Assembly: GCA_027366525.1 (NCBI GenBank)
Contig: DAHXKG010000006.1
Coordinates: 62,001-126,000, forward strand
Reading direction: 5' to 3'
Length of the DNA: 64,000 bases
Origin: a candidate division FCPU426 bacterium
GTDB lineage: Bacteria; Oederibacteriota; Muellerivitia; Muellerivitales; DAHXKG01
Both the position numbers and the translations under genes were made by a program. Positions 1 through 64,000 of this stretch are shown piece after piece. Each line of letters opens with the position of its first letter. Within the stretch, counting starts at the first letter, position 1. A model generated the notes under the pieces. The model worked only from the letters and a program-made list of their open reading frames with translations, was not told the origin of the DNA and made no database searches.

Positions 1-1145
1 CCATTTTGGAGTTTTTTGTTTTTTTAACAATTATTGGATTCAATAATCCATTAAAGGGATATCAATGGACATTAGATAATTTTTTTACCCCTATTTATCA
101 TCTAGCTTGCTTTATGGCTGCTGCAGGAGTTGCAGGCATTTTAGAAGTTAGTTCAAAAAATTTTAAATCCAAAGTAAAAACGGCTAGTATTGGCGGAGCG
201 GCTTTATTACTAGCTTTTTTACCGCTGAGTTTGAATTATATTCGAGATGACCAGAGCCGATACACGAGCTCATATGATTATGGCATGAATATGTTAAGGA
301 CAGTTGCTAAAAATGGCGTGATAATCTGTAATGGAGATATTGATATTTTACCGCTCTGGTATTTGCAATATGTTCGAGGTATTCGTCCAGATGTTACTAG
401 TTTTACTATGCAGTTAATTCCCTATTCTTGGGCAAGAGATCCATTTTTTAAGCGTAATCCATCGTTGTATGTTCCAGTATTTAACAATGTTAATCCAGAA
501 GTTGTGGTTCAAAATATGATAAATATGCATGGTAATCAACGACCCTTTTATTTTACGAATATTTTTACCGCTCCTTGGATTCGGCAAAAAAATCCAGCTC
601 TTCCAGAAGGTTTTTTGTGGAGACTAACAAATACTAAAAATATGAATTTTCCATTGACGTCGCGACACCTTAATTTATTATGGAGCGGCTATTGTCTTCA
701 CGATTTAAATCCTCCAAGACGACGATATTGGGATCCATATACCGATGTAATGAAGGATTCGTATGGAATTGGTTTTGATTTTACTGGTTATTATGCATTG
801 GCAAATAAGTGGTATCCATTAGCAGTTTGGTGTTTTAAAAATGCGCTTAAATATAGACAGCCCCAAACTTGGCCTAGGCTTTATTTCATGTTGGCACAAA
901 GTGAAATTCAAGTTCATGATGGGGCGGGAGCTTTGCTGGCCCTGCAAAAAGTTGACAAAATGCAACCTGGAAATCCATTGGTATACGCCAAAATGGGCGA
1001 GGCATATTTGCTTTTGCATCATTTAAACTTAGCTAGTAATGCTTTTCAAACATCATTACGATTAGATCCCAATGAAGCAGAAGCCCAACATGGATTAGTG
1101 GAAATTCGCACGTTGGAAAAAGAAAATCCGAGTTTAATGCATTGA
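1..1145 (+). CDS. DUF2723-type membrane protein with TPR tail (5' partial)
   Basis: The frame is open to the left edge, so the N-terminal part lies outside the window; the TTG at 6 is probably not the start. What remains shows two or three hydrophobic segments (about residues 28-47 and 60-77, counted from position 6), then the hallmark GD-x-D-x-LPLWYLQ...GIRPDV block (110-130), which I recognise as the C-terminal part of DUF2723 (protein O-mannosyltransferase/TMEM260-like) membrane proteins. About residues 285-370 form two to three TPR-like repeats. DUF2723 proteins are thought to be lipid-linked-sugar glycosyltransferases in the inner membrane; here that is family inference only. The stop overlaps the truA start by 4 bp (TTGA). 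Confidence 0.8.
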   Translation, partial: ILEFFVFLTIIGFNNPLKGYQWTLDNFFTPIYHLACFMAAAGVAGILEVSSKNFKSKVKTASIGGAALLLAFLPLSLNYIRDDQSRYTSSYDYGMNMLRTVAKNGVIICNGDIDILPLWYLQYVRGIRPDVTSFTMQLIPYSWARDPFFKRNPSLYVPVFNNVNPEVVVQNMINMHGNQRPFYFTNIFTAPWIRQKNPALPEGFLWRLTNTKNMNFPLTSRHLNLLWSGYCLHDLNPPRRRYWDPYTDVMKDSYGIGFDFTGYYALANKWYPLAVWCFKNALKYRQPQTWPRLYFMLAQSEIQVHDGAGALLALQKVDKMQPGNPLVYAKMGEAYLLLHHLNLASNAFQTSLRLDPNEAEAQHGLVEIRTLEKENPSLMH

Positions 1146-1906
1146 TTTATAAAAATATTCAACTTAAAATTGAATACGATGGAACTTTTTTTTCTGGATG
1201 GCAAAAGCAAAAAAATTCAATAAGTATTCAGTCGGTATTGGAAGACACACTAAAAAAAATAGCGGGGCATTCAGTTGACTTAATTGTAGCTGGAAGAACA
1301 GATGCCGGAGTTCACGCATTAGGTCAGATTTGTAATTTTCAAACTTGTTCTAAACTTTCTCCATTTCAATTTAAACGCATAGCCAATTTATTATTACCCA
1401 AAGACATTCATGTGAAAATGGCAAGAATCGTACCAAAATCATTTCATGCGACTTATGATGCCGTTTCAAAAATTTATCGATATGTTATTCGCCAATCTGC
1501 GGAAGATACAGTATGGGACCGGTTTTATTATTATCGAGAAAGCCGACCATTGAATCTTTTTAAAATGCGAACGGCTGCAAAATTATTAATTGGGAAACAC
1601 GATTTTTCTGCATTCTGTGGGGCATTGGGTCGAAAACGGGCCAATCCGAATAGAATTCTTAAAAAAATTAAAATTCGCCAATGTGGAAACGACATCTACT
1701 TAGAATTTTGTGGAGTTTCTTTTTTACATCAAATGGTTCGAATTTTAAGTGGAACATTATTGTATGCAGGTTTGGGGAAAATTAAACCTCAAGACGTAGT
1801 GGCGATTCTAAAATCGAAAGATCGCAGGGAAGCTGGACCAACACTTCCCGCTAAGGGATTGTTTTTAGTAAAGGTTTTTTATTCTATGAAAGATATTAAA
1901 TTGTAG
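1142..1906 (+). CDS. truA: tRNA pseudouridine synthase A
   Basis: TruA isomerises uridines 38-40 in the tRNA anticodon stem-loop to pseudouridine. The 254-residue protein has the usual family length. It opens with the typical KIEYDGTFFSGWQ block (residues 9-21) and carries the AGRTDAGVHA motif, where D54 is the catalytic aspartate. The C-terminal FLHQMVRILSGTL segment is also typical. The start is TTG at 1142, overlapping the preceding stop by 4 bp, which suggests translational coupling. Confidence 0.95.
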   Translation: MIYKNIQLKIEYDGTFFSGWQKQKNSISIQSVLEDTLKKIAGHSVDLIVAGRTDAGVHALGQICNFQTCSKLSPFQFKRIANLLLPKDIHVKMARIVPKSFHATYDAVSKIYRYVIRQSAEDTVWDRFYYYRESRPLNLFKMRTAAKLLIGKHDFSAFCGALGRKRANPNRILKKIKIRQCGNDIYLEFCGVSFLHQMVRILSGTLLYAGLGKIKPQDVVAILKSKDRREAGPTLPAKGLFLVKVFYSMKDIKL

Positions 1907-1912
1907 TGCAAT

Positions 1913-2500
1913 ATGAAGCCATGGATACGAATTGGACAAATAACTTCGCTTGGCCTAGTCTTATCAATTGGTTGTTTAGTTTCTAGTACACTTAATTCAT
2001 TTTGGCTTTTAAATTTTAAAAGTTTTTCAAAATTTTTTTTACTATTTGGATGGCCGATGATTGTTGGGGTTTTTACGATGGTGATTATAAGTTCTCCATC
2101 TTTAATGAAAAATTCTATTGCAGTTTTAGTTTCTAACAGCATCGCATTGTTTTCGAATTTTTGGCTAATCCTATGGTGCTTTTCATGGTTAGGGATACTA
2201 GATAAAGCTAGTGGTTCAATGAAAGTGGTCATTCAATCTTGGAGTTATTTACATCTTTTTGGTGTCGGTATAGCAATGTTTTCATATGTATTTGGTTTTT
2301 CATTTAAATCGTTCGAAAAAAAGATCTTCCAATATTTAAGTTCATCTGCATGGACGGTTGCATATGTTTCTTGGGTTAATTTATTTTTTGATCAAAAATT
2401 AATATGTGATTGGTTTTTACGACTAAGCGCAATTTTGCTCTGGATATGTCTAATTGTTTTAAGAAAAAAGCAAAAAGACCTGAGTTTTCAAAAAAGTTAA
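1913..2500 (+). CDS. hypothetical polytopic membrane protein
   Basis: I do not recognise a family. The 195-residue protein is strongly hydrophobic, with about six predicted membrane segments separated by short loops and a basic C-terminus (RKKQKDLSFQKS). It starts 6 bp after truA and is probably co-transcribed with it. There is no recognisable Shine-Dalgarno sequence before the ATG at 1913, so coupling to truA translation is likely. No catalytic motif is visible. Codon use resembles the neighbours, so it looks like a real gene rather than a chance frame. Confidence 0.6.
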   Translation: MKPWIRIGQITSLGLVLSIGCLVSSTLNSFWLLNFKSFSKFFLLFGWPMIVGVFTMVIISSPSLMKNSIAVLVSNSIALFSNFWLILWCFSWLGILDKASGSMKVVIQSWSYLHLFGVGIAMFSYVFGFSFKSFEKKIFQYLSSSAWTVAYVSWVNLFFDQKLICDWFLRLSAILLWICLIVLRKKQKDLSFQKS

Positions 2501-2812
2501 ATGGTAGATCGATTTTTAAAAAAGTGAGTTGTAGATCATAGAACAAGTTAACGTTTTAATTAGCCTTGGGATATTTTCATTGTTTCCATTGCAAAAATTG
2601 GAAACAAATCTAAAAAAAATCGAGTATCCAATAAATGTTCATAAATTTGGTAAGTGCGACGAGTGGATTGATTTCGAGAATTGATTTTGGAAATAGATTG
2701 AATCAAAGTTTGTGATTTGGTTAATTTTAACGTATCGGAAAAGAGCAGAATGGTAGCGATGAACTTAACGGTATATGAGCTGTAAATTGATCATAAATTC
2801 TAAACAGGCTAT
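2501..2812. other. 312-bp gap between convergent genes
   Basis: This gap separates the converging ends of the plus-strand membrane protein gene and the minus-strand propeller gene. Apart from the open minus-strand frame described at 2560-2790 I see no RNA gene, repeat or GC-rich terminator hairpin. Confidence 0.5.
2560..2790 (-). pseudogene. possible gene relic: open frame without a start codon
   Basis: On the minus strand a frame of about 76 codons runs from just after a TGA (complement of 2791-2793) to a TAA (complement of 2560-2562) with no ATG/GTG/TTG near its beginning. Codon choice (CGA, TTA, AAT, GAA) looks like that of neighbouring genes and the deduced peptide is not low complexity. 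It lies directly downstream of the propeller gene on the same strand. It may be the tail of a decayed gene or a small gene with an unusual start. No family is recognised, and chance cannot be excluded. Confidence 0.25.
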
Positions 2813-3898
2813 TTATTTGGGCCCTAATTTTAGTGTTATTATTTCATGATGCTTATCAATGTAAGAAACATAAGGAATGTGGTGGGCGATCACTAGGGAC
2901 ATAACTTTATTAATTTTATTTGGAATCGTAATAATGGTTTGTGAAAAATTAGAAGGACCGATTGAAATCCATCTGGATTTATTCCATTCTCGTACTTGGA
3001 GTGTGTTTTTGTTAGTATAAGCAATGTAAGGTGTGTTGTTATTGATAAATAAGCATAAATTTCTCACAGAATTATTTGTTAGATTATTGGTTAAAGGGCT
3101 CCAAGTATTTTCTTTATAAAACAGAACGCTTGGTTGATTTTTAGAATTTTCATACGCTAAATAAGAAATATTGTGCTCGACAGATAAAGTTAGGTTGTTG
3201 ACAGGGCCATTTGAAACTTCCAGAGTTCCCATTGATTCCCAATGATGACTTTTAAACATTTTAATCATAATGGAATTTTTAAACTTTGAACTAGCATAGG
3301 CAACATATGGAATTCCCATGGAAACTGAGAGTGATGGAAGAATTTTTGTGGCTGAAGATCCTGGTGAGCCTATCTGCGTCCAACCATAACCATTATAGTG
3401 CTGATAAAATTCTACTAATAATTTCCCGGATAAAGTTTCATAAAGAATGTGAGTTCCATCATGAACGGAAAATATTGGAAAACGGATTTTTTTAAATGAA
3501 AAGCCAGGCGTGCCGACTGGAACCCAAACTTTTCCGTTAAAGGCTTGAACCAAAGCTCTTCCATGATATAGATGACTTGCGCATGCAACGAAAGGAATTC
3601 CATTATCAACAAAGAGTGCTGGCTGCAATGCACCCGATAGAATACCCAGAGTAACCCACCCACTAGTTGGAGTGTACATAAAAACTGCAGAATCATCTAA
3701 GTTAGTTTGATAAGATAGATAAGGGGTACCTTGGTTGATGTTTAATGTGAGTAAGTTTGCTGCAGAAGGTGTTTTAATTTTTTTTCCCACGGTACTCCAA
3801 ACAAATGATTTTAGTGGATAATTAGAAATTTTTTTTGAACAACTAACTTGAGAGATAAGAAATCCGACAAAAACAATCCACATCCAGTTGATTTTCAT
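2813..3898 (-). CDS. secreted seven-bladed beta-propeller protein, probable lipoprotein
   Basis: The 361-residue protein begins with a basic start, a hydrophobic stretch and ISQVSC at residues 15-20. C20 could be lipidated, though Q at -3 is atypical for a lipobox. The rest consists of a repeat of about 47 residues. A W-x-x-(L/I/V/M)-G-type motif recurs at W34, W81, W125, W173, W220, W266 and W310, and an (I/T)PY(V/L/I)xY-type motif at about 58, 101, 149, 196, 244, 289 and 341. Seven copies, with the first W motif N-terminal to the first PY motif and the last PY motif at the C-terminus, fit a seven-bladed propeller closed by pairing of the two ends. The function is unknown; extracellular binding is the natural guess. 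The gene stands alone on the minus strand. Confidence 0.65.
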   Translation of the reverse strand: MKINWMWIVFVGFLISQVSCSKKISNYPLKSFVWSTVGKKIKTPSAANLLTLNINQGTPYLSYQTNLDDSAVFMYTPTSGWVTLGILSGALQPALFVDNGIPFVACASHLYHGRALVQAFNGKVWVPVGTPGFSFKKIRFPIFSVHDGTHILYETLSGKLLVEFYQHYNGYGWTQIGSPGSSATKILPSLSVSMGIPYVAYASSKFKNSIMIKMFKSHHWESMGTLEVSNGPVNNLTLSVEHNISYLAYENSKNQPSVLFYKENTWSPLTNNLTNNSVRNLCLFINNNTPYIAYTNKNTLQVREWNKSRWISIGPSNFSQTIITIPNKINKVMSLVIAHHIPYVSYIDKHHEIITLKLGPK

Positions 3899-4226
3899 AA
3901 GATTTCTTTCAGGGTGACTTTCAAAAATAATTATTTTTGATTTATTAAGGTAAAATTCTTTGTATTTTTGTTAATATGGCGTTTCTTGATTTGAAAGTCA
4001 ATAGATAATTGATTTTTTCAAGCTTAATAGTTATTTAGCAATGTGAATATGTTGTTTTGAATCAACGCATAAATTCAAGATGTACTATGGAGAAATGAGT
4101 TTATACAAGTCCATCTAAAAGTAATTTTATTCTTTTAAATAGTTTCAATTTTTTCTGTTTGAAAAATTTGATATAATTAAAAAATTTATGAATTTGCAGA
4201 TATTTTTTTAAGGAAAATGAGCAATT
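3899..4226. other. 328-bp divergent intergenic region
   Basis: This region separates the minus-strand propeller gene from the plus-strand menaquinone operon and should hold both promoters. The only clear element is an extended -10 on the plus strand at about 4169-4177. No tRNA or small RNA signature is seen. Confidence 0.5.
4169..4177 (+). promoter_or_regulatory. extended -10 promoter element of the menaquinone operon
   Basis: TGATATAAT matches the extended -10 consensus TG-n-TATAAT. No good -35 box is present 16-18 bp upstream (the region is T-rich), as expected for an extended -10 promoter. It would give a leader of about 45 nt before the ubiD-like ATG at 4227, with AGGAAA at 4211-4216 as ribosome binding site. 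Confidence 0.5.
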
Positions 4227-5684
4227 ATGATGTACATGTATGAGTCACTAAATGATTTTGTGAAAGTTTTAGAAAAAAAACAGGAGTTGATTAGAATTAA
4301 GGAGGAAGTTGATCCTAATTTAGAAATTGCGGCCATAACAAATTTAGCATCTAAGTTACCTCAGGGAGGCAAGGCACTATTTTTTGAAAATGTTAGGGGA
4401 AGTCAATATCCGGTTTTAACGAATGGATTTGGTTCATACTCTCGGATGAGTTTAGCATTAGGAGTTAAGAATTTACAGGAACAAACAGACCGCTTAACAG
4501 AAATTTTAAACTTTCAACCGCCCCAAGGATTTGTCGAGAAATTAAAGTTTCTTCCTAAATTAATGGAAATATCGCAATTTTTTCCACGATCGAGTACTAA
4601 AGGAATTTGTCAAGAGGTGGTCGATACGGATCCGGATTTCAATTCACTTCCAATATTAAAATGTTGGCCACAAGATGGTGGGAAATTTATAACATTTCCT
4701 CTTGTCTATACACATGATCCTGAAACTGGGATGCGAAACATTGGAATGTATCGGATGCAGATATATGATTCAAAAACGGCTGGGATGCATTGGCAAGTTC
4801 ATCATGGTGGAGCGGCACATTATCGAACGGCTGAGCGACTTAATCATCGATTGGAAGTTGCCGTTACTATAGGTGGGGATCCAGTTTTGACGTACGCTGC
4901 TACTGCGCCTTTACCTGAAGGCATTGATGAGCTTTTGTTTGCAGGTTTTTTTCGTCAAAAACCGGTGGAATTAGTTCCCTGCAAAACTGTTTCTTTACAA
5001 GTAAATGCTGATGCCGATTTTGTTTTGGAAGGATATGTGGATCCAGTTGAAAGAAGGCAAGAAGGACCTTTTGGAGATCACACAGGCTATTACAGTTTAC
5101 CAGACATGTATCCAGTATTTCATCTTACGGCAATTACGCATCGTCAACATCCAATTTACTTGACTACTATTGTTGGGAAGCCGCCGATGGAAGATGGTTA
5201 CTTAGGTAAAGCGACTGAACGATTGTTTTTACCAATATTAAAGAAAATTCTTCCGGAAATTGTAGATATCAATTTGCCAATCAGTGGAATCTTTCATAAT
5301 TTAGCAATCGTTTCAATTAAAAAGCAATATCCCTATCATGCCAGAAAGATTATGTATGCCCTTTGGGGATTAGGACAGATGATGTTGACCAAAATTTTAA
5401 TTATTGTGGATGAGGATACGGATGTTCAAAACCTAGATCAAGTTATGTGGCGTGTTGGAAATTGTGTGGATGTGAAAAGAGATACCGTTATTATTGAAGG
5501 GCCATTAGATATTTTAGATCATGCTTCAACTTTATGGGGCGCTGGAGGAAAGTTGGGGCTTGATGCTACTAAAAAATGGACAAAAGAAGGATTTTTAAGA
5601 GAATGGCCTGAAGAATTAGTGATGAATGATGAAATAGAGCAGCGTGCGCGCCTCTTGTTAAAAAAATATCAATTAATCAAGTAG
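4227..5684 (+). CDS. ubiD: UbiD-family decarboxylase (menaquinone biosynthesis)
   Basis: UbiD enzymes are prenylated-FMN-dependent decarboxylases. In futalosine-pathway organisms a UbiD-like protein (sometimes called MqnL) is proposed to decarboxylate the prenylated 6-naphthoate ring, and this gene sits at the head of such a cluster. The 485-residue length is normal. The typical N-terminal ALFFENVRGSQYPVLTN region and the conserved ERRQEGPFGDHTGYYS block, which contributes active-site acidic residues, are both present. It is preceded by AGGAAA at 4211-4216. The next gene, menG, begins 9 bp downstream. The cofactor would be supplied by UbiX, encoded two genes further on. Confidence 0.9.
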   Translation: MMYMYESLNDFVKVLEKKQELIRIKEEVDPNLEIAAITNLASKLPQGGKALFFENVRGSQYPVLTNGFGSYSRMSLALGVKNLQEQTDRLTEILNFQPPQGFVEKLKFLPKLMEISQFFPRSSTKGICQEVVDTDPDFNSLPILKCWPQDGGKFITFPLVYTHDPETGMRNIGMYRMQIYDSKTAGMHWQVHHGGAAHYRTAERLNHRLEVAVTIGGDPVLTYAATAPLPEGIDELLFAGFFRQKPVELVPCKTVSLQVNADADFVLEGYVDPVERRQEGPFGDHTGYYSLPDMYPVFHLTAITHRQHPIYLTTIVGKPPMEDGYLGKATERLFLPILKKILPEIVDINLPISGIFHNLAIVSIKKQYPYHARKIMYALWGLGQMMLTKILIIVDEDTDVQNLDQVMWRVGNCVDVKRDTVIIEGPLDILDHASTLWGAGGKLGLDATKKWTKEGFLREWPEELVMNDEIEQRARLLLKKYQLIK

Positions 5685-5693
5685 ATACAAATA

Positions 5694-6383
5694 ATGAGTC
5701 AACAAATTCAAGAAATGTTTTCCAATATTGCTGAAACGTATGATTCTATTAATCATATTTTATCTTTAAATCAGGACATGCGTTGGCGATCGAAGGCAAT
5801 TAACTGGATGTTTCAAAAAAATGGAAATATAAACAGAGTTCTTGATTTGTGTTCAGGCACAGGAGATTTTTCGAGAATAATTAAAACAGAATTTCCACAA
5901 ATACAAATGGTACTTGTTGATTTTTCTATTCCCATGTTGAAACTGGCACTAAAAAAATTAGAGAATTATAAAAATATTCAATTAATAAATGCAGATGCAT
6001 TGAATTTACCATTTTGTGATATGTCATTTGATGGAATAGTTTGCGGATTTGGGGTTCGCAATTTGGATAAACTTAATCAAGGAGTTCACGAAATGGCTCG
6101 AATATTAAAACCAGGGGGTGTTTTGACGGTTTTAGATTTTTTTAAACCCAAGCAATGGCTATTAAATCTTCAATATTTGTTTTATTTAGATTTAATGGTT
6201 CCATGGATAGGTGGCATGCTTTCCGGAAATAGAACGGCTTATTCGTACTTACCAAAGTCCGCAAAAAATTTTATTCCCGTGAGAGAATTTCAGCATCTTC
6301 TGGAAACCAATGGATTTATAAATATAGAAATAAAAAAATTCATTTTAGGTGCAACTCATTGTGTTTCAGCAGTAAAAAAATAA
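5694..6383 (+). CDS. menG: demethylmenaquinone methyltransferase (UbiE/MenG family)
   Basis: This is a class I SAM-dependent methyltransferase expected to catalyse the last step of menaquinone synthesis, methylation of demethylmenaquinone. The 229-residue protein shows the family start (MFSNIAETYDSINHILS), SAM motif I LDLCSGTGDFS, and the FDGIVCGFGVRNL segment characteristic of UbiE/MenG. It lies 9 bp after the ubiD-like gene and 25 bp before ubiX. With no ubiquinone-specific genes nearby and a complete set of mqn genes following, a menaquinone role is preferred over ubiquinone. Confidence 0.93.
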   Translation: MSQQIQEMFSNIAETYDSINHILSLNQDMRWRSKAINWMFQKNGNINRVLDLCSGTGDFSRIIKTEFPQIQMVLVDFSIPMLKLALKKLENYKNIQLINADALNLPFCDMSFDGIVCGFGVRNLDKLNQGVHEMARILKPGGVLTVLDFFKPKQWLLNLQYLFYLDLMVPWIGGMLSGNRTAYSYLPKSAKNFIPVREFQHLLETNGFINIEIKKFILGATHCVSAVKK

Positions 6384-6408
6384 ATAAAGAGAATATCAAG
6401 TAATAATT

Positions 6409-6966
6409 ATGGAAAGAATAGTTGTAGGTATCACAGGGGCTTCCGGAATAATTTATGCTCGTCAGTTTTTAAAAAATTTTCCATTGAATCAGTGGGAAGT
6501 TCATGCAATTATTTCTCAATCTGCATTTTTAGTAGCTGAAGAAGAAGGTGGGCTTCAATTACCATCGTGGGTTCAACAATGGGATGAAAATGATTTAAAA
6601 GCACCTTGTGCCAGTGGATCCAATGTTTTTAAAGCTATGGTTGTAATTCCCTGCTCAATTGGAACTTTGGGAAAAATTGCCAATGGCATTGCGGATAATT
6701 TAATAACACGAACTGCAGAAGTTTTTTTGAAGGAAAGAAGAAAACTAATCTTGGTTACTCGTGAGACACCGGCCTCTTTAATACAAATTCGAAATATGGA
6801 AACTGTAACATTGTCGGGGGCAATGGTTTTGCCAGCTACACCTAGTTTTTATTCCAATCCTCAAACGGTTGAAGAGGTGGTGAATACGGTGGTTTTTAGA
6901 ATTTTTGACCAGATCGGCATTCAGAACCATGCAGGTTATCGTTGGAGAAATATCGATGAGAAGTAA
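6409..6966 (+). CDS. ubiX: flavin prenyltransferase UbiX
   Basis: UbiX attaches a dimethylallyl group to FMN to make prenylated FMN, the cofactor of UbiD-type decarboxylases. The 185-residue protein has the N-terminal GITGASG nucleotide-binding loop (residues 8-14), the conserved VVIPCSIGTLGKIANGIADNLITR block and the LVTRETP motif. Pairing with a UbiD homologue two genes upstream supports the function. Its last 11 bp overlap the likely start of mqnP. Confidence 0.93.
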   Translation: MERIVVGITGASGIIYARQFLKNFPLNQWEVHAIISQSAFLVAEEEGGLQLPSWVQQWDENDLKAPCASGSNVFKAMVVIPCSIGTLGKIANGIADNLITRTAEVFLKERRKLILVTRETPASLIQIRNMETVTLSGAMVLPATPSFYSNPQTVEEVVNTVVFRIFDQIGIQNHAGYRWRNIDEK

Positions 6967-7828
6967 TATTATAGATAAAATAAAAACGTATTCTGATTTG
7001 TTGGTTTTGCCGCATTCAGTATTTGCACTCCCATTTGCATTAGCCAGTTTTTTTGAAGCTACGCAAGGTCATCCATCGATTAAACTATTAATTTTAGTTA
7101 TACTAGCGGTTGTTTTAGCTCGAACAGCAGGGATGGCTTATAACCGGCTAGTCGATGTAGATTTAGATCACTTGAACCCTAGAACTAAATTTCGTCCGCT
7201 TCAAACTGGAAAAATTTCTATTTTTCAAGTAAAAATGTTGATAGTGATCAGTTCTTTCATGTTTATTTTAGTTTGTTGGAAAATTAATGGTTTGGCTTTA
7301 GAATTATCTCCGGTTGCATTGGGAATTTTGTTTTTTTATTCCCATACGAAACGATTTACATGGGTTTGTCATTTTTTTTTAGGACTATCATTAGGCATGG
7401 CTCCAGTTGGAGCTTGGATTGCGGCTACAAGTCATTGGAGTGAAAAACCATTTTGGCTGATGGCAGCTGTTATTTGTTTTGTAGCTGGATTTGATATTTT
7501 ATATGCACTTCAGGATGAATTTTATGACCGACAAACAAAAATTTATTCTTGGGTAGTTCGTTGGGGGCGATTGAAAAGTTTGAAAACAGCAGCTTTTTTA
7601 CATTTAATGATGTTGCTTTTTTTAGTAGGGTTTGGAATTGTAGTCCATTTTCCTTGGGAATATAATATTGGGATATTTTTAATAGGGTTTATTCTTTTTT
7701 TTCAATATGGAATCACGTTCAAACAAAAAAAAGAAGGAAGATTTTCAATTCATCCGGCATTTATGAAGTTGAATGGAGTTGTTTCAATGATTTATTTTTT
7801 AATAGTAGGAGTTAGCCTATGGCACTAA
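6956..7828 (+). CDS. mqnP: UbiA-family prenyltransferase, 1,4-dihydroxy-6-naphthoate type (MqnP)
   Basis: This is an integral membrane prenyltransferase predicted to attach the polyprenyl chain to the naphthoate ring in the futalosine menaquinone pathway. Both Mg-diphosphate-binding motifs are visible: N63-x3-D67-x3-D71 (NRLVDVDLD) and D187-x3-D191 (DEFYD), among about eight hydrophobic segments. I chose the ATG at 6956 (290 residues) over the longer frame from 6905, because GGAG at 6944-6947 lies 8 bp upstream and the protein then begins just before the usual KTYSDLLVLPHSVFALPFAL region. It overlaps ubiX by 11 bp and mqnE by 10 bp. Confidence 0.88.
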   Translation: MRSNIIDKIKTYSDLLVLPHSVFALPFALASFFEATQGHPSIKLLILVILAVVLARTAGMAYNRLVDVDLDHLNPRTKFRPLQTGKISIFQVKMLIVISSFMFILVCWKINGLALELSPVALGILFFYSHTKRFTWVCHFFLGLSLGMAPVGAWIAATSHWSEKPFWLMAAVICFVAGFDILYALQDEFYDRQTKIYSWVVRWGRLKSLKTAAFLHLMMLLFLVGFGIVVHFPWEYNIGIFLIGFILFFQYGITFKQKKEGRFSIHPAFMKLNGVVSMIYFLIVGVSLWH

Positions 7829-8937
7829 AACGATTAATAGAGCAATCACCAATTTTTGATATCTATCAGAAAGTGATAAGCGAGAAACGAATTTCAGAAG
7901 ATGATGCTTTGCGTTTATTTCAAACCAATGATATTCATACGCTAGGACTTTTAGCGAATACAATTCGTGAAAAGAAAAATAACAATTATACTTATTACAA
8001 TATTAATCGGCATATTGATTATTCCAACGTTTGTTCTGTGAGTTGTAAGTTTTGTGCGTTTTCTCGGTTTAAAGGAGAAGAAGGTGCATATGAATTTACA
8101 ATTGATGAAATTTGTAAACGTGCGAAAGCGGCTTTGGATCAGGAACATATTACCGAATTACACATTGTTGGAGGACTGCATCCGGATTATCCTTTTGAAT
8201 GGTATGAAAATATGCTTCGAGCGTTAAAGCACACAGTTCCTACTGTTCATTTAAAGTGTTTTACTGCTGTTGAAATAGATTTTTTTGCAAATAAATTTGA
8301 TATGACGTATGAAGAGATTTTAAAACGCCTTAAAGAGGCTGGTTTGGATTCATTACCCGGCGGTGGTGCTGAAATTTTTCATGAAGATATTCGCAAACAA
8401 ATTTGTCCTGGAAAAGCTACAGCGGACCAATGGATTCAAGTGCATGAAACAGCACATAGTCTTGGATTGAGTACTACAGCTACTATGCTTTATGGACATA
8501 TAGAAAATTATCGCCACCGTGTGGATCATTTAAGACGATTACGTGAACTCCAAGATAAAACTTCTGGATTTCAAACATTTATTCCTCTTGCATTTCATCC
8601 AGACCATACTGCACTTGATCAGTTTGCACGCCCATCTGGTATTGAAGATCTAAAAACGCTTGCAATTTCAAGAATTTACTTAGATAATTTTCCGCATATT
8701 AAAGCTTATTGGATTATGTTGGGCATCAAACTAGCTCAGTTGTCACTTTCATTTGGTGTTGATGATTTAGATGGAACTGTTATTGAAGAGCGGATTTATC
8801 ATATGGCAGGTGCGGATACTCCAGAAATTATGACAGTTAGTCAATTGCAAAAATTGATTCGAGAAGTAGGGAGAATTCCTGTAGAACGCGATACATTATA
8901 TAAAAGTTTGAAAGTCCAAGAAATTGCACTTGTATAA
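7819..8937 (+). CDS. mqnE: aminofutalosine synthase (radical SAM)
   Basis: MqnE joins 3-[(1-carboxyvinyl)oxy]benzoate to SAM to form aminofutalosine, the second step of the futalosine route. The radical-SAM cluster cysteines are C72-x3-C76-x2-C79 (CSVSCKFC). The ELHIVGGLHPD and AEIFHEDIRKQICPGKA blocks and the FIPLAFHP segment distinguish MqnE from its paralogue MqnC. Length 372 is normal. AGGAG at 7807-7811 precedes the ATG at 7819, which overlaps the end of mqnP. Confidence 0.95.
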   Translation: MALKRLIEQSPIFDIYQKVISEKRISEDDALRLFQTNDIHTLGLLANTIREKKNNNYTYYNINRHIDYSNVCSVSCKFCAFSRFKGEEGAYEFTIDEICKRAKAALDQEHITELHIVGGLHPDYPFEWYENMLRALKHTVPTVHLKCFTAVEIDFFANKFDMTYEEILKRLKEAGLDSLPGGGAEIFHEDIRKQICPGKATADQWIQVHETAHSLGLSTTATMLYGHIENYRHRVDHLRRLRELQDKTSGFQTFIPLAFHPDHTALDQFARPSGIEDLKTLAISRIYLDNFPHIKAYWIMLGIKLAQLSLSFGVDDLDGTVIEERIYHMAGADTPEIMTVSQLQKLIREVGRIPVERDTLYKSLKVQEIALV

Positions 8938-8965
8938 ACTTTAAACTAGTTGGAGAAAAATTCTA

Positions 8966-9715
8966 ATGAAAATTGGTGTAGTGCCATTTTTAAATGCAAG
9001 ACCATTAATTTGGAAATTAGATGAAAAACATCAGATTGTATATCTTCCACCCAGCGAAATGAGCCAAGCTCTGCAAAAAGGACAAGTAGATGCTTCTCTT
9101 TGCCCCATTATTGATCATTATTGTTACCCCGAATTTCCCATTATTCCGGTTTCAGTAATTGCCACCCAAGGTGATGTTCGTAGTGTCCGCGTGTTGTCCA
9201 ATCGTTCTTTAGATATGATTGAAAGGCTTTTTGCAGATTCTAATTCTAAAACTTCAGTAAATTTGACCAAATTGATCTTAAAGAAATTTTATGGAATAAA
9301 AAAACTTGAAATACGTTCAACCCCAATTTATTCATTTCGACCTGATCAAATGAAATCATGGGAAGCTGTTTTGCAAATTGGAGATATTGCTTTATCATCG
9401 GCTCCTTTTGGAATAACAGTAACAGATCTAGGCAGAGAATGGGTTCGACTGATTCAGAAGCCATTTGTTTTTGCAGTATGGTTAGCAAAAAATGCCGATA
9501 TCTCAAAACAATTAAATCAGGATTTATATGAAGCCAAAGCCAATGGTCTTCAACATATTGATGATATTGTTTCAAATTATAAGGGTTTCTGGCGCTATGA
9601 AACACCTAAATTGAAAGAGTATTTGGAAAAAAATATATCGTTTGACTATGGGGATCAAGAAACACAAGCTATTTCCATATTTGAACAATTGCTTCGCGAG
9701 GAAAAAATTTTATGA
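8966..9715 (+). CDS. mqnA: chorismate dehydratase
   Basis: MqnA removes water from chorismate to give 3-[(1-carboxyvinyl)oxy]benzoate, the committed step of futalosine-dependent menaquinone synthesis. The 249-residue protein has the periplasmic-binding-protein-like fold signature of the family: an N-terminal KIGVVPFLNARPL, then SLCPIIDH and the SVRVLSNRS strand. GGAG precedes the start. Its stop overlaps the mqnC start by 4 bp (ATGA), so the two are translationally coupled. The related MqnD type is less likely given the N-terminal motif and length. Confidence 0.9.
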   Translation: MKIGVVPFLNARPLIWKLDEKHQIVYLPPSEMSQALQKGQVDASLCPIIDHYCYPEFPIIPVSVIATQGDVRSVRVLSNRSLDMIERLFADSNSKTSVNLTKLILKKFYGIKKLEIRSTPIYSFRPDQMKSWEAVLQIGDIALSSAPFGITVTDLGREWVRLIQKPFVFAVWLAKNADISKQLNQDLYEAKANGLQHIDDIVSNYKGFWRYETPKLKEYLEKNISFDYGDQETQAISIFEQLLREEKIL

Positions 9716-10788
9716 GTGAGTTACTAGAGGTAGATAAACTTCAAGAAGCTGTTTTGGATGGATATGTGGTTGATCCATCAGAGGCTCTTTTTTTATATCA
9801 AAAAACGGATTTAATAACGTTAGGCAAGATTGCCGATGAATTAAAAACAAAAACCAAGGGCGATCAGATTGCTACATATTTAATCGATAGAAATATTAAT
9901 TATACAAATATTTGCGTGACGTACTGCAAGTTTTGTGCTTTTTATCGTGAAGAAGGGAACTCCGAAGGATATGTTCATTCGATTACGGAAATAATCGATC
10001 GTGTTGCAGAAGCTAAAAAAAAGAGCGCCACTCAAATTTTATTGCAGGGTGGACATCATCCTTCGTTAACGTTAGAGTGGTATTGCAAGTTGTTATCTGA
10101 AATTAAGCACAAATATCCAGAGATGACTCTTCATGCATTTTCTCCTCCAGAAATAATCCATTTTTCTCAACTTTTTGGAATGTCCATTCAAGAGATCCTT
10201 GGAAAATTTAAAGAATGTGGTATGGATTCAATGCCAGGTGGTGGAGCGGAAATTTTAGTTGATAGTGTAAGAAGGAAAATAGCTCCTTTAAAAGCCAATA
10301 CGGACGAATGGTTAAGTGTAATGAAAGCTTTACATGAGCTTGGTATGAAATCAACGGCTACGATGATGTTTGGGCATGTGGAGACTATCGAAGAGCGTAT
10401 TGAACATATTTTTAGAATCCGAGAATTGCAGGAGCTAACACATGGTTTTCTAGGATTTATTCCATGGCTATACCAGCCTGGGAACGAAAGTTTGGGATTG
10501 TTAAGCGCAAGCGGGCAGGAATATTTAAAAACAGTGGCTTTATCAAGGGTTATTTTGAACCATTGTCTTGATAATATTCAAGCTTCTTGGGTTACACCTG
10601 GGAAAAAGATTGGTCAACTTGGATTGAAATTTGGAGCGAATGACTTGGGGAGTATTATGTTGGAGGAAAACGTGGTTTCTTCTACGGGAACCCATTATAA
10701 AATGGATGTTCAAGAAATGCGTCGATTAATTCAGGAAATGGGATTCGAGCCTAAGCAACGAAATACTTTCTATGAGTTTGTCAATTGA
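9712..10788 (+). CDS. mqnC: cyclic dehypoxanthinyl futalosine synthase (radical SAM)
   Basis: MqnC cyclises dehypoxanthinyl futalosine to its cyclic form, the step after MqnB. The 358-residue protein has the radical-SAM triad C68-x3-C72-x2-C75 and the family signature QGGHHPSLTLEWY, with FIPWLYQPGNE replacing the FIPLAFHP of MqnE. It is a paralogue of mqnE encoded two genes upstream. It overlaps mqnA by 4 bp and queF by 4 bp (TTGA). Neither mqnB nor mqnD is seen in the window, so the remaining steps must be encoded elsewhere. Confidence 0.94.
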   Translation: MSELLEVDKLQEAVLDGYVVDPSEALFLYQKTDLITLGKIADELKTKTKGDQIATYLIDRNINYTNICVTYCKFCAFYREEGNSEGYVHSITEIIDRVAEAKKKSATQILLQGGHHPSLTLEWYCKLLSEIKHKYPEMTLHAFSPPEIIHFSQLFGMSIQEILGKFKECGMDSMPGGGAEILVDSVRRKIAPLKANTDEWLSVMKALHELGMKSTATMMFGHVETIEERIEHIFRIRELQELTHGFLGFIPWLYQPGNESLGLLSASGQEYLKTVALSRVILNHCLDNIQASWVTPGKKIGQLGLKFGANDLGSIMLEENVVSSTGTHYKMDVQEMRRLIQEMGFEPKQRNTFYEFVN

Positions 10789-11189
10789 AGAAGATAAAAA
10801 AAAATAATAGTTATGAAACACATGCTCGATCAGGGTTAAACGCGGAATTGCCATCAATTGAAACTTTTCAGAATCAGTTCCAAAATTATATAATTCGCAT
10901 TGAAATTCCTGAATATACAGCTATTTGCCCTAAGACTAAGCTCCCAGATTTTGGAACGATTGAAATTGAATACCAGCCCTTTCAAAGCGTTCTAGAGTTA
11001 AAATCATTGAAGACGTATATTGGATCTTACCGAAATTTGGGGATTTTTTATGAAAATGCAGTTAATCGCATTTTAAAGGATGTTGTTAAGGACTCACATC
11101 CTCACTGGTGTAGAGTTATTGGTAAATTTAATACGCGCGGGGGAATGTATTCAACAGTTGAAGCATCTTATGGAAAGATTAAATCTTAA
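10785..11189 (+). CDS. queF: NADPH-dependent preQ0 reductase (7-cyano-7-deazaguanine reductase)
   Basis: QueF reduces the nitrile of preQ0 to preQ1 in queuosine synthesis. The 134-residue protein is of the short, unimodular type. C48 (TAICPKTKLPDF) should be the thioimide-forming cysteine with D55 as acid, and ELKSLKTY (71-78) is the QueF motif. The start is TTG at 10785, inside the mqnC stop region (4 bp overlap). No other queuosine gene is visible nearby, so its place in the menaquinone operon is probably incidental. Confidence 0.93.
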   Translation: MKKIKKNNSYETHARSGLNAELPSIETFQNQFQNYIIRIEIPEYTAICPKTKLPDFGTIEIEYQPFQSVLELKSLKTYIGSYRNLGIFYENAVNRILKDVVKDSHPHWCRVIGKFNTRGGMYSTVEASYGKIKS

Positions 11190-11199
11190 GGTATAAATT

Positions 11200-12129
11200 A
11201 TGATTAAGAAAATTGAATGGGTTAGAAATGATTTCGGCCATATTTATCAAGGGCAAAGTCTGTATCGTGGGAAAACGCCTTATCAACGAATGGAGCTTTT
11301 TAGAAGCAAAACATTTGGTACGATGTTGTTTTTGGATAATAAAATTCAACTAAGTCATGGCGATGAGAATCGGTATCACCAACATTTGGTATCAGCTCCA
11401 TTATTAGCACACGCAAATCCAAAATCGATTCTTATTATCGGAGGCGGAGATGCATTTTCTATTGAAGAAGCAATAAAATTTCCAAGTTTGAAATCGATTT
11501 TGATGGTTGAAATCGATAAAGGTGTAGTCGATTTTTGCAAAAAATGGTATCCCGATATTAAAAAAAGTTTAAAGGATCCTCGAGTTGAAATCATATATGC
11601 AGATGCGAGAAAGTGGATGGAAGCATCACAAAGTCACTTTGATGTTATTGTTATTGATTTAACAGAACCACATGGACCATCGAAAATGCTCTACACGCAA
11701 GAATTTTACAAATTATGTAAACATCACCTTCAACGAAATGGATTAATTTCAATCCATACGGATAACTACTATTTATTTCCACTTTCATTTTCAACTATTT
11801 ATAAAACAGTGCATTCGATTTTTCCATTTATACAGACTGCGAGAGTTGATATGCCATGTTTTGGGATGGGATGGACGTATCGAATTGCTTCATCAACTCC
11901 AATTTCAATTACAACGATGGAATCACGACTAAAAAAATTCAAGAAAAAGAACGTTTTTTTTAATGCATTTACTCCATCAATTTATCGAGTTCAACCTACG
12001 TTAGAAGAACTCAATATATTAAAAACCATGGGTAATATTTCGACGGATAAAAAACCTTTTGATAAGTTTGAAAGCATGGGGAAGCATATTGTTCACACTC
12101 TTTCAAAATCCAAGTTGAAATTTTCATAA
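11200..12129 (+). CDS. speE: polyamine aminopropyltransferase (spermidine synthase family)
   Basis: This family transfers an aminopropyl group from decarboxylated SAM to putrescine or a similar diamine. The 309-residue protein has the DENRYHQHL segment, the GGGD loop (81-84), the acidic residue of MVEID (E104), D135 in YADAR and the catalytic-type D153 in DLTEPHGP. The glycine loop reads GGGDAF rather than the common GGGDGG. The substrate cannot be read from sequence. No decarboxylase for SAM or ornithine/arginine is nearby. It is the last gene of the operon beginning at 4227, 10 bp after queF. Confidence 0.85.
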   Translation: MIKKIEWVRNDFGHIYQGQSLYRGKTPYQRMELFRSKTFGTMLFLDNKIQLSHGDENRYHQHLVSAPLLAHANPKSILIIGGGDAFSIEEAIKFPSLKSILMVEIDKGVVDFCKKWYPDIKKSLKDPRVEIIYADARKWMEASQSHFDVIVIDLTEPHGPSKMLYTQEFYKLCKHHLQRNGLISIHTDNYYLFPLSFSTIYKTVHSIFPFIQTARVDMPCFGMGWTYRIASSTPISITTMESRLKKFKKKNVFFNAFTPSIYRVQPTLEELNILKTMGNISTDKKPFDKFESMGKHIVHTLSKSKLKFS

Positions 12130-12801
12130 AGCATTTTAACTGTTTTTTTAAAAATATAGACCTTAGTTTTTAATGAAATTTTTTCTATAAGCTTTTTTAA
12201 ATTTAAGAAGTAAAAAGAGTCTCGCTTTTGAAAAAATTATCTATCGTATATAAAGTCCACTTTAGTTGCCAAATCGGATTTTGTTCACGGTTTTTCACTT
12301 GTTTCTAAAATTCTGCCAACTGCTGGAAAAAGTTAGTTCCTTCAAAGAACATCTTTGGGTTGGTAAGGTGTCTGCTGTTTTATAGTGTTATTCCGAAAGT
12401 CTGTGTTCTTTTGAGTTAACCAGAGACATCGAATAATATTACCAAATCTTAGGCTAGGCATCCCACATCGAAACGATAGAGTTTTTGATCTACTCTGAAG
12501 TGTCCCCTTCCTTCACCAGCTTTTTTGACTTTTTTTGAACTAAGGTTGTTCTCATCATTTATTTCTCAATATGGAAACCACAATCAAAAGTGCTAGTTTG
12601 TTCTGCGTGTATTTAATTTATGGATTCCATTATTTAGGTCCACTCCATCTTGGTATCCATTTTTTGCTGTTGCATACTTGAGAATTAATGAAAGCTCATT
12701 ATATTTTTGTGAAACAGAAAATTGAACAGGTAGATGAAATATCATCAACTAAATAGAGTTTATCACTGTTTGTTTTAAAATATAAGTTTTATATTTTAGA
12801 T
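12130..12801. other. 672-bp non-coding gap, possibly degraded gene
   Basis: Neither strand has a convincing gene. One minus-strand frame is open for 38 codons (12452-12565, ending at a TAA at 12449-12451) and one plus-strand frame for about 45 codons around 12550-12680, both interrupted by stops and without ribosome binding sites. The middle (12280-12520) looks less AT-biased than typical spacers here, which would fit decayed coding sequence. No signature of tmRNA, RNase P RNA, SRP RNA or tRNA was recognised. Confidence 0.4.
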
Positions 12802-13452
12802 TTACATTAAATGAAATGCTTTGCGAATAGCATTGATCAAGAAAAAAATCGCCAATAATGCAAGAACAATACTTAGAATAAAATGAGTTCTTTGTAAAGT
12901 GGAATTGGAAATAAATCGTTTAGCCCAGTGTAAAATGATTGCCAAAAAACAGAGATAAGAGAATAATCCCAAAGCGCCAAATGTGATAAAGGCCAGCGAA
13001 ATATTAGGAGTAAAAATTGAGACGAGATTTAAATCTTTAGCAATAGCTGCTCCAAACAACCAAGTAAAAATCATCATGGGATTAGTAAATGCTAACGAAA
13101 AACCTGTAATGAAAGCTCGATGATTACTTTTTAAGGCATGATGATTGAGATCTAAAAGATCTTTCTTTTTACTATCTTTATATGTATTAATTGATAAAAA
13201 AATTAAAAGAACAGCACCTGAGAATTCAAAGATTGAAACTACATAAGGATTTTCAAAAAAAGGGGCGACTCCAAAAAATGCAATTGATCCATAAAAGATA
13301 TCAGAGCTTACTGAGCCTAAAGCAACCATAATTGCTGGTAAAAAGTGGTTTTTAAGTGCACGTTTAGCGACCTCAATTTGTGATGCGCCAATTGGAATAG
13401 CGGCTAAAAATCCAAGGCCATAGGCGAGACAGTTAAAAAGTAAGTTATGCAT
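12802..13452 (-). CDS. LysE/RhtB-family exporter
   Basis: This is an inner-membrane transporter of the LysE family, which exports amino acids or other small metabolites. The 216-residue length and about six hydrophobic segments fit. The N-terminal AIPIGASQIEVAKRALK corresponds to the family P-x-GP-type motif, and GFSLAFTNPMMIFTWL to the second conserved block (N-P). The substrate is unknown. It lies 46 bp downstream of the GT9 gene on the same strand and may be co-transcribed with it. Confidence 0.82.
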   Translation of the reverse strand: MHNLLFNCLAYGLGFLAAIPIGASQIEVAKRALKNHFLPAIMVALGSVSSDIFYGSIAFFGVAPFFENPYVVSIFEFSGAVLLIFLSINTYKDSKKKDLLDLNHHALKSNHRAFITGFSLAFTNPMMIFTWLFGAAIAKDLNLVSIFTPNISLAFITFGALGLFSYLCFLAIILHWAKRFISNSTLQRTHFILSIVLALLAIFFLINAIRKAFHLM

Positions 13453-13498
13453 GTTTTGGATTCCAAAAATTTGGATACATAATAGTTGTCCTTAAGGG

Positions 13499-14797
13499 TT
13501 AATTTGTATTTTTGATATTCATAAGTTCATTTTGAATAGTATGAACAATATGGTTGATATCTAATGATTCAAAGCATCGAGCTGTTTTACACGTTTTTTC
13601 CATTTTATTCAAGCAGGTGATATTTCTACAAGGGCTTTTTGAAATATAGGTAAATGATGGAGCCAGCTGATTAGCAGGTAAAAATCCAATGCAACTTGAA
13701 TCATAACCCGACATGCGTGCAGGTGTAGCTCCAAATAAAGAGAAAATGCGTGTTCGATTTTTAAATGGATGGGCATGTTGAAATGGAAGTTTCCACGCTG
13801 CAGCAATATGCAATGGTCCGGTATCTCCCGATATAAAAAAATCACAAAAATCCAGAAAAGCTGCATAGGCATCTATTGGAAGTGCAGGAACCATAATGAT
13901 GGTATTGCGAATTTTATCCGATAATTGGGCAATTATTTTTTGAAAAAGGAAAGGCTGGGGATAGCTGTCACCTAATAGAATATTACATGGGAGAGTTGAA
14001 AGCTGTTGAATTAGCTCGGCCTGTTGCGAGATAGGGATACGGGTAAACGGAGAGGCGGTATCGGGGTTTAGAAAAATGTTTGGAACATTATTTTTAGGAA
14101 TGAGTGTTTCGAAAGTTTCTTTGGCCTGATGGGTAGCTGCTTCGGAAAGAAATATACGAGCACCATGAAAGGGAATATTTTTTTCAGGTTTTTTTAACGA
14201 CGATAATATATTGTAAACAAACTTATATGAATGAAACATAAAGTGATTTGGTTCAACTGGAGTTTTTTCGTTTTGGAGGATATATGGCGAATGGGTCATG
14301 ATATCAAAAATCGGTAATTGTGGCGGGGCGAGTGATTTAAAGTCCAAGAATGGGCAAAAATTAAAACAAATATCGTACGATTGCGAGTGAAGGAGTGTTT
14401 GAATTTGCTGAAGATCCGATTGAATGGGCAAGGATGCGCCCGTGAAAATTGGAAAAATTTTTGAAATGTCTGGATTGCCTTGAAAAAAAACTTCGATATT
14501 TTTTTTAATCAAATAATCTATTTGTGCATTTGGAAAACAGTTTTTAAAGGCTGAAATGGCGCCTTGCATCATGATGGCATCACCGACATGAATATCTGAA
14601 ATTATTAAAGCTCGTTCAATTTTGTTTATTTTTTTAATTTTTTTTTTGTTGTGATTCATAAAACATCGAATGATAAATGAATTGCCAACAATAGGGAAAA
14701 TGAGAAAATCCAAGAATTTTGCTCCGATATTAGGGACTAGATCGGTTAATCGACTCGAAAAATTAAATATAAAGGACTGCAATTTTTTTGATTTCAT
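13499..14797 (-). CDS. glycosyltransferase family 9 (heptosyltransferase-type)
   Basis: GT9 enzymes add sugars, classically ADP-heptose, to lipid A-core or other surface glycans at the cytoplasmic face. The 432-residue protein shows the N-terminal Rossmann start ALIISDIHVGDAIMMQGAI (the D-IGD-like loop), then FLNPDTASPFTRIP and the diagnostic SGDTGPLHIAAAW motif with its GPLHIA core. The C-terminal CRNITCLNKMEKTCKTARC stretch has five cysteines, a cluster often seen in GT9 relatives. It supports a Gram-negative-type surface. The gene diverges from the amidohydrolase gene at 14927. Confidence 0.85.
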   Translation of the reverse strand: MKSKKLQSFIFNFSSRLTDLVPNIGAKFLDFLIFPIVGNSFIIRCFMNHNKKKIKKINKIERALIISDIHVGDAIMMQGAISAFKNCFPNAQIDYLIKKNIEVFFQGNPDISKIFPIFTGASLPIQSDLQQIQTLLHSQSYDICFNFCPFLDFKSLAPPQLPIFDIMTHSPYILQNEKTPVEPNHFMFHSYKFVYNILSSLKKPEKNIPFHGARIFLSEAATHQAKETFETLIPKNNVPNIFLNPDTASPFTRIPISQQAELIQQLSTLPCNILLGDSYPQPFLFQKIIAQLSDKIRNTIIMVPALPIDAYAAFLDFCDFFISGDTGPLHIAAAWKLPFQHAHPFKNRTRIFSLFGATPARMSGYDSSCIGFLPANQLAPSFTYISKSPCRNITCLNKMEKTCKTARCFESLDINHIVHTIQNELMNIKNTN

Positions 14798-14926
14798 TTT
14801 GATGGTGCCTGAGAATGTATTTTAATATCTTTATCTTTTGTTAGAATAATTTGAATAGATAATAAAATGAATTTAATTAAAAAAGCAATTTTTTTCTAAA
14901 AAATCAATGTTTTTTTAGGAGGGGTT

Positions 14927-16198
14927 TTGAAAGGGAAAATTATTTTATTTTCAAAATATCTTTTAACAATGCACCAGAGAAAGCCGATTGAAGATGCTTT
15001 TGTTTTAATTCAAGATGGTCGAATTCTTCAAATCGGGAAACGCGAAGGTGCTCTTATTTCAAAATCAATTCGTCGTTTGGAATTAAAAAACACAATGCTT
15101 ATGCCAGGTTTCATTAATACTCATTGTCATTTAGAATATGGGTTTTTGAAAAATAGAGTTAAATATCGTGGAAATTTTAGAAATTGGCTTAGGGAAATCG
15201 GAGAATGTAGTCGTCAAGCAACACGAGCCACAGTTCATCAATCAGTACAACAGGGAATACAGCAAAGTTTGTTGTATGGGACTACTACAATCTGTGATAC
15301 TTCTTCTACAGGAATAAGTTATCAATTATTGAAAAATTCACCATTGCGGTCCATTGTGCTCTTTGAATTACTCGAAATTGGAGAAGCCTCATCTATTGGA
15401 TATTGGATGAAATTTCAAGATAAATTAAAAACCATAATTCATGCCTCGTCAACCAATTCTAATGTTCAGTGGGGCTTAAGCCCTCATACTCCCTTCACGG
15501 TTTCATCTGATATTTTGAAAATTCTAGAAAAATTTTCAATCAAACATCAAAATCTTTTAGTATCAATGCATATTAGTGAAAGTCGTGAGGAAAAAAATTT
15601 TTTCAAGATGGGCACTGGCAGTATTCAAAAACGCATTTCGAAATTAAATCCACAATGGAGATTTCCCAAGTCAACCACTTCGATTCAATATTTAAATCGT
15701 TTGGGATGGCTCCCTAAATTGGATTTAGCGGTTCACGTCAACACAGGTAATCATCAGGATTTTTGGTTAATTTCTAAAAATCGTATTGCGGTTGTTCATT
15801 GCCCCGGAAGTCATTCGTATTTTAAACATCCAAAATTTCCATATTCAAGGGCTCGAAAAAGTGGTGTTTTGGTTTGTATCGGGACGGATAGTCTTGCTAG
15901 TAATCAATCACTTTCTCTTTTTAGAGAGATGTATTTGTTTCAAAAATGCTATCCAACGGTAACGGGATTTGATATTCTTGCCATGGTTACAAGTAGAGCG
16001 GCCCAAGCTATTGGAAAAGGAAATATATTAGGCCAGATTCGCCCAGGTTTTTTGGCAGATATAATTGGAATTCCGGTATCAAGTCAAAATGATGCACCAG
16101 ATCAATTATATAACGAAGTGATTCAATACTCGAAAGCAGTTTCCTTTTCCATGATTCAAGGTGAATTACAAATGCGAGAAAGTTTATCATCGTTTTAA
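14927..16198 (+). CDS. amidohydrolase-family deaminase, candidate aminofutalosine deaminase (MqnX)
   Basis: The 423-residue protein belongs to the SsnA/chlorohydrolase/adenosine-deaminase-like amidohydrolases. Metal and active-site motifs are visible: NTHCHLE (H-x-H), SPHTPFTVS, MHISESREE, VHCPGSH and GTDSLASN. This set of motifs resembles the deaminases acting on aminofutalosine in Helicobacter/Campylobacter-type futalosine pathways. mqnE, mqnA and mqnC lie about 5 kb away, so that role is a good hypothesis; a guanine, cytosine or adenosine deaminase is the alternative. The start is TTG at 14927 after a strong AGGAGGGG (14917-14924). The gene is monocistronic, followed by a hairpin at 16218-16243. 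Confidence 0.7.
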   Translation: MKGKIILFSKYLLTMHQRKPIEDAFVLIQDGRILQIGKREGALISKSIRRLELKNTMLMPGFINTHCHLEYGFLKNRVKYRGNFRNWLREIGECSRQATRATVHQSVQQGIQQSLLYGTTTICDTSSTGISYQLLKNSPLRSIVLFELLEIGEASSIGYWMKFQDKLKTIIHASSTNSNVQWGLSPHTPFTVSSDILKILEKFSIKHQNLLVSMHISESREEKNFFKMGTGSIQKRISKLNPQWRFPKSTTSIQYLNRLGWLPKLDLAVHVNTGNHQDFWLISKNRIAVVHCPGSHSYFKHPKFPYSRARKSGVLVCIGTDSLASNQSLSLFREMYLFQKCYPTVTGFDILAMVTSRAAQAIGKGNILGQIRPGFLADIIGIPVSSQNDAPDQLYNEVIQYSKAVSFSMIQGELQMRESLSSF

Positions 16199-16217
16199 TT
16201 AAATTACTTGAAATGAA

Positions 16218-16243
16218 AAAACACCTAAGATGTTTGGTGTTTT
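16218..16243 (+). terminator. hairpin, probable terminator
   Basis: AAAACACC (16218-16225) pairs perfectly with GGTGTTTT (16236-16243) around a 10-base loop, just after the amidohydrolase stop. The stem has only four G/C pairs but carries A and T runs on either side, so it could terminate from both directions (the next gene is on the minus strand). Confidence 0.5.
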
Positions 16244-16333
16244 AGAATTAGATGTTTTTATACCATGTCATGGCCCTTGGTGTTTCTACGTATAGAGAGG
16301 CGCAATTATAGTTGTGATAATATGGCCTGATAT

Positions 16334-16555
16334 TTATCCATTTTTGATGGTTTTCCACCATCGTCTAAAGGCAATAAAAGCCCAAATAGCTTCTGCAATT
16401 CCAAACGGCCATGCACCTTGTAAAAATCCATAAACCGATCCCAATAAACATGCAATTGAAAATCCGAAGATATAACGGGGGTGATGATGTTCTAATGCAT
16501 AGCAGACTAACATAATACAAACTGAAAAAAATCCAAAAATAGAAAGTAAACTCAT
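16334..16555 (-). CDS. small two-segment membrane protein
   Basis: The 73-residue protein has two to three hydrophobic stretches and ends with WPFGIAEAIWAFIAFRRW. I recall a similar tryptophan/arginine-rich ending in small hypothetical membrane proteins of other bacteria, but cannot name a family. A good AAGGAA ribosome binding site lies upstream of its ATG on the minus strand, which supports it being real. No function can be proposed. Confidence 0.6.
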   Translation of the reverse strand: MSLLSIFGFFSVCIMLVCYALEHHHPRYIFGFSIACLLGSVYGFLQGAWPFGIAEAIWAFIAFRRWWKTIKNG

Positions 16556-16892
16556 AAAATTCCTTTAAATTTAAAATTGCTAAATATATTTCATGATCAT
16601 ATTTTATTGTTTTATTGCGATTTAAATATTGGTGATAAGCGAATTAATGTCAATGCTTTTTTGAAATTTGGTAGAGAAATGGCTGTAATAAATTAGTTCT
16701 GCAAGTCATCGTTTTTTATTTTGAGATGAAAATTCAAGTGGCATTGTTCATATTTTTTATTGTATGTATAAAATTTTAGATTCCGAAGTTTGATGGATTT
16801 TAAAAGGTTTTATTGATTTATCTATTGACAGCCATGTCAAAATTCATATAATGGTTTTCTTTATGAAATGAATTAAAAATAAAGGAAGTTTT
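16556..16892. other. 337-bp divergent region holding the rplM promoter
   Basis: This region separates the minus-strand small membrane protein from rplM. Its right end holds a consensus promoter overlapping an inverted repeat at 16825-16840. The rest is AT-rich with no recognised RNA gene. Confidence 0.5.
16825..16852 (+). promoter_or_regulatory. consensus housekeeping promoter of rplM-rpsI
   Basis: TTGACA (16825-16830), a 16-bp spacer and TATAAT (16847-16852) match the primary sigma-factor consensus exactly in both boxes. The predicted start would leave a leader of about 33 nt before the rplM ATG at 16893, with AAGGAAG as ribosome binding site. The -35 box is the left arm of the perfect inverted repeat TTGACA-N4-TGTCAA (16825-16840), which may be an operator. 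Confidence 0.85.
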
Positions 16893-17333
16893 ATGTCACA
16901 AAAGACGTACATGCCTAAAACTCAGGACATTAACAGAAAATGGTGGATTGTGGATGCCAAGAATCAAGTTTTGGGTCGGCTAGCGTCACAAGTAGCAGCT
17001 GTTTTGCGTGGAAAACATAAAGTTGTATTTACTCCGCATGTAAATAACGGGGACCATGTAATTATTATTAATGCAAGCCAAATTATTTTAACAGGTAACA
17101 AGTGGGCCAAGAAAGCTTATTATCGAACCTCTGGAAGACCTGGAGGGCTTTCATCAGAAAAGTACTCGGATTTACGTAATACTAAACCAGAACGTATTTT
17201 AGAATATGCTTTAAAAGGCATGTTGCCTAAAAATTCTTTGGGGCATGAAATGTTTATGCATGTTAAGATTTATTCGGGAGATAAGCATCCCCATAGTGGC
17301 CAAAAGCCAAATTTATTTTCACTTTCAAATTAA
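16893..17333 (+). CDS. rplM: 50S ribosomal protein L13
   Basis: L13 is an early-assembling large-subunit protein. The 146-residue length is typical, and the WWIVDAKNQVLGRLASQVA start, the VIIINASQIILTGNKW block and the MLPKNSLG segment are diagnostic. It is followed after 26 bp by rpsI, the universal bacterial pairing. Transcription probably starts from the consensus promoter at 16825-16852. Confidence 0.98.
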   Translation: MSQKTYMPKTQDINRKWWIVDAKNQVLGRLASQVAAVLRGKHKVVFTPHVNNGDHVIIINASQIILTGNKWAKKAYYRTSGRPGGLSSEKYSDLRNTKPERILEYALKGMLPKNSLGHEMFMHVKIYSGDKHPHSGQKPNLFSLSN

Positions 17334-17359
17334 TAGCTTAATAGCAAAAAGGAGTAATA

Positions 17360-17755
17360 GTGGCTGTAATGAAAGAAGGATTTAGAGCAACTGGGCGTAG
17401 AAAAACATCTGTAGCGCGAGTTATTTTGAAGCCCGGCAAAGGAACCTTTCTAATAAACGGAGTTCCAATTGAGAAGTATTTCCCGTCTGTAAAACATTCA
17501 ACGGTTAGGATGCCGTTAGAGGTAGTTGCAGCGACGAATAAATATGATGTTTTTGTGAATATTTATGGTGGAGGATTAACCGGGCAAGCTGAAGCAGTAC
17601 GACATGGAATAACAAGAGCCTTAGTACAAGTAGACTCCTCACTAAGAAAACCACTCAAAGAAGCAGGATTTTTAACTCGTGATTCAAGAATGGTTGAAAG
17701 AAAGAAATATGGTCGCAAAAAAGCTCGAAGACGATTCCAGTTTTCAAAACGTTAA
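17360..17755 (+). CDS. rpsI: 30S ribosomal protein S9
   Basis: S9 is a small-subunit head protein whose C-terminal tail reaches the P-site tRNA. The 131-residue protein has the [12 protein letters not shown] start, [18 protein letters not shown] in the middle and the basic tail [17 protein letters not shown] ending in the conserved lysine-arginine. The start is GTG at 17360 after AAGGAG. It is the second gene of the rplM operon; the NUDIX and LOG genes follow closely. Confidence 0.98.
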
Positions 17756-17797
17756 TTTTTTTTGTTTGACTGCTAGATCTGTTAATTGATAAAAATA

Positions 17798-18232
17798 ATG
17801 CATTTACCTCAAGTTACTCCTAAAGTTGTTACTAATGCATTGGTTTTTAATTCTCAGCGCGAAGTTTTGTTGGTTCAACGTGTGGATAATGAATTATGGT
17901 GTATTCCAGGTGGGCACATGGAATTAGGGGAAACTTTGGAAGAAGCTTGTAAACGGGAGCTTCGAGAAGAAACTGGATTGCATGGAACCATTATTCGTGT
18001 ATTGGGATTATATTCAAAGCCAGAAAATTCCTTGCACATTCATCAAGGACCGGAGTGGCATACAGTTCGTATTTCTTTTTTGTGCCGTATTGTTGGGGGG
18101 GGTATTCAATTGAGCCCTGAAACAAAAGCAATTCAATATTTTCCATTAGATCATTTACCACCATTAATTACAGACCATGCTCAGCGAATACAAGATGCTT
18201 TTGAATATTCCCAAGAAACAATTATTAAATAA
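17798..18232 (+). CDS. NUDIX hydrolase
   Basis: NUDIX enzymes cleave nucleoside diphosphates linked to another moiety. The box G-x5-E-x7-REUxEExGU is complete (GGHMELGETLEEACKRELREETGL region), so it should be an active Mg-dependent pyrophosphohydrolase. The substrate cannot be told; the overall form resembles the MutT/ADP-ribose-pyrophosphatase-like group. The start is uncertain: ATG at 17798 is used here, and TTG at 17786 is possible. Neither has a clear Shine-Dalgarno. It lies about 40 bp after rpsI and may be read from that promoter. Confidence 0.85.
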   Translation: MHLPQVTPKVVTNALVFNSQREVLLVQRVDNELWCIPGGHMELGETLEEACKRELREETGLHGTIIRVLGLYSKPENSLHIHQGPEWHTVRISFLCRIVGGGIQLSPETKAIQYFPLDHLPPLITDHAQRIQDAFEYSQETIIK

Positions 18233-18258
18233 TTCAGATATCAGAGGGGTTATAAATT

Positions 18259-19011
18259 TTGAAGCGCAATCATAAAAGTACTAAAACTAAAAGTTCTAAT
18301 ACAATTCATATTCATGGCCAGAATCCGAATATTGCGCATGATTTTCGGGATCAAGATACGTGGAGAATTTTTCGAATTATATCAGAATTTGTTGAAGGTT
18401 TTGAAAACTTGGCTGATATTCGTCCCGCTATTACTATTTTTGGATCTGCGCGTGCGCATCCAACTAGTCAGGATTATAAATTATCAACTCAAATCGCCTA
18501 CGGACTTTCCAAAAAAGGTTTTTCAATATTAACAGGTGGCGGGCCAGGTATTATGGAAGCAGCTAATAAAGGAGCTTATGAAGCAGGAGGGAAATCAATT
18601 GGCTGTAATATTGAACTTCCGTTTGAACAGCGTCCCAATGCTTATATTAATCGTTTGGTTAGTTTTCATTATTTTTTTGTTAGAAAAGTCATGTTTTTAA
18701 GATATGCCTCAGCAGTCGTGATCTTACCAGGAGGATTAGGAACTTTAGATGAAATGTTTGAAACTTTAACATTAATTCAAACGAAAAAAATTGAACCAAT
18801 TCTTGTGATTTTAGTCGATCGAAACTATTGGTCTGGAATTTTGATATGGATGAAACAAATGCTGGCGAAAGACCGAAATTATATTTTAGAATCCGACTTG
18901 GATATTTTTCAGACGGTCGATACTGCGGAGGAAGTGATCAATAGTATTACTCAATATTATCGTTATAAAAAAATATCATTACAAAAATCAAAAAAAATCC
19001 AGAAAAGTTAA
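18259..19011 (+). CDS. LOG-family protein (nucleotide 5'-monophosphate phosphoribohydrolase type)
   Basis: The 250-residue protein carries GGGPGIMEAANKGA and the PGGLGTLDEMFE motif (PGGxGTxxE) that define the Rossmann-fold LOG/lysine-decarboxylase-like family. Characterised members release free bases, including cytokinins, from nucleoside 5'-monophosphates. The N-terminal 40 residues are polar and probably disordered. The start is TTG at 18259 after GAGGGG. It is followed 2 bp later by the glycoside-hydrolase-like gene. A general nucleotide-salvage role is the cautious reading. Confidence 0.85.
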   Translation: MKRNHKSTKTKSSNTIHIHGQNPNIAHDFRDQDTWRIFRIISEFVEGFENLADIRPAITIFGSARAHPTSQDYKLSTQIAYGLSKKGFSILTGGGPGIMEAANKGAYEAGGKSIGCNIELPFEQRPNAYINRLVSFHYFFVRKVMFLRYASAVVILPGGLGTLDEMFETLTLIQTKKIEPILVILVDRNYWSGILIWMKQMLAKDRNYILESDLDIFQTVDTAEEVINSITQYYRYKKISLQKSKKIQKS

Positions 19012-19013
19012 TT

Positions 19014-21185
19014 GTGAAGCGAAAGTTAACAATATTATATCTTATAGGCCTGAGTTTATGGATTTCACATGGGTATGGAAAGTCTCAGGCATTTCAATGT
19101 TTTAATCTTACGCGTTTTTGTAATGCCAATTTTAATTATCGCTTAGTAGCACAAAATCGTCGTGCGGATATATTGGAACTTCCTATCGGGTTGCAATTTT
19201 TTAGAGGCGTTCCATTCCAAATTACGGACGAGTTAAAAAATAAAACGCATGATACGATTATTGCGTTAAAGGGTGAATTTAGGCAAGATTTGCCCATGTC
19301 AGTAACGCTACCTGCTCCACCAAGCAGATTTTCTGTGCGGTACTTATATTTTTTACAAACATGTGCTTGGGGAGGAAGTCCTAATAATATTCCAATAGGG
19401 CAATATATAATTGAGTATAAGAGTGGGCGGACATATTCTGTGCCACTTCGAGTGGGTCGAGAATTGAGTAATTGGTGGGGCATTAAGGATACATCTAAAA
19501 GTGTCATCGCTTGGTTTCAAAAGAGAGGGGCGGCAATTATTGGAGTTGGCCTATTTGTATGTAAAAACCCCTATCCTAAAGATCCAATTGAAGCGGTTGT
19601 TTTTCAATCCTTTAATCGATGGCCAGTTCCAATTTTAGCAGCTATTACGGTTGCAAAACATCGATTTTTTTTACAGCCACGCGCTCATATAATATATCAA
19701 ACAAATACTCATAATTGGCTTCCATTGTCTAAATCAAAGAATAAATTTTTCCAATTAATTGATTTTAAAAAAATTATAGGTGCTCCAGCTGGAACCCACG
19801 GATTTTTAAAAACTAAGTCAGACCCACTTGAATTTCAAGATGGGACCAGAGCTAGATTTTGGGGTACTCAACTCAGTTCATCTTGTTGGTTGTGGAATCG
19901 AAGCAAAGATATATTGCGGGCTAATCAGTTATTAAATTTGGGATACAACTTGGTTTGGATTGATTGGGGTCAGTTGGCTAGGCAATCCAACCTCAACTTT
20001 CATAATGTAAAAAAGGGTAATCTTTTTTGGAATCATTTAGATCAGCTAATTGCGCAAATGAATCAAGATGGCATTTATGTTGCTATTGAGTGTAATCGTA
20101 AAGATCATGATTTTAAAAATGTAATTTTGAATCATATTGATTTTTTAACTCGAAAAACGTATTTTCAAAATCCGGGGATTATTTTTCCACCGCGTAGAGT
20201 TATACATGAATCGTGGGTGGCTAATAGTAAAAGCTTAGATAATTTAACAATTATTAAAAATATTCCTATGGTGATGCACCCTAAAAAAAGTTTGATTGAA
20301 AAATTTGTTCAGAAGCGTATTTTCGGTGAACCTTTTTGGGCTAAATGGTCTGTGGGATGGAATAGTTATTTAGCGGAGGTTCCATATTTGCTTTCAGCGT
20401 ATGCTTCTTTTGAAAATTGGGATGCCGTGATTGCCGGGTCGGATTTTATTCATACTCAAATGAATCGAATTAATTCTCAAAATATTCCAATACTTTGGTG
20501 TCAAGAGCCAATGGCGGCCTTGAATTTTTATGAACATAACATAACTTCGGGCAAAATTTTGGTGATTTCACGTCATCTTAAAGCATCTGATTCTAGATTG
20601 GTTTTAAGTAGTTTGGCACATGAGTCAGGGTTGAATTTTTCAAGACGTTATTTTACGAATCCAATGGATAGTACTTTGGCAGTAGTTGTCCCATCTTTGA
20701 ATTCGTTTATTACTGATAGTCATCAAATCAATTGGCATGGAAATATTGGAGTGGTAGAAGTGGATTCACCACGATTCCAGTCTTTTATTGGGTTTTTAGC
20801 CAATAGGACTTTTAAAAATTCAACTTGGAAGGTTCGAACATCAAATTTTTTTGCTTCAGTCGGAATGATTTCACTAGATGGCAAACCGATAATTAATTCA
20901 GATCATTTATTGATTTCAGGTGTTTCGAGAATGGAAAATACAAAAATGCAATTTAATCGATCGGAGGATAGAATCCTTTCAAATGGGAGGTCTCCGATAC
21001 TAAATGACGCACTTCATGCTGTTTTTTGGATTCATCATTTTGATCAAAATCATCGATTTTATATTCAAGCATTTAATGAACAGGGTCAACCAATTCATCA
21101 ATGGATTTATTCTAAATGGATTGGAAATGATTTTTATTTTCAATGGATTCCACGTGCTTTTTATATGGAAATTTCAGAAAATTAG
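19014..21185 (+). CDS. secreted glycoside-hydrolase-like protein with apparently shortened TIM barrel
   Basis: The 723-residue protein starts with a signal peptide (about residues 1-22). The first part looks like a beta-sandwich ending in PIGQYIIEYKSGRTYSVPLR...NWW (about 127-155). Then come DGTRARFWGTQL (276-287), LNLGYNLVWIDW (307-318) and HLDQLIAQMNQDGIYVAIEC (341-360), the opening of a GH5-like TIM barrel as I remember it. The C-terminal part (about 570-723) is another beta-rich domain with a SLDGKPI...SGVSRMENT pattern. The barrel middle, where relatives carry an NEN-type catalytic acid region, seems very short, so activity is doubtful. The start is GTG, 2 bp after the LOG stop. The function is unknown; envelope or surface glycan binding is an inference. 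Confidence 0.6.
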   Translation: MKRKLTILYLIGLSLWISHGYGKSQAFQCFNLTRFCNANFNYRLVAQNRRADILELPIGLQFFRGVPFQITDELKNKTHDTIIALKGEFRQDLPMSVTLPAPPSRFSVRYLYFLQTCAWGGSPNNIPIGQYIIEYKSGRTYSVPLRVGRELSNWWGIKDTSKSVIAWFQKRGAAIIGVGLFVCKNPYPKDPIEAVVFQSFNRWPVPILAAITVAKHRFFLQPRAHIIYQTNTHNWLPLSKSKNKFFQLIDFKKIIGAPAGTHGFLKTKSDPLEFQDGTRARFWGTQLSSSCWLWNRSKDILRANQLLNLGYNLVWIDWGQLARQSNLNFHNVKKGNLFWNHLDQLIAQMNQDGIYVAIECNRKDHDFKNVILNHIDFLTRKTYFQNPGIIFPPRRVIHESWVANSKSLDNLTIIKNIPMVMHPKKSLIEKFVQKRIFGEPFWAKWSVGWNSYLAEVPYLLSAYASFENWDAVIAGSDFIHTQMNRINSQNIPILWCQEPMAALNFYEHNITSGKILVISRHLKASDSRLVLSSLAHESGLNFSRRYFTNPMDSTLAVVVPSLNSFITDSHQINWHGNIGVVEVDSPRFQSFIGFLANRTFKNSTWKVRTSNFFASVGMISLDGKPIINSDHLLISGVSRMENTKMQFNRSEDRILSNGRSPILNDALHAVFWIHHFDQNHRFYIQAFNEQGQPIHQWIYSKWIGNDFYFQWIPRAFYMEISEN

Positions 21186-21266
21186 AGTGTGATTTGAAGC
21201 ATCCTATGACTGGTGTGCGTTAAATGAAGAAAAAATTAAAAATTTCTAAACGCAAGTGAGCGAATT

Positions 21267-22142
21267 ATGAAAATACCTATGACTGATTTTTGTATTTCAA
21301 ATTCGAAAAAAATCGATTTGAAAAAGATTCCAACAAAGATCGATCCGCTCTATGATTCCAAGGATGAGTTTTTGGAAATGCTTGAAAAGCATATTTCTGA
21401 AATGAGTGCATTGCAAGACCGCTTTTTTGCAATGAAGCAATTTGCACTGTTGATTATTTTTCAAGCCATGGATGCAGCTGGGAAAGATGGGATGATCAAA
21501 CATGTTTTGACGGGAATCAATCCACAGGGATGTCAGGTATTTAATTTTAAGGTCCCTTCATCGGAAGAACTAGCGCATGATTTTCTTTGGAGAACCAATC
21601 GATGTCTTCCCAAACGTGGGGAAATTGTAATTTTTAATCGTTCATACTATGAAGAAGTTTTGATTGTCAAAGTTCATCAAGCGCTTTTGAAAGTGCAAGG
21701 TATTCCTGAGAATATTTTAAGTTCTAAAAATTTTTGGAAATGGCGATATCATTCTATTGTTGAATTAGAAAAGCATTTATATCGAAATGGCACACAAATT
21801 ATAAAAATATTTCTTCACCTTTCAAAAGAGGAACAAGCTAAACGATTTCTGAAGCGAATTGATGATAAGGATAAAAATTGGAAATTTAGCGGCGCTGACA
21901 TCCAAGAACGTAGATATTGGGACGATTATCAAAAGGAATATGAGAAGTGTATTTATTTAACGAGTACTGATCAAGCCCCTTGGTATATTGTTCCAGCAGA
22001 TGATAAAAAAAATGCCAGGTTGATCGTTTCTCAAATTTTTTTAGAAACATTAAGACAACTACCTTTAAGATACCCTAAAGCTGACCTAAAGCATTTCCAG
22101 GAGTTGAAATCCATTCAAAAAACTCTTCAAAAAGAGAAATAA
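21267..22142 (+). CDS. ppk2: polyphosphate kinase 2 family protein
   Basis: PPK2 enzymes move phosphate between polyphosphate and nucleotides. The 291-residue, single-domain protein shows the Walker A-type FQAMDAAGKDGMIKHV, the following GINPQGCQVFNFKVPSSEEL block, the NRSYYEEVLIVKVH motif (Walker B region) and the lid segment around KDKNWKFSGADIQER. This matches the polyphosphate:AMP/ADP phosphotransferase-type subgroup. The direction of the reaction and nucleotide preference cannot be read from sequence. It stands between the secreted protein gene and the PilZ gene, each with its own spacer. Confidence 0.9.
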   Translation: MKIPMTDFCISNSKKIDLKKIPTKIDPLYDSKDEFLEMLEKHISEMSALQDRFFAMKQFALLIIFQAMDAAGKDGMIKHVLTGINPQGCQVFNFKVPSSEELAHDFLWRTNRCLPKRGEIVIFNRSYYEEVLIVKVHQALLKVQGIPENILSSKNFWKWRYHSIVELEKHLYRNGTQIIKIFLHLSKEEQAKRFLKRIDDKDKNWKFSGADIQERRYWDDYQKEYEKCIYLTSTDQAPWYIVPADDKKNARLIVSQIFLETLRQLPLRYPKADLKHFQELKSIQKTLQKEK

Positions 22143-22280
22143 TTAAAAAAAAAAATTTGTCATTATTTTTATTTTAATAATTTTTGAATTTTTGTGATTA
22201 AATTATTTATGTGGAATTAAGTAGACACTTTTAGTGCGTTTTAGGAAAACGAGAAACTAAATAAATATTTGAGGTTTTTA

Positions 22281-22634
22281 ATGACATCAAGCTATCCGAG
22301 TGAACGAAGACGAAAAAAACGTGCAGCTTTTTCAAAGTTAATTCGAGTTCATGAAATTCATGAATCTCAATCTGGAAATATTTTTGAAATGAGCCAACAT
22401 CGATTTTATGCACAATCGGTGAACCTGAGTGAACATGGTATATGCTTAATTCTTCCGGAAGAAGCTCCGATTTTAAAAGTGCTTAAATTAGAGTTGCCGG
22501 TTTCCGAATCTGAATCAGCAAACATTTATGGAAGAGTTATTTGGAATGGAAAACGGCAAATGGGTGTTCGTTTTTCGTTTCTAGATGCTAAGAACAAAAA
22601 ACTTATCCAGCGTTGCTTAGAATATTTAAGCTGA
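22281..22634 (+). CDS. PilZ-domain protein, probable cyclic-di-GMP receptor
   Basis: The protein (about 117 residues from the ATG at 22281) has the two binding elements of PilZ domains: an arginine-rich RRRKKR stretch near the N-terminus (R-x3-R type) and SVNLSEHGI, fitting (D/N)-x-S-x2-G. The remainder, with GRVIWNGKRQMGVRF, is the typical PilZ beta-barrel end. It should bind cyclic di-GMP; the output partner is unknown. I prefer ATG 22281, with GAGG at 22271-22274, to the upstream TTG at 22269. No GGDEF/EAL protein is encoded in the window. Confidence 0.85.
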   Translation: MTSSYPSERRRKKRAAFSKLIRVHEIHESQSGNIFEMSQHRFYAQSVNLSEHGICLILPEEAPILKVLKLELPVSESESANIYGRVIWNGKRQMGVRFSFLDAKNKKLIQRCLEYLS

Positions 22635-22714
22635 TTTTTTGAAATATGAGTAGTATTCTTCAAAATTGATGATTCTTAAGTTAACAAAATATTTCCTTTT
22701 TTTTTTATTTTTTT

Positions 22715-22720
22715 TATAAT
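22715..22720 (+). promoter_or_regulatory. -10 box placing the pcrA start codon at or near +1
   Basis: A perfect TATAAT ends 7 bp before the pcrA ATG at 22728, so transcription should begin at about the start codon. No Shine-Dalgarno sequence is present. The upstream -35 region is a T-rich run without a good hexamer. A leaderless mRNA is possible. Confidence 0.4.
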
Positions 22721-22727
22721 TCCACAT

Positions 22728-24935
22728 ATGAATTCAAATTACGCAGAGCTAAATGATGAACAACAGCACGCCGTTTTTCACTATCAAGGTCCGGCACTAG
22801 TTTTAGCTGGAGCAGGATCTGGAAAGACACGGGTGATTACGTACAGAATCGTCCGCCTTATTCGAGATTACCAAATTGATCCGTTCTTAATTCTGGCAGT
22901 AACGTTTACCAATAAAGCTGCCCAAGAAATGAAAACTAGAATTCAACAACTTATTCCAGGGGAACCCTCACAAAAATTATTTATTGGAACATTTCATTCC
23001 TTGGGTTTGAAAATATTAAAGCTGCATGCCGAAAAATTGGGATATCGTGTTGGATTTTCGATTTATGATGAGGCGGATCAAAAAAATTTAATGAAAGAAT
23101 GTTTTTGGGATCTCAAATGGGATGAAAAACAAATTCCCCTGAATACAATTCGAAGTTATATCAGTGCTGCTAAAAATGATTTTAAACTTCCAGATGCATA
23201 TGAAAAAATTGCTTCAGGATTTTTAATGGAAAAAGCTAGTCAAGCTTACAAATTATATCAAAAGAAACTTCAACAAAATAATTCAATGGATTTTGATGAC
23301 TTAATTTTAAATGTTCTAATTTTATTTAAAAAATTTCCTGAAGTTCTTATGCAATATCAAAACCGTTTTCAATATTTATTCGTGGATGAGTACCAAGATA
23401 TCAATCGCTCTCAATATCAACTGGTGCAAAATTTAGTTCATAGGCATAATAATTTATATGTAGTAGGCGATCCGGATCAATCAATTTATGGTTGGAGGGG
23501 CGCAGATATTCAAAATATCTTACAGTTTGAGGCTGATTTTCCGGGCTCATGTATATTCAAGTTGCAGAAAAATTACCGCTCGACGCGCTCGATTATTCAA
23601 GTAGCCCAATCGGTTATTCAAAATAATATTCAACGCAAATCCAAGGACTTATTTTCGATGCGAGAGATTGGCGAACAAGTTGTTTATTTTCAAGCATCAG
23701 ATGATAAAGAAGAAGCTAAATACATAATCCAAACTATCCAAAATCGTATTAATGAATCACGAAATTTTCGCCATTTTGCAATTTTATATAGAACAAATGC
23801 TCAATCGCGAGTGCTAGAAGATGCGCTTCGGCGTGAAAACATTCCCTATCAGATTATTGGGGGTCTGAAGTTTTATGATCGGAAGGAAATTAAGGACATG
23901 CTTGCATATTTGCGCGTAGTGGTTAATCCCAGCGACTCCGTTAGTTTAAAACGGATTATTAATGTGCCTATCCGAGGCATTGGAAGTAGTACCGTTGAGC
24001 GACTTGAAAATCAAGCTCAGGCTCAAGGCGAATCATTATTTCAAGTACTTTGTTCTGCCGTAGAGACTACGACATTTCCTAAAAAAACTCTACAAGCCAT
24101 GGATAATTTTGTTTCTTTCTTGAGCATGTGCCAAAAAATAAAAGATCATGAGCAACCAACCGATCTTTTTAAAATCGTTTTAGAAAAATCAGGATATCTT
24201 GCGGCGCTTCAGGCCGAAGATGAAATAGAAGCTAAAATGAGGATTGAAAACTTAAGTGAATTAGCCAACTCAATTACGGATTATGAAAAGAATTGTAAAG
24301 GAAAGAATGAGAGTCCTACCTTAGAAGACTATCTAAATCAAGTATCAATTATATCAGAAGTCGATAAGCTCGAAGATAAAAGAAATAGTGTAGTTTTAAT
24401 GACATTACACAATGCTAAAGGGCTAGAATTTCCAATAGTTTTTATTGCCGGATTTGAAGAGGGTTTAATTCCTCATTCTAATTCAATTAAAGAAGATGAA
24501 TCCGTTGAAGAGGAACGCCGATTATGTTATGTAGGTATAACGCGGGCGATGGATGCGCTTTACTTAACTGGGTGTGTTTGCCGATCATTTTATGGTTCTC
24601 CCGTTTGGAAATCAGCATCAAGATTTTTGACAGAGATTCCATCCAATTTTTTAAAGAAAGAAGGCATTAGCACTTCATTTTTATCAACGGAAAATGGTAC
24701 TTATGAAATCGAGAATCATTCACAAAAATCTAAAATTTTTGATGAAGATATTCCGGAAGTTTTATTTCATATTGGAGAGTTTGTGAAACATAAAACTTTT
24801 GGATCTGGTGTCATTATATCCCTGAGTGGATCACAAGAAAATTTACAAGTAACAGTTTCGTTTACAGGATATGGAAAAAAGAAATTGCTGGCTAGAAACG
24901 CAAATTTACAAAAAATTGATTCCCTTATAAGCTAG
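22728..24935 (+). CDS. pcrA: UvrD/PcrA-type ATP-dependent DNA helicase
   Basis: This is a superfamily 1A 3'-5' helicase for repair and for removing stalled complexes. The 735-residue protein opens with LNDEQQHAV (Q motif) and AGAGSGKT (Walker A), then TFTNKAAQEMK (Ia), DEYQDIN (II), VVGDPDQSIYGWRGAD (III), KLQKNYRST (IV), VVLMTLHNAKGLEFPIVFIAG (V) and EERRLCYVGITRA (VI). A C-terminal segment with FVKHKTFGSGVI is the Tudor-like domain that contacts RNA polymerase in PcrA/UvrD. It has no ribosome binding site. Confidence 0.95.
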   Translation: MNSNYAELNDEQQHAVFHYQGPALVLAGAGSGKTRVITYRIVRLIRDYQIDPFLILAVTFTNKAAQEMKTRIQQLIPGEPSQKLFIGTFHSLGLKILKLHAEKLGYRVGFSIYDEADQKNLMKECFWDLKWDEKQIPLNTIRSYISAAKNDFKLPDAYEKIASGFLMEKASQAYKLYQKKLQQNNSMDFDDLILNVLILFKKFPEVLMQYQNRFQYLFVDEYQDINRSQYQLVQNLVHRHNNLYVVGDPDQSIYGWRGADIQNILQFEADFPGSCIFKLQKNYRSTRSIIQVAQSVIQNNIQRKSKDLFSMREIGEQVVYFQASDDKEEAKYIIQTIQNRINESRNFRHFAILYRTNAQSRVLEDALRRENIPYQIIGGLKFYDRKEIKDMLAYLRVVVNPSDSVSLKRIINVPIRGIGSSTVERLENQAQAQGESLFQVLCSAVETTTFPKKTLQAMDNFVSFLSMCQKIKDHEQPTDLFKIVLEKSGYLAALQAEDEIEAKMRIENLSELANSITDYEKNCKGKNESPTLEDYLNQVSIISEVDKLEDKRNSVVLMTLHNAKGLEFPIVFIAGFEEGLIPHSNSIKEDESVEEERRLCYVGITRAMDALYLTGCVCRSFYGSPVWKSASRFLTEIPSNFLKKEGISTSFLSTENGTYEIENHSQKSKIFDEDIPEVLFHIGEFVKHKTFGSGVIISLSGSQENLQVTVSFTGYGKKKLLARNANLQKIDSLIS

Positions 24936-25012
24936 AAAACTTTTAAATCTTCTGTCAAAATAGCTTTATATATTGTAATATTGTTGAAAATTAACCAATA
25001 GCGAGGACTGGA

Positions 25013-25297
25013 TTGGATTTATCATATGCCGAAGTGAGATATATTGCGAAGTTAGCCCGATTAGAACTGTCTGAAAAAGAAGTTGAAAGTTATACGGCTC
25101 AGCTTTCGACAGTACTCGAATATATGCAACAATTAGATGAATTGAATTTAAAGGACGTTGAACCCTTGACGCATGTTTTCCAAATGCAAAATGTTTTCCG
25201 AGAAGATAAAGTGGCGATGTCATTACCGCAAAAGCAAATCCTTCAAAATGGTCCAGAAGTTCAAAGTGGACATTTTAAAGTTCCGCAAATACTTTAA
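25013..25297 (+). CDS. gatC: Asp-tRNA(Asn)/Glu-tRNA(Gln) amidotransferase subunit C
   Basis: GatC is the small clamp subunit that stabilises GatA on GatB. The 94-residue protein has the conserved start (YIAKLARLELSEKEVESYTAQLSTVLEYMQQLDELN) and the VEPLTHV turn. The start is TTG at 25013. It begins a gatC-gatA-gatB operon, with gatA 14 bp downstream. Possession of GatCAB implies indirect synthesis of Gln-tRNA and/or Asn-tRNA. Confidence 0.95.
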   Translation: MDLSYAEVRYIAKLARLELSEKEVESYTAQLSTVLEYMQQLDELNLKDVEPLTHVFQMQNVFREDKVAMSLPQKQILQNGPEVQSGHFKVPQIL

Positions 25298-25311
25298 GTC
25301 GAGTAAAAATT

Positions 25312-26796
25312 ATGAATCTTGAGCAACTGTCGTTGACAGAAATTTCGAAAAAAATTTCAAATCATGAAGTCTCTTCGGTAGAGGTGACTGAAAATTTAAT
25401 CCGTCATATTGAGAAAACAGAACCGGCTCTCCATTCATTTATAACGGTAACAGCAGATTTGGCGTTGGATGCAGCTCGGAAATTTGATGAGATGAATATA
25501 AAGGGCGAGTCATTTCTTTTGGGTGGAGTTCCAATCGCAATTAAGGATTTATTGTGTACTAAAAATATAAAAACGACCTGTGCATCGCGAATGCTTGAAA
25601 ATTTTGTTCCACCTTATACAGCCACAGCTGTTGAAAAAATTGAACAAGCAGGTGGAATTATAATTGGTAAAACGAATATGGATGAATTTGCAATGGGGAG
25701 TTCTACGGAAACCTCATATTTTGGTAAAACACGAAATCCATGGGATCTTGATTGTGTACCTGGCGGTTCTTCCGGAGGCTCAGCTTCTAGTGTAGCGGCG
25801 CATCAGGCTTATGCGGCTCTAGGTTCAGATACTGGTGGATCTATTCGTCAACCGGCAGCTTTTTGTGGTATTGTTGGGTTGAAACCAACCTATGGAATGG
25901 TTTCACGGTTTGGGTTAATTGCTTTTGCGTCTTCACTCGATCAAGTGGGTCCTATGACCAAAACAGTGGAAGATGCGGCTCTGTTAATGAATGTTTTATC
26001 TGGTTATGATTCAAAAGATTCTACATCGGCTCAAGTGCCTATTTCAGATTTTGTTATGCCGTTAAAAAAAAATCTCAAAGGTATGAAAATTGGAGTTCCG
26101 AAAGAGTTTTTTATTGATGGAATGGATTTAGAAGTTAAAGCTAGCATTGAAAAAGCTATTACCCAGTTAGAACAATTAGGCTGTACAATGATCCCCGTTT
26201 CTCTCCCCCATACAAAGTATAGTCTTTCAGTTTACTATATAATTGCTCCTGCAGAAGCTTCTTCAAATTTGGGCCGTTATGACGGAGTTCGATATGGTTT
26301 GAGAACTCCAGGAGATAATCTCAATCAAATGTATGAGAAGACACGATCAAGTGGATTTGGAGCAGAGGTCAAACGGCGAATTATGTTGGGAACGTATACA
26401 TTATCATCAGGATACTATGATGCTTACTACTTAAAAGCTATGAAAGTGCGTCGTTTAATCAAGTCTGAGTTTGATCAGGTTTTTCAAAAAGTGGACTGCT
26501 TAGTAACACCAACGACCCCAACGCCGGCTTTCCGATTTGGGGAGAAAACACAAAATCCACTATCCATGTACTTAGCTGATATTTTTACTATCTCGATCAA
26601 TATCGCTGGCGTTCCTGCGATTTCAATCCCGTGTGGCTTTTCTAAAAACAAACCAATAGGATTACAATTAATTGGGAAACCTTTTGAGGAATCTACAATA
26701 CTGCAAGTTGCTTATCAGTATGAACAGTCAACTTTGTCAAATCAACTCAAGCCTAATTTAAAGAAAATAGAGGAATTTTCGAAAAATGAATTATGA
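25312..26796 (+). CDS. gatA: Asp-tRNA(Asn)/Glu-tRNA(Gln) amidotransferase subunit A
   Basis: GatA is the glutaminase subunit that releases ammonia for transamidation of mischarged tRNA. The 494-residue amidase-signature protein contains the Ser-cisSer-Lys triad: K78 in GVPIAIKDLL, S153 in PGGSSGGSAS and S177 in SDTGGSIRQPAAFCG. Length and order match the family. Its 3' end overlaps gatB by 11 bp. Confidence 0.97.
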   Translation: MNLEQLSLTEISKKISNHEVSSVEVTENLIRHIEKTEPALHSFITVTADLALDAARKFDEMNIKGESFLLGGVPIAIKDLLCTKNIKTTCASRMLENFVPPYTATAVEKIEQAGGIIIGKTNMDEFAMGSSTETSYFGKTRNPWDLDCVPGGSSGGSASSVAAHQAYAALGSDTGGSIRQPAAFCGIVGLKPTYGMVSRFGLIAFASSLDQVGPMTKTVEDAALLMNVLSGYDSKDSTSAQVPISDFVMPLKKNLKGMKIGVPKEFFIDGMDLEVKASIEKAITQLEQLGCTMIPVSLPHTKYSLSVYYIIAPAEASSNLGRYDGVRYGLRTPGDNLNQMYEKTRSSGFGAEVKRRIMLGTYTLSSGYYDAYYLKAMKVRRLIKSEFDQVFQKVDCLVTPTTPTPAFRFGEKTQNPLSMYLADIFTISINIAGVPAISIPCGFSKNKPIGLQLIGKPFEESTILQVAYQYEQSTLSNQLKPNLKKIEEFSKNEL

Positions 26797-28240
26797 ACCG
26801 GTTATTGGGCTTGAAGTACATGTTGAATTAAAAACAAATACAAAACTTTTTTGTGGTTGTTCTACTGTTTTTGGAATCGAGGCAAATACACAAGTTTGCC
26901 CTGTTTGCTTAGGACTTCCTGGAACTCTCCCGGTAATTAATGCAAAAGCTATTGAATTTGCTGCTAAAGTGGGATTGGCTTTAAATTGTACGGTAGCTAC
27001 CCATTCAAAAATGGATCGAAAAAATTATTTTTATCCTGATCTACCTAAAGCGTATCAAATTTCACAATATGATCAGCCTTTGAATATGAATGGATATTTG
27101 GAAATTTCATCATCGAGTGGTACTAAAAGAATAAAAATTGTCCGAATTCATTTAGAAGAAGATGCAGGTAAATTAGTTCATGCAGGGGGAAAAGCAGGCA
27201 GACTTGACGCTTCAGAGTACTCTCTAGTGGATTATAATCGTGGGGGGGTGCCATTGGTTGAAATTGTTTCGGCGCCTGACTTGAACAGTGGCGAAGAAGC
27301 CTATGAGTATTTGACGTCATTGAAAAATATTCTCCTTTATATTGGAGTTTCAGATTGTAATATGGAGGAAGGGTCATTGCGTTGTGATGCCAATGTTTCC
27401 GTCCATCCAAAGGGTTCATCTGTTTTAGGAACTAAGGTCGAAGTTAAAAATATGAATAGTTTCAAATTTTGTAAGCAAGCCATTGAATATGAAATTAAGC
27501 GGCAAATTGCTCGTCTGGAAAATCATGAGGCGATTCTTCAAGAATCTAGACTTTGGGATATAACTGAAAATAAAACACGAGTTATGCGATCTAAAGAAGA
27601 GGCTCACGATTACCGCTATTTTCCAGAACCGGATTTAGTTCCAATAATTTTGAGTTCGGAATGGATTGATGGAATCAAGGAATCATTACCAGAATTGCCT
27701 TCAGAAAAGCAAAAACGGTTTATTCAATCGTATCAACTTTCCGAATATGATGCCAAAGTTCTTGTGAACGATCAATCCATTGCTGCTTGGTATGAATTGG
27801 CGGTTCAAGCGTATCCCACAAATGCGAAGGGTATTGCGAATTGGATGATGGGTGATCTCGCTGCACAATTAAATGAAAACAAGACAGATATTTTTAAACT
27901 TAAAATTGAGCCTCAACACCTTGCAGAATTAGTTGAATTGATTGACCAAAATGTTATTTCATCCAAACAAGCTAAAGATATTTTTTTAGAAATGTTTCAA
28001 ACGGGTCAATTTCCTAAAATGATTGTTAAATCCAAAAATTTAATTCAAATTAATGATCCGTTAATTATTGAACAGGCTATCAGTAAAATTATTAATGAAT
28101 ATTCACAAATTGTTCAACAGTATAAAAGCGGGAAGCAATCAGTATTTGGATTTCTTGTAGGAAAAACGATTCAGGCAACAGATGGCAAAGCCAATCCAAA
28201 AATGGTTAATGAAATGCTGAAAAAAAATCTCGATGTCTAA
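26786..28240 (+). CDS. gatB: Asp-tRNA(Asn)/Glu-tRNA(Gln) amidotransferase subunit B
   Basis: GatB is the kinase/tRNA-binding subunit that activates the mischarged amino acid. The 484-residue protein has the EPVIGLEVHVELKT start, two CxxC-like zinc pairs (LFCGCSTVF and NTQVCPVCLGLPGTLP), the KMDRKNYFYPDLPKAYQISQ block and the C-terminal YqeY-like helical domain ending in GFLVGKTIQATDGKANP. It is the last gene of the gat operon, overlapping gatA by 11 bp. Confidence 0.97.
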   Translation: MNYEPVIGLEVHVELKTNTKLFCGCSTVFGIEANTQVCPVCLGLPGTLPVINAKAIEFAAKVGLALNCTVATHSKMDRKNYFYPDLPKAYQISQYDQPLNMNGYLEISSSSGTKRIKIVRIHLEEDAGKLVHAGGKAGRLDASEYSLVDYNRGGVPLVEIVSAPDLNSGEEAYEYLTSLKNILLYIGVSDCNMEEGSLRCDANVSVHPKGSSVLGTKVEVKNMNSFKFCKQAIEYEIKRQIARLENHEAILQESRLWDITENKTRVMRSKEEAHDYRYFPEPDLVPIILSSEWIDGIKESLPELPSEKQKRFIQSYQLSEYDAKVLVNDQSIAAWYELAVQAYPTNAKGIANWMMGDLAAQLNENKTDIFKLKIEPQHLAELVELIDQNVISSKQAKDIFLEMFQTGQFPKMIVKSKNLIQINDPLIIEQAISKIINEYSQIVQQYKSGKQSVFGFLVGKTIQATDGKANPKMVNEMLKKNLDV

Positions 28241-28325
28241 ATTGAATTGATTATTAAATTTATGTTGAGATTGAGAGATTGGCGCATAACGTCTAATGAG
28301 CCGCAATGTTCACTCTGGAAAAATA

Positions 28326-29969
28326 ATGAACCAAATAAATCAAAAAATGTCTAATGAGATTTTACCGACCTTGAATACACACCAAGCACAATTGAAAAAT
28401 GAGATCGCGAAACGAAGGACTTTCGCAATTATCAGTCATCCTGACGCTGGGAAGACAACATTAACTGAAAAACTTCTTTTATATTCTGGAATGATTCGGA
28501 CCGCGGGAATGGTTAGGGGCCGTAAGAGTGGAAAGTTTGCTGTTTCTGATTGGATGGGAATGGAGCAAGAGCGCGGCATTTCAATTACCGCATCTGCAAT
28601 GCAGTTTGAATACCAGAACATCATTATTAATGTTTTAGATACTCCAGGTCATCAAGATTTTTCGGAGGATACATATCGTACGCTAACGGCTGCAGATAGC
28701 GCAGTTATGGTAATTGATGCTGCTAAAGGTGTGGAGGCACAAACACGAAAGCTTTTTGAGGTTTGCCATTTAAGGAAAATTCCAGTACTGACATTTATTA
28801 ATAAAATGGATCTTCCAAGTCGAGATCCGTTGGATCTTTTATCAGAAGTAGAGCAGGTGCTTCAGATTCAATCAAGTCCGTTAAACTGGCCGATAGGATC
28901 TGGGCAACAGTTTAAGGGCGTAGTAGACTTAATTTCAGAACAATGCATGGTTTTTGAAAAATCTGTAGCGGGAGGTGCCAAACCAGCATTAATTCAAAAT
29001 TTTTCATTGCAGGATGAGAAATTAAAGAAATTACTTTCGTTTCAGGAATTGAATCAACTTCAGCAAGAGATGCGGCTTTTAAAGGAAGCAGGCAACCCAT
29101 TTCGGCAAGATCTGTTTTTGCGTGGGGAGATTACACCTGTTTTTTTTGGATCGGCTTTAACAAATTTTGGTTTAGAACCATTTTTTGATGCATTTATTCA
29201 TTTAGCTCCTCCTCCAGGTATTCGATTAGCGCGAACGCTAGACGGACAAGAGATTCAAGTCCATCCCGTTAACAATTCATTTAGTGCTTATGTATTCAAA
29301 TTGCAAACTAACATGAATCCACATCACTGTGACAGTATGGCTTTTTTAAGAATTTGTTCAGGACGATTTGAAAAAGATTTAATAGTAAAGCACATCCGAT
29401 TAAATCGTCAAATGAGACTTTCTCAGCCCAGCAGTTTAATTGCACGAGAGAGAAATTCGCTTTTAGAAGCATTTCCAGGAGATATTATTGGAGTAATGAA
29501 TTCGGGGTTGTTTCAAATTGGCGATACAGTTTTAACGGACGCTGTATTTGAATTTCCTCCTCTGCCTCAATTTCAACCGGAAGTTTTTGCGGTTGTTCGG
29601 CCGATTGAAATTTCAAAGAGAAAGTCGTTTGATAAAGGATTGGAATTATTGATATTGGAGGGGACGGTACAACTTTTAAAGCGATTAGATGATTTAGAAA
29701 TCTATGTAGCTGCCGTAGGTTCGCTACAATTTGATGTTCTTAAATTCCGACTTAAACATGAATTCGGAGTCGAGATTGATATCCAACTTTTGCCATTTAA
29801 ATGCAGTGCATGGTTAATTGGAGATCCTAATTCATTTCAAAAGCCATCGCAATCATTAGTAGTTAAGGATTTTAAGAATCGATTAATCGTTCTTTTTTCC
29901 AATCCTTGGGAAAAAGATTATGCGCAGTCCAAAAATCCACATCATCAGCTGCTGGATATGATTATTTAA
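28326..29969 (+). CDS. prfC: peptide chain release factor 3
   Basis: RF3 is the GTPase that recycles RF1/RF2 after peptide release. Beginning AKRRTFAIISHPDAGKTTLTEKLL (G1), the protein continues with SDWMGMEQERGISIT (G2), LDTPGHQDFSEDTYRTL (G3) and FINKMD (G4); the EDTYRTLTA stretch separates RF3 from EF-G. Two further domains follow. The start is unclear: ATG 28326 has GGAA at 28317-28320; 28296 would add ten residues, and 28347 would drop seven. The length of 547 is slightly above the usual size of about 530 because of the N-terminal extension. Confidence 0.93.
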   Translation: MNQINQKMSNEILPTLNTHQAQLKNEIAKRRTFAIISHPDAGKTTLTEKLLLYSGMIRTAGMVRGRKSGKFAVSDWMGMEQERGISITASAMQFEYQNIIINVLDTPGHQDFSEDTYRTLTAADSAVMVIDAAKGVEAQTRKLFEVCHLRKIPVLTFINKMDLPSRDPLDLLSEVEQVLQIQSSPLNWPIGSGQQFKGVVDLISEQCMVFEKSVAGGAKPALIQNFSLQDEKLKKLLSFQELNQLQQEMRLLKEAGNPFRQDLFLRGEITPVFFGSALTNFGLEPFFDAFIHLAPPPGIRLARTLDGQEIQVHPVNNSFSAYVFKLQTNMNPHHCDSMAFLRICSGRFEKDLIVKHIRLNRQMRLSQPSSLIARERNSLLEAFPGDIIGVMNSGLFQIGDTVLTDAVFEFPPLPQFQPEVFAVVRPIEISKRKSFDKGLELLILEGTVQLLKRLDDLEIYVAAVGSLQFDVLKFRLKHEFGVEIDIQLLPFKCSAWLIGDPNSFQKPSQSLVVKDFKNRLIVLFSNPWEKDYAQSKNPHHQLLDMII

Positions 29970-30204
29970 TAGTAATTTTGAGTACGCTTACAAACGAATT
30001 TAAGCCGCTGTATGAATGTTAACTTTTGTAAATCTCTTTCATAGATTATCCTGGTCACAAGAAGATCACAATACCAAGGATATTTTATAATAAATTGTAT
30101 GCTATCTGATTTACTGTTTAAGATCCAAAGGTTACGATGCACCTTATTTATGATAGCATGGGATATTTGAAGAAATTTTGGGTAATTATAGTTGGAGGTA
30201 ACAG

Positions 30205-31701
30205 ATGAAAGTGATTCTGGCAATTGATCAAGGAACGACCGGAACGCGCGCATATTTGTTTAATAAATCAGGAGAAATAGTTGGAAGTGCATATCGAGAA
30301 ATTACTCAATATTTTCCCCAATTAGGATGGGTGGAACAAGATCCTCTGGAAATTTGGGAAAGTGTTGAAAAAACCATTCAAGATGCTTTGCAAAAAGCAC
30401 ATCTTGAATCTAGCGCGATTGATAGTATTGGTATTACTAATCAAAGAGAAACTGTAGTCGTTTGGAATAGAAAAAATGGAGTCCCCATATTTCGAGCAAT
30501 TGTTTGGCAATGCCGAAGAACGATGGAGCGTTGTAAACAATTGCAGCGAGAAGGATATGAAGCAACGATCCGAGCTAAAACAGGGTTGTTTTTGGATTCC
30601 TATTTTTCTGCAACCAAATTGGAATGGATTTTAAAAAACATTCCAAAAATTAAACCCTTATTATCAAAGGGGCTATTGGCGGTTGGAACGATTGACTCGT
30701 GGATTCTATGGAACTTAAGTGGTGGTCGATATCATCGAACTGATTTTTCTAATGCTTCAAGAACTCTTTTATTCAATATTCGAAATCGCCAATGGGATAA
30801 AGATCTTTTGAAACTTTTTCATATACCCGATTCTCTTTTACCGAGTGTTCAAAATTCATCAAGTTATTTTGGAGAAACCCAAGGCAGTGGGAAATTGAAA
30901 AAGGGGATCCCGATTACAGGTATAGCTGGTGATCAACAATCAGCCTTATTTGGACAAGGGGCGACTCAACCGGGAACATTAAAAAATACTTATGGAACCG
31001 GATGTTTCCTTCTAATGAATTTAGGCAATAAATGGCTACTTTCAAAAAACAAATTGATTACAACTCTTGGATGTGGTGATAATGGGAATCCGGTATTTTG
31101 TTTGGAAGGATCTATTTTTATGGGGGGCGCTATTATTCAGTGGATTCGCGATGGATTAAATTTAATTCGAAATTCAGAGGAAACAGAAAAAATTGCTCAA
31201 TCGATCCCATCGACCGAGGGAGTATATTTAATTCCTGCTTTTGTAGGATTGGGTGCACCTTATTGGAATTCACAGGTTCGTGGTAGTATTACGGGCCTGA
31301 CGCGTGCAACCACCAAAGCTCATATTATCCGAGCTGGACTTGAAGCTCTGGCATATCAAACGCGAGATGTTATCGATGCTATGGCTCGGGATACTTCGAT
31401 TAATTTGAAAGCACTTTATGTTGATGGTGGAGCTTCTAAAAATAATTTTTTAATGCAATTTCAATCAGATATTTTAGGTGTGAAAATAATCCGTCCACAT
31501 ATTATTGAAACGACCGCTTTAGGTGCTGCTCTTTTAAGCGGAATATCAACCGGATTTTGGAATTTCAAAAAAAACATTCATAAAATTTTGAATACCGAAC
31601 GCATTTTTCAACCTCAGATATCTAATTCTATGCGCGAGAAATTATGGATGGGTTGGAAGAACGCAATTCAACAAATTTTAAATGCACACATTAAGACTTA
31701 G
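30205..31701 (+). CDS. glpK: glycerol kinase
   Basis: GlpK phosphorylates glycerol to sn-glycerol 3-phosphate. The 498-residue FGGY-family protein shows ILAIDQGTTGTRAYLF (phosphate 1), SIGITNQRETVVVWN, the IVWQCRRT segment (substrate-contacting WQxRR), GIAGDQQSALFGQG and the C-terminal LYVDGGASKNNFLMQFQSDI. GGAGG lies 7 bp before the ATG. There is no glycerol facilitator or dehydrogenase beside it, so its metabolic partners are elsewhere. It stands alone between two gaps. Confidence 0.95.
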   Translation: MKVILAIDQGTTGTRAYLFNKSGEIVGSAYREITQYFPQLGWVEQDPLEIWESVEKTIQDALQKAHLESSAIDSIGITNQRETVVVWNRKNGVPIFRAIVWQCRRTMERCKQLQREGYEATIRAKTGLFLDSYFSATKLEWILKNIPKIKPLLSKGLLAVGTIDSWILWNLSGGRYHRTDFSNASRTLLFNIRNRQWDKDLLKLFHIPDSLLPSVQNSSSYFGETQGSGKLKKGIPITGIAGDQQSALFGQGATQPGTLKNTYGTGCFLLMNLGNKWLLSKNKLITTLGCGDNGNPVFCLEGSIFMGGAIIQWIRDGLNLIRNSEETEKIAQSIPSTEGVYLIPAFVGLGAPYWNSQVRGSITGLTRATTKAHIIRAGLEALAYQTRDVIDAMARDTSINLKALYVDGGASKNNFLMQFQSDILGVKIIRPHIIETTALGAALLSGISTGFWNFKKNIHKILNTERIFQPQISNSMREKLWMGWKNAIQQILNAHIKT

Positions 31702-32248
31702 TTCTATTTAAGTAATTTAAAATCATAACAGCCTTATAATGCTGCAAATCCTTGAATTAAAAAAATCAAATTATGGGTTTAGTGCAGGCATAGTTAAAAT
31801 GTGTTGGAGCAATTGTGATTTAGTCAACCTTCCTTGTCGGTATCGTTTTGACGTGTTTCTATTTTGGTAGATCACGCTTAAACCACTTGAATAGTTCATG
31901 GCTGAAGGTAAGCTCTTGAGTCATCTTTCCAAAATATACGAATCTTTTTGTAATTCCTCTGAATTCCCAGGTAATCACTAAAAATCTCGATCTATCGGAG
32001 AGTTCTGGTTTAAATCAAGGTATTTAATTTAAAGCCATAGAAATTGATTTTACCTAATAATCAAACGATTTTTATACCATCGAGGCTATCAAATAGCTTT
32101 TCTACAAACTAAATCAGTTTATGTAAACAGTACTTATTGTAATTCGAAAGAAAAAAACAATATTTTTAATAATAAAATCTGGGTGTTATTATCGCTAGTC
32201 AATCAACGGATAATTTTTCATTAAATTTTACTCATACATACAAATAAC

Positions 32249-32276
32249 TTGACGGTTGTTATAATTTCTATAAAAT
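32249..32276 (+). promoter_or_regulatory. probable dcw (mraZ) promoter
   Basis: TTGACG (32249-32254) is followed after 16 bp by TAAAAT (32271-32276). A TATAAA at 32269-32274 would give a 14-bp spacer instead, so the exact -10 is not certain. The element sits just upstream of the MraZ-box repeats and about 70 bp before the mraZ ATG. Confidence 0.6.
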
Positions 32277-32284
32277 TGGTTTAG

Positions 32285-32309
32285 TGGTAAAAAGTGGTTA
32301 AATATGGGT
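32285..32309 (+). promoter_or_regulatory. MraZ-box operator: three 10-bp-spaced TGG repeats
   Basis: TGGTA (32285), TGGTT (32295) and TGGGT (32305) are direct repeats with an exact 10-bp period and 5-bp spacers, immediately downstream of the predicted -10. Characterised MraZ proteins bind three or four TGGGN-type repeats spaced by 5 bp ahead of their own gene. Sequence and position together suggest autoregulation of the whole division cluster. Confidence 0.7.
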
Positions 32310-32347
32310 TATGACAAATATTGGGTTTGGATCAAGGAGCGTGCTGG

Positions 32348-32809
32348 ATGTTTCGAGGAGAGTTTCATAATCATGTTGATGAAAAAGGAAGATTCAACAT
32401 TCCAGCGCGATTTCGTGAGCTGATTCGGGAACAACATGAAGAACCTTTGATTTTAACAGTTGGGTTAGATCAATCATTGTTTTTATATCCGATGGATGTT
32501 TGGAGAAAAATAGAAGAAAAACTTTCTGGGTTAGATACGTTAAATTCCGAGGTGCGCCTATTTGTTCGAACCATTTTAAAAGCAACTGAGGAATGCGAAA
32601 TTGACAAGCAAGGCAGAGTAATTATTTCACCAGTTCTTCGCAAGGAGTCCGGAATAAAAAAAAATATTGTCATTGTGGGAATGTTAAACCGAATTGAAAT
32701 CTGGGATCAGGAACGATATTCCACGTATCATTCCCAAGGTATTGAAAAACTTGAAACGTTAGCGCAAAAACTCTCAGAACGTGGAGTTATTCAGGGCTTA
32801 ATGCTTTAA
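32348..32809 (+). CDS. mraZ: transcriptional regulator MraZ
   Basis: MraZ is an AbrB-like DNA-binding protein that represses its own operon. The family start MFRGEFHNHVDEKGRFNIPARFRE fixes the ATG at 32348, with AAGGAG at 32334-32339; a longer frame from 32321 is less likely. The 153-residue protein shows the second repeat half as well (CEIDKQGRVIISPVLR). Direct repeats matching MraZ boxes lie 40-65 bp upstream. It heads the 16-gene dcw cluster. Confidence 0.95.
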   Translation: MFRGEFHNHVDEKGRFNIPARFRELIREQHEEPLILTVGLDQSLFLYPMDVWRKIEEKLSGLDTLNSEVRLFVRTILKATEECEIDKQGRVIISPVLRKESGIKKNIVIVGMLNRIEIWDQERYSTYHSQGIEKLETLAQKLSERGVIQGLML

Positions 32810-32833
32810 AAATGAGCAATTGGAAACATAAGC

Positions 32834-33823
32834 TTGGATTATAGAAAATTCAAGTATCAAGACAATATGGAGAAGAAGTTGGAAAAAAATCAATTACCAC
32901 ACATTCCGGTTCTATTATCTGAAGTCGTTCAATGGATGAATTTAAATCCCCAAAGTGTTGTAGTTGATGCCACGATTGGTTTAGGTGGCCATTCGGCTGA
33001 AATTTTAAAAAATATTCCACATGGAAAATTAATTGGATTGGATCAAGATGAGGAGGCATTGGATTATACATTTAAAAAATTTTTGGGGGATACTCGAGTC
33101 ATGCTGTTTAAAAGTAATTTTTCAAATCTAGTAACGATTTTAAATAAAATTTCTATACAGTGGGTGGATGCAGTATTGATGGATATTGGCATTTCTTCTT
33201 TTCAGCTGGACTTTGAAAACAGGGGATTTTCATTTAATAAATCACAACCCCTTGATATGCGCATGGATCAGTCAATGGAACGCTCGGCAGAAGAGGTTGT
33301 GAATGAGTATTCTTTTGAACAACTTGAAGAAATTTTTCGTAATTATGGTGAAGAACCGCATGCTCGTGCAATCGCGTATCGAATTACGCAGGCTAGAAAA
33401 GTTAAACGAATTACTCAAACGAATGAGCTAGCACAATTAATTCGCGACTATTATTTAAAAAAATTTGGGAACACCAAGCATCGGAAAGATCCTGCAACTT
33501 TGATATTTCAGGCCATTCGAATTGAGGTCAATCAGGAATTGAAATCCCTGCAAAAGGGTCTTGATGCTTCCTTGCAAGTTTTGCGATCACAGGGGCGATT
33601 ATTAGTAATTAGTTTTCAATCCTTGGAAGATCGGATAGTTAAACAATTTTTCAAAACAGAAAGTAAAGATTGTATATGCCCTAGTCATATGCCCCAGTGT
33701 ATTTGCCACCACCGCGCCTATCTGGAAATTCTGACAAAGAAACCAGTTTCTCCAACATATGAGGAAATAAAAAATAATAGCCGGGCTCGAAGTGCACGTT
33801 TGCGTGTCGCTCAAAAACTATAA
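32834..33823 (+). CDS. rsmH: 16S rRNA (cytosine-1402-N4) methyltransferase
   Basis: RsmH methylates N4 of C1402 in the ribosomal P site. The 329-residue protein has the HIPVLLSEVVQWMNL start, SAM motif DATIGLGGHSAEIL, the DIGISSFQLD block, FSFNKSQPLDMRMD and the C-terminal SRARSARLRVA. The TTG at 32834 is used; an ATG at 32867 without a ribosome binding site is the alternative. It follows mraZ by 24 bp and precedes ftsL by 9 bp. Confidence 0.95.
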   Translation: MDYRKFKYQDNMEKKLEKNQLPHIPVLLSEVVQWMNLNPQSVVVDATIGLGGHSAEILKNIPHGKLIGLDQDEEALDYTFKKFLGDTRVMLFKSNFSNLVTILNKISIQWVDAVLMDIGISSFQLDFENRGFSFNKSQPLDMRMDQSMERSAEEVVNEYSFEQLEEIFRNYGEEPHARAIAYRITQARKVKRITQTNELAQLIRDYYLKKFGNTKHRKDPATLIFQAIRIEVNQELKSLQKGLDASLQVLRSQGRLLVISFQSLEDRIVKQFFKTESKDCICPSHMPQCICHHRAYLEILTKKPVSPTYEEIKNNSRARSARLRVAQKL

Positions 33824-33832
33824 AGGAATATT

Positions 33833-34255
33833 ATGGATAGCAATCACAAAATGTGGAGACAGCACCTTTCGACAGCAACGGAACACGTATTGGATTCAGG
33901 GACCTTTTTAAGAGGGAATTTAGCAAACATTTTTAAATATAAAAATTTCAAATCGATTACATGGATGGCCATTTTGATCGCAGTAGTGCTATTTTTTTAT
34001 GTTTGGCAACACATGCAGGTAGTGAGATTAGGATATGAAGTTCAGCAATTAAAACAACAACATCAACATTTATTGAATAAGTTTTATTATTGGAAGTATG
34101 AAATGTATAAAGTGAAAAGTTTAAGCGAAATTGAGCAGATTGCTCGTCAAAAATTAAAAATGAAAACGCCGAGCTCGAATCATGTCATTATAATGAAAAA
34201 CCCTTCATCACTGGGCCAGTGGTTCGACTCATGGTTTTTTAACAAAAGGATTTGA
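33833..34255 (+). CDS. ftsL: FtsL-like cell division protein
   Basis: This is a bitopic protein with the position and form of FtsL, which links FtsQ/FtsB to FtsWI in the divisome. The 140-residue product has a basic cytoplasmic N-terminus of about 40 residues, one membrane segment (about 43-60), then a coiled-coil-like stretch rich in Q, L and K (about 65-105) and a short tail with SLSEIEQIARQKLKM. Sequence identity in FtsL is always poor, so the call rests on topology and location between rsmH and ftsI. AAGGAA precedes the ATG. Confidence 0.8.
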   Translation: MDSNHKMWRQHLSTATEHVLDSGTFLRGNLANIFKYKNFKSITWMAILIAVVLFFYVWQHMQVVRLGYEVQQLKQQHQHLLNKFYYWKYEMYKVKSLSEIEQIARQKLKMKTPSSNHVIIMKNPSSLGQWFDSWFFNKRI

Positions 34256-34261
34256 TATTTA

Positions 34262-36295
34262 ATGAAAAGTCAAAATCCAATTTTAATTTTTAAAAAACGG
34301 CTGAAGTGGCTAGTCGGACTTATTTTAATTTCATTTACGATTATAGTGAGTAGATTGTTTTATCTTCAATTGTTTAATTTCCCGTTTTATCAGCGATTAG
34401 CAAATCAACAGCATTTTTTTAAAGAATGGGTTTATCCCAAACGAGGAAAAATTGAGGATTGTCATGGGGTGGTTCTGGCCATGAATGTAAATTTGCTTAA
34501 TGTTTATGCTCGACCCCAAGAAGTAAAAAACAAGCGTTCAACAGCACGTGTACTTTCTCAAATACTTAAAATTCCGGAAATGACTATATTTCATCAACTT
34601 GAATCCACTCAAAAATTTGTTTGGATTGAAAGACAAGTTCCGTTTAAAAAAAGCAAATTCATTAAAAATTTAAAAATTCAAGGCATTGGGGCACTTGAAG
34701 AAGAAAAACGGTTTTATCCAGACCATAAAATGGCGGCAAATGTGATTGGATTTACGGGTATTGACAATCAAGGCCTCAATGGGTTGGAAGAATATTATAA
34801 CCGTCAGTTATCTGGAAAACCCGGATGGATTTTAGCGGCACGGGATGCCCGGGGGAAAATATGGTTAACACACACCTCAGGTCCATCGGCACCAGTCTCG
34901 GGATTGACATTGGTGACTACGCTCAATTCCGTGATTCAGCACATTGCCCAAGTGGAACTTAAAAAGGCCTATAAAAAATTTCATAGCAAAAAAGCTTGCA
35001 TTATTGTTATGAATCCTAAAACGGGCGCGATATTGGCTATGGCTAATTATCCAACTTTTGATCCAAATCACTTTTTGAACTATCCTGAAAAAAATTGGGA
35101 CAATGCCTGCATTACAGATGCGTTTGAGCCGGGGAGTACTTTTAAACTTATTACAATGACCGCAGCTTTGCAAACTGGTATTGAAAAACCCTCAAACAAA
35201 ATTTTTTGTGATAATGGGACGTATACAACTTCATATGGAAGAGTTGTTCAGGATGCAGAAAAATATGGCTGGTTAACGGTTAAAGAAATTTTTGGTTATT
35301 CAAGCAATATTGGAACAACCAAAATCGCGATGAAATTAGGAAAAAAACTTTTATATCGTTATGCTAAAAAATTTAACATTGGGTCGTTAACAGGTATTGA
35401 CTTACCAGCGGAAGCTTGTGGACTCATTCGACCTCCCCAACAATGGGGTGATTTTGCCATCGCCTCAATTCCATATGGATACGAAGTATTGGTAACGCCT
35501 CTTCAGACGATTTGTGCTTATGCGGCTATTGCCAATAAAGGAATCATGATGCGCCCCTATATTGTAAAGGAATTTAAAAACACGTATGGTGAGGTTGTTA
35601 AAAAAAATCATCCGCATGTTGTTCGTCGGGTTTGTTCTCCATCAACGGCAAATACCTTGATTAATATGATGCAGTGGGTTGTTTTACATGGCACTGGGAC
35701 CGCTGTGCAACTTTCAAATTATTCCGTAGCTGGGAAAACTGGTACAGCCGAATTGCTTATTCGTGGACGATATTCGCATAACGAATACTATGCTTCCTTT
35801 GTAGGGTTTGTTCCAGCCCATCATCCCATGTTTGCAATCTATGTTTCATTTGAGGATCCTCGAGGCATTATTTGGGGAGGTTATACAGCTGGACCAGTAT
35901 TTAAACGAGTCGCCCGTAGGATTTTGGCTTACGACATGATTCCTGGAAAAGAAAAAAATGGTGAGCAAGTGGCCAAAGCTTCTTTGATTAAAATCAAGGT
36001 TCCGAATTTCGTTGGGTTAACAGTTCCTCAATGTAAATTTGTATCTAAAGTGAGCGGGTGCTTAATACGATTTCAAGGACATGGAAATCGAGTGATTGCT
36101 CAATCTCAAGTCCCGGATTATTTATATATTAGCCCCTTAACCCGTGAAAAAGTATTGCTAACCCTGGCCATTCATCCTGATTTAAAAATCCCCAAACGGC
36201 GCAATCATAAAAATATTATTGTTAATTTAACGACTACACCTTCTGGAAAGTTAGCATGGAACGAAAATCATAAAAAATCAGAAAGACATTTATGA
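34262..36295 (+). CDS. ftsI: penicillin-binding protein 2/3, septal transpeptidase with PASTA domain
   Basis: FtsI is the class B PBP cross-linking septal peptidoglycan. The 677-residue protein has an N-terminal membrane anchor (about 15-34), a dimerisation domain and a transpeptidase domain with the three active-site motifs S292-x-x-K295, S347-x-N349 and K492-T493-G494. A C-terminal segment (about 577-640, beginning KIKVPNFVGLTVPQC) resembles a PASTA domain, common in Gram-positive PBP2x/SpoVD but less usual in Gram-negative FtsI. It starts 6 bp after ftsL and overlaps murE by 4 bp. Confidence 0.93.
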   Translation: MKSQNPILIFKKRLKWLVGLILISFTIIVSRLFYLQLFNFPFYQRLANQQHFFKEWVYPKRGKIEDCHGVVLAMNVNLLNVYARPQEVKNKRSTARVLSQILKIPEMTIFHQLESTQKFVWIERQVPFKKSKFIKNLKIQGIGALEEEKRFYPDHKMAANVIGFTGIDNQGLNGLEEYYNRQLSGKPGWILAARDARGKIWLTHTSGPSAPVSGLTLVTTLNSVIQHIAQVELKKAYKKFHSKKACIIVMNPKTGAILAMANYPTFDPNHFLNYPEKNWDNACITDAFEPGSTFKLITMTAALQTGIEKPSNKIFCDNGTYTTSYGRVVQDAEKYGWLTVKEIFGYSSNIGTTKIAMKLGKKLLYRYAKKFNIGSLTGIDLPAEACGLIRPPQQWGDFAIASIPYGYEVLVTPLQTICAYAAIANKGIMMRPYIVKEFKNTYGEVVKKNHPHVVRRVCSPSTANTLINMMQWVVLHGTGTAVQLSNYSVAGKTGTAELLIRGRYSHNEYYASFVGFVPAHHPMFAIYVSFEDPRGIIWGGYTAGPVFKRVARRILAYDMIPGKEKNGEQVAKASLIKIKVPNFVGLTVPQCKFVSKVSGCLIRFQGHGNRVIAQSQVPDYLYISPLTREKVLLTLAIHPDLKIPKRRNHKNIIVNLTTTPSGKLAWNENHKKSERHL

Positions 36296-37785
36296 AATTA
36301 AATCAGTTATTAATTCAAGCTAACATTTCACCGATTGCACATGAATTCGACGGTGTTGTTCGAGGGATTGCGGAAGATTCCCGATTGGTGAAAAAAAATG
36401 ATTTGTTTGTTTGTATTCAAGGAACGCATTATAACGGAAAAAAATTCATAGAGGAAGCGATACGCAAGGGAGCTATGGGTGTTGTATTAGAAGGAAGTGC
36501 TCGAACAGTAATTTCAAAAAAAATACCTCAAATTATTGTCCAGGATTCCCGAAAAAGCTTAGCGGTTTTGGCACATCAATTTTTTGGGGACCCGTCTAAA
36601 AAAATTCGAGTGTTGGGAGTTACGGGTACTAAAGGGAAAACCACGACAACATATTTCATTCAGTCTATTTTAAAAAGCAGAGGTGATAAAGTTGGGCTTA
36701 TTGGAACCATTGCTTGTGAAATTGGTGAAAAAATTTATCCAACGGCCAATACAACTCCATCGGCATTAATTATTGCAAATCGGCTTTATAAAATGGTAAA
36801 TGTTGGGTGTTCATGGGCAGTCATGGAGGTTTCATCTCACGCCTTAGCATTAAACCGAGTTTGGGGTCTTAATATTGCAGGTGCAGTATTTACTAATTTG
36901 GGACGCGATCATTTAGATTTTCATAAAACGATTTCAAATTATTTTCAAGCGAAACGAAAATTGTTTATCGACTTTCCGGCAATGCAAATGCGAATCATTA
37001 ATCAGGATGATTTTTATGGTCGAAAACTAACCTCTGAATTGAAAAAAAAATCTGTTTCGTACGGTATTCGTAATCGATCAAGGTATCAGGCAAAACGAAT
37101 TGAGTTGTTACGCGGAAGCAGTCGATTTGAAGTGGATCACCAAAAGTTTGAAATTTTTTTCCCTGGGTTATTTAATATTTATAATGCACTTGCGTCGATT
37201 GCATTAACGCGCGAATTGGGTGTTCCATGGTCCACCATTCGCGAAGGGCTTCGGAGGGTACCGCCAGTTCCGGGACGTTTGGAAAAAATTGAACTTGGGC
37301 AACCATTTGCAATATTTGTTGATTATGCACATACCCCGGATGCACTTCAGGCGGCTCTAATTGCTGTTCGCTCTTGGGTTGGTTCAAATGGCCATGTAAT
37401 TTGTGTCTTTGGATGTGGAGGCGACCGCGATACTGGGAAGCGGCCTTTAATGGGGAAAATTGCTGCTTCACAAGCCGATTATGTGATTTTAACGTCTGAT
37501 AATCCGCGTTCAGAATCTCCCCAAAAAATCATACAAGAAATTTTAAATGGTATTCCTAAAACTATTCAAAAGAACGGTGTAACTCTAGAAGAAGATAGAA
37601 GGTTTGCAATCGAAAAAGCAATCCAACGTGCTCAAGAAGGCGATGTGGTTTTGATTGCTGGGAAAGGGCACGAAACTTATCAAATTATTAAAGATAAAAA
37701 AATCCATCTAGATGATCGTATTGAAGTCAAAAAGGCTTTGAAAAATTCACTAAAATCCAAGTCGGTCTTGGTGAGTGTGTCTTAA
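36292..37785 (+). CDS. murE: UDP-MurNAc-tripeptide synthetase MurE, meso-DAP type
   Basis: MurE adds the third residue to UDP-MurNAc-L-Ala-D-Glu. The 497-residue protein has the ATP loop GVTGTKGKTTTT, the VMEVSSHALALNR block and TSDNPRSESP. The DNPR sequence is the signature of enzymes adding meso-diaminopimelate rather than lysine, although the position after it differs from the common DNPRxEDP. It overlaps ftsI by 4 bp (ATGA) and murF by 1 bp. Confidence 0.96.
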   Translation: MKLNQLLIQANISPIAHEFDGVVRGIAEDSRLVKKNDLFVCIQGTHYNGKKFIEEAIRKGAMGVVLEGSARTVISKKIPQIIVQDSRKSLAVLAHQFFGDPSKKIRVLGVTGTKGKTTTTYFIQSILKSRGDKVGLIGTIACEIGEKIYPTANTTPSALIIANRLYKMVNVGCSWAVMEVSSHALALNRVWGLNIAGAVFTNLGRDHLDFHKTISNYFQAKRKLFIDFPAMQMRIINQDDFYGRKLTSELKKKSVSYGIRNRSRYQAKRIELLRGSSRFEVDHQKFEIFFPGLFNIYNALASIALTRELGVPWSTIREGLRRVPPVPGRLEKIELGQPFAIFVDYAHTPDALQAALIAVRSWVGSNGHVICVFGCGGDRDTGKRPLMGKIAASQADYVILTSDNPRSESPQKIIQEILNGIPKTIQKNGVTLEEDRRFAIEKAIQRAQEGDVVLIAGKGHETYQIIKDKKIHLDDRIEVKKALKNSLKSKSVLVSVS

Positions 37786-39122
37786 TGTTACCATGGAATA
37801 TTTCGGAAATTGCAGCTTTAACGAGTGGAAAAATTATGAATTTTTCAAATCAGTTAATTGACAATATTTCAATTGATACCCGGACCCTCCAAAAAGGAGA
37901 TCTTTATGTTGCGATCCGCGGCCAGCGCTGGGATGGACATCAATTTATTTCAAAGGCTGCTCGCTATGGGGCATCAGCGGTGCTAGTTGAACGTCCCTAC
38001 CCCAAACATATTCCACAAGTTATTGTTAAAGATACTACGGTGGCACTTGGACAACTGGGCAAGGCTCAGCGGTTACAATGGAATGGTCAAGTAATTGCCA
38101 TTACAGGAAGTGTTGGAAAAACAACGGTTAAAGAAATGATTAGCCATATTCTTGAGGAAAGATTTTCTGTTTTAAAAAATGATGGAAACTTCAATAACCA
38201 ATTTGGTGTTCCATTAACACTTTTAAAATTAAAGGCCAAGCATCAAGTAGCAATCGTAGAGTTAGGAATCAATCATCCTGGTGAAATGGAAATTTTATCA
38301 GAAATAGCCAGACCTGATATTGCAGTAATCACCATGATTGGAGATGCACATATTGGAAATTTTAACGGAAAACGGGAATTGACATTTGAAAAATTAAAAA
38401 TTGCTCAATATTTAAATTCAGAAGGCAAGTTAATTATTAATAATCAGCCACTTTCGAGTCGAGTCGATTTTAAAAACAAAATTTACTTTGGGTTACAAAC
38501 AGGATCCTTGCATGCTGAACAAGTTGTTTCAAATGGATCTCAAATTCGGTTTGTGATAGTTCAAGGCAAAAAAAAATGGAATGGAATATTAAATTTAATG
38601 GGTGAGTTTCAGGTTCTCAATGCAGTAGCCGCTGTCACCACAACATTCGAAATGGGATGTTCAATTTCGTATAGTTTGAAAAAACTGAAGACATTTCAAA
38701 AACTTCCACCCATGCGTATGCAACAAGAAAATCGCAAAGGTATTTTGTTTTTAAATGATGCATACAATGCCTCTCCGGTATCCATGAAATCGGCGTTGGA
38801 GACGGTTATGAATTTAAAAATACCGGGAAAAAAAATTTTAGTGTTGGGAGATATGTTGGAATTAGGTAAATGGTCTCAGAAAGAGCATCAACGGATTATT
38901 GATCAAGCAATGAAAATCCCGCATTCCAATTTAATTTTGTATGGATCACAAATGATAGCGGCTTTTCAAAAAAGGCAGCATTCCAACCAAACAGCAATTT
39001 TGATGACGGAAAATCTACATCAAGTTGCTCAGTGGATTAGAACCCTGGCTTGTCCAAATGATCTGGTGTTTTTGAAGGCTTCACATGCTTGTCATCTTGA
39101 AAATGTTCTAAGGGAGGTATAG
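37785..39122 (+). CDS. murF: UDP-MurNAc-pentapeptide synthetase MurF
   Basis: MurF adds D-Ala-D-Ala to the UDP-MurNAc tripeptide. The 445-residue protein has the N-terminal SIDTRTLQKGDLYVAIRG block, the ATP loop AITGSVGKTTVKEM, the NFNNQFGVPLTLL motif diagnostic of MurF, and NDAYNASPVSMKSAL. It is positioned between murE and mraY with 1-bp overlaps on both sides. Confidence 0.96.
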   Translation: MLPWNISEIAALTSGKIMNFSNQLIDNISIDTRTLQKGDLYVAIRGQRWDGHQFISKAARYGASAVLVERPYPKHIPQVIVKDTTVALGQLGKAQRLQWNGQVIAITGSVGKTTVKEMISHILEERFSVLKNDGNFNNQFGVPLTLLKLKAKHQVAIVELGINHPGEMEILSEIARPDIAVITMIGDAHIGNFNGKRELTFEKLKIAQYLNSEGKLIINNQPLSSRVDFKNKIYFGLQTGSLHAEQVVSNGSQIRFVIVQGKKKWNGILNLMGEFQVLNAVAAVTTTFEMGCSISYSLKKLKTFQKLPPMRMQQENRKGILFLNDAYNASPVSMKSALETVMNLKIPGKKILVLGDMLELGKWSQKEHQRIIDQAMKIPHSNLILYGSQMIAAFQKRQHSNQTAILMTENLHQVAQWIRTLACPNDLVFLKASHACHLENVLREV

Positions 39123-40210
39123 TGCTCTATAATATTTTGTTCCCATTATCAAAACATTTTATTTTATTTAATGTTTTCCGATATATTACATTTCGAAGCG
39201 TTTATGCTGCGGTAACCGCTTTTGGGATTTCATTAATTTTCGGAAAATGGTTTATTCAAAAATTAAATTCTGCACGTATCGGTGAAAAAATCAGAAAAGA
39301 TGGACCACCAACGCATGCTCGAAAGGCCGGTACGCCCAGCATGGGTGGCGTTATTATCCTATTGGCGTTTGTGGTAAGTGTCATTTTATGGGTGCAAATT
39401 AAATCTCCATTTTTATGGCTTAGTATTTTTTCGATTTTGTGGTTTGGAATATTAGGATTTATTGACGATTATTGGAAAATGATTGGTTTTGGAAAAAGCC
39501 GAGGTATTCCAGGTATTTATAAATTAATGTTTCAAACATTGGGGGCAATTATTATTGTTAGTTGCTATCTCCAAATATTACCGGCTGATTTTGCTTTTAA
39601 AACGGCTATTACACTTCCATTTATTAAAATCCCAATTTTTTTAAATCAACTTTATCCAGTTTTTGCAGTGATTGTAATTGTCGGTTCTTCTAATGCCGTC
39701 AATTTGACAGATGGATTGGATGGATTGGCAATTGGGTGTGTGACATTTGCGGCCATGGCTTTTGCAATTATTACCTATGTAGCTGGCAATGAAAAATTTA
39801 GTCAATATTTAAAATTTATTTTGATTCCTGGAGCGGATGAACTGACAGTTTTATGCGCCGCTTTAGTGGGGGCGGGATTGGGATTTCTTTGGTTTAATGC
39901 GCATCCAGCTCAAATATTTATGGGAGACACAGGAGCTCTGGCTTTGGGAGGATTGTTAGGAACGATAGCAGTCATGGTTAAACAAGAAATTCTTTTGTTG
40001 ATAGTTGGAGGAATTTTTGTCGCCGAAGCGCTTTCGGTTATTCTCCAAGTTATGTCTTTTAAAATGAGTGGGAAACGCATTTTTAAAATGGCTCCATTGC
40101 ATCATCATTTTGAATTGTCGGGAGTTCCCGAGTCTAAATTAATTGTTCGATTTTGGATTATTGCTTTGGTTTTAACGTTGTTAACTCTAAGTACTTTAAA
40201 ATTGCGATGA
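39122..40210 (+). CDS. mraY: phospho-MurNAc-pentapeptide transferase MraY
   Basis: MraY forms lipid I on the inner face of the membrane. The 362-residue polytopic protein shows KDGPPTHARKAGTPSMGG, the active-site FGILGFIDDYWKM, NAVNLTDGLDGLA, FNAHPAQIFMGDTGALALGG and MAPLHHHFELSG, all family signatures with the catalytic aspartates. The start is GTG at 39122, sharing one base with the murF stop. Confidence 0.97.
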   Translation: MLYNILFPLSKHFILFNVFRYITFRSVYAAVTAFGISLIFGKWFIQKLNSARIGEKIRKDGPPTHARKAGTPSMGGVIILLAFVVSVILWVQIKSPFLWLSIFSILWFGILGFIDDYWKMIGFGKSRGIPGIYKLMFQTLGAIIIVSCYLQILPADFAFKTAITLPFIKIPIFLNQLYPVFAVIVIVGSSNAVNLTDGLDGLAIGCVTFAAMAFAIITYVAGNEKFSQYLKFILIPGADELTVLCAALVGAGLGFLWFNAHPAQIFMGDTGALALGGLLGTIAVMVKQEILLLIVGGIFVAEALSVILQVMSFKMSGKRIFKMAPLHHHFELSGVPESKLIVRFWIIALVLTLLTLSTLKLR

Positions 40211-40226
40211 ATAGCGGAGTAAATTG

Positions 40227-41621
40227 ATGAATTATGGACATGGAAAACAAGTAGCTATTGTGGGATTGGGACGCTCAGGTGTTGGTGCAGCAAAATTATT
40301 ATCAACACATGGAGCTCAAATTTTAGTTGTAGATGATAAGTTTGAAAATCAATTAGAAAAAAGTTTAAATCAAATTCGACAGTTAAATCAGGTGGAGGTT
40401 GAACTCGGAGGAATAACGGCATCTGCATTGATCAATGCAGACTTCATTGTGATTTCTCCAGGCATTTCATTAAAGCATCCTGCATTAGTTCAGGCGATAA
40501 ATCGGGGCATTTCTGTAATTAGTGAAGTTGAATTAGCGTACGGGTATTGTCCATCCAAAATTGCGGCAATAACTGGAACCAATGGTAAAACGACCACGAC
40601 AACATTATTAACTCAAATGTTTCTTAATGCAGGAAAAAAAGCCATTGCATGTGGAAATATTGGGAAGGCTTTTTCAGAAGTTGTTTTTGAATTATCACGA
40701 GATGATTGGGCTGTTTTAGAGGTCTCTAGCTTCCAATTAGAAACTATTCGTGAATTCCGGTCGGATATCGCAGTACTGTTGAATATTACGCCGGATCATT
40801 TGGATCGACATGGTGGAATGCAAGCCTATGTGGAAGCCAAAGCTAGACTTTTTGAAAATCAAACAAAACAAGATTTTTCGATCTTGAATGTGTCCGACAA
40901 ATATACACCAATTTTATCAAGTTTGGTTAGAGCAAAATTAGGATGGTTCGGTTTTCCAAAAGAATCGAAGAAATTAGATGATTTAGGATGTTACGTTATT
41001 GATGATTATCTTGAATTAATGGGATCAAAGCTAATATCAACGGCTGAAATTAAACTTTTTGGGTCCCATAATTTAGAAAATGCTTGTGCAGCGACCTTAA
41101 GTGCAGCGCTTGCTGGAATATCACGAGAGGTGATTGCACACACACTTTCGGAGTTTAAAGCAGTTGAACATCGTCTGGAAGATTGTGGAGAGATCAATGG
41201 CGTGCGATTTATCAATGATTCTAAGGGCACGAATATTAATTCTGTTCAAAAAGCGATACAAAGTTTTTCACAACCGATTGTTCTAATTCTTGGTGGAAAA
41301 GATAAAGGCGGGGATTTTAGAGATTTAATTCCATGGTTTCAACAAAAGGTTAAACGCGTCATTGCATTTGGAGAGGCTAAAAATAAAATTGTGCGAGAAC
41401 TTTCAGAGGTAATTACGGTAGTTGAAGCGGAAACGTTAGAAGAAGTTGTGAGGGGTGCGTATGCATCTTGTGAGTCGCCTGGAGTGGTTTTGTTTTCACC
41501 TGGCTGCGCAAGTTTTGATATGTTCGAGAATTATGAAGATCGAGGGAGAAGGTTTAAAAATATAGTTCAACAATTAGTACAGTTTCAAAAAAAACAAAGT
41601 ATTCAAATTTCGACTAGCTAG
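40227..41621 (+). CDS. murD: UDP-MurNAc-L-Ala:D-Glu ligase MurD
   Basis: MurD adds D-glutamate to UDP-MurNAc-L-alanine. The protein (464 residues from the ATG at 40227) begins with a nucleotide-fold VAIVGLGRSGVGAAKLL, carries the ATP loop AITGTNGKTTTTTLL, LEVSSFQLE, NITPDHLDRH and FINDSKGTN, and ends in the typical FSPGCASFDMFENYEDRGRRF region. GGAG at 40216-40219 is placed 7 bp from ATG 40227, favouring it over TTG 40224. Confidence 0.96.
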   Translation: MNYGHGKQVAIVGLGRSGVGAAKLLSTHGAQILVVDDKFENQLEKSLNQIRQLNQVEVELGGITASALINADFIVISPGISLKHPALVQAINRGISVISEVELAYGYCPSKIAAITGTNGKTTTTTLLTQMFLNAGKKAIACGNIGKAFSEVVFELSRDDWAVLEVSSFQLETIREFRSDIAVLLNITPDHLDRHGGMQAYVEAKARLFENQTKQDFSILNVSDKYTPILSSLVRAKLGWFGFPKESKKLDDLGCYVIDDYLELMGSKLISTAEIKLFGSHNLENACAATLSAALAGISREVIAHTLSEFKAVEHRLEDCGEINGVRFINDSKGTNINSVQKAIQSFSQPIVLILGGKDKGGDFRDLIPWFQQKVKRVIAFGEAKNKIVRELSEVITVVEAETLEEVVRGAYASCESPGVVLFSPGCASFDMFENYEDRGRRFKNIVQQLVQFQKKQSIQISTS

Positions 41622-41648
41622 TATTTATGAAATAAAGGTTGGAGAAAA

Positions 41649-42833
41649 ATGTATTCCATAAAGAAAGTAAAAAATCAGCACCCTGATTTTATTTTATTTT
41701 GCATTGTGCTCATACTTTCATTGTTCGGATTAATTATGGTTTATAGTGCATCTGCTATTTTGGCTTCAGTGGATTATGGGACTTCGTTTTATTTTTTTAT
41801 TCGACAATTTATTTTTTTAGTAATCGGTGGAATTGGACTTATCGTTGCATCTAAAATTAATTTATCGCTGGCACGTTCATGGGCATTTAAAGGACTGTTA
41901 GTTGGCCTTGGATTGATGGTACTAGTTTGTATCCCAGGAATTGGACGATCTATTGGAGGCGCACAACGGTGGTTCCGATTAGGCCTGTTTTCATTTCAAC
42001 CTTCGGAGGCCATGAAAATATTATTAATATTCTATTTAGCTGATTCTTTAGATCGTCGTCAGAAAATTTTGAATCAATTTTCTGGAATCATTCCCTACTT
42101 AATGATACTAGGATCGATTTTGATTTTATTGGAACTGCAGCATGATTTTGGAAACGCGCTTTTATTAGCATTCCTCACATTGACAATGTTGTTATTAGCT
42201 GGAGTCCCATGGAAAAGTTTTTTAATACCGGCAGCCTCATTGATTCCAGTTTTTGTTTATTTTGTTTTAGCCCAAAGATATCGGGTGAAACGCATCATTG
42301 CCTTTTTACATCCATGGAAATATGCATCGAGCACTGGATTTCAATTGGTTCAGAGCTTGATTGCGGTGGGTTCTGGTGGGCCATTGGGAGTAGGTCTTTC
42401 TAATAGTAACCAAAAATTATTTTATCTTCCAGCGCCGCATACGGATTTTATTTTTGCCATTATTTGTGAAGAATTAGGTCTTATTGGATCAATTGGTGTC
42501 AGTGTTTTGTTTTTTATTTTTATGATTCGGGGATTTAAGATTGCCGAAATGGCTTCTCAAAAAGGAGAAAATATTTTTTATGGGTTATTGGCAGTTGGAC
42601 TTACCTCGAGTATTGGATTTCAAGCTTTTTCAAATTTTGGAGTTGTTATTGGGCTTTTACCAACTAAGGGGATAACCTTGCCATTGATTTCGTATGGGGG
42701 ATCATCGTTAGTTTTTACGCTGATATCGATTGGACTTTTATTAAATATTTCCAGAGGGCTTAATTTGCCATCAGTTTTTGAAAATAAAGATAGAGAGTTG
42801 AGATCTCAATATCAAACTTGGAAAGCAGAGTAA
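41649..42833 (+). CDS. ftsW: septal peptidoglycan polymerase FtsW
   Basis: FtsW is the SEDS-family glycosyltransferase that polymerises lipid II at the septum with FtsI. The 394-residue protein has about ten membrane segments, the FQPSEAMKILLIFYLADSL motif near the catalytic loop, the LVQSLIAVGSGGPLGVGLSNSNQKLFYLPAPHTDFIFA signature region and the KGITLPLISYGGSSL ending. Its place between murD and murG supports FtsW rather than RodA or SpoVE. Confidence 0.95.
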   Translation: MYSIKKVKNQHPDFILFCIVLILSLFGLIMVYSASAILASVDYGTSFYFFIRQFIFLVIGGIGLIVASKINLSLARSWAFKGLLVGLGLMVLVCIPGIGRSIGGAQRWFRLGLFSFQPSEAMKILLIFYLADSLDRRQKILNQFSGIIPYLMILGSILILLELQHDFGNALLLAFLTLTMLLLAGVPWKSFLIPAASLIPVFVYFVLAQRYRVKRIIAFLHPWKYASSTGFQLVQSLIAVGSGGPLGVGLSNSNQKLFYLPAPHTDFIFAIICEELGLIGSIGVSVLFFIFMIRGFKIAEMASQKGENIFYGLLAVGLTSSIGFQAFSNFGVVIGLLPTKGITLPLISYGGSSLVFTLISIGLLLNISRGLNLPSVFENKDRELRSQYQTWKAE

Positions 42834-42837
42834 CTGA

Positions 42838-43962
42838 ATGAAAATGGGGAAATCGACAACAAAAATTTTAATTGTTGGAGGAGGAACAGGAGGACATGTT
42901 TTTCCGGGTATTGCGGTTGCTCAAAATATTCAAAACGATTCAAGTGTTGAAATACTTTTTATAGGTGGCACTCAAAGAATGGAACGAGAATGGGTTGAAA
43001 ATTATGGATTTCATTTTGCTGAAATTGCGGCAGTTCCGTTTCCGCGACGGAAAATCATAAAATGGATCTCGTTCCCCATTTATTTTTTGATGAGTATTCA
43101 ACGTGCATGGAAGATTTTTAAAAAATTTAATCCTGATGCTGTTTTTTCCACAGGCGGATATGTGTCAGCACCGGCGGCATTAGTGGCAGTTTTAAAGAGG
43201 ATTCCTTTGGCGATTTTTGAGCCCAACGTTGTGCCAGGATTAACTACCCGATTTTTTCAATTTTTTTCAAGAAAAATTTTTGTGGGTTTTGAAGAAACCA
43301 TGAAATGGTTTTCAAAAAAGAAGACCAGTTGGAATGGAATACCTATTCGGCAAGAAATTTTAAATTTCTCGAAAGCCAAAGCGATTAAAACATTCAATTT
43401 GCAGCCTAACGTTCCTGTTTTGTTAGTATTGGGAGGAAGTCAAGGTGCCAGAAATTTAAATCACGCGGCAGTACAAGCAATTCAATTTATGGACCAGGGG
43501 GATCATGCCTTACAAGTTATTTTTATGACAGGACGATCGGAGTTTCAAATGCGAATGGATCAGCTTGAGAAATGTTCCATAAAGGTCATGGCTCGAATGT
43601 TTATTCAAAATATTCAGGATGCTTATGCGGTAGCGGATTTAGTTATATCCCGCGCTGGTGCACTGACTTGTGGAGAAATATTGGTTTCTCAAGTTCCGTC
43701 AATCTTGATTCCCTATCCGTATGCATCTAATCATCAAGAAAAAAATGCCCGGGCATTAGAAAAAATGGGGGCTTCTGTTGTTATATTGGAAAAAAACTTA
43801 AATGGAGAAGAACTCGCAAAAAATATTCTCGGGATTTTAAGTAATTCCGATTGTCAAAATAAAATGAAACAAGCTGCACGACTTGGAGCAAAGCGTGATG
43901 CAGGTATGCGAATTGCGGAATCCATTTTGCAGTTGACTAAAAACAAGAGGAAAATTGCATGA
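42838..43962 (+). CDS. murG: UDP-GlcNAc:lipid I transferase MurG
   Basis: MurG adds GlcNAc to lipid I to make lipid II. The 374-residue GT28 protein shows the N-terminal glycine loop GGGTGGHVFPGIAVA, FSTGGYVSAPAALVA, LLVLGGSQGARNLN and the donor-binding VISRAGALTCGEIL...PYPYASNHQEKNA. The start lies 4 bp after ftsW. It overlaps murC by 4 bp. Confidence 0.97.
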   Translation: MKMGKSTTKILIVGGGTGGHVFPGIAVAQNIQNDSSVEILFIGGTQRMEREWVENYGFHFAEIAAVPFPRRKIIKWISFPIYFLMSIQRAWKIFKKFNPDAVFSTGGYVSAPAALVAVLKRIPLAIFEPNVVPGLTTRFFQFFSRKIFVGFEETMKWFSKKKTSWNGIPIRQEILNFSKAKAIKTFNLQPNVPVLLVLGGSQGARNLNHAAVQAIQFMDQGDHALQVIFMTGRSEFQMRMDQLEKCSIKVMARMFIQNIQDAYAVADLVISRAGALTCGEILVSQVPSILIPYPYASNHQEKNARALEKMGASVVILEKNLNGEELAKNILGILSNSDCQNKMKQAARLGAKRDAGMRIAESILQLTKNKRKIA

Positions 43963-45380
43963 GACGCTCTACTAGTAGCACATTGGAAAAATTTTTCCCG
44001 CATTGGGATAAGTGCAATCACATTCATCTAGTAGGAGTGGGTGGTGCAGGGATGAGTTCTCTCGCTTTGATTTTGCTGAATCATGGGTATATGGTTTCTG
44101 GATCGGATTTGAATGCTTCACCCAATACAGAAATGCTTTCGGAAAAAGGGGTTCGAATTTTCATTGGCCATCATCCTACTCATATTCACAATGCTCACAT
44201 AGTTGTTTATTCAGCTGCAGTACCACATGAAAATTCAGAATTGAATGAAGCAATTCGACGCGAGATACCTATAATTTCAAGAATTGATATGATTGCAGAA
44301 ATTATGAAGCGAAAATATGGAATTTCAGTTTCTGGAACGCATGGAAAAACTACAACGACTTCAATGATTGGAACAATTTTAGAGGATGCCCAGCTTTCTT
44401 CCACACTTCTAGTAGGGGGAAAGTTAAGATCAGCTGGTTTGATAGATCATCGTTCACCTGATTACGTAGTTGCTGAAGCGTGTGAGGCATTTGGCGATTT
44501 TCTACATCTGCCGTCCATTATTACAATTATTACAAATATTGACGATGATCATCTTGATTACTATAAATCCTTAACGGCTATTCAAAAAGCGTTTATTCAA
44601 TTTGCAAATCAGGTTCCATTCTATGGGCAATGTATTTTATGTTTGGATGATCGTTCTGTACGAGAAATCCTTCCCAAGATACAGGTTCCAACCGTCACCT
44701 ATGGTGTTCACGCGACATCGGATATTTTAGCGAAAAATGTTGAACTGAAGGCTTTGGGATCTGAATTTGATGTGTATTATCAAAAATCAAAACTAGGTCA
44801 TATTCAATTAAATGTACCTGGGTTATTTAATGTTCAAAATGCTTTAGCGTCTATTGGGGTTGCAATTAAGTTGAACCTTAAATTTGCAAGGGTTCAACGT
44901 GCATTAAAAAAATTTAGCGGAGTTGAACGTCGATTTCAAATATTGGGTATGTTTCAGGGAGCTCCGGTGATTGATGATTATGCTCATCATCCAACAGCCA
45001 TTGTCGCAACACTCCAAGCCGCTAAAAAATTTTCTGGGAATCGTAAAATTATTTGTGTGTTCCAACCGCATTTATTTTCTCGAACCTATCTTTTGAGAAA
45101 TAAATTTTCGAAAGCATTTTTGAATGCAGATGAAGTAATTCTTCTTCCAATTTATGCTTCCCGAGAGAGCCCATCCAATCGCATAAGCTCAACTATTCTC
45201 ATGAGTGGTATCCGTCGATCGGGACAATCAAAGGTAGAACTTTTTGAAAATTTTTTAGAAGTGCAAAAGTATCTTACTTCAAGAATTACACACAATCATG
45301 TTTTAGTTTTAATCGGGGCTGGCGATATATGGAAATTAGGAAAAAGCTTAATTGAAGCGCATGGGGAGCATCGGTCGTGA
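43959..45380 (+). CDS. murC: UDP-MurNAc:L-alanine ligase MurC
   Basis: MurC attaches L-alanine to UDP-MurNAc. The 473-residue protein has HLVGVGGAGMSSLALILL, SGSDLNASPNTEML, the ATP loop SGTHGKTTTTSMIG and DDYAHHPTAIVATLQAA. It overlaps both murG (ATGA) and murB (GTGA) by 4 bp, indicating coupled translation. It is a separate protein rather than the MurC-Ddl fusion found in some lineages. Confidence 0.96.
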   Translation: MRRSTSSTLEKFFPHWDKCNHIHLVGVGGAGMSSLALILLNHGYMVSGSDLNASPNTEMLSEKGVRIFIGHHPTHIHNAHIVVYSAAVPHENSELNEAIRREIPIISRIDMIAEIMKRKYGISVSGTHGKTTTTSMIGTILEDAQLSSTLLVGGKLRSAGLIDHRSPDYVVAEACEAFGDFLHLPSIITIITNIDDDHLDYYKSLTAIQKAFIQFANQVPFYGQCILCLDDRSVREILPKIQVPTVTYGVHATSDILAKNVELKALGSEFDVYYQKSKLGHIQLNVPGLFNVQNALASIGVAIKLNLKFARVQRALKKFSGVERRFQILGMFQGAPVIDDYAHHPTAIVATLQAAKKFSGNRKIICVFQPHLFSRTYLLRNKFSKAFLNADEVILLPIYASRESPSNRISSTILMSGIRRSGQSKVELFENFLEVQKYLTSRITHNHVLVLIGAGDIWKLGKSLIEAHGEHRS

Positions 45381-46366
45381 AAAAACGATTAAACGAATTA
45401 ATAAAAACATCCTTATTTAAAGATTTAAAATCCAGTTTCCATGGATGGATTGCTTGGAATCAAAATATTGCACCTTATACAAGTTATTGTTTAGGAGGAA
45501 AAGTTCAAGGTGTGATCGAACCACGAAGCTTGACGGACACACAACGGCTTATGCAACAATTGTCACAGGAAAAAATCCCTTATTTGATTTTGGGGGGAGG
45601 AAGCAATGTATTATTTTCAGATCAAGGATTTCAAGGGATCGTGATTCGCTTGGGAAAAAACTTTGAGTGGATCAAGATTGAAAAGAATCGAATGCAGATT
45701 GGAGCGGGAACCAAGCTAGTTAAAGTTATGAATCAGGCCTGTAAAAACAAGTTGGGAGGATTTGAATTTTTTGCGGGTATTCCGGGGACGATCGGTGGTG
45801 CCGTTGTTGGTAATGCAGGAGCACGTGAAAAATGGATAGGCAAGGTTGTTTCTGAATTAAAAATTATTTCGGGCAAAGGTGAACTTCAGCAGTTGGATGC
45901 TTGTCAATATCACTATGGATATCGCACATCCAGTTTGAAATATTCTGGAAATTTACTAGTAGAAGTTCAATTGGATGCTCAATTTGAAGAAAAATTGGTT
46001 ATTGAAAAAAAAATACGTGAATATTTGGAGGAGCGAAAAAGAAAACAACCCCGCAATGAAAAAAATGCAGGAAGTGTTTTTAAAAATCCGCCTGGCGATT
46101 ATGCCGCAAGGTTGATTGAATTGGTGGGATTAAAGGGAATGAAACATGGGGGTGCACAAATTAGTCCAGTGCATTCTAATTTCATTGTTAATCAAGGTCG
46201 AGCTAAATCCATGGATGTTGTTTGTTTGATGCGCTTGATTCAGAAAAAAGTTTTTAAAAAATTTGGAGTTCAACTTGAACCAGAAATCATTCCAATGGGA
46301 GATTGGAATTGGGAGGATATTAAAGATATATGGTGGAAGAATTATGACCATTCGTCAACAACTTAA
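45377..46366 (+). CDS. murB: UDP-N-acetylenolpyruvoylglucosamine reductase
   Basis: MurB is the FAD/NADPH enzyme that reduces the enolpyruvyl group to form UDP-MurNAc. The 329-residue protein has TSYCLGGKVQGVIEP, LILGGGSNVLFSDQGFQG, GIPGTIGGAVVGNAGA and the catalytic-serine region RKRKQPRNEKNAGSVFKNP. The start is GTG within the murC stop. The next gene, ddl, starts 23 bp before the murB stop. Confidence 0.96.
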   Translation: MKKRLNELIKTSLFKDLKSSFHGWIAWNQNIAPYTSYCLGGKVQGVIEPRSLTDTQRLMQQLSQEKIPYLILGGGSNVLFSDQGFQGIVIRLGKNFEWIKIEKNRMQIGAGTKLVKVMNQACKNKLGGFEFFAGIPGTIGGAVVGNAGAREKWIGKVVSELKIISGKGELQQLDACQYHYGYRTSSLKYSGNLLVEVQLDAQFEEKLVIEKKIREYLEERKRKQPRNEKNAGSVFKNPPGDYAARLIELVGLKGMKHGGAQISPVHSNFIVNQGRAKSMDVVCLMRLIQKKVFKKFGVQLEPEIIPMGDWNWEDIKDIWWKNYDHSSTT

Positions 46367-47342
46367 AAATAATCGCATAGGAGTTTTTATGGGGGGGTGG
46401 AGTCCTGAGCGAAATATTTCTATTCAATCGGGTACCAATGTTTTGAATCAATTGCAACAAATTGGATTTAAAACCATTCCGGTTATTTTAAATAATTTGG
46501 ATCGGCAAGAGAAAAAATTACGATCTAGGATTCAAAAATTAAATTTGGATTTTGCATTTATCGTTTTGCATGGTGGATATGGAGAAAATGGAGGAATTCA
46601 AAACCTATTGAAAACGATGAATATCCCTTTTTCAGGATCGCCTGCTTTGGCATGCTCGTTGGCCATGAATAAAGCCTTTTCGAAGCTAATTTTTGATTCA
46701 ATTCAGATTCCGACGGCTCCATGGATTGCGTTGAATCGAAAGCATCGTTTAAAACATGGAATTAAAGCAGTGTTTGAAAAATTTTCACTACCGGTTGTAG
46801 TGAAACCGGTGGATTTGGGTTCTGCTATTGGCGTAACGATTGTCAAACATATTCAACAGCTACAATTGGCAGTCAGAAACGCTTTTAAATATAGTCCATG
46901 GATTCTAATTGAAAAATACATTTCAGGGAAAGAGATAACGGTGGGTGTGCTTGGTGAAAAAACATTACCTATCATTGAAATTATTCCCCAGAATGAATTT
47001 TATGATTATGACGCTAAATATACTCCTGGAAAATCTTTCCATCGACCAGCTCAAATTTCCGCTCAGCAATGGAAAAGATCACAAGAACTATCGATTCAAG
47101 CGGGGAAAGCACTAGGCTGTTTGGGATATTACCGCGTCGATATGATTTGTCCACAAGTGGGTGAACCGCAAGTTCTGGAAGTTAATACAGTTCCGGGTTT
47201 TACTAAAACAAGTTTATTTCCAGAAGCAGCAAAAGCGGCCGGCTATTCCAGTAAGAAACTTTTGAACAAAATTATTCAATTGGGCATTCAATTTAATGGA
47301 AAAGTTAATGTTAACCATAAAGGAAGTCGGTATGTATTATAA
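46344..47342 (+). CDS. ddl: D-alanine--D-alanine ligase
   Basis: Ddl makes the D-Ala-D-Ala used by MurF. From the ATG at 46344 the protein is 332 residues, starting RIGVFMGGWSPERNISIQSG, where the family begins. The longer frame from 46263 would overlap murB by over 100 bp and is unlikely. LHGGYGENGGIQ, the ATP-grasp VVKPVDLGSAIGVTIV, EKYISGKEITVGVLG and the final EVNTVPGFTKTSLFP are all present. Confidence 0.94.
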   Translation: MTIRQQLKNNRIGVFMGGWSPERNISIQSGTNVLNQLQQIGFKTIPVILNNLDRQEKKLRSRIQKLNLDFAFIVLHGGYGENGGIQNLLKTMNIPFSGSPALACSLAMNKAFSKLIFDSIQIPTAPWIALNRKHRLKHGIKAVFEKFSLPVVVKPVDLGSAIGVTIVKHIQQLQLAVRNAFKYSPWILIEKYISGKEITVGVLGEKTLPIIEIIPQNEFYDYDAKYTPGKSFHRPAQISAQQWKRSQELSIQAGKALGCLGYYRVDMICPQVGEPQVLEVNTVPGFTKTSLFPEAAKAAGYSSKKLLNKIIQLGIQFNGKVNVNHKGSRYVL

Positions 47343-48315
47343 AGGAACTAGATTATCTTCGACATCCGAAGATCGGTTTAAAAAAAATTATTTTAACATT
47401 AATTTAATTTTTGGAAGATCAGCTGGGATTTTTTCGCGATTATTTCAGAGACGGAAAAAAACACAAGCATGGAATATTCGAGAACGGGATCGTTTTCAAA
47501 ATAGAAATACACAGCAATCTGTTTTGAATTTTAAATTTTCCAATGCAAAAGTTAACGAACCTATTTTATTTCATTTGAAAAACCAGAAAAGGTTTATGCA
47601 ATGGGCAATGGGCGGCTTTGTTTTAGTGGTCATGTTATTGGTGTACCATTATGGATTGAAAGATATTCAGGATTTGCCTTTGTTTAAATTAAAACAAATA
47701 TCGATTCAGGGAATTCATTTTGTGACAAAATCCCGTATTTTAAAATCGCTAGATGTTTCTAATAACGAAAATATGTTTAAATTAAATTTATTTAAAATTC
47801 AACATGATTTAAAGAAAATAGTATGGATTAAAAATGTATTGGTGGAACGTCGTCTTCCTAACACGTTGGTCATTTCTGTTAAAGAACGGCATCCTTTGGC
47901 TGTTATTAATGGAAGTATGGTTTGTAGTGTTGATAAAAGCGGTCGTATTCTGGGGCCTTCCACAGCATTAGTGAATAATCATTTGCCTCAAATTGAAGGC
48001 GTTGCAGTTCCTGTTAGTGCAATTGGAACTAAGCGGTTATCAAAATTGTTGTATCCGGCCATTCATTTTTTGAAATTCATAGATCATGTAAAACCATTGT
48101 GGGGTCGGTGTATATCAAGAATAAGTTTGTTGAATTCCGAAACGTTAAAAGTTGTTTTTGTGGGTGGATTAAAAGTTCTTTTCCCAACGGAAGTTTCCCG
48201 ATTGGACCTAGAACGAATGTCTGTTGTTTTAAATAATTTGAGAAAAAGAAAATTACAGCCCAAGCAATTAGATTTTCGCTTTAACAACATGGTTGTAGTT
48301 CAAGTTAGGTCTTAA
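47332..48315 (+). CDS. ftsQ: cell division protein FtsQ
   Basis: FtsQ is a bitopic divisome protein with a periplasmic POTRA domain. The protein (327 residues from ATG 47332) has a long basic cytoplasmic part, a membrane segment (about residues 92-110), then a POTRA-like FKLKQISIQGIHFVTKSRIL...WIKNVLVERRLPNTLVISVKERHPLAVI region and the FtsQ domain. AGGAAG lies upstream of ATG 47332, which overlaps ddl by 11 bp; the ORF from 47296 would overlap by 47 bp. Confidence 0.9.
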   Translation: MYYKGTRLSSTSEDRFKKNYFNINLIFGRSAGIFSRLFQRRKKTQAWNIRERDRFQNRNTQQSVLNFKFSNAKVNEPILFHLKNQKRFMQWAMGGFVLVVMLLVYHYGLKDIQDLPLFKLKQISIQGIHFVTKSRILKSLDVSNNENMFKLNLFKIQHDLKKIVWIKNVLVERRLPNTLVISVKERHPLAVINGSMVCSVDKSGRILGPSTALVNNHLPQIEGVAVPVSAIGTKRLSKLLYPAIHFLKFIDHVKPLWGRCISRISLLNSETLKVVFVGGLKVLFPTEVSRLDLERMSVVLNNLRKRKLQPKQLDFRFNNMVVVQVRS

Positions 48316-48343
48316 AAATGTGGTTAATTAGGAGGTGAGACGC

Positions 48344-49588
48344 ATGGGAAAAGAAATAAAAGAAGATGTGGTGGTAGGATTGGATTTAGGAACAACTAAA
48401 GTTTGTGCCATCATTGGAGAAATGGACAATGAAGGGCAGGTTCAAATTATTGGCGTTGGAACTACTCCTTCAACTGGATTGAAAAAGGGATCGGTCGTTA
48501 ATATTGAGCAAACCGTATCGGCCATTAAAAAAGCAGTCCAGGATGCAGAACGGATGGCGGGAGTTGATATTCAATCAGTATGTGTGGGGGTGGCGGGAGG
48601 ACATATTAAAGGGTTGAATAGTCGTGGGGTAATTGCTGTTGCAAGACGCGATAAAGAAATCACCGATATTGATCAGGCAAGAGTTATTGAAGCGGCTCAA
48701 GCAATTGCGATTCCATTGGATCGAGAAATTATTCATGTTATTCCACAAGAATATATTGTGGATGATCAAGATGGGATAAAAAATCCTGTTGGCATGTCCG
48801 GGGTCCGTCTGGAAGCAGAAGTTCATGTTGTTACAGGAGCGGTAACGAGCGTTCAAAATATTATTCGAAGTGTGGAACGATCGGGACTAAGAGTATCCGA
48901 TATTGTTCTTCAGCCACTTGCGTCGGCGGAAGCAGTACTATCGGAGGATGAAAAAGAATTAGGGGTTGTTTTAATTGACATTGGAGGAGGAACAACCGAT
49001 ATTGCTGTTTTTATTAATGGGTCATTGTGGCACACCAGCATTATTACTTTAGGTGGAACCATGGTGACCAATGATGTGGCAGTCGGGTTGCGCACTCCAA
49101 ATACGGAAGCTGAAAATATTAAAATACAGTATGGCTGTGCCCGAACTATTCTGGTCAAAGAAGAAGAGGAGATAACTGTTCCTGGAGTTGGAGGACGTGC
49201 GGATCGACGAATGCCTCGAAGAGTTCTTTCGGAAATTATTGAACCACGTATGGAAGAAATTTTTGAATTGGTTCTAGAGGAGCTCAAAAAATTTGGATTC
49301 GAGGATCGAATTCCTGCAGGAGCAGTAATTACAGGCGGGGCGTCTCTAATGGAAGGCGTTGCCGACATTGCTGAAAAAGTACTTCAGTTGTCAGTAAGAA
49401 TTGGGTCTCCTAAACGCATTGGAGGAGTATCTGATGTAATTTCGAATCCAAGTTATTCGACGGCTGTTGGATTGGTTTTTACCGCTATGAAAAAAACAAC
49501 AGCTGGTGTTAAAGGGTCCAATGTCAGTGATAAAAATAAAAAAGGAATATTAAGCAAAATGAAAAGTTGGTTTGGAGATTCTTTTTAA
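48344..49588 (+). CDS. ftsA: cell division protein FtsA
   Basis: FtsA is the actin-like protein that tethers FtsZ to the membrane. The protein has 414 residues, beginning with the ATP-binding VVGLDLGTTKVCAIIGE, then the SHS2-type 1C domain, LIDIGGGTTDIAVF and a C-terminal KMKSWFGDSF, which fits the amphipathic membrane-targeting helix. The near-perfect AGGAGGTGA at 48330-48338 sits 5 bp before the ATG at 48344, so that start is preferred to GTG 48335. Confidence 0.96.
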   Translation: MGKEIKEDVVVGLDLGTTKVCAIIGEMDNEGQVQIIGVGTTPSTGLKKGSVVNIEQTVSAIKKAVQDAERMAGVDIQSVCVGVAGGHIKGLNSRGVIAVARRDKEITDIDQARVIEAAQAIAIPLDREIIHVIPQEYIVDDQDGIKNPVGMSGVRLEAEVHVVTGAVTSVQNIIRSVERSGLRVSDIVLQPLASAEAVLSEDEKELGVVLIDIGGGTTDIAVFINGSLWHTSIITLGGTMVTNDVAVGLRTPNTEAENIKIQYGCARTILVKEEEEITVPGVGGRADRRMPRRVLSEIIEPRMEEIFELVLEELKKFGFEDRIPAGAVITGGASLMEGVADIAEKVLQLSVRIGSPKRIGGVSDVISNPSYSTAVGLVFTAMKKTTAGVKGSNVSDKNKKGILSKMKSWFGDSF

Positions 49589-49613
49589 TTTTAAGAATCA
49601 ATATTGCAGTCTC

Positions 49614-49709
49614 TTGAAATTATGCGTGTGAATTATAGGAAAGGATCTTGGATGTACAGAAGTTGAAATAAAGGAATTTGGATTTGAAAATTTGTTGGTG
49701 AATTATAGT
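49614..49709 (+). repeat. duplicated 25-bp element upstream of ftsZ, possible tandem promoters
   Basis: Two copies of a 25-bp element, at 49614-49638 and 49684-49708, start with TTGAAA and end with the identical GTGAATTATAG. They agree at 21 of 25 positions and are spaced 70 bp apart. Each could be a TTGAAA/TATAG(G/T) promoter with a short 14-bp spacer, or a pair of protein-binding sites. They lie in the only sizeable spacer inside the dcw cluster. Confidence 0.45.
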
Positions 49710-49750
49710 CGAGCAGTTGTTGAAAATGAAATAACTTTAAGGAGATGATC

Positions 49751-50911
49751 ATGATTGAATTTAATGAAGATGAAGTTCAACAGTATGTTGCCCAATTAAA
49801 AGTTATCGGTGTTGGTGGAGGTGGCTGCAATGCCATTAATCGAATGGTTACTGCTGGAATTCAAGGCGTGGAATTTATAGCGGCCAATACGGATTATAAA
49901 TCATTGAAAAAAAGCTTAGCTCCTAAAAAAATTCAATTAGGGAAAAACTTAACTAAAGGGTTAGGTTCAGGAGGAGAACCGCCTGTGGGTCGTCAAGCGG
50001 CTATTGAATCAACAGAAGAAATCGAAAAAAATTTAGCTGGAGCAGATATGCTATTTATTGCTGCCGGCATGGGTGGCGGAACTGGAACTGGAGCAGCTCC
50101 AGTCATAGCTGAAATTTCAAAAAAATTAGGGATTCTCACTGTTGGGATGATTACTCGTCCGTTTGGGTGGGAAGGACCAGTACGATCACAACGTGCGGAA
50201 GAAGGGCTTCAATTACTTTACCCACATTTAGATGCGATTATAACGATTCCGAATGATCGTTTGAATACGGCTATTGATCAAAACACGGAATTTGATACGG
50301 TTATGCTTCGAGTTGATGAAATTTTATTGCATGCGATTCAAGGCATTACTGGTATTATTCATTCAGAAGGATATATCAATCGAGATTTTGCAGATGTGAA
50401 ACGAGTATTAACGTCACGCGGAAAAGTTTTGATGGGAGCTGGGTATGGAACTGGGGAAGATCGCGCTTTGAAAGCTGTTCAACAAGCAGTGAATAGTCCA
50501 CTGCTAGAAGATGTTGATATTGCGAATTCTTCAATCGTGCTGGTGCAAGTGACGCATGGCCAAAATTTCGAGTACAATGAATATACTCAAATTTATGGGT
50601 TTCTTGAAAAAGCGGCTCGTCCTGGAGCCGAAATTATTCCTGGAACCGTACCGGATTCGAATTTAAAGGAAGGTGTTCGGGTAACTATTATTGCAGCTGG
50701 ATTCGAAAAGAAGATTGATTCGATGCAGGAAAATGTTCTGGATTTTAAAAATTTTGTGAATCCAACCTTTCAAACGAATAAACCTACTCCAATCAGTGGA
50801 AGCTCGGGTGATGAGTTTGAGGTAAAGTTGGATCGCAAACTTTCGGAAGAAAAATATGAAATTCCAGCATATTTGCGACGAAAATTATATGGTAAATTAA
50901 CTCAAAATTAA
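49751..50911 (+). CDS. ftsZ: cell division GTPase FtsZ
   Basis: FtsZ is the tubulin homologue forming the division ring. The protein has the IGVGGGGCNAINRM start, FIAANTD, the tubulin signature GMGGGTGTGAAP and the T7 synergy loop NRDFAD. The conserved C-terminal peptide EIPAYLRRKLYG, which binds FtsA and other partners, is intact. AAGGAG at 49739-49744 is spaced for the ATG at 49751 (386 residues); ATG 49745 directly abuts it. A 162-bp spacer with a duplicated element precedes the gene. Confidence 0.97.
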   Translation: MIEFNEDEVQQYVAQLKVIGVGGGGCNAINRMVTAGIQGVEFIAANTDYKSLKKSLAPKKIQLGKNLTKGLGSGGEPPVGRQAAIESTEEIEKNLAGADMLFIAAGMGGGTGTGAAPVIAEISKKLGILTVGMITRPFGWEGPVRSQRAEEGLQLLYPHLDAIITIPNDRLNTAIDQNTEFDTVMLRVDEILLHAIQGITGIIHSEGYINRDFADVKRVLTSRGKVLMGAGYGTGEDRALKAVQQAVNSPLLEDVDIANSSIVLVQVTHGQNFEYNEYTQIYGFLEKAARPGAEIIPGTVPDSNLKEGVRVTIIAAGFEKKIDSMQENVLDFKNFVNPTFQTNKPTPISGSSGDEFEVKLDRKLSEEKYEIPAYLRRKLYGKLTQN

Positions 50912-50931
50912 AATTATTGTAGGGGAAAAAA

Positions 50932-52071
50932 TTGAAAAATCATTGGAGCAACAAAAAGGTTTTGAAATATAGCTTGTTTATTGTCATAGGAGTAGTTATG
51001 TGCAGCAAGAGTTGGGGGAAAGCAGAACCTTTTCCCGCTCTTTCTGAACATACATCCCCATTGGTCGTTTTATGTTATCACCAATTTGGAAATCAGGATA
51101 AAGTCAAGGGAAGAAAAAATCCTTATAAAATATCCTCAGCAGATTTCTTGTGGCAAATGGAATATATTAAAAACCATGGAATTACTCCAGTTACAATGCA
51201 ACAAGTCGAAAATTATTTTTTAAAAGGAAAAGCCCTTCCTCCACATCCTGTTTTATTAACATTTGATGATGGATATAGGAGTATTTATCTAAAGGCGTAT
51301 CCAATTTTAAAACGTTTGCATTTTCCGGGAGTTCTATTCATTTATTCAGATTTTATTCGATATCAAGGACCGCTGTGTTTGAAATACTCGGATATTCGAA
51401 CCATGATGAAAAATGGATTGGTTGTGGAATCCCATTCTAAAAGTCATCCAAATTTTGAAATTGCAAGACGAAAATTGGGTTCTGTCAATTATCCAAAATT
51501 TGTAACTGAGCAGGTTGAAGAACCAATTCATTTTATTTTTAAACATTTTGGAGTGATTCCAAAAGTTTTTGCTTATCCATATGGAATTTATGATCCGGTG
51601 ATTCTTTCAGCACTTCAAAAAGCGGGATATAAACTTGGGTTTACTGTAAATTATGGCAACAATGACCGAAGTGTTCCATTATTGATGTTAAAAAGAAACA
51701 TGGTTACAACTTGGGTTTCCAAACAAGATTTTGAGCGGTATTTTAAAATGAGAGTATTACATTTAGCAGATTGCTTTCCAATGGATGGGCAAGCAATATA
51801 TACTCAAGAGCCAACAATTTGCATGAAAATCATAAATCCAATTCAAGCCTCGAGTTTGAAATTATTATCAAATACGCGTTCCATTCCATTTCAATATGAT
51901 TCGATTACAGGTATTTTGACTTGCGTAATTTCAAGGCCGATGTGGTATGGTGGGCATCAATTAACAGTATTTGCTCGAAATAATCAAAATCAAAAATTGG
52001 AGTATAGCTGGTATTTTCAAATAGTACATCCTGCTAAAACGGTTCCTCAAAATTTAAGATCTAATGAATAA
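50932..52071 (+). CDS. exported polysaccharide deacetylase (NodB domain)
   Basis: This is a carbohydrate esterase family 4-type protein, predicted to deacetylate peptidoglycan or another glycan outside the cytoplasm. The 379-residue protein has an N-terminal hydrophobic export segment (about 13-24), the catalytic/metal motif TFDDG (110-114), the zinc-ligand ESHSKSHPNF and FAYPYGIYDP. A beta-rich C-terminal domain of about 110 residues follows. The start is TTG at 50932 after AGGGG. It follows ftsZ by 20 bp and precedes an amidase, suggesting a wall-remodelling role. Confidence 0.85.
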   Translation: MKNHWSNKKVLKYSLFIVIGVVMCSKSWGKAEPFPALSEHTSPLVVLCYHQFGNQDKVKGRKNPYKISSADFLWQMEYIKNHGITPVTMQQVENYFLKGKALPPHPVLLTFDDGYRSIYLKAYPILKRLHFPGVLFIYSDFIRYQGPLCLKYSDIRTMMKNGLVVESHSKSHPNFEIARRKLGSVNYPKFVTEQVEEPIHFIFKHFGVIPKVFAYPYGIYDPVILSALQKAGYKLGFTVNYGNNDRSVPLLMLKRNMVTTWVSKQDFERYFKMRVLHLADCFPMDGQAIYTQEPTICMKIINPIQASSLKLLSNTRSIPFQYDSITGILTCVISRPMWYGGHQLTVFARNNQNQKLEYSWYFQIVHPAKTVPQNLRSNE

Positions 52072-52080
52072 GAGCTATTT

Positions 52081-53286
52081 ATGAGAATATCAAAATTTAT
52101 TTTTGGTTTAATAATAATTGCTTTGTTTATAGCCTCAGGTTCATGCTTGCTAGCCCAAACACAGTCAAAGTATTATAAATTTTGGGATCAATCAAATGGA
52201 TTACCAATTCAATTGCCGGAATTAAAAAGGGATGATCATGTATATCTTCCTTTAATTCCCATAATGACCAACTTGAAAAAATCAGTCAGTTGGAATTATA
52301 AAACGGGGGAAGTGATTTTAGGGGCCAATAATTTGGTTCAAATGATTCTTTTACAACCAACGCTACTTCTTGGTACAGACTCTTTGAGTATCGATCCCAT
52401 TTGTCAAATTAATGGACAATTGGCGATTACTCCATTGTCGGCTCGATTACTTTTGGAATCGCTTTTAAGTCAAAATGTTTATTTAAACCTAAAATTGCAA
52501 CAACTCATTATTGGTAATCCACCAAGCGAGCTAAAACAAAATTCGTTATTGACTCCACCATTAGCGAGTCGAACTCGAATTATATTTTCCGCTCCAAAGT
52601 CAAATAAATTATATCAAGTAAAAACGATCATTATTGATCCAGGGCATGGAGGTATTGATAGTGGGGCGATTGGATACGATGGGCGATATTTTGAAAAGCA
52701 AGCTACATTGGCTATTGCGTTGAAGGTTGTTGCAATTTTAAGAAAGCATCCGGGGTTACAGGTGTTAATGACTCGAACGGGAGATTACTATGTTAGTTTG
52801 CAACAACGATGTCAATTTGCAAATGAACATAATGGAGATGTTTTTGTAGCCATTCACTGTAATTCTGATTCTGATGGGATTGCATATGGAACGGAAACAT
52901 ATATTTATAGTTCGCATGCATCAAGTGCCAGAGCATTACGAGAGGCCAATTATGAAAACCAAGGTAATGGTAGGTTTTTAAGCTATATCAAGGCCGACTT
53001 AAGAGAAGAGGCATATCGTGGTCGGAGTTTTCTTTTGGCTGAAAAAATAGATTATCTAATCCATAAGCGCTTGAAGTTATATGTTCGAAGAATTCAGCAA
53101 GCCCCCTTTTATGTTTTGGCACATGTAAACATGCCATCCATTCTTATTGAAACAGCTTTTATTAGTAATCCACATGAAGAAAAGGAATTAGAGGATCCAG
53201 TATGGCAGGAAAGGATGGCTGAAGCCATTGCAGATGGAATTTTAGAATACAGAAAAATCGTGGAGCAAACCGTTGAAAATAAATAA
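52081..53286 (+). CDS. exported N-acetylmuramoyl-L-alanine amidase (Amidase_3)
   Basis: This zinc enzyme cleaves the bond between MurNAc and the stem peptide, needed for daughter-cell separation. The 401-residue protein has a signal peptide (about 1-25), an N-terminal domain resembling the stalk/copper-amine-oxidase-like fold (YLPLIPIMTNLKKSVSWNYKTGEVILG), and a C-terminal catalytic domain with IIDPGHGG, the glutamate of YFEKQ, AIHCNSD and the catalytic LIETAFISNPHEE. It lies directly behind the deacetylase gene and overlaps pgeF by 14 bp. Confidence 0.92.
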   Translation: MRISKFIFGLIIIALFIASGSCLLAQTQSKYYKFWDQSNGLPIQLPELKRDDHVYLPLIPIMTNLKKSVSWNYKTGEVILGANNLVQMILLQPTLLLGTDSLSIDPICQINGQLAITPLSARLLLESLLSQNVYLNLKLQQLIIGNPPSELKQNSLLTPPLASRTRIIFSAPKSNKLYQVKTIIIDPGHGGIDSGAIGYDGRYFEKQATLAIALKVVAILRKHPGLQVLMTRTGDYYVSLQQRCQFANEHNGDVFVAIHCNSDSDGIAYGTETYIYSSHASSARALREANYENQGNGRFLSYIKADLREEAYRGRSFLLAEKIDYLIHKRLKLYVRRIQQAPFYVLAHVNMPSILIETAFISNPHEEKELEDPVWQERMAEAIADGILEYRKIVEQTVENK

Positions 53287-54124
53287 AATAAGTCCAGAAA
53301 TTTTGAAATATGAAAACCAAGGTTTAGGATATGTTTCATTTACGCGATTAGCCAAGGAATCAATCTTGGTGCATGCTGTTACGACCCGGGAGGGAGGGGT
53401 TAGTAATTATCCGTATAAATCCTTAAATTTGAGTTTTGAAGTTGGCGATGATGCATTTCGAGTTGCCAAAAATCAAAATTTGGTTTTAAATTTGTTTAAA
53501 ATTCAACCCAAGTATTTAATTCGCGTAAAACAGGTTCATGAAGCTAAAGTCCTAAAAGTCAATCGAGCTTTTTTGGATGAGCAAATAAGGAGTTATCCTG
53601 CCCTAGTGGAAGCGGATGTTTTAGTTACTGCCATTCCATCAATTGCACTAATGGTTTTAGTCGCAGATTGTCTACCAGTTTTTGCATTTGATCCTGTTCA
53701 TCGTGCAATTGGGTTGGCGCATGCAGGATGGCGAGGAACGGTTCAATATGCTTCGGTCAAGATGATTGCTGCAATGAGCGAAAGTTTTGGAACCAAAGAA
53801 GAAGATGTGCGTATTGGATTAGGACCTTGTATTGGACCATGTTGTTATGAAGTGGGGACGGAAGTTTATCAAAAATTTCAAGAAAAATTCACATGGACTT
53901 CAGAAGTTTTAAAAGCATCAGGTCCATTAAAATGGAAACTGAATCTTTCGGAAGCCAATGCAAAACAATTAATGGAATTTGGAGTTTTAGAAAGAAATAT
54001 TTTTCGATCGAACTTGTGTACGATTCAAAATCGCGATTGGTTTTTTTCGAATCGTGCCGAGGCCAGCGAAACTCATCAAACAGGCAGAATGGCAGCAATT
54101 ATGATGTTGATGGATCAAGTCTAA
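53273..54124 (+). CDS. pgeF: peptidoglycan editing factor PgeF (YfiH/DUF152 laccase-domain protein)
   Basis: This family, formerly annotated as polyphenol oxidase, includes PgeF, which keeps L-Ser out of the peptidoglycan stem peptide; purine nucleoside activities are also reported for relatives. The 283-residue protein has KSLNLSFEVGDD, VKQVHEAKV, the metal-site VADCLPVFAFDP, LAHAGWRGT and IGPCIGPCCYEVG. The start is TTG at 53273 inside the amidase gene. Its position behind wall enzymes fits the editing role. Confidence 0.88.
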   Translation: MKINKISPEILKYENQGLGYVSFTRLAKESILVHAVTTREGGVSNYPYKSLNLSFEVGDDAFRVAKNQNLVLNLFKIQPKYLIRVKQVHEAKVLKVNRAFLDEQIRSYPALVEADVLVTAIPSIALMVLVADCLPVFAFDPVHRAIGLAHAGWRGTVQYASVKMIAAMSESFGTKEEDVRIGLGPCIGPCCYEVGTEVYQKFQEKFTWTSEVLKASGPLKWKLNLSEANAKQLMEFGVLERNIFRSNLCTIQNRDWFFSNRAEASETHQTGRMAAIMMLMDQV

Positions 54125-54143
54125 ATAAGGTTTTTATTATCCA

Positions 54144-54473
54144 ATGCAAACTTCATCCCGTCCTAATTTCTTAACACTATTATGCTTTCTAAATATTATT
54201 GGTGCAATATTAACATTGTTATATTTGTTTTCACCTCAGTCGAAGCAAATGGGAGCTTGGTTTCCAATGTTTTTATCAATGAGTGTGATAATAAACTTGG
54301 CGTTGATTGCTGGAATTTGGATGATGAGAAAAATGGCAGTTCGACTTTATACCGGTTGGTTTTTGATTCAACAACTAATTTATTATTTTGTGAAATTATG
54401 GGCATGGAATGTTTTTTTGCTTCCGGCATTGATTTTAATTATGGGATGGTTGGCTTACAAAGAAATGAAATAA
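54144..54473 (+). CDS. hypothetical four-segment membrane protein
   Basis: I do not recognise a family. The 109-residue protein has about four hydrophobic segments, a short polar N-terminus and a final WLAYKEMK. It lies 19 bp after pgeF and 3 bp before the glycosylase gene, so it is likely part of the same transcript. An overlapping 102-residue frame at 54182-54490 is judged a shadow because it lacks a ribosome binding site and overruns the next gene. Confidence 0.55.
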   Translation: MQTSSRPNFLTLLCFLNIIGAILTLLYLFSPQSKQMGAWFPMFLSMSVIINLALIAGIWMMRKMAVRLYTGWFLIQQLIYYFVKLWAWNVFLLPALILIMGWLAYKEMK

Positions 54474-54476
54474 TGT

Positions 54477-55421
54477 ATGACAAAGTATGATTTTTCAGGA
54501 TGTATTGAAATCCCAGAACCCTTTTCCTTGGGCTTAACGTTGTTGAGTGGTCAGTGTTTTAGATGGGATGGGCCGGATCATACGGGATATTTTAATGGCG
54601 TTGTTGATCAAAAAGTTATTCGACTTAAACAAGTTGGTAATAGATTATTTTATGATGTAATTGGTAATAAAATGAATTCAACCAAGGTAGTCGAAGCTTG
54701 GCTGATGTCCTATTTTAGGTTTAATGATCCACTTGAGAAGTGGTATAGGGACTTTCAAGTTATTCCAATAATGAGGCAAGCTGCTTTAGCATTACATGGC
54801 ATGCGGGTTCTACGACAAGATCCGTGGGAATGTGCCATTTCTTTTATGTGTGCTCAAGGTTTGTCTGTAGAGATTATTCGAATTGTTATTCAAAATCTCT
54901 GTGAAAAACATGGCGAATTAATTGCAGACACAAATAGTCAAACCTTTCCTTCAATTCAAAAAATTTCAGAACAGAACGCTGTTTTTTTTAGAAGATGTAC
55001 CAATAATTATTTAAATCGAGCAGATAGAATGATTCGCTTTGCCCGTTGTTTGTTAAACGATGTGTTTCAGTTGGATCACTTGCGCAATATTTCTAATGAA
55101 CAAGCACGATTTTTTTTAACGCTTTTTGATGGCATTGGTCCCAAAATTGCCGATTGTATTCTTTTGTTTTCATTAGATCATTTAGCGGCTTTCCCGATTG
55201 ATCGATGGGTTCTACGAGCATTAATTCAAATGAAATTGATCAAAAAATCATTGGTTTCGACCGAAGCAATTTCTACGGATAGATACTGGAAACTGGCTCA
55301 GTTGGCCCAGAATATTTTAGGGCCTCAATGTGGTGTTGCAAACTTATACCTTTTTTTTTATTTGAGGATCTTAGAAAATTCATCCTTAAGAAAAAAATTA
55401 GATCCATTTATAAATAAGTGA
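54477..55421 (+). CDS. OGG1-type 8-oxoguanine DNA glycosylase/AP lyase
   Basis: This helix-hairpin-helix glycosylase should excise 8-oxoguanine opposite cytosine. The 314-residue protein has an N-terminal OGG domain (LLSGQCFRWDG), QDPWECAISFMCAQ, the hairpin LFDGIGPKIADCILLF with the catalytic-type K223, and AAFPIDRW with the conserved D242. The QNN-type loop usually found after the CxQ motif reads AQGLSVEIIR here, so fine substrate choice may differ. It is the last gene of the run after ftsZ. Confidence 0.88.
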   Translation: MTKYDFSGCIEIPEPFSLGLTLLSGQCFRWDGPDHTGYFNGVVDQKVIRLKQVGNRLFYDVIGNKMNSTKVVEAWLMSYFRFNDPLEKWYRDFQVIPIMRQAALALHGMRVLRQDPWECAISFMCAQGLSVEIIRIVIQNLCEKHGELIADTNSQTFPSIQKISEQNAVFFRRCTNNYLNRADRMIRFARCLLNDVFQLDHLRNISNEQARFFLTLFDGIGPKIADCILLFSLDHLAAFPIDRWVLRALIQMKLIKKSLVSTEAISTDRYWKLAQLAQNILGPQCGVANLYLFFYLRILENSSLRKKLDPFINK

Positions 55422-55520
55422 CAATTTTTAGGCATCTAAAATTTTTTTCAAAAAATTTTTTTTTTTATTTTTATAATTTGATTACAATAATATTATTAAA
55501 GAAAATTAGGATGGAATTGC

Positions 55521-56936
55521 ATGAAGCCCACAATTTTAATTGTTGATGATGAACCAGGAGTGCGCGAAGCCTTTCGATTAGCATTGCAAGATTTATATCA
55601 AATAACAATCACCGAGGATGTCAGATCAACATTTAGTGTTCTAAAATCAAAGACTTTTGATATTTGCTTATTAGATGTTATTTTGCCGGATGGATCAGGC
55701 ATAGATCTTCTCCAGCAAATTAAAACGAAAAAAAATCAGCTAGAAGTGGTTATGATTACCGCCTTGCAAAGTATGGATGTAGCTTTAGAAGCAATGAAGC
55801 TGGGTGCCTATGACTACATAACGAAGCCTTTTCAACTAGAAGATCTTTATCAAATTATTTGTCGTATTTTAAAGAAAAAAACTCTTGAAAGAGAAAATCA
55901 ATATTTAAAAGATGAGGTGTATAAAAATCAAAGTACACTTCGGTTATCGTCAAATAATTCCAGTCCAATCCGTACATTTCCGGATATATCAAAACTTGCG
56001 TTGCTTGATACATCGATTTTGATTTCAGGCGAAGTAGGTTCTCATAAAAAATGGATAGCTCAGAAAATTCATGAAATGTCGGGGCGAAAAGAATTTCCAT
56101 TCATAACACTGGATTGTTGTGATTTAAATGACGGAGAAAATGATATTGAGATATTTGGAGAAGAGCAAACATTTGAAAATCTTGAATCGCATTTACAAAT
56201 TGGGAAACTAGAGTTTGCCGATGGGGGAACACTATTTTTAAATCAAGTAGATCGATTATCGCTGGGATATCAAACCAAACTTTTTAGAGCACTCATGGAA
56301 AAGCAGATTTTTCGAATCGGCAGTGAAATTCCAGTTCGATTTGATTTGAGAATCATTGCATCTACATCTGTTGATATCGGAAATTTGGTTGCACAGCATC
56401 GTTTTGCTAAAGAGTTTTACCGGTTAATTCGAGATACGGAATTAAAAGTTATCCCTCTACGCGAACGGAAGGAAGATATTCCCATTTTGATAAACGAATT
56501 TATACGGTTGGCCAATGTTAAGTCGAAGATCCATGTCAAGTCAATTTCGGAAGAGGCCGTGAATATTTTAATGTGCTATGACTGGCCAGGGAATTGTGCC
56601 GAATTAGAAGCCGTGATTGAGCTTATGGTGATTTCATCACAGTCGGAGTATTTATCAGTTGAGGACTTACCCTTGGATATTTTGATTCATCAAATCAACC
56701 ATGCTCAAACGGAGGGGGAAGCGCGACTTTCACTGAAACGCATACGGAATCAATTTGAACGACAATATATTCGAAAAATTTTGGAACAAACTAAGGGCAA
56801 TCAAACGCGTGCTGCCAAAATTCTTGGACTCCACCGAAACACGTTAATTTGGAAATTAAACATGTTGAATTTGGTAGATGACTATAAAAACATTGTTCAG
56901 ATTCGAAGAAATTCCAAATATAATCTAGGTGATTGA
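55521..56936 (+). CDS. NtrC-like response regulator with degenerate AAA+ domain
   Basis: The 471-residue protein is REC-AAA+-Fis. The receiver looks functional (D9-D10, phosphoacceptor D52, K102). The ATPase domain (about 150-370) does not. Walker A reads GEVGSHKK (170-177) instead of GESGTGKE; Walker B has N241-Q242 where D-E is expected; the GAFTGA loop that contacts sigma-54 is missing (EIFGEEQ runs straight into TFENLE); and the arginine-finger region is altered. The C-terminal HTH (KGNQTRAAKILGLHRNTLIWKL, about 425-446) is intact. I infer a DNA-binding regulator that no longer activates sigma-54, comparable to HupR or the Rhodobacter NtrC type. It overlaps the kinase gene by 8 bp. Confidence 0.85.
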   Translation: MKPTILIVDDEPGVREAFRLALQDLYQITITEDVRSTFSVLKSKTFDICLLDVILPDGSGIDLLQQIKTKKNQLEVVMITALQSMDVALEAMKLGAYDYITKPFQLEDLYQIICRILKKKTLERENQYLKDEVYKNQSTLRLSSNNSSPIRTFPDISKLALLDTSILISGEVGSHKKWIAQKIHEMSGRKEFPFITLDCCDLNDGENDIEIFGEEQTFENLESHLQIGKLEFADGGTLFLNQVDRLSLGYQTKLFRALMEKQIFRIGSEIPVRFDLRIIASTSVDIGNLVAQHRFAKEFYRLIRDTELKVIPLRERKEDIPILINEFIRLANVKSKIHVKSISEEAVNILMCYDWPGNCAELEAVIELMVISSQSEYLSVEDLPLDILIHQINHAQTEGEARLSLKRIRNQFERQYIRKILEQTKGNQTRAAKILGLHRNTLIWKLNMLNLVDDYKNIVQIRRNSKYNLGD

Positions 56937-58083
56937 TTTGTCTAAAAAGAAAACAAGCCATGTGCAAGTATACCCTAATACCATAATAAATCGTCATACA
57001 CTCGATCTGATTTTGAAGTTCAGAAATATTTTTTCAAATAGCTGTACACCCAAAGAACAATCAGCTTTAGTGCGGCGATACTTTCCAAAATTTTTTCCAC
57101 ATCAAAAAATTTTTTTTTACGAACAGAATTTGAATCAATTATTGGAGAATCATAATATTCTTAAAAAATTTAAAATTGAAAAAAAGCTTCATTTATATTT
57201 AAATCAGCCAATTCCAACTTCAGATTGTGTTTTTTTATTGCTTGGGTTTGATAATGAAATTCGATTTTGCATAGAGATTAAATTAATGCAGCTATGTAAT
57301 CCGCAGGAAGTTATCTCTATGTTGGAATTTATCTCATCCCAAATTTTAGGGATATGGGAGATTGAAAAATGGAAAAAAAATTTTTGGGATGCTCAGTCCA
57401 GAGCATCAGTGGGCTATTTAACCTCTATTATTCTTCATGAAATAAAAAACCCATTATTTACTTTAAAACTTTTGGGCCAAACTTTTAAAATCAAAAAAAA
57501 TAATCCTAATTTTTTAGAATCCTTTGATCACCTGTTGAATCACACGACTACGTATATGGAAAATATTATTGTTCAATTTTCCAATTACGGGAAAAAAAAT
57601 TATTTTTCAAAAGTGGATTTTAATAAAATTCTACAACAAGTTTTAAATATGGTTCATCCATTATTTAAAAACAAAAACATTCAAGTGCAAGTTCGAACCC
57701 TCCCACTTCCCCTCATTGAAGGAAATGCTATAATTCTGGAAAGTCTAATCATGAATGTGCTGATCAATGCAGTTGAGGCGGTGAATAGCAAAGGCGGCAA
57801 GATCAAAATTGAGACATTGGTCTCAGCCAAAAATACTACATCATCTTGTAAATTGCCTGATAAAAGTCCGTCCATTATCTTTAGGGTTTCTAATAATGGA
57901 AAAACCATGATTCAAAATTATAATGCACGTATGGGAAGCAATAACGATGATAGAATTTTAAATTTTGGGTTAGGTTTATCTATTTGTCAGAAAGCAGTTG
58001 AACTTCATCGGGGTAAAATGAAAATACAGTCAACGGCATCTACGACTACATTTTTTTCAAAGTTGCCTGTCAAAATAGATTAG
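56929..58083 (+). CDS. soluble sensor histidine kinase with altered G1 box
   Basis: The 384-residue protein has no membrane segment. An N-terminal region (about 1-150) of unknown fold precedes the dimerisation helix with phospho-acceptor H170 (SIILHEIKNPLFTLK). The ATPase domain has the N box (NVLINAVEA, N276/N280) and G2 box (FGLGLSICQKAVELHRG), but the G1 box reads VSNNGKT (N322, T326) where D-x-G-x-G is expected, so ATP binding may be weak or absent. It overlaps the upstream regulator gene by 8 bp and is its natural partner. The start is GTG 56929; TTG 56938 is possible. Confidence 0.82.
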   Translation: MIDLSKKKTSHVQVYPNTIINRHTLDLILKFRNIFSNSCTPKEQSALVRRYFPKFFPHQKIFFYEQNLNQLLENHNILKKFKIEKKLHLYLNQPIPTSDCVFLLLGFDNEIRFCIEIKLMQLCNPQEVISMLEFISSQILGIWEIEKWKKNFWDAQSRASVGYLTSIILHEIKNPLFTLKLLGQTFKIKKNNPNFLESFDHLLNHTTTYMENIIVQFSNYGKKNYFSKVDFNKILQQVLNMVHPLFKNKNIQVQVRTLPLPLIEGNAIILESLIMNVLINAVEAVNSKGGKIKIETLVSAKNTTSSCKLPDKSPSIIFRVSNNGKTMIQNYNARMGSNNDDRILNFGLGLSICQKAVELHRGKMKIQSTASTTTFFSKLPVKID

Positions 58084-58135
58084 GCAGAAAGCAGTAGTGT
58101 CCCAATTTTAGATTTGATAGTTTTAGGAGGAAGCG

Positions 58136-58741
58136 ATGCGTGCAATTAATGCTTACCACCATAAGACGCATAAGATATTGATTGTCGAACCCAATGATAA
58201 TTTTTCAAAAGAACTTACTCTGATTTCAAATTCATACGGTCAGGTTACGGTAGTCCATGAGGCATCACTTATGTTTAAAGCGCTTGTTTCAAATTCATAT
58301 GATTTGGCATTAATTAATTCACTTATATATACTGAAAATGGGCCCGATCGTTTGAAAAATTTAAAAATGCTTCAGCCCCAAATGAAGCAAATAGAAATCT
58401 TAGTTTCCCCATCAGTATCCCAGATTGTGTGTTCTATGAAAGCTGGTGTTTCAGATGTTATATGGTTCACCATGCATCATTCATTAATCAAAAAAACTAT
58501 TTTTCAAAATCTTGGATTGCAATCATCGGTATTTCCATCCTTACCATTAATTTCAAGTCTGGTTACACTCGCATCAAAAAGTGTTTTTGATGAGTCCAAA
58601 TCATTAATTGATCAGAAAAAGGAGTTTCAAAGGTTGTTGGTAAATAGATTGGAAAAATTCATGAAAATAAAACGTAGCAAATTAGCAAGACTCATGGGTA
58701 TAAGTACACGCACTCTTCAGCGGCTTATTATTAAAAATTGA
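58136..58741 (+). CDS. pseudo-receiver protein with C-terminal helix-turn-helix
   Basis: The 201-residue protein resembles a response regulator receiver (ILIVEPNDNF at about 14-23, then DLALINSLIY), but the acidic pair is E18-P19 and the phospho-acceptor position is N61, so it should not be phosphorylated. The C-terminus (about 165-201) ends in KRSKLARLMGISTRTLQRL, a Fis-like HTH resembling that of the NtrC-like protein upstream. A strong AGGAGG precedes the ATG. It lies 52 bp after the kinase and probably belongs to the same unit. The call is by structure-like pattern; the role is unknown. Confidence 0.6.
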   Translation: MRAINAYHHKTHKILIVEPNDNFSKELTLISNSYGQVTVVHEASLMFKALVSNSYDLALINSLIYTENGPDRLKNLKMLQPQMKQIEILVSPSVSQIVCSMKAGVSDVIWFTMHHSLIKKTIFQNLGLQSSVFPSLPLISSLVTLASKSVFDESKSLIDQKKEFQRLLVNRLEKFMKIKRSKLARLMGISTRTLQRLIIKN

Positions 58742-58785
58742 TATCATCTGAATTTTAACGTTTAAAATAGATAAAAATACGAGTT

Positions 58786-58811
58786 TTGAACATAAAAATC
58801 CTTGCTAATAT
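58786..58811 (+). promoter_or_regulatory. possible promoter of the HU-type gene
   Basis: TTGAAC (58786-58791) and TAATAT (58806-58811) are separated by only 14 bp, but TGC just before the second box makes an extended -10 (TG-n-TAATAT), which can tolerate a poor -35. It would give a leader of about 47 nt before the GTG at 58865. Confidence 0.35.
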
Positions 58812-58864
58812 TAAGTTCGTCTTGTATAAGAAATGAGATGTATTTTAATCTTGGAGGTGGTCGG

Positions 58865-59140
58865 GTGACTAATAATGAATTGCTTGGGGTCTTATCTAGT
58901 GAAACTGGATTGAAAAAAAAAGAAGTAGATGCAGTTTTGCAATCACTGAGGAATACAGTTTATCAAACATTGAAAAAAGAGCTTAAAATTAAACTAAATG
59001 GTCTAGGTGTTTTTCAGCTTAAAGAAAGAAAAGCAAGGGTTGCTCGTAATCCCCGAACTGGAGAAATGGTTCAAGTCCCTGCTAAAAAGGTTATTAAGTT
59101 TAGGGTCTTGAAGGATTTAAAAGAAGCGGTTTTGTCCTGA
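58865..59140 (+). CDS. HU/IHF-family DNA-binding protein
   Basis: This is a small nucleoid-associated protein that bends DNA. From the GTG at 58865 (GGAGG at 58853-58857) it has 91 residues, the normal HU size; a longer frame from 58802 has no ribosome binding site. NELLGVLSSETGLKKKEVDAVL forms the helical start, LNGLGVFQLKERKARVARNPRTGE the beta arms with the conserved RNPRTG DNA-intercalating tip, and VIKFRVLKDLKEAV the end. It is monocistronic, closed by a strong terminator. Confidence 0.93.
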   Translation: MTNNELLGVLSSETGLKKKEVDAVLQSLRNTVYQTLKKELKIKLNGLGVFQLKERKARVARNPRTGEMVQVPAKKVIKFRVLKDLKEAVLS

Positions 59141-59157
59141 TCATGAATTTTGCTGAT

Positions 59158-59192
59158 GGCATCTAGATAAAAATCTAGATGCCTTTTTTTTT
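59158..59192 (+). terminator. strong Rho-independent terminator after the HU-type gene
   Basis: GGCATCTAGAT (59158-59168) pairs perfectly over 11 bp with ATCTAGATGCC (59173-59183) across an AAAA loop and is followed by nine T residues (59184-59192). It is the clearest terminator in the window. Confidence 0.93.
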
Positions 59193-59251
59193 ATATGTAA
59201 ATTTGCGATACCCCGTTAGATTTAACTTTTTTAACAGATAGTGGTATTAGA

Positions 59252-61690
59252 ATGATTTTTAAAAATGGGAAAAACATTTTAACAAATATATGGCTTGTAG
59301 GAATGCTGGGGATCATCGGGTTTGAATATTGGTTTACCAGTCCATATTTTAAATTTTTTTATGATTCGTTTTTGATAAATACAAAATTCACCTCCATATT
59401 TTCCAATGGGGGGGCTTGGTTCGATTTTATTCAAGTCGGTATTGTAAGCTTAGCCATTGTCATTACGGCAATTGGTGTAGGAAATAGTATCCGAATATGG
59501 CTTTCCATCGGTATGCCGAACTGGATATTAAATTGTGGAGTGAATTTTGGACTAGGAATTTTTTTTATAGATTTGTTTTTTTTAGGGGTAGGATTAAATG
59601 GGATTTGGTATCGACGTTTATTAATTTTTGTTTTTTTGATAATTGCTTTTTTTGGACTTTTAAAAAGCATATCTTTTTTCAGAGCCTGCCCTATTAAGTC
59701 TGTCGCGTACAATCTTAGAAAAACTTCAAAGGGCGTTATTGCCTTAAGTATATTGGGAATGATTTGTTGCGTTATAGTATTTTTGATAGATCTTACGCCG
59801 GAAACTTTTTATGATTCATTAGTTTATCACCTTGCAGTCCCATGGGATTGGCTGCTTCATCATCAAATTACATATTTAAATGGGAATTTTTTCTCAAACT
59901 TTCCATATGGGGGAGAACTGTTTTTATTTATTGGAGTTTTATTTCGTGGATCAGCAAGTGCTAAATTTTTAAATGGCATTATTTTTTTTTTAACGGGCAT
60001 TTTGGCAGGAGGTTGGGCATATCATTTGAAAATCTCGAATGATAAGAGTAAAACCCACGATGCTTTTGAATCTGGAATTTTAGCTTGTAGTTTAATTTGG
60101 ACTTTGTCGTTACTAATGGCCAATGCATTTACGACGCAAGTAGAATGTATACAAAATTTTTTTATCTTATTATTTGTAATTGCTATTAGCTATTGGTTAG
60201 AAAACCTAGATAACAAAAATTCTCGCGTGTATTTTGGAATGGCAAGTATTTTTTTATCAATGGCGGTTTCAATAAAATACACGACGATGGTTGAAGTACT
60301 TCCGGTATTAATTGTTGTAATGATTTTGATGATTAAAAAAATCTCTATAAAAGAAACTTTATATCAGTTGTTAATTTTACTTGGTATCGCTTGTATTGGT
60401 GTGGGCCCATGGATATTTAAAAATACTCTATTTGTTGGGAATCCATTTTTTCCATATTTCAGTCAGTGGTTTCATGGAGTTCATTTATCACGTTGGAGTT
60501 ATCATGAGTTATTGAAAGAACAGCGTGAAATTACCCAATCTGGAGTTTGGGTTAATTTACTTGAGTTTTTTAAAAAGATGATAATAAACAAATCAAATTT
60601 TGGATTAGTGAACCCAATTTTGATTATGCTGATTCCTACCATCATTGTTTTTAAAACCAAAGATAAACCAATAAAACTGTTATTGATTTCATCCATTGCA
60701 ATATTTGTTATTTTGTTTTCAATTACTCATATCTTTCGATTTATGATTTCTGGATTTATTTTGTTTTATATTTACTCAGCCATTGCAATATATGATTTTA
60801 AACGCTTATTTTATTTTAAATGGATACCTTGGTTATTATTAAGTGCGAGCTTGCTCGTAATATCATTTACAGGGATGATTAGTGCAAATTATTTCAAATG
60901 TCTACCTTGGTGGTTAGGTGGTGAAACACGTATTCAATACCTGGAAACAACAGAGATTTCTCCATATGCACATTTGGCCCACTGGGTTAATCACCATGTA
61001 CCAGCAACGAATAACATTTTAATCGTTGGTGATGCTCGAGGGTTTTATTATAAGCGTCCATTTATAGCTAACTCTGTTTTTGACCATCAAATCCTTTCAG
61101 TATTAGCCCGAAAATGTAAAACTCGAACACAGTTAATTGTTGCATTTAAAAAACTTGGAATTAATGACATTGTTGTCAACGAATCAGAAGGAACGAGGGT
61201 CTTATCTTCATATCATCATTATGACTTGACATCTAAGGAATGGTACCGCTTAGACCATTTCTTAAGATATAATTTTATGCCAATCTATAATTATGACAAA
61301 CAAATGGTTTATCAATTTCAGAACCATAGAGTAAATAAAAAGGATCAATTGATTATGGATCCAATTTTATTCTTTTCAGCACCAGTGTATCAATTCATTT
61401 TGGCGATTGATGCGCGTCACTGGAACCAAGCATTAATTCAAAGCAATCGTATTATAAAACTTTATCCATTTTCAGCATATTGGGCAGGTCAACAGGCTTT
61501 GCTTTTAGAGTTGTTAGGACGATTTCGAGCGAGTTGGAAAGCATTTAAAAATGCCAACCAATTGGGACAAATGAGCTTGCATGAATATTTAGAATGGAAA
61601 TGGCTTTCCCAAAAAATGAGAAAGAATGAAAGCAATGAAATTAAAGGTAAAATGCGATTGGACTATTCGCATTTAGAGCAAAGCATATGA
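59252..61690 (+). CDS. GT-C-type polytopic glycosyltransferase-like protein with TPR-like tail
   Basis: The 812-residue protein has about a dozen membrane segments up to residue 550. DLTPETFYDSLVYHLAVPWDWLLHHQ, followed by FPYGGELFLFIGVLF, resembles the acidic luminal loop of lipid-sugar-dependent GT-C enzymes (PMT/ArnT-like). The stretch after about 560 is soluble, and the last 100 residues look like one or two TPR repeats (WNQALIQSNRIIKLYPFSAYWAGQQALLLELLGRFRASWKAF). Substrate and acceptor are unknown; transfer of a sugar to a surface polymer or protein is an inference. It overlaps the next gene by 4 bp. Confidence 0.65.
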   Translation: MIFKNGKNILTNIWLVGMLGIIGFEYWFTSPYFKFFYDSFLINTKFTSIFSNGGAWFDFIQVGIVSLAIVITAIGVGNSIRIWLSIGMPNWILNCGVNFGLGIFFIDLFFLGVGLNGIWYRRLLIFVFLIIAFFGLLKSISFFRACPIKSVAYNLRKTSKGVIALSILGMICCVIVFLIDLTPETFYDSLVYHLAVPWDWLLHHQITYLNGNFFSNFPYGGELFLFIGVLFRGSASAKFLNGIIFFLTGILAGGWAYHLKISNDKSKTHDAFESGILACSLIWTLSLLMANAFTTQVECIQNFFILLFVIAISYWLENLDNKNSRVYFGMASIFLSMAVSIKYTTMVEVLPVLIVVMILMIKKISIKETLYQLLILLGIACIGVGPWIFKNTLFVGNPFFPYFSQWFHGVHLSRWSYHELLKEQREITQSGVWVNLLEFFKKMIINKSNFGLVNPILIMLIPTIIVFKTKDKPIKLLLISSIAIFVILFSITHIFRFMISGFILFYIYSAIAIYDFKRLFYFKWIPWLLLSASLLVISFTGMISANYFKCLPWWLGGETRIQYLETTEISPYAHLAHWVNHHVPATNNILIVGDARGFYYKRPFIANSVFDHQILSVLARKCKTRTQLIVAFKKLGINDIVVNESEGTRVLSSYHHYDLTSKEWYRLDHFLRYNFMPIYNYDKQMVYQFQNHRVNKKDQLIMDPILFFSAPVYQFILAIDARHWNQALIQSNRIIKLYPFSAYWAGQQALLLELLGRFRASWKAFKNANQLGQMSLHEYLEWKWLSQKMRKNESNEIKGKMRLDYSHLEQSI

Positions 61691-63594
61691 TGCTTCGACT
61701 TCGTATGATTGTGTTGGAGTGTCTGTTTTTTATAGTGCCGCTTGCATTTTTCTTGCCAATGAATAATGGTTTTTTTTTATCAAAGGAAGTAGTGGCAGTA
61801 ATTATGGGTTCTCTTTATATATTGTTGAGTACCATTTCCTTTGAAAAAATTTTTAAAAATATTTTAATACAATGGTTTTTTATTTTTGGGGGTTGGGTGA
61901 TAGTGGACTCTATTTTGGTAGCACCGGATCGCATGAAGATTCCAACTGGAATTTTCTATATTTTTTTAATTGGATTTGTGGTAATTATTGGAAGTCAATT
62001 ATCTCCAAATGAGTATTATCGTGCCATCGATTTTTTTTTAGGATCGAGTGTGCTGGTATGTATTTATGGAATTTTTCAACATTTTAAATTAGACACCTTT
62101 ATTCCATGGACGACTCGATTTCAAAATCGCCCGTTTTCTACTCTGGGTAATCCGGATTATTTAGCGCAACAATTAGGGATGATTATTCCGCTATTTTTAA
62201 TACGCATTGTGTATTCAAAAAAAATTTTTAAATGTAGTTTAAATGTAATTTCATTTTTAATTGTTCTTATCACTTTTTTCTTTTGCCGGGTTCGCGGATC
62301 TGAAATCGCTTTAGTAGGTTCCTTGATTTTTTTAATTTGGATTTTAAGCCGATTTCCCAAGGAAAAAATTTATTGGAAGTGGAAATGGTTTATTTTTTTT
62401 GAAGTAATAATATTATTTTTGGGAATGATTGTGTGGATGGGATTTCACGCCAATGAACTTCATAATTGGTTGGGGGATAGTTTCACGGAACGTTTAAAAA
62501 TTTATCATGCAACATGGAAAATGATTTTAAACCACTTTTGGTTTGGAGTAGGGGCAGGAAATTTTAAAGTTGAATATCCATTCTATCAATGGAAGATCTA
62601 TGGAAGTTTTTTTAAAAACCATACCGTGTCATTGACTACGCATGCTCATAATGAATTCCTTCAGATTTGGGCTGAAAGTGGAGTCGTCGGATTAATTCTT
62701 TTTTTAATCGGTCTTTTTTTATATTTTAAGAAATTTCACAATGTTTTGAAAAATGTTTCATCTAACTCATATCAACAATTGCTATTATTGGGAATTGGAT
62801 CAGGAGTGGTTGGAGTACTTATACAAGCTCTAAGTAATTTTCCATTCCAAGTTCCTTCAACTGCTATTTTAACAGGACTTTTTTTGTCAGCGCCGTCAGT
62901 ATTGGTGTTTAAAAAAAACAAACCCATGAAGTATTCTATGAAGGCGCGATCGATATTTACCTGGAAAAAAATTTTCGGATTGATAGGTGTGATTTTTTTG
63001 TTTTTATTCGGGATTCAAAAAATATCTGCTTCTATTGCCCAAAGAGATGCCTTGGGTGAATTAAGCTTGAATCACTTCACTTTAGCAGACTATTATTCTC
63101 GACGTTTGATTTTTTTAAATGGGTGCCAAGCATCTTCATGGAGTATTAGGGGTGATGTTTTAGATCATTTAAAGAAGTTTCAGAGTGCAGAAAAAGCATA
63201 TATAAATGCAGCGAAAATAAACCCTTATAATATTTTTTGGGTTTGTAAACGCGCTCAAACATATTTTCAGTTGGAAAAACTTCACCGGACTATTCAATTA
63301 TGTAATCGGGTTATCAAACTGGTTCCCAACTATCCATTTCCTTATTTTTTGAAGGGTGAAGCTTGGTTTCATCAGGGAAATTATAAAAAGGCAATAGGGG
63401 CATTTCAAAAGGTTCTAATGATTTTTCCCAACGATTTTCAATCAAACTTGGATGTTGGTGTTTGTGAAATTTTATTGGGTAATCGACCTAAGGCGAGACA
63501 ATACTGGCAAAAGGCCCATGTATTAAGGCCAACTAATTCTCAAGTAATTTTTTATTTAAATAGCATATCTGGTCATAAAAATATTGTAAAATAA
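61687..63594 (+). CDS. O-antigen ligase/Wzy-like protein with TPR tail
   Basis: The 635-residue protein has about ten to twelve membrane segments, with a large periplasmic-type loop containing FWFGVGAGNFKVEYPFYQWKIYG and THAHNEFLQIWAESGVVGLILFL, the hallmark of the WaaL/Wzy O-antigen ligase/polymerase superfamily. From about residue 460 onward come three to four TPR repeats (for example FPYFLKGEAWFHQGNYKKAIGAFQKVL). It probably ligates or polymerises an undecaprenyl-linked glycan; some relatives are protein O-oligosaccharyltransferases. It is coupled (ATGA) to the GT-C-like gene upstream. Confidence 0.8.
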   Translation: MMLRLRMIVLECLFFIVPLAFFLPMNNGFFLSKEVVAVIMGSLYILLSTISFEKIFKNILIQWFFIFGGWVIVDSILVAPDRMKIPTGIFYIFLIGFVVIIGSQLSPNEYYRAIDFFLGSSVLVCIYGIFQHFKLDTFIPWTTRFQNRPFSTLGNPDYLAQQLGMIIPLFLIRIVYSKKIFKCSLNVISFLIVLITFFFCRVRGSEIALVGSLIFLIWILSRFPKEKIYWKWKWFIFFEVIILFLGMIVWMGFHANELHNWLGDSFTERLKIYHATWKMILNHFWFGVGAGNFKVEYPFYQWKIYGSFFKNHTVSLTTHAHNEFLQIWAESGVVGLILFLIGLFLYFKKFHNVLKNVSSNSYQQLLLLGIGSGVVGVLIQALSNFPFQVPSTAILTGLFLSAPSVLVFKKNKPMKYSMKARSIFTWKKIFGLIGVIFLFLFGIQKISASIAQRDALGELSLNHFTLADYYSRRLIFLNGCQASSWSIRGDVLDHLKKFQSAEKAYINAAKINPYNIFWVCKRAQTYFQLEKLHRTIQLCNRVIKLVPNYPFPYFLKGEAWFHQGNYKKAIGAFQKVLMIFPNDFQSNLDVGVCEILLGNRPKARQYWQKAHVLRPTNSQVIFYLNSISGHKNIVK

Positions 63595-63601
63595 GGGATA
63601 A

Positions 63602-63649
63602 GTAGAAAAATTTCTACCATTGTCTAATTTACGGTATGAGTGTAAATTA
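63602..63649. repeat. two inverted repeats before the RelA/SpoT gene
   Basis: GTAGAAA (63602-63608) and TTTCTAC (63611-63617) form a short palindrome. TAATTTAC (63625-63632) and GTAAATTA (63642-63649) form a perfect 8-bp inverted repeat with a 9-bp spacer. They could be an AT-rich terminator of the upstream operon or an operator for the downstream gene. Confidence 0.45.
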
Positions 63650-63687
63650 ATTTAAGAGGATTTTTACTGCTATTACGGATCAAATGT

Positions 63688-64000
63688 ATGGAAATTCAAA
63701 CACTGCTTGAAAAAGTTCAAATAAATTTATCACCAGATTTGTCTCCCGGTTCGTCCAAGTTGCTAGGGAAGGACTTGGTTCAACACGCATATGAATTTGC
63801 GCAACGCGCGCACGGAGATCAACAGCGAATATCTGGGGATGCATATATTACTCATTTATTAGGTGTTGCTGAAATTTTAGCTGATCTGACAAAAGACCCC
63901 ATCATTATTTCTGCCGGTTTATTGCATGATGTTTTAGAAGATACTTTAATCACTTATGAGGAACTTCAGGAGGAATTCGGCGAGGAAATAGCGAGTTTAG
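63688..64000 (+). CDS. RelA/SpoT-family (p)ppGpp synthetase/hydrolase, N-terminal part (3' partial)
   Basis: The gene is cut by the right edge after about 104 codons. What is visible is the start of the HD hydrolase domain: AYEFAQRAHGDQQRISGDAYITHLLGVAEILADL, then AGLLHDVLEDT with the HD pair, then TYEELQEEFGEEIASL. This is diagnostic of RelA/SpoT long-form enzymes. The histidines and HD aspartate needed for (p)ppGpp hydrolysis are present, so a bifunctional Rel/SpoT is likely, but the synthetase half cannot be seen. The ATG at 63688 has only a weak ribosome binding site. Confidence 0.9.
   Translation, partial: MEIQTLLEKVQINLSPDLSPGSSKLLGKDLVQHAYEFAQRAHGDQQRISGDAYITHLLGVAEILADLTKDPIIISAGLLHDVLEDTLITYEELQEEFGEEIASL

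Follow-up and report, generated by a model that had tools for sequence, protein, structure and literature searches.

NtrC-type regulators without a GAFTGA motif are already known, and the examples compared here mostly rely on working nucleotide sites. The NtrC proteins of R. capsulatus and Caulobacter and the VpsR protein of Vibrio cholerae are bEBPs of this kind, acting at sigma-70 promoters (PMC10274813). Both NtrC proteins consist of a receiver (REC), an AAA+ domain and a Fis-type HTH, with loop 1 deleted and the phospho-Asp conserved; ATP binding is needed by the former, and the Walker A and Walker B residues by the latter (PMC10274813). VpsR does not need ATP (PMC10274813). It reportedly does not require phosphorylation and senses c-di-GMP.

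The locus described here lies in a 64,000-nucleotide stretch of DNA (the window) from a candidate division FCPU426 bacterium of the uncultured order Muellerivitales. Three colinear signalling ORFs on the + strand, all open and with short or overlapping junctions, encode an NtrC-like response regulator (RR), a histidine kinase (HK) and an atypical receiver protein (PR) (Table 1). The start codon of HK is GTG and overlaps the RR stop. A sequence-only reading of the window had described three intact, well-spaced frames, which is correct, and had held that each gene carries damaged catalytic or phosphorylation motifs. The latter is true of the RR AAA+ domain, the HK G1 box and the PR receiver, but the RR receiver is complete.

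Table 1. Coordinates of the trio and its main features in the window
Feature	Position	Strand	Evidence
RR, NtrC-like response regulator, 471 aa: receiver, degenerate AAA+, HTH_8, additional C-terminal helix	55521..56936	+	Pfam, alignment, AlphaFold model, Foldseek
RR receiver domain, phosphorylation residues D9/D10, D52, T80, K102 intact	55533..55859	+	Pfam, alignment
RR former Walker A, GEVGSHKK (Lys176 retained, Gly175 to His)	56028..56051	+	alignment
RR loop-1 region, expected place of GAFTGA (IFGEEQTFENLESHLQI)	56148..56199	+	alignment
RR former Walker B, LFLNQ (Asn241, Gln242)	56235..56249	+	alignment
RR HTH_8 (Fis-type) and conserved C-terminal tail helix	56703..56933	+	Pfam; G004/G007 substitution counts
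HK, soluble histidine kinase, 384 aa, HisKA-like and HATPase_c	56929..58083	+	Pfam, alignment
PR, atypical receiver and Fis-like C-terminal HTH, 201 aa	58136..58741	+	alignment, predicted structure, hhalign

The RR resembles the two NtrC proteins in its domain order, its deleted loop 1 and its conserved phospho-Asp. However, its Walker A and Walker B motifs are broken, and its family is order-specific and accompanied by a PR partner. With VpsR it has in common the missing GAFTGA and, if our reading is right, action at sigma-70 promoters and independence of ATP, but the RR has a canonical receiver beside a kinase. Sequence comparison makes it reasonably likely that the trio is a phosphorylation-gated, ATP-independent, non-sigma-54 regulator encoded alongside its kinase and a Fis-type partner related to it.

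Distribution and gene order

Genes for RR, HK and PR are present in all nine genomes examined of the order, and PR was not found in the 36 other genomes of the phylum at E 1e-15. Relatives of the RR within the order have 50-52% identity, those of G001 and G002 being more distant, and a scan of named genomes returned relatives at 31-38% identity only. The search for homologous trios found the order RR-HK-PR, with adjacent genes, in eight of the nine genomes (G000, which is the window genome, G001, G002, G003, G004, G006, G007 and G008, where the RR is cut by a contig end). The surroundings of the ogg-type locus are conserved and comprise ftsZ (in the relatives), a deacetylase, an amidase, a small membrane protein, ogg and RR. 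In G005 the trio is split over two loci, with a solitary RR gene flanked by ogg and the HU gene. HK and PR are absent from this ogg-RR-HU locus and are placed behind a methyltransferase cluster (L029:1-247, L030:6054-7862); in quick trees they group with those of G001/G002 and not with those of G004/G007. The favored reading takes the trio for an ancient, vertically retained two-component output module.

Loss of the AAA+ motor in the response regulator

Pfam recognized REC, Sigma54_activat (E 3.6e-34), AAA lid and HTH_8 domains in the RR, which thus has the domain order of a sigma-54 activator (receiver, Sigma54_activat-type AAA+ and Fis HTH). Alignment against the NtrC consensus shows TFENLE at the GAFTGA position and no GAFTGA. 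The FRxDLxxR motif reads FAKEFYRL, the sensor-II Arg is replaced by Ala, and neither Walker A, Walker B nor the Arg fingers are intact. An RR without GAFTGA or proper Walker motifs had been reported from the sequence alone, and the same AAA+ losses were found in eight relatives. The GAFTGA loop is absent from all nine trio RRs of the order, and the catalytic Glu of Walker B is Gln in eight of them and Asp in G002. None of the seven readable f2 members has the Walker A Lys; the window RR retains it, but there the adjoining Gly is His. Most f2 members retain the first Arg of FRxDLxxR, and all have lost the second.

The window genome encodes RpoN and three other full-length bEBPs, of which two were read for motifs, both with intact GSFTGA and Walker motifs. 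Since eight relatives have the same AAA+ losses while these bEBPs are intact, the losses in the RR are more than chance. Loss of sigma-54 was rejected as their cause because RpoN and canonical bEBPs are present. All trio RRs group in a single clade (support 100/99), whose stem is long (0.57). Outside this clade, RR relatives in G009 (L034), G023 (L035), G020 (L036) and G015 (L037) combine GAFTSA or GSFTSA with a Walker B DD, one in G010 has GAFTSA and DE, and in all five genomes these proteins retain Walker A as well as the Arg fingers. By these alignments the erosion of the RR AAA+ domain is ancient, and the RR is unlikely to function as a normal sigma-54 activator. That the RR still acts on sigma-54, using a shortened loop and what nucleotide binding remains, would suit the recognizable Sigma54_activat domain, the presence of RpoN and the Lys kept in the window RR, but we consider it very improbable given a loop 1 that nowhere contains GAFTGA, the lost catalytic Glu and the missing Lys of the f2 members.

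In a Foldseek search with the AlphaFold model of the RR, the best full-length structural match was Brucella NtrX (5m7p, 5m7n), with 28% identity, and VpsR (7v2b) was among the matches. Whole-chain TM-scores were low for the full RR and PR models, because domain orientation is uncertain in them. Brucella NtrX was crystallised with ATP/ADP, whereas the nucleotide motifs of the window RR are damaged.

Loop, Walker A and Walker B are thus all eroded and fixed in this state across the order, while the DNA-binding part is under strong constraint and relatives in the phylum keep the motor. The RR family and its motor-keeping relatives form a natural series on the purpose of the AAA+ domain after ATP burning ends.

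Degenerate NtrC-like proteins outside the trio clade were also seen in Margulisbacteria/Saganbacteria (L078:101-1513, L079:3818-5209), so erosion of NtrC-type AAA+ domains probably arose more than once. In these proteins the GAFTGA stretch is replaced by LFGKGLGDN or LFGRGQGTS. Both genes adjoin a second NtrC-like gene, and the gene preceding the one in L079 is RpoN-like by eye.

Receiver, DNA-binding domain and selection

The RR receiver residues are intact in all eight readable members. Loss of loop 1 with a retained phospho-Asp, as found in the alignment, is the combination of the GAFTGA-less NtrC-type regulators that act with sigma-70. As the receiver is complete, a damaged phosphorylation motif cannot be ascribed to the RR.

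Between G004 and G007, dN/dS is 0.106 for RR, 0.248 for HK and 0.128 for PR; these values come from this one close pair, dS being saturated between the relatives and the window. Five neighboring genes gave 0.064-0.176 for the same pair; the values of RR and PR are thus usual ones, and HK evolves somewhat faster. Within the RR, dN/dS was 0.083 for REC and 0.162 for AAA+, and the HTH with its tail had 0 nonsynonymous against 21 synonymous changes. The trio RR is under purifying selection in the relatives. A dN/dS near 1, which the sequence-only reading had named as the mark of recent decay, was not seen for this pair in any of the three genes, and recent pseudogenisation of the RR was rejected on these values and on the losses common to the whole order. 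The idea of a retained non-canonical module, put forward in the same reading, agrees with the conserved gene order, the order-wide loss of the RR ATP motifs and the purifying selection.

Histidine kinase

The window HK keeps H170, E171, N174, the N-box N280 and a GLGL G2 box. Its G1 box is altered, as noticed earlier, and reads NNGKT, with Asn for Asp and Thr for the second Gly. The F-box is also gone, which had been overlooked. The H-box His, the Glu, the N-box and G2 are retained in all nine members of the order. G1 is retained in most relatives, with Asn for Asp in the window, G002 and the G005 copy, and both G1 DxGxG and the F-box are intact in G003, G004, G007 and G008. Among the nine, the window HK has the most altered G1 and is the only one to have lost the F-box. 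Without the F-box and half of G1, it may fail to form phospho-His. Kinase erosion in this genome may extend beyond HK, as the receiver-kinase encoded in its methyltransferase cluster (L181:9086-10354) lacks the Pfam HATPase match that a second copy (L180:8174-9451) has. A GAF domain suspected by eye at the HK N-terminus had no Pfam match in any of the nine members.

The atypical receiver protein

In the window PR, Asn61 takes the place of the phospho-Asp, the acidic cluster reads E-P-N, and the switch Lys is missing. The protein therefore fails on the canonical receiver residues (acidic pair, phospho-Asp and switch Lys) and, with its Fis-like HTH, is rightly described as a pseudo-receiver with an HTH. 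The phospho-Asp is present in eight of the nine members of the order and replaced by Asn in the window only; the switch Lys is absent from all nine and the acidic pair is lost in three. To judge from these residues, the PR receiver is unlikely to be switched by phosphorylation of the ordinary kind. In hhalign comparisons the receivers of PR and RR were homologous (P 5e-13), and the PR C-terminus matched the Fis-type HTH of the RR (P = 1.2e-5). As both parts are homologous, mixed RR-PR dimers or joint DNA sites are possible, and so is the pairing of the two HTH proteins suggested by the sequence-only reading. As a separate observation, an NtrC-like gene in a Nitrospirota MAG is immediately followed by the gene of an orphan Fis-type HTH protein of 81 aa (L071:3732-3977).

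Relatives with the same substitutions were thus found for the AAA+ losses of the RR, but the HK F-box loss and the PR change from Asp to Asn are confined to the window. Intact motifs in relatives, the other proposed mark of recent decay, occur in part for HK and PR and do not occur for the RR. Decay specific to this lineage, in which the RR is retained while the window HK and PR are under relaxed constraint and heading for loss in a smaller genome, has to be weighed here. The window genome has 2.02 Mb against 2.4-4.1 Mb elsewhere in the order. In FastTree phylogenies its terminal branches are 1.83 for HK (0.16-0.87 in the relatives) and 1.89 for PR (0.06-0.76), while that of the RR is 0.73 against 0.54-0.63 in G001/G002. 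The very long HK and PR branches leave room for relaxed constraint. However, the three ORFs are open despite very long divergence, the window PR retains its ribosome-binding site and the conserved pattern W110, A184, R192, T193 and R196, and HK keeps the residues named above. We therefore regard such decay as rather unlikely.

Predicted mode of action

A motif-less AAA+ domain that carries a complete receiver and a constrained HTH points to phosphorylation-gated DNA binding at ordinary promoters, in line with reports on NtrC proteins without GAFTGA (PMC10274813). In the reading that we favor, HK would most likely phosphorylate Asp52 of the RR, and phosphorylation would alter RR dimerisation or oligomerisation. 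The RR would then bind DNA through its Fis-type HTH and repress or activate promoters, presumably of the housekeeping sigma factor, and the AAA+ domain would be no more than a scaffold or ligand pocket that works without ATP. PR would be a second Fis-type DNA-binding protein that likely tunes the RR through putative hetero-dimers or common sites. Given the further drift of HK and PR in the window genome, another kinase may supply the phosphate there.

The sequence-only reading had proposed that binding events replaced phosphorylation or ATP turnover. Loss of ATP turnover stands for the RR, whose AAA+ motifs are broken in all members. Replacement of both activities throughout the module would also fit the defective PR receivers, but it is improbable with a complete RR receiver in every readable member, the HK phospho-acceptor in all members and its ATP-binding residues in most. 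Phosphorylation was probably not replaced in the trio; rather, the RR was retained after an ancient loss of its ATP motor.

TATAAT-like sequences were seen by eye upstream of RR in the relatives, which is compatible with a sigma-70 promoter. In the window, 33 promoter-like matches were found against 22 +/- 4.2 expected, about the level of the AT-rich background. Inspection of upstream regions by eye revealed no clear or convincing palindromic RR binding site. Several relatives have a conserved block, CCCTTTAAAAACGCAGAAA...TATAAAT (58741-58865 in the window), ahead of the HU gene that follows the trio.

Association with a methyltransferase cluster

In G001 and G002, which belong to two genera, a single cluster ends with the trio, directly after a methyltransferase (about 470 aa), a membrane hybrid kinase (898-905 aa) and a receiver-kinase (420 aa). 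HK and PR without RR follow the same cluster in G005, a third genus, and in the window genome the methyltransferase cluster and the trio are on different contigs. The methyltransferase is present in all nine genomes of the order and in none of the 36 other phylum genomes at E 1e-30. As it and PR are both order-wide, their co-occurrence is weak support by itself, and the common gene cluster is the stronger point. NCBIfam gave no family match for the methyltransferase. It has 39% identity over 98% with a methyltransferase encoded on a Paraburkholderia graminis plasmid, in a cluster that also contains a sensor kinase and receivers, and the kinase of that cluster has the same membrane domain as the hybrid kinase of the order (E 5e-24).

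A methyltransferase, a membrane sensor kinase and a receiver-kinase in one cluster, as in G001 and G002, are the components of a Phc-type system. In the Ralstonia phcB-phcS-phcR-phcQ quorum sensing system, PhcB has 464-468 aa, which likens it by size to the 470-aa methyltransferase, and PhcR consists of a receiver and a kinase (PMC8578825). However, the hybrid kinase found here has a second HisKA-HATPase, and the output would be an NtrC-type RR instead of the LysR protein PhcA of Ralstonia. By this analogy the trio is a tentative candidate for the transcriptional output of a Phc-like methyl-ester quorum sensing system, a possible but doubtful role in which the methyltransferase would make the signal, the hybrid kinase would sense it, phosphate would pass to the ATP-dead RR and PR would modulate the response. 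If this link is true, a different type of output regulator would serve Phc-like signalling in a lineage of which little is known.
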